Shown here: one piece after another, positions 1 through 11,353 of the stretch
Position numbering within the stretch: position 1 is the first letter of the stretch
Layout of the letters: the number at the start of each line of letters is the position of its first letter
Assembly: GCA_030690245.1 (NCBI GenBank)
Contig: JAUYGW010000113.1
Coordinates: 1-11,353, forward strand
DNA: 11,353 nt
From: Gallionella sp.
GTDB lineage: Bacteria; Pseudomonadota; Gammaproteobacteria; Burkholderiales; Gallionellaceae
Reading direction: 5' to 3'
Notes under the pieces: model-generated
What the model saw: only the letters and a program-made list of their open reading frames with translations
What the model was told of the DNA's origin: nothing
Databases searched by the model: none
Position numbers and translations under genes: made by a program

Positions 1-1927
1 TGTCTTCCGGCACGCGCTGCATGAACGCGCAGCCCTGCCTGTGGAGGGTGATGCCGCGGTCGCGCGTGACGTAGCCGATGATGGCATCCGGTTTCTCGGG
101 GTTGCAGCACTTGGCCAGTTTGATCATCAGGTTGTCCACGCCTTCGATCAGCACATCCGTTGAAGAGGTATGTTGCGCGGCGGGCTTGTGGGAAACGGGC
201 CGGGGGATGGTTGGTTTCGCGGGGACTTCCTGAAGGATCGCGAGGCCGGTGCGGCGCGGGGTGATTTCGCCGCGCCCGAGCGCGGCGAGCAGTTCCTCAA
301 GCTTGTGGAAGTGCAGGCGCTGCGCGACCTTTTCCTGATTGACGGTGCTCACGCCGAGGCGCTGCAGTTCGCGTTCGAACAATAACCTGCCCTGTGCGAT
401 GCTGTCGTCCAGGTTCTGCGTCTTGAACCAGTGCCGCACCTTGGCGCGCGCACGCGCACTCTTCAAAAAGCCGAGCTGCGGGCTGAGCCAGTCGCGGCTC
501 GGCGCACCCAGTTTCGCGGTGAGGATTTCCACGCGCTGCCCGTTCTGCAACTTGTATTTGAGCGGCACGATACTGCCATCCACCTTGGCGCCACGGGTGC
601 GGTGGCCGAGATCGGTGTGCAGGGTGTAGGCGAAATCCACCGGGGTCGCGCCCTTGGGTAAATCCATAACCTTGCCCTGCGGCGTGAACACATACACGCG
701 GTCTTGCAGCAGTTCGTTCCTGAATTGCTCCTGCAGGCCGCCGCTGTCGGCCAGATCCGTCTTCCACGCGAGGATCTGGCGCAGCCAGGCGAGCTTGTCG
801 TCGAACCCGGCATCGGACTTCTTGTTTTCCTTGTAGCGCCAGTGTGCGGCGACACCGAGTTCCGAATCGTGGTGCATGTCGTGCGTGCGTATCTGCACTT
901 CCAGCGCAAGTTGCCGAGGCCCGGTTACGGCCGTGTGCAGCGAACGGTAGCCGTTGCCCTTGGGGTTCGCGATATAGTCGTCGAACTCGCTGGCAATGGG
1001 CGGCCACAATTCATGCACCACGGACAGCGCCGCGTAGCAACTCTGGATATCGCCTACCAGCATGCGCACGGCGCGCACATCGTAAAGCTCGCTGAACTCG
1101 ATTTGCTTGCGCTTCATCTTGTTGATGATGCTGTAGATGTGCTTGGGGCGCCCGGTCACCTCGGCTTCGATGCCGGCCCCGGCCAGCGCCTGCCTGAGCT
1201 GTGCGAGCACCTCTTCGATGTAGCGTTCCCGATCCACGCGGCGCTCGTCGAGCAGCTTCGCCACCTTCTTGTAGAGCGCCGGCTCCAGATAACGCAGCGA
1301 CAGGTCTTCCAGTTCCCACTTGAGTTGCCACACGCCGAGCCGGTTCGCCAGCGGCGCGAAGATGCTTTGCGTTTCCTGCGCAATCTGTCGCTGTTGCTCC
1401 GGGTTCGCGCCGGACAGGTTGCGCAGGGTCTGGGTGCGCTCGGCGAGCTTGATCAGCACAACGCGGATGTCTTCTACCATCGCCAGCAGCATCTTGCGCA
1501 GGCTCTCGATCTGCTGCGCGGCTTCGTCCTTGTCTTGCGCGCCGCGCATCTCGCTGAACAGGCGTATCCGCTCCACCCGCGAAATGCCTTCGACCAGGGC
1601 CGTCACGTTGCTGCCAAAACGTCCGGCCAGCGCCTCAATCCAATCCTCCAGATATTCCGGCACGGCATGCAGCAAGGTAGCCGCGATGGTTTCGTGATCC
1701 AGGCGCATGCCGGCCAGAATGGAAGCCGAGCCGAGCGCGTGCCGCAACAACGGCGTGCCGGTGACTTCGATCTGCCCCTGGTAGAGCGGCGCGGCGAATT
1801 CGCACGCCTGGCGGATCAGTGCAATCTCGGCAGGCGAGTAGGCGGCGGACAACGCGGCCAGCCAATGCCGGATGTCTGCGCTGTCCTCGCCCGTAAGAGG
1901 CGAAAAGTGATGCTGGACGGAAACCAT
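1..1927 (-). CDS. relA: RelA-type (p)ppGpp synthetase, C-terminus cut by window edge
   Basis: RelA makes pppGpp/ppGpp from ATP and GTP/GDP when uncharged tRNA enters the ribosomal A site (stringent response). The reading frame from ATG 1927 stays open to the left edge, giving 642 residues; the family is usually about 730-750, so only the C-terminal ACT/RRM part is missing. Domains in order: an HD-like domain (about 40-190) in which the metal-binding His-Asp pair reads H87-A88 in LLHAVPEY, so hydrolase activity should be absent; the synthetase domain with E314-F-D-D317, the ExDD signature of synthetase-only RelA rather than the RxKD of SpoT/Rel, followed by NPKGNGYRSLHT; a TGS domain (about 408-472); and a zinc-finger domain with C607-C608, H629 and C633. 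The ribosome-binding site before the ATG is weak. An overlapping GTG at 1931 opens another frame and is not used. A monofunctional relA implies a separate spoT elsewhere in the genome. Confidence 0.96.
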   Translation of the reverse strand, partial: MVSVQHHFSPLTGEDSADIRHWLAALSAAYSPAEIALIRQACEFAAPLYQGQIEVTGTPLLRHALGSASILAGMRLDHETIAATLLHAVPEYLEDWIEALAGRFGSNVTALVEGISRVERIRLFSEMRGAQDKDEAAQQIESLRKMLLAMVEDIRVVLIKLAERTQTLRNLSGANPEQQRQIAQETQSIFAPLANRLGVWQLKWELEDLSLRYLEPALYKKVAKLLDERRVDRERYIEEVLAQLRQALAGAGIEAEVTGRPKHIYSIINKMKRKQIEFSELYDVRAVRMLVGDIQSCYAALSVVHELWPPIASEFDDYIANPKGNGYRSLHTAVTGPRQLALEVQIRTHDMHHDSELGVAAHWRYKENKKSDAGFDDKLAWLRQILAWKTDLADSGGLQEQFRNELLQDRVYVFTPQGKVMDLPKGATPVDFAYTLHTDLGHRTRGAKVDGSIVPLKYKLQNGQRVEILTAKLGAPSRDWLSPQLGFLKSARARAKVRHWFKTQNLDDSIAQGRLLFERELQRLGVSTVNQEKVAQRLHFHKLEELLAALGRGEITPRRTGLAILQEVPAKPTIPRPVSHKPAAQHTSSTDVLIEGVDNLMIKLAKCCNPEKPDAIIGYVTRDRGITLHRQGCAFMQRVPED

Positions 1928-1992
1928 GCACTTAGCCTGAGTAGAAAATCTTGACCCGCAGATTACACGGATTAACCTATAAAAAGCAGTTC

Positions 1993-2100
1993 AGCCACGG
2001 ATTACCAATGAGTTTTCTTATCCACACCACCTTTCGGGTGAATGAGAGATTTTCAACAACGCTTTATTTTATCAGTGGTAATTCGTGTATATCCGTGGCT
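1993..2100. repeat. Imperfect inverted repeat with AGCCACGGAT arms (MITE-like)
   Basis: The left arm, 1993-2012, begins AGCCACGGATTACCAATGAG. The right arm, 2071-2100, read as reverse complement begins with the same AGCCACGGAT, carries ten extra bases (ATACACGAAT), then resumes TACCACTGAT. The two arms are therefore about 20 and 30 bases of the same sequence in opposite orientation, enclosing about 58 bases. A third related motif, GATTACACGGATTA, lies just outside near 1961-1974. From memory, motifs of the form CCACGGATTACACGGATTA recur between genes in many proteobacteria; that this is one of those families is inference. No transposase or clear target duplication is visible. Confidence 0.55.
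2018..2026 (+). promoter_or_regulatory. Perfect consensus DnaA box
   Basis: The nonamer TTATCCACA is an exact match to the high-affinity DnaA box. It stands alone: I see no cluster of further boxes and no neighbouring origin genes, so it is not an origin. It lies between the inverted repeat arms upstream of relA. It could titrate DnaA, affect relA transcription, or be chance; one such 9-mer is expected about every 130 kb counting both strands of random sequence. Confidence 0.4.
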
Positions 2101-2200
2101 AATCGCCGTTAGGATTAACGTGATTTATTCTAAGCGGATTGATGTTGCTGAATGAATTGATGGTGCTGACAAAAGCAAGGGGAGGGAAAAACTGATTCGA

Positions 2201-2244
2201 TGTTTGATGAGGTAGCCACCAGCACGCCACAAAAACATCAAACA
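2201..2244. repeat. 9-bp inverted repeat downstream of tRNA-Pro, possible transcript end
   Basis: TGTTTGATG (2201-2209) is matched by CATCAAACA (2236-2244) with a 26-base loop. On the minus strand it follows the 3' end of tRNA-Pro by about 15 bases, and a T5 run comes about nine bases after the stem. The loop is long and the T run is displaced, so it is not a classical intrinsic terminator, but it may mark the 3' end of the tRNA transcript. Confidence 0.35.
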
Positions 2245-2259
2245 ACTTATTATTTTGAC

Positions 2260-2337
<78 letters not shown>

Positions 2338-2345
2338 GGGCGCGG

Positions 2346-2373
2346 ATTATAACAGAGCGGTATGAATCTTGAA
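2346..2373 (-). promoter_or_regulatory. Sigma70 promoter for tRNA-Pro
   Basis: On the minus strand a perfect -10 box TATAAT (2346-2351) sits 9 bases before the tRNA 5' end at 2336. A weak -35 TTCAAG (2368-2373) lies at a 16-bp spacing. The stretch between the -10 box and the tRNA (CCGCGCCCT) is GC-rich, as in discriminators of stable-RNA promoters under stringent control, which fits a ppGpp-sensitive tRNA gene. The -35 box overlaps the region just after the merR-type stop codon. Confidence 0.7.
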
Positions 2374-2379
2374 GCGTTT

Positions 2380-2745
2380 TTAAGCGCTCAGCAGCACAAT
2401 GATTTCGTGAATCTCGCGACGCAATGCGGCAACATTCATTCCCGTCGCAGGCACGGCCGCATGTGTTTCTGCCTCGCCGGAATTACCCAGGCGATTGCGC
2501 GCGCCGCTAATGGTGAAACCCTGTTCGTACAGCAACTCGCGGATACGCCGGATCAGCAGCACTTCATGGTGCTGGTAGTAGCGGCGGTTGCCGCTGCGCT
2601 TGACCGGTTTGAGCTGGGTGAATTCCTGTTCCCAATAGCGCAGCACATGCGCCTTGACCCCGCACAATTCGCTGACTTCACCGATGGTAAAATAGCGTTT
2701 GGCGGGAATCGGCGGGAGTTCTGAATTAGGCTTGTGGTTTTCCAT
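2380..2745 (-). CDS. MerR-family transcriptional regulator (ihfA-linked)
   Basis: This 121-residue protein has a MerR-type winged-helix DNA-binding domain at its N-terminus: the helix-turn-helix [22 protein letters not shown] spans about residues 18-39, and the wing with NRRYYQ follows near residues 53-58. The short C-terminal helix (about 98-121) probably dimerises. It lacks the cysteine pattern of metal-sensing MerR proteins, so its ligand is unknown. Its ATG lies inside the 3' end of ihfA, overlapping by 20 bp, so the two are probably translationally coupled. A MerR-like gene directly after ihfA is, to my knowledge, a common arrangement in beta- and gammaproteobacteria. Its targets cannot be read from the sequence. 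Confidence 0.88.
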
Positions 2746-3037
2746 GATAGGACTTTTCCACCATGGTTTTCAGTTTTTGGCTGGGATGAAACGTCACCAC
2801 GCGCCGTGCCGTGATCGGGATTTCCTCGCCGGTCTTGGGGTTGCGTCCGGGACGCTGCGGTTTGTCGCGCAATTGAAAATTGCCGAAGCCGGATAGCTTG
2901 ACGCTCTCGCCCTGCTCCAGTTGCGCACGGATTTCTTCGAAGAACGCTTCTACCATATCCTTGGCTTCGCGTTTGTTGAGGCCGACTTTCTCGAACAGCA
3001 GATCAGCCAGTTCGGCCTTGGTTAATGTTGTTGTCAT
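2726..3037 (-). CDS. ihfA: Integration host factor subunit alpha
   Basis: IHF-alpha pairs with IHF-beta (not in this window) to bend DNA sharply at specific sites during transcription, replication and recombination. The protein has 103 residues, the usual length. It shows the HU/IHF fold: N-terminal helices beginning [19 protein letters not shown], the conserved GFGNF segment (about 50-54), and the DNA-intercalating beta-arm with [12 protein letters not shown] (about 62-73), whose proline inserts between base pairs. It starts 9 bp after the pheT stop; its Shine-Dalgarno AGGGAGA overlaps the end of pheT, so it belongs to the same transcript. The order pheS-pheT-ihfA is conserved in proteobacteria, and this order separates it from hupB-like or ihfB genes. 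Confidence 0.96.
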
Positions 3038-3046
3038 TTTTCTCCC

Positions 3047-5599
3047 TTATACACGCAACTGCGCACCTTGCCGTTGCAGCATGTCCACCAGCAGCGCGAT
3101 GCTTGTTTCAATTTCAGAATCAGTCAGTGTTTTTTGAGTATCTTGTAATAACACACGGAATGCAAGGCTTTTTTTGCCTTGCTCCACACCCTTGCCGCGA
3201 TACACATCGAACAGCGCAACCTCCGACACACAAGGCGCGGCAGCCTGCTGCATCGCGTCCAGCAAGGTTTGCGCGGCGACCGCCTCGTCGACCACTACCG
3301 CCAGATCGCGCCGCACCGGCAGGGACTTGGCGATTTCGCTCATATGCGGCACTGCCGCCCGTGTCAGCGTGCCGAGTTCGACTTCAAACCACACGGCGGG
3401 CTGAGCCATATCGTATTGCTGCTGCCAGCGCGGATGCAGCTCGCCGATCCAGCCGACTGCCTGCGCGCCGCAATAAATCTGCGCGGAGCGCCCCGGATGC
3501 AAGGCCGGATGGGTTGCCGCAACAAAGCGCACCAGTTGCGGCGCGAACAAGGCTTCGACATCCGCTTTCACATCGTAGAAGTCGACCGATTTGGCGGCAG
3601 CTCCCCATTGTTCGGGCAGGGTCGCACCATATGCCAGACCGGATAACTGTTGGCTTTGCACATACTCGCCATTCACTTTGGCAAAACATGCACCGGCCTC
3701 GAACAAGCGCACCCGCACCTGCTTGCGATTCAGGTTAAAGCGCAACGCGCCGACCAGCCCGCCGATCAGGCTGCTGCGCATCACCGACAGATTGCTGGCG
3801 ATCGGGTTTTGCAGCGCAACAGCCTTGTCGTTGCCGCACAATTCGCGCTCGACCTGTTCTTCGACAAACGCATAGCTGACAATTTCCTGGTAATCGCGCG
3901 CAACAAGAGTCTGTTGAATGCGTGCCAGCGGACGCTGCGACTCGCTGTATGGCAGCATGTTCAGTGCGGCCTGCGGAGCTTGCGCTGGGATGTTGTCGTA
4001 GCCATACAGGCGCGCCAGCTCTTCGATCAGGTCTGCCTCGATGGACAGATCGAAACGGAAGCTCGGCGGCATCACGCTGAAATCGTCGTCCAACAAAGGC
4101 CTCGCAGAGGCGGCGATTGCCCCCTCCCCCGCCGGGATTGAAGATTGCTTTTCTCGTTCGCCTCCTCGCCCGCTTGCGGGATAACCAGCGGCTTGCCCAT
4201 CGTTTTTTGATGGGTTAGCCGAATGGCTAGTTGTTCCATCAGAGGATTGAGGAGAGGGCATCGGGGGAGGGTTGGGGAGAGGGCTATTCACCGTGAAATC
4301 CAATTGCAGCCGCTTCAACAGGGTCGCAATCTGAATATTATCCAGCGTAATGCCGAGCACCCGCGCGACGCGCGAGCGGCGCAGGGTGATTGCGGCACGC
4401 TGCGGAAGTTCGCCGCGCACTTCGGTAATTGCTCCGGCGCTGCCGCCGCAAATTTCCAGCAGCAGTTGCGTAGCGCGCTCCAGTGCCTGGCGCGTCGCGG
4501 CAAAATCCACGCCGCGCTCGAAGCGGAACGAAGAATCGGTTGCCAACCCAAAACGGCGCGCCTTGCCGGCGATCGCATCGGGATTGAAAAACGCGCTCTC
4601 CAAAAACACATCCCGCGTGGCGGTTTCCACGCCGCTGCCCTGCCCGCCCATGATACCAGCCAGCGCCAGCACGCGCGCATCGTCGGCGATGACCAGCACC
4701 TCCTCATCCAGCACCACTGCCTGCTCGTTGAGCAAGGTCAGCGACTCGCTGTTGCGCGCCCTGCGCACGGTAATGCCGCCGGACAGTTGCGCCGCGTCGA
4801 AAGCGTGCAGCGGCTGACCCATTTCCAGCATCACGTAGTTGGTGATGTCCACCACCGCGCTGATACCGCGCAAGCCGCTGCGCTCCAGGCGGCGCAGCAT
4901 CCAGGTCGGTGTAGGCGCTGCGGCATTCACGCCGCGCACCAGGCGGCCGCAATACAGCGGGCAGGCCTGCGCATCGGCCACATGCACCGGCAATTGTTCG
5001 GTCAAGGTAACGGGTTGGATTTGAATTTCCAGCGGCTTAAGCAGACTGCCGGTCAACGCCGCGACTTCACGCGCCACACCAACCATGCCGGAGCAATCGC
5101 TGCGGTTCGGCGTGAGCTTCAGCGTGAACAACTTGTCGTCCAGCTCCAGATATTCGCGCAGCGTCTTACCCACCGGCGTGTCGGCCGGCAACAGCCACAG
5201 GCCCTGGCTTTCTTCGGCCAAGCCCAGCTCTTTTTCGGAGCACAACATGCCGAACGACTCGACGTTGCGCACCTTGGCCTGTTTGATCGCAAAGTCGCCG
5301 GGCAGCACCGCGCCGATGCGCGCGCAAGGCACTTTCGCGCCGACTGTGACATTCGCCGCGCCGCAAACGATGGTCAGCGGTTGCGCTTCGCCGACGTTCA
5401 CCTGGCACAGGTTCAAGCGATCCGCGTTAGGGTGCTTAACCACTTCCAGCACTTCGGCGACCACCACATTATCGAACGCAGGCGCGACGGCTTCCAGCGC
5501 CTCGACTTCCAGCCCGGCCATGGTCAGCGCATGCGCCAACACCTCGCTGGAGAGTGCCGGATTGACCCAGGTTCTTAACCAATTTTCAGAGAATTTCAT
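3047..5599 (-). CDS. pheT: Phenylalanine-tRNA ligase beta subunit, with unusual internal insert
   Basis: PheT is the beta subunit of the (alpha-beta)2 enzyme that charges tRNA-Phe; it binds the tRNA and edits mischarged Tyr. The protein has 850 residues against about 795 in E. coli. Domains in order: N-terminal MKFSENWLRTWVNP; an EMAP-like tRNA-binding domain (about 40-150); the B3/B4 editing region (about 210-380); the B5 domain (about 400-565) ending DLIEELARLYGYDNIP; a catalytic-like core; and a C-terminal FDX-ACB anticodon-binding domain (about 755-850). The extra length is an insert at about 438-503, between LQLDFTV and DDDFSVMPPSFRFD, listed separately. Removing it leaves about 784 residues, a normal size. 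The ribosome-binding site is weak, and 124 bp holding a palindromic repeat separate it from pheS. Confidence 0.97.
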   Translation of the reverse strand: MKFSENWLRTWVNPALSSEVLAHALTMAGLEVEALEAVAPAFDNVVVAEVLEVVKHPNADRLNLCQVNVGEAQPLTIVCGAANVTVGAKVPCARIGAVLPGDFAIKQAKVRNVESFGMLCSEKELGLAEESQGLWLLPADTPVGKTLREYLELDDKLFTLKLTPNRSDCSGMVGVAREVAALTGSLLKPLEIQIQPVTLTEQLPVHVADAQACPLYCGRLVRGVNAAAPTPTWMLRRLERSGLRGISAVVDITNYVMLEMGQPLHAFDAAQLSGGITVRRARNSESLTLLNEQAVVLDEEVLVIADDARVLALAGIMGGQGSGVETATRDVFLESAFFNPDAIAGKARRFGLATDSSFRFERGVDFAATRQALERATQLLLEICGGSAGAITEVRGELPQRAAITLRRSRVARVLGITLDNIQIATLLKRLQLDFTVNSPLPNPPPMPSPQSSDGTTSHSANPSKNDGQAAGYPASGRGGEREKQSSIPAGEGAIAASARPLLDDDFSVMPPSFRFDLSIEADLIEELARLYGYDNIPAQAPQAALNMLPYSESQRPLARIQQTLVARDYQEIVSYAFVEEQVERELCGNDKAVALQNPIASNLSVMRSSLIGGLVGALRFNLNRKQVRVRLFEAGACFAKVNGEYVQSQQLSGLAYGATLPEQWGAAAKSVDFYDVKADVEALFAPQLVRFVAATHPALHPGRSAQIYCGAQAVGWIGELHPRWQQQYDMAQPAVWFEVELGTLTRAAVPHMSEIAKSLPVRRDLAVVVDEAVAAQTLLDAMQQAAAPCVSEVALFDVYRGKGVEQGKKSLAFRVLLQDTQKTLTDSEIETSIALLVDMLQRQGAQLRV
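4091..4288. repeat. Hairpin-rich element inserted in frame within pheT
   Basis: About 198 bp interrupt the B5 domain of pheT without a stop or frameshift, adding about 66 residues rich in Pro, Ser, Gly and Ala (about 438-503). Family knowledge places only a short beta-turn here. The DNA carries several perfect stem-loops: GCCTC/GAGGC (4099-4111), CCCGC/GCGGG with a two-base loop (4169-4180), CCCATC/GATGGG around a T6 loop (4196-4214) and TAGCC/GGCTA (4216-4229). Its ends carry C-rich/G-rich tracts on one strand: GCCCCCTCCCCCGCCGGG near 4118-4135 and GGGGGAGGGTTGGGGAGAGG near 4263-4282. That pattern resembles repeat families of the CCCTCTCCC type scattered in proteobacterial genomes. Exact ends are uncertain by several bases, and I cannot confirm other copies from this window. 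Confidence 0.65.
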
Positions 5600-5631
5600 A
5601 TCAACCCAAGCAGGACGAGCCGAATCTACAT

Positions 5632-5675
5632 GTAGGTCGGGCTACGCCCGACATGGTGGGCAAAGCCCACCCTAC
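5632..5675. repeat. Double palindrome (REP/BIME-like) between pheS and pheT
   Basis: Two perfect 7-bp stem-loops lie side by side: GTCGGGC-TAC-GCCCGAC (5636-5652) and GGTGGGC-AAA-GCCCACC (5655-5671). They are enclosed by GTAGG (5632) and CCTAC (ending 5675), so the whole 44-bp unit is itself inverted. Units of this form (TGTAGGTCGGGC...GCCCACCCTACA) are familiar extragenic palindromes in proteobacteria. In the mRNA it would form stable structures between pheS and pheT, perhaps stabilising the upstream message or changing the subunit ratio. It lacks a T tract and so is not a typical terminator. Confidence 0.75.
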
Positions 5676-5723
5676 GACTTCATTTGTACTTTGCATGTTT
5701 ATTTTCATGCCGCCGTTTTTAAA

Positions 5724-6743
<1,020 letters not shown>

Positions 6744-6776
6744 CTATAACACCACTACCCCAAAGGGAATGCTACA

Positions 6777-6806
6777 AACAAAAAAAGGAGGCCTATCGCC
6801 TCCTTT
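6777..6806 (-). terminator. Intrinsic terminator/attenuator between rplT and pheS
   Basis: On the minus strand a perfect 9-bp stem AAAGGAGGC/GCCTCCTTT (6784-6806, five-base loop) is followed by a run of seven T, starting 17 bases after the rplT stop. This is a textbook Rho-independent signal. Since pheS starts only about 33 bases later with no obvious promoter between, it probably acts as a partial terminator or attenuator for pheST. In E. coli this spot holds the pheM Phe-codon leader, but here there is no room for a leader peptide between rplT and the hairpin. Confidence 0.85.
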
Positions 6807-6823
6807 GTTCTTCAAGCTTGCGC

Positions 6824-7183
6824 TTAAACGCCGAGGCTGGCTTTAGCTTGCACCACGAATTGTGCAAATGCCGCCTTGTCAAACACCGCGATGTCCGACA
6901 ATACCTTGCGATCAACCTGAATATTCGCTTTCTTCAGGCCATTCATGAACACGCTGTAGTTCATACCTTGCTCACGCGCCGCAGCATTGATACGCGCGAT
7001 CCACAGGGTGCGGAACTGACGCTTCTTCTGACGGCGATCGCGGTAAGAATATTGTCCCGCTTTCATCACCGCCTGTTTGGCGATACGGTAGACGTTCTTG
7101 CGACGACCGCGATACCCCTTGGCCTGCGCTAATACTCTTTTATGGCTGGCGCGTGCTGTTACTCCACGTTTTACTCTTGGCAT
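6824..7183 (-). CDS. rplT: 50S ribosomal protein L20
   Basis: L20 is an early-assembling protein that binds 23S rRNA; in E. coli it also represses translation of rpmI-rplT. The 119-residue length is standard. The very basic N-terminus [24 protein letters not shown], the [22 protein letters not shown] core (about 47-68) and the [19 protein letters not shown] segment (about 81-99) are all family hallmarks. A strong Shine-Dalgarno AAGGAG sits about 7 bases before the ATG and overlaps the rpmI stop region (10-bp gap), so L35 and L20 are translated in tandem. Confidence 0.98.
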
Positions 7184-7193
7184 GGTCTGCTCC

Positions 7194-7391
7194 TTATGCG
7201 TAAGGCATCATGGCGCGAACCGATGCTGTATTGGTTGCGTGGACTTCCGTCGTGCCGCGCAATTGACGTTTGTTCTTGGTGGTTTTCTTGGTCAGGATAT
7301 GGCGCTTGAACGCTTGTGAGCGTTTAACGCTACCGCCGGCGCGGATCTTGAAGCGCTTGGCCGCTCCGCTTTTGGTTTTCATCTTGGGCAT
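7194..7391 (-). CDS. rpmI: 50S ribosomal protein L35
   Basis: L35 is a small, highly basic protein of the large subunit. The 65 residues match the family length and its start [15 protein letters not shown] and middle [16 protein letters not shown] are diagnostic. A good AAGGAG site precedes the ATG. It sits between infC and rplT as in nearly all bacteria; an unusually roomy 161-bp spacer separates it from infC and may carry control elements for rpmI-rplT. Confidence 0.98.
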
Positions 7392-7552
7392 AATTGCTCC
7401 TTAAGTTATGGCGGCAGGTGTTTTCCAGTGGAAAAACTTGATAACCCATACGCCACTTTTTATCGGGGAACTGTTTGCTACATCGCCTTGGCCATCCCCT
7501 TGCTGCCAAAACAACTTGAATCTACTGCTCAAACCAATTTTAAAGTTTCGGT
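7392..7552 (-). promoter_or_regulatory. infC-rpmI spacer, possible L20 control leader
   Basis: These 161 untranslated bases lie inside the operon upstream of rpmI. A 6-bp hairpin TTTTCC/GGAAAA with a three-base loop occurs at 7421-7435, shortly before the rpmI ribosome-binding site. In E. coli and Bacillus, L20 binds RNA in the corresponding area to repress rpmI-rplT. I cannot identify an L20 site by eye, so regulation here is inference from position and size only. No protein gene fits. Confidence 0.3.
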
Positions 7553-8074
7553 TTATTTCTTTGCTTTAGGCGACAACACCATCACCATCTGCCGGCCTTC
7601 CATCTTGGGAAACTGCTCGACCACACTATGCTCCACCAAGTCATCTCTGACGCGTTGAATCAAACGCATACCGATTTCCTGATGAGCCATTTCACGACCA
7701 CGAAAACGCAGTGTAATTTTGGTCTTGTTACCGTCTTCCAGAAACTTGATCAGGTTACGCAACTTGATGTTGTAGTCGCCTTCATCCGTTCCCGGACGAA
7801 ACTTGATTTCCTTGATCTGGACTTGCTTCTGCTTGAGTTTGGCCTCGTGCTGTTTTTTGCTTTCGGCATATTTGAACTTGCCGATGTCCATGATGCGGCA
7901 GACGGGCGGATCCGCCAACGGCGAAATCTCGACCAAATCCAGTTCTGCTTCACCCGCCAAACGCAACGCTTCCGCGATGGCAACAATCCCGAGGGGCTCT
8001 TTTTCAACACCAATGAGGCGCACTTGCGGTGCGGTAATCATCTCATTGATGCGCTGCGATTTATCTTGTGCTAT
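7553..8074 (-). CDS. infC: Translation initiation factor IF-3, non-AUG start
   Basis: IF3 binds the 30S subunit, prevents premature joining of 50S and checks start-codon and initiator tRNA pairing. From ATA at 8074 the protein has 173 residues, beginning (M)[21 protein letters not shown]. The first ATG (8041) would remove the conserved RINE segment and leave only 162 residues. GGAG (8083-8086) lies 8 bases before the ATA, an ideal spacing; an ATT two codons earlier (8080) is only two bases from it and less likely. The N-terminal domain contains [24 protein letters not shown] sequence (here MDIGKFKY); the linker is Lys-rich; the C-terminal domain contains [18 protein letters not shown] and [17 protein letters not shown]. 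It lies 34 bp after thrS. Use of a rare start suggests IF3 autoregulation as in E. coli. Confidence 0.95.
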
Positions 8075-8086
8075 TGCAATATCTCC
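8072..8086 (-). promoter_or_regulatory. Shine-Dalgarno and AUA start region of infC
   Basis: GGAG (8083-8086) followed after 8 bases by ATA (8072-8074) decides the infC start. ATT at 8078-8080 is in the same frame but too close to the GGAG. IF3 discriminates against such starts, so its own abundance would restrain its synthesis. Confidence 0.6.
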
Positions 8087-8108
8087 ACTTGAACGATATT
8101 AAGCCGTG

Positions 8109-10013
8109 CTACCCGTTATCGATCTCTGTTTGCAAACGCTGAAGCAATGCTTCCAGCGTCATCTGCCCGAGATCTTCACCACTGCGGGTACGCACGGCCA
8201 CCAAACTTCCAGCCACTTCCTTGTCGCCGATGATTAGCTGATAAGGCAATTTCTGCAAGCTATGTTCGCGGATTTTATAGGTAATCTTCTCATTACGCAA
8301 ATCCAATTTCACACGCAACCCGGCTTCGCGCAGCGATTGCGCCACTTGAGTCGCATATTCCTCCTGCGCCTGCGAGATGTTCATCAGCGCAACCTGTATC
8401 GGCGCCAGCCACAACGGGAATGCGCCCGCATGGTGCTCGATCAGGATGCCGATGAAGCGCTCCATCGAGCCCAGAATGGCGCGATGCAGCATCACCGGCG
8501 GTTTGCGGCTGTTATCTTCATCGACAAACTCGGCATCCAGCCGCACCGGCAGGTTGAAATCCAGCTGGATCGTGCCGCATTGCCACAGGCGGCCGAGACT
8601 GTCCTTCAGCGTGAATTCGACCTTGGGGCCGTAGAACGCGCCTTCGCCGGGTTGAACGTCATAAGCCAGACCATTCTGCTGCAACGCCGCTGCCAATCCG
8701 GCCTCGGCCTTGTCCCAGGTCTCGTCCGAACCGACGCGCTTGTCGGGACGCGTGGACAGCTTGACCAGCACCTCGTTGAAACCGAAATCGCGATACACCT
8801 CGTTCAGCATCACGATGAAGTTCGATACCTCGGGCTGTACCTGGTTTTCGGTGCAGAAAATATGCGCATCGTCCTGGGTGAAACCGCGCACCCGCATCAG
8901 GCCGTGCAGCGAGCCGGAGGTCTCGTTGCGGTGGCAGGAACCGAACTCCGCCAGGCGCAGCGGCAGATCGCGGTAGCTGTGCAGGCCGTGGTTGAAAATC
9001 TGCACGTGCCCCGGGCAGTTCATCGGCTTTACCGCGTAATCGCGATTCTCCGAACAGGTGGTGAACATGTTGTCGTGGTAGTTTTCCCAGTGGCCCGACT
9101 TCTCCCACAGGGTACGATCCATGATGGTCGGCGTGCGCACTTCCTGATAGTCGTGCTCGCGGAACTTGCGGCGCATGTATTGCTCGACTTCCTGCCACAG
9201 CGTCCAGCCCTTGGGGTGCCAGAACACCATGCCGGGCGATGAATCCTGCATATGGAACAATTCCAGTTGCTTGCCCAGCTTGCGGTGGTCGCGCTTCTCG
9301 GCTTCCTCGAGCTGATGCAGATAAGCATCCAGCTCTTCTTTCTTCGCCCAGGCCGTGCCGTAGATGCGCTGCAGCATTTCGTTCTTCGAATCGCCGCGCC
9401 AGTACGCGCCGGCCAGTTTCATCAGCTTGAAGGCTTTCAGCTTGCCGGTGGACGGCACATGCGGGCCGCGGCACAGGTCGGTGAACTCGCCTTCGCTGTA
9501 TAGCGACACATCCTGATCCGCCGGGATCGATTCGATGATCTCGGCCTTGTAGTTCTCGCCGATATGCTTAAAGTACGCCACCGCCTCGTCGCGCGGCAGC
9601 ACGCGGCGCGCCACCGGCAGATCCAGTTTGGCGATCTCGCCCATGCGCTTCTCGATCGCCGCCAGGTCTTCCGGCGTGAACGGGCGCTTGTAGGAAAAAT
9701 CGTAAAAGAAGCCGTTTTCGATAACCGGCCCGATGGTCACCTGCGCATCGGGAAACAACTCCTTTACCGCATGGGCCAGCAAATGCGCGGCCGAATGGCG
9801 GATGATCTCCACGCCATCCGCATCCTTGTCGGTGATGATCGCCAGGGCGGCATCCTGCTCCATCAAATGCGAGGTGTCCACCAGCTTGCCATCCACCCTG
9901 CCCGCCAATGCGGCGCGCGCCAAACCCGCGCCGATGCTGAGCGCAACATCGGCGACGGTGACAGGTTGCGCGAAGCTGCGCTGCGAACCGTCCGGCAAAG
10001 TAATGACTGGCAT
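8109..10013 (-). CDS. thrS: Threonine-tRNA ligase
   Basis: ThrRS charges tRNA-Thr, using a zinc ion to recognise threonine and an editing site to clear mischarged Ser-tRNA-Thr. The 634 residues match the family (642 in E. coli). Domains: TGS (1-61); the editing domain (about 62-225) with H73, H77, C181 and H185 all present; the class II catalytic core (about 240-535) with the zinc ligands C333 (in MNCPGH), H384 (in DDAHIFC) and H510 (in MLHRAILGS); and the C-terminal anticodon-binding domain (about 536-634). The ATG at 10013 has only a short GGAA site, which lies directly behind the T tract of the terminator at 10036-10054. It is the first gene of thrS-infC-rpmI-rplT-pheST-ihfA-merR. All active-site residues are intact. 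Confidence 0.98.
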
Positions 10014-10023
10014 ATTGCTATTC

Positions 10024-10054
10024 CAAAAATAAAAAAGTGCGGCATTGCCGCACT
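10024..10054 (-). terminator. Intrinsic terminator between tRNA-Val and thrS
   Basis: On the minus strand the stem AGTGCGGC/GCCGCACT (10036-10054, three-base loop, 8 bp) is followed by TTTTTTATTTTT. It begins 8 bases after the 3' end of tRNA-Val and ends about 10 bases before the thrS ATG. It is a strong Rho-independent signal. Because no promoter fits between it and thrS, it must allow some readthrough or serve as an attenuator. Confidence 0.88.
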
Positions 10055-10062
10055 CGAAATGT

Positions 10063-10139
10063 TGGTAGGCACGATTGGACTCGAACCAACGACCCCTTGG
10101 ATGTCGACCAAGTGCTCTAACCAGCTGAGCTACGCGCCT
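10063..10139 (-). tRNA. tRNA-Val (anticodon GAC)
   Basis: This is a 77-nt cloverleaf with encoded CCA. The acceptor AGGCGCG pairs with CGTGCCT (one G-T pair); the D arm is GCTC-AGCTGGTTA-GAGC; the anticodon stem CTTGG/CCAAG is perfect; the loop TCGACAT puts GAC at 34-36, reading GUC and GUU; the T arm is GTTGG-TTCGAGT-CCAAT; the discriminator is A. The anticodon makes it valine-specific. Position 33, normally U in elongator tRNAs, reads C. I considered tRNA-Asp (GTC), but shifting the loop destroys the stem. Confidence 0.93.
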
Positions 10140-10151
10140 AAAACGACGCGC

Positions 10152-10180
10152 ATTGTATCCGAAAGCTTAATGCGCTTCAA
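10152..10180 (-). promoter_or_regulatory. Sigma70 promoter upstream of tRNA-Val (and probably thrS)
   Basis: On the minus strand a -35 box TTGAAG (10175-10180) and a -10 box TACAAT (10152-10157) are separated by exactly 17 bp. The bases after the -10 (GCGCGTCG) are GC-rich, typical of stringently controlled stable-RNA promoters. Transcription would begin a few bases before the tRNA 5' end at 10139. It is the only good promoter seen upstream of the thrS operon. Confidence 0.75.
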
Positions 10181-10246
10181 ACAAAAAATCGTGATTTTAA
10201 AGCAGCTTGGTTGACGCACATCATGGTTTCCCGGCATGAACCTCAT

Positions 10247-10275
10247 TTAAGCTACAGGCATTGAAAATTTACAAC
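10247..10275 (+). promoter_or_regulatory. Candidate weak promoter for tpx
   Basis: TTAAGC (10247-10252) and TACAAC (10270-10275), 17 bp apart, are the best sigma70-like pair I see ahead of tpx, about 47 bases before its ATG. Both boxes match the consensus only partly (3/6 and 4/6). TTGACG at 10211 is an alternative -35 but lacks a good -10 partner. An activator such as OxyR could be involved, but I see no clear site. Confidence 0.25.
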
Positions 10276-10321
10276 ACTATGTGGCAGCGTTACGCCACGC
10301 ATTTTAACCAAGGAGAACGAT

Positions 10322-10831
10322 ATGAAGCAAAGCACTACACTCGGTGGCTCACCCGTGCAACTGAACGGCGATTTCCCCAAAACAGGACAAACCGCTGCGG
10401 CCTTCTCGCTGGTCAGCAAGGACCTGAAGGACATCACGCTGGACAGCTTCGGCAACAAGCGCAAGGTGCTGAACATCGTGCCGAGCCTGGACACGCCGAC
10501 CTGCGCGGCTTCCGAGCGGCGCTTCAACCAGCTTGCCGGCAGCCTGGACAATGCCGTGGTGATCACCATCTCCGCCGACTTGCCGTTCGCGATGGCGCGC
10601 TTCTGTTCCAGCGAGGGGCTGGGCAACGTGGTCAACCTGTCCGTGATGCGCGGCCGCGAGTTTCTGCGCAACTACGGCGTGGAGATCGCCGATGGCGTGC
10701 TGGCCGGGCTCGCCGCCCGTGCCGTGATCGTGCTGGATGGCGATAATGTGGTGCGCTATACCGAACTGGTCAGCGAAATCAAGAACGAGCCGAATTACGA
10801 TGCGGCGCTGGCTGCGTTGCAAGCCTGTTAA
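10322..10831 (+). CDS. tpx: Thiol peroxidase (atypical 2-Cys peroxiredoxin)
   Basis: Tpx reduces hydrogen and alkyl hydroperoxides with electrons from thioredoxin. The 169 residues match the family. The peroxidatic cysteine C61 lies in [19 protein letters not shown], with the upstream Pro and Thr of the peroxiredoxin active site. The resolving cysteine C95 lies in [16 protein letters not shown], at the spacing typical of Tpx. The C-terminal part [22 protein letters not shown] (about 127-148) is also family-typical. There is no signal peptide in [14 protein letters not shown], so the enzyme should be cytoplasmic. A clear AGGAGA site lies 6 bases before the ATG. It is the only plus-strand gene here, divergent from tRNA-Val/thrS and convergent with dnaB. 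A third cysteine, C169, is the last residue. Confidence 0.96.
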
Positions 10832-10850
10832 GTTCGGCATCAGCCATATT

Positions 10851-10872
10851 CCGGGAGCAGCCTTGCTCCCGG
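10851..10872. terminator. Hairpin between convergent tpx and dnaB
   Basis: CCGGGAGCA (10851-10859) pairs perfectly with TGCTCCCGG (10864-10872) around a four-base GCCT loop. It occupies the 68-bp gap between the convergent tpx and dnaB stops, where a bidirectional terminator is expected. Neither side has a proper T tract, so its efficiency as an intrinsic terminator is doubtful. Confidence 0.55.
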
Positions 10873-10899
10873 CGGTTCAACAGTCAGTATGGGGCCGGA

Positions 10900-11353
10900 C
10901 TAATAGCCGCTGGAAGCCAGGTTATCGAAGCGCGTGTATTCGCCACGGAACGCCAGTTCGACTTTGCCGATCGGGCCGTTACGCGGTTGGCCGACAATGA
11001 TTTCGGCCTTGCCTTTGTCGGGGGAGTCGCTGTTGTAGACTTCGTCGCGGTAGATGAACAGGATCAGGTCGGCATCCTGCTCGATCGCGCCGGATTCGCG
11101 CAAATCCGACATCACCGGTCGTTTGTTGGGTCGTTGCTCCAGGCTGCGATTCAACTGCGACAGCGCGACCACTGGCACATGCAATTCCTTTGCCAGCGAC
11201 TTCAGGGAGCGGGAAATTTCAGAAATCTCCGTGGCGCGATTTTCGCTGGCTTTGCCTGCGTTCGAGCTCATCAGCTGTATATAGTCCAGCACGATCAGGC
11301 CCAGCCCGCCATGTTGACGATGCAGGCGGCGCGCCCGGGCACGCACTTCGAGG
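10900..11353 (-). CDS. dnaB: Replicative DNA helicase DnaB, N-terminal part cut off by window edge
   Basis: DnaB is the hexameric helicase that unwinds DNA at the replication fork. Only the last 151 residues are visible; the frame is open to the right edge, so the primase-interacting N-terminal domain and Walker A lie outside. The visible part is the RecA-like motor: the Walker B strand [12 protein letters not shown], the [25 protein letters not shown] segment (motif 3, with the sensor Gln), the [24 protein letters not shown] stretch, and the [12 protein letters not shown] arginine-finger region near the end. The usual GKQRNGP reads GQPRNGP here. An internal GTG at 11346 is not a start because the homologous protein continues upstream. 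It converges on tpx and is not part of the thrS operon. Confidence 0.96.

Follow-up and report, generated by a model that had tools for sequence, protein, structure and literature searches.

The gene for the beta subunit of phenylalanine--tRNA ligase (pheT) in the DNA analysed here, an 11,353-nt stretch from Gallionella sp. (the window), carries an insert that is very probably a stack of small, non-autonomous palindromic mobile elements, nested one in another and each in frame. Three such elements can be told apart: a 69-bp C-rich palindrome, within it a 66-bp element, and within that a 60-bp hairpin core. Relatives show other states of the same PheT codon, namely an empty site, about 23 extra residues, 45 extra residues and a protein of 870 amino acids, next to the 65 extra residues of the window, and the core recurs as a dispersed repeat throughout the host genome and the family Gallionellaceae.

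The insert in PheT

A single open frame on the minus strand encodes an 850-residue PheT (Table 1). In the closest relative compared (G021), residues 438 and 504 of the window protein are joined: residues 1-438 and 504-850 align contiguously with 95% amino acid identity, and the insert is therefore residues 439-503, that is, 65 codons or 195 bp. Several same-genus relatives have a PheT of 785 residues. A preliminary description of this DNA had placed an in-frame insert of approximately 198 bp and 66 residues at 4091-4288; the in-frame insert holds, but comparison with relatives ends it at 4285, one codon shorter. Its remarks that the segment has no stop codon and a length divisible by three are borne out by the open frame and the 195 bp.

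At the corresponding place in homologous solved PheRS beta chains only three residues separate the two matched parts, so the insert would fall, as first described, at a short turn. The best Pfam B5 stretch in the window protein lies downstream of the insert only. An AlphaFold model built on 65 sequences is weak overall (mean pLDDT 53) and, at this quality, gives the insert a pLDDT below 50 and no secondary structure, flanked by strands 434-437 and 507-510.

Table 1. Features of the pheT locus, in window coordinates.
Feature	Position	Strand	Basis
pheT, phenylalanine--tRNA ligase beta subunit	3047..5599	-	open frame; Pfam tRNA_bind, B3_4, B5, CLM domain, FDX-ACB
whole composite insert, 195 bp, 65 codons (residues 439-503)	4091..4285	-	residues 438 and 504 contiguous in empty relatives
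stage-1 element, 5' part, 24 of 69 bp (boundary uncertain by a few bp)	4262..4285	-	alignment with G027, G022
stage-1 element, 3' part, 45 of 69 bp, with small palindrome 4099-4111	4091..4135	-	base-by-base alignment
stage-2 element, 5' part, 21 of 66 bp, in the stage-1 palindrome loop	4241..4261	-	alignment with G008
stage-2 element, 3' part, 45 of 66 bp, hairpin CCCGCAAGCGGG at 4169-4180	4136..4180	-	base-by-base alignment
stage-3 core, 60-bp hairpin unit GATGGAAC...GCTGGTTAT, read as DGTTSHSANPSKNDGQAAGY	4181..4240	-	covariance-model hit 4181-4241, 85.2 bits
CT dinucleotide directly before the core unit, target register	4241..4242	-	CT counts across cores
outer stem arm CCCTCCCCCG	4122..4131	+	inverted-repeat pair
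outer stem arm CGGGGGAGGG, opposite arm	4262..4271	+	inverted-repeat pair

The perfect stems reported earlier are present in the insert DNA. In addition to the outer stem (Table 1), GCCTC/GAGGC lies at 4099-4111 and CCCGC/GCGGG at 4169-4180, and in CCCATC/GATGGG positions 4196-4201 pair with 4209-4214. The coding strand of the 198 nt folds moderately better than its shuffles (z -1.80, with 8 of 200 shuffles equally good) and the opposite strand has a z of -2.25 (3 of 200 equally good). It is copy number in the host genome, not the folding score, that raises the insert above chance, and the proposal of a repeat-derived insert shaped by DNA structure is supported by the comparisons with relatives and by the genomic copies.

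Nested stages in relatives

The PheT site was aligned in 29 of 30 same-genus loci (L088 was left out for a motif mismatch). No palindromic insert is present in 21 of these, including G023, which shows five odd residues there; G016 has a local duplication of eight residues, and seven sites have inserts. As such, the segment is not an ancestral domain common to all relatives. In base-by-base comparison, the 69-bp stage-1 palindrome is the only element in G027 and G022, and shorter or modified versions related to it occur in G025, G035 and G030. G008 has stages 1 and 2, the additional 66-bp element lying inside the loop of the stage-1 palindrome. Compared with this stage, the window has a further 60-bp core, which follows the CT preceding the hairpin of the second element. 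All three steps lengthen the gene by a number of base pairs divisible by three. The preliminary description was correct in that the insert is palindromic and in frame, but a single element of the Rickettsia type becomes three nested ones.

Database proteins extend the series. P0001, from another contig, is an 850-residue PheT at the same stage 3 as the window, and P0002 (870 residues, another contig, seen as protein only) represents a stage 4 with a second core within the first, DGTT-GETTSHLTRLSKDDSQVIGY-SHSANPSKNDGQAAGY. In P0028 the core sits directly in stage 1, and in P0004 it is mostly deleted. Among the best 120 of 572 protein matches, selected by likeness to the insert region, script sorting gave 56 empty, 32 stage-1-like and five stage-2-like sites and two at stage 3 or 4; the remainder were 22 that are not PheT or have no motif and three without the left anchor, two of which (P0003 and P0028) contain cores. 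A second PheT position, after residue 642, has inserts of its own in G029, P0024 and P0063, and that of P0051 contains the core.

Other small irregularities were seen in these proteins. The insert of P0003 at the B5 site includes an extra eight-residue piece, PSTSSGQA, apparently from a different palindrome family. Several relatives have small in-frame insertions after residues 102 and 132, of about six residues (SDNEKG-like) or of eight residues, GPSTELRT, the latter possibly of palindromic-repeat origin. One draft, G017, has two pheT loci (C23 and C4) and a 3% contamination estimate, and is probably a mixed bin.

We infer that the stages are a record of successive insertions. A C-rich palindrome would first land in a tolerant turn of the B5 domain and leave a probably disordered stretch that carries further CT targets. 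Because the first palindrome would supply such a stretch, later elements could insert within the earlier one and be tolerated likewise, as in a landing-pad ratchet, with disorder as the presumed reason for tolerance. Host selection would purge insertions that cause a stop, a frameshift or damage to structured parts, and this purifying filter would leave as survivors multiple-of-three units read in a hydrophilic, stop-free frame.

The history of the last steps may differ from this order. The insert of the window is identical to that of G008 at 137 of 144 nt (95%), compared with 83.1% for the gene backbone, and in the PheT tree the window stands among empty relatives, the nearest of which (G021, G020, G017 and G018) are all empty. 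Since the clade is empty and the insert so similar, the last step may have been recombination. A nested insert that arrived ready-made, either because a short pheT tract was exchanged by homologous recombination or through conversion from similar composites elsewhere in the genome, is a serious possibility, if somewhat short of an even chance; outer composites without the core do occur at other places in the genome (C72, C34 and C41). However, successive stages differ by exactly one element each, and cores placed directly in stage 1 (P0028) and at the second pheT site (P0051) need several insertions. Such recombination would alter the last steps only and leave the mobile origin unaffected.

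An assembly or binning artefact is scarcely credible. The host assembly is indeed a draft of 357 contigs, 82.5% complete and with 4.45% contamination, but G008 has the same composite at the same codon, and the database proteins P0001 and P0002 have the composite together with the core. A loop that gives PheRS a function, for example in binding a partner or RNA, would account for the persistence of the insert in an essential gene and for the same stage in two lineages (the window and P0001). Patchy presence, variable length at the site, partial deletion in P0004 and the occurrence of the same peptide in unrelated proteins make such an adaptive role very unlikely.

The core as a dispersed repeat family

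A blastn search with the insert against the host draft genome found 56 places at E <= 10, the weakest at chance level. Similar copies lie all over this genome, some in frame within other genes, in line with the repeat origin first proposed. The 60-bp hairpin core is separable from the C-rich outer sequence, which is found alone elsewhere (C72, C34). A covariance model of the core built from 28 own-genome copies matched 65 copies in the host draft (E <= 0.01), all but three of them with E below 1.5e-5. The stem covaries, with double changes in nine of 16 pairs (43 cells against a shuffled mean of 11.4). At the Rfam gathering score the window contains two tRNAs only, and the insert region gave one sub-threshold match (E 0.12).

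The core is also widespread in the family. At E <= 1e-4 it is matched in 35 of 37 genomes of the genus (host included) and in 103 of 120 genomes and 14 of 15 genera of the Gallionellaceae, where per-genome counts near 45 are to be read as at least that number; it was absent at the same threshold from all 24 genomes of other families of the order. Furthermore, a pattern scan of named contigs found at least 116 stretches with the core pattern. Eight of these are titled Sulfuricella (2), Sulfuricaulis (1), Thiobacillus (2) or Gammaproteobacteria (3), and the other 108 Gallionella, Gallionellaceae, Gallionellales, Sideroxydans, Ferrigenium, or only Nitrosomonadales, Betaproteobacteria or Proteobacteria. 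Two IMG/VR viral contigs (L254 and L255) match the core pattern exactly and are a possible vehicle between hosts.

The position and length of the core follow simple rules. The unit directly follows CT in 142 of 200 distinct cores, against a background of 5.0%, and CT is present in 173 of 200 when leaders of 9-12 nt are allowed, the remaining 27 having no CT in reach. The unit is divisible by three in 157 of 173 measurable cores (119 of 60 bp, 37 of 54 and one of 57); as there are only three length classes, common ancestry may account for this no less than selection. Several reading frames of the core are open. A general preference for insertion into hairpins is not supported: when the flanks of the 200 cores were joined, 139 were enclosed, a share close to the 67.7% and 67.2% of the two controls (random or CT-matched sites).

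Nesting of other kinds was also encountered. Head-to-tail or core-in-core arrangements (..GGTTAT/AGCCATTCG..) occur at L015 1303-1411 (host C217) and L028 941-1001 (host C7); they fit insertion after a CT within the core and resemble the arrangement in the stage-4 protein P0002. A larger palindromic frame, TTAACGTGAAACTCGCGCAGCGATTCGTT ... GCGAGTTTCATTATCAGGGG..CCCGTTA, encloses several C-rich elements (L002, L007, L008 and L009) as another level of nesting. In the window, CACGGATTA / TATCCGTGGCTAAT recur as imperfect inverted copies in the intergenic stretch 1955-2110 and make up a further repeat-like palindrome.

Cores inside other genes

Genic cores in the host genome were judged by hand from 22 printed frames across cores, together with Pfam and NCBIfam matches; this procedure was used because a codon-usage test proved too insensitive. 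Fourteen cores, that of pheT included, were judged to be genic and in frame. Nine of the 22 frames (C171, C185, C33, C117, C8, C305:4465, C324:2206, C7 and C217:4272) were left out because they lay upstream of the likely start, were cut by a contig end or had no family support across the core; the exclusion of C185, where a reverse-transcriptase match precedes a core read antisense, is arguable. For ten of the 14, a family match spans the core or lies on both sides: PheT, an RlmN-like protein (NF011034), an acyl-CoA ligase, MoeA, MobA, a TgpA-like protein, HemW, an AddA-like protein, glucokinase and KdsB. The match is on one side only for an RNB exonuclease, CoaX, MMPL and ORF6N proteins. None of the 33 relatives with a listed match to the N-terminal part of HemW has the HemW insert; their alignments end at 280-283 and restart at 324-328. 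Similar peptides occur in database copies of GlnE, P-type ATPases, a GltB-like protein, MurE, MutL, Mfd and others; these were located through the peptide itself and so cannot be used for frame counts.

Twelve of the 14 genic cores share one hydrophilic frame, which reads ..TTSHS.. or something closely similar (p 8e-5 for an expectation of one third). This bears on whether the segment is removed from the RNA or skipped by the ribosome. Introns and the mitochondrial 'byp' elements, segments skipped by the ribosome, are models for such behaviour, and the segment is hairpin-rich and occurs in essential genes. Nevertheless, the genic copies are open, multiple-of-three and biased to one frame, none of which removal would require, and this explanation is highly improbable.

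Genic cores make up 11 of the 24 lying in C-rich host elements and three of the 41 elsewhere (Fisher p 4.7e-4, for a C-rich host-element pattern that was defined after seeing the data). This concentration in C-rich hosts supports the landing-pad reading. The closed genome G064 has 29 cores, none clearly genic when frames were read by eye. When codon usage was applied to 145 cores, taken from 116 stretches of other genomes, it placed 11 of them in frame within genes, compared with 18.2% of random sites; cores are thus depleted from genes by this test, which was too insensitive for genic position.

A bolder proposal is that the core is a mobile element adapted to intragenic life. Its multiple-of-three unit (54 or 60 bp) and its hydrophilic, stop-free favoured frame would be maintained because lineages that pass through coding sequence are among the survivors, and nesting in in-frame copies of itself and of other elements would build ever longer disordered loops. 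We regard this as speculative and rather unlikely. If true, essential enzymes throughout the Gallionellaceae would keep gaining new protein segments from the intragenic core.

Search for the mover

Several candidate movers were considered. The sequences at the two ends of the unit, GATG.. and ..TTAT, do not mirror each other as terminal inverted repeats would, and no target-site duplication is visible from stage 2 to stage 3 in pheT (+60 bp), a single filled/empty pair from different species. TnpAREP cleaves at CT (PMC8266576), which by analogy makes a single-strand mechanism for the core plausible, no more. Single-strand transposition of the REP/IS200-like HUH type is the leading guess, although less likely than not, and is favoured because of the CT register, the hairpin and the lack of a visible target duplication.

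A narrower version, in which a RAYT of the genome moves the core as an ordinary GTAG/CGTC-tagged REP, is improbable. The hairpin and the CT register with its TnpAREP parallel (PMC8266576) suit it, as does the presence of Y1-family genes in many core-bearing genomes. However, neither the GTAG nor the CGTC tag occurs in the core consensus, whether from 28 or 209 copies, and no core flanking a Y1 gene was found at the loci searched. One survey of 30 sources gave a single marginal match (E 0.13), and a second, of 33 sources, a single place with a core, 0.9 kb off and with lipB between. This place, on host contig C305 (L352 866-926, 1752-2186), is the one case at the loci searched of a Y1-transposase-like gene with a core within 1.5 kb, and since lipB intervenes there is no flanking relation. 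Moreover, the drafts G022 and G035 have no Y1 candidate and carry 90 and 35 cores, respectively. A Y1/RAYT link to the cores was accordingly set aside at the loci examined. Separately, GTAG-tagged palindromes do occur between pheS and pheT at 5632-5675 of the window, where two of them stand side by side and oppositely oriented (gtaggtcgggctacgcccgac / gtgggcaaagcccaccctac), resembling a classical REP pair.

Other candidates were similarly discarded. IS110 (PF02371) has no match at E <= 1e-5 in the core-rich genomes G007 and G016. A recurrent neighbouring ORF was rejected, since ORFs near cores, read by eye, resemble shared orthologous neighbourhoods. An integron attC site was set aside because the core ends do not appear to fit the attC consensus.

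Comparison with known systems

Small dispersed repeats are also found in cyanobacteria, as tiny hairpin repeats in and between genes. Most protein-coding palindromes on record come from Rickettsia, and REPs account for scattered cases elsewhere. In PheT, one codon of an essential synthetase has empty, one-, two-, three- and four-element states across environmental iron oxidisers. Because relatives show all these states, one can test directly in which order the elements arrived, what they cost the enzyme and what becomes of the peptide. For annotation, peptides such as TTSHST..QVAGY in Gallionellaceae proteins are probably translated mobile DNA and not domains.

The Rickettsia palindromic elements (RPEs) are described in a 2024 review as short palindromic repeats of approximately 150 bp, many per genome, a share of which lie in frame in unrelated housekeeping genes (PMC10969869). 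The parallel drawn in the preliminary description is apt: the elements in PheT are likewise palindromic, multi-copy and in frame within unrelated genes. They differ in unit length (54-69 bp), in their host group, in the placing of the core after CT and in nesting up to four deep at one codon, and the likeness to RPEs drawn here concerns their published features. The same review calls RPE-like protein evolution in other prokaryotes 'conceivable' (PMC10969869).

Intragenic GTAG/CGTC REPs are reported from free-living Opitutus terrae, Thauera, Xanthomonas oryzae and others, where they code for 20-30 residues, or 43-82 in clusters, in hosts that include repair genes and tRNA synthetases (PMC3733652). 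In contrast, the Gallionellaceae core has no GTAG/CGTC tag, and no RAYT flanked by it was found. Intragenic REPs are described in that source as dimers or clusters (PMC3733652), whereas PheT presents a nested series with living intermediates. Bacterial MITEs, such as the QMITEs of Coxiella, are presented as small, non-autonomous, dispersed and sometimes in frame in genes (PMC5896051); the core differs from them in unit ends without terminal inverted repeats and in the filled/empty comparison without target duplication.

The main text of a Gallionellaceae pangenome paper contains no word beginning with palindrom-, transpos- or mobile (PMC10734462), and none of the papers listed in searches of the open-licence PMC literature could be recognised, from the listings, as describing the core family; the insert peptide strings were likewise unmatched there. 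To summarize, in-frame palindromes such as RPEs and intragenic REPs are a known kind, and the core family and its nested series look new.
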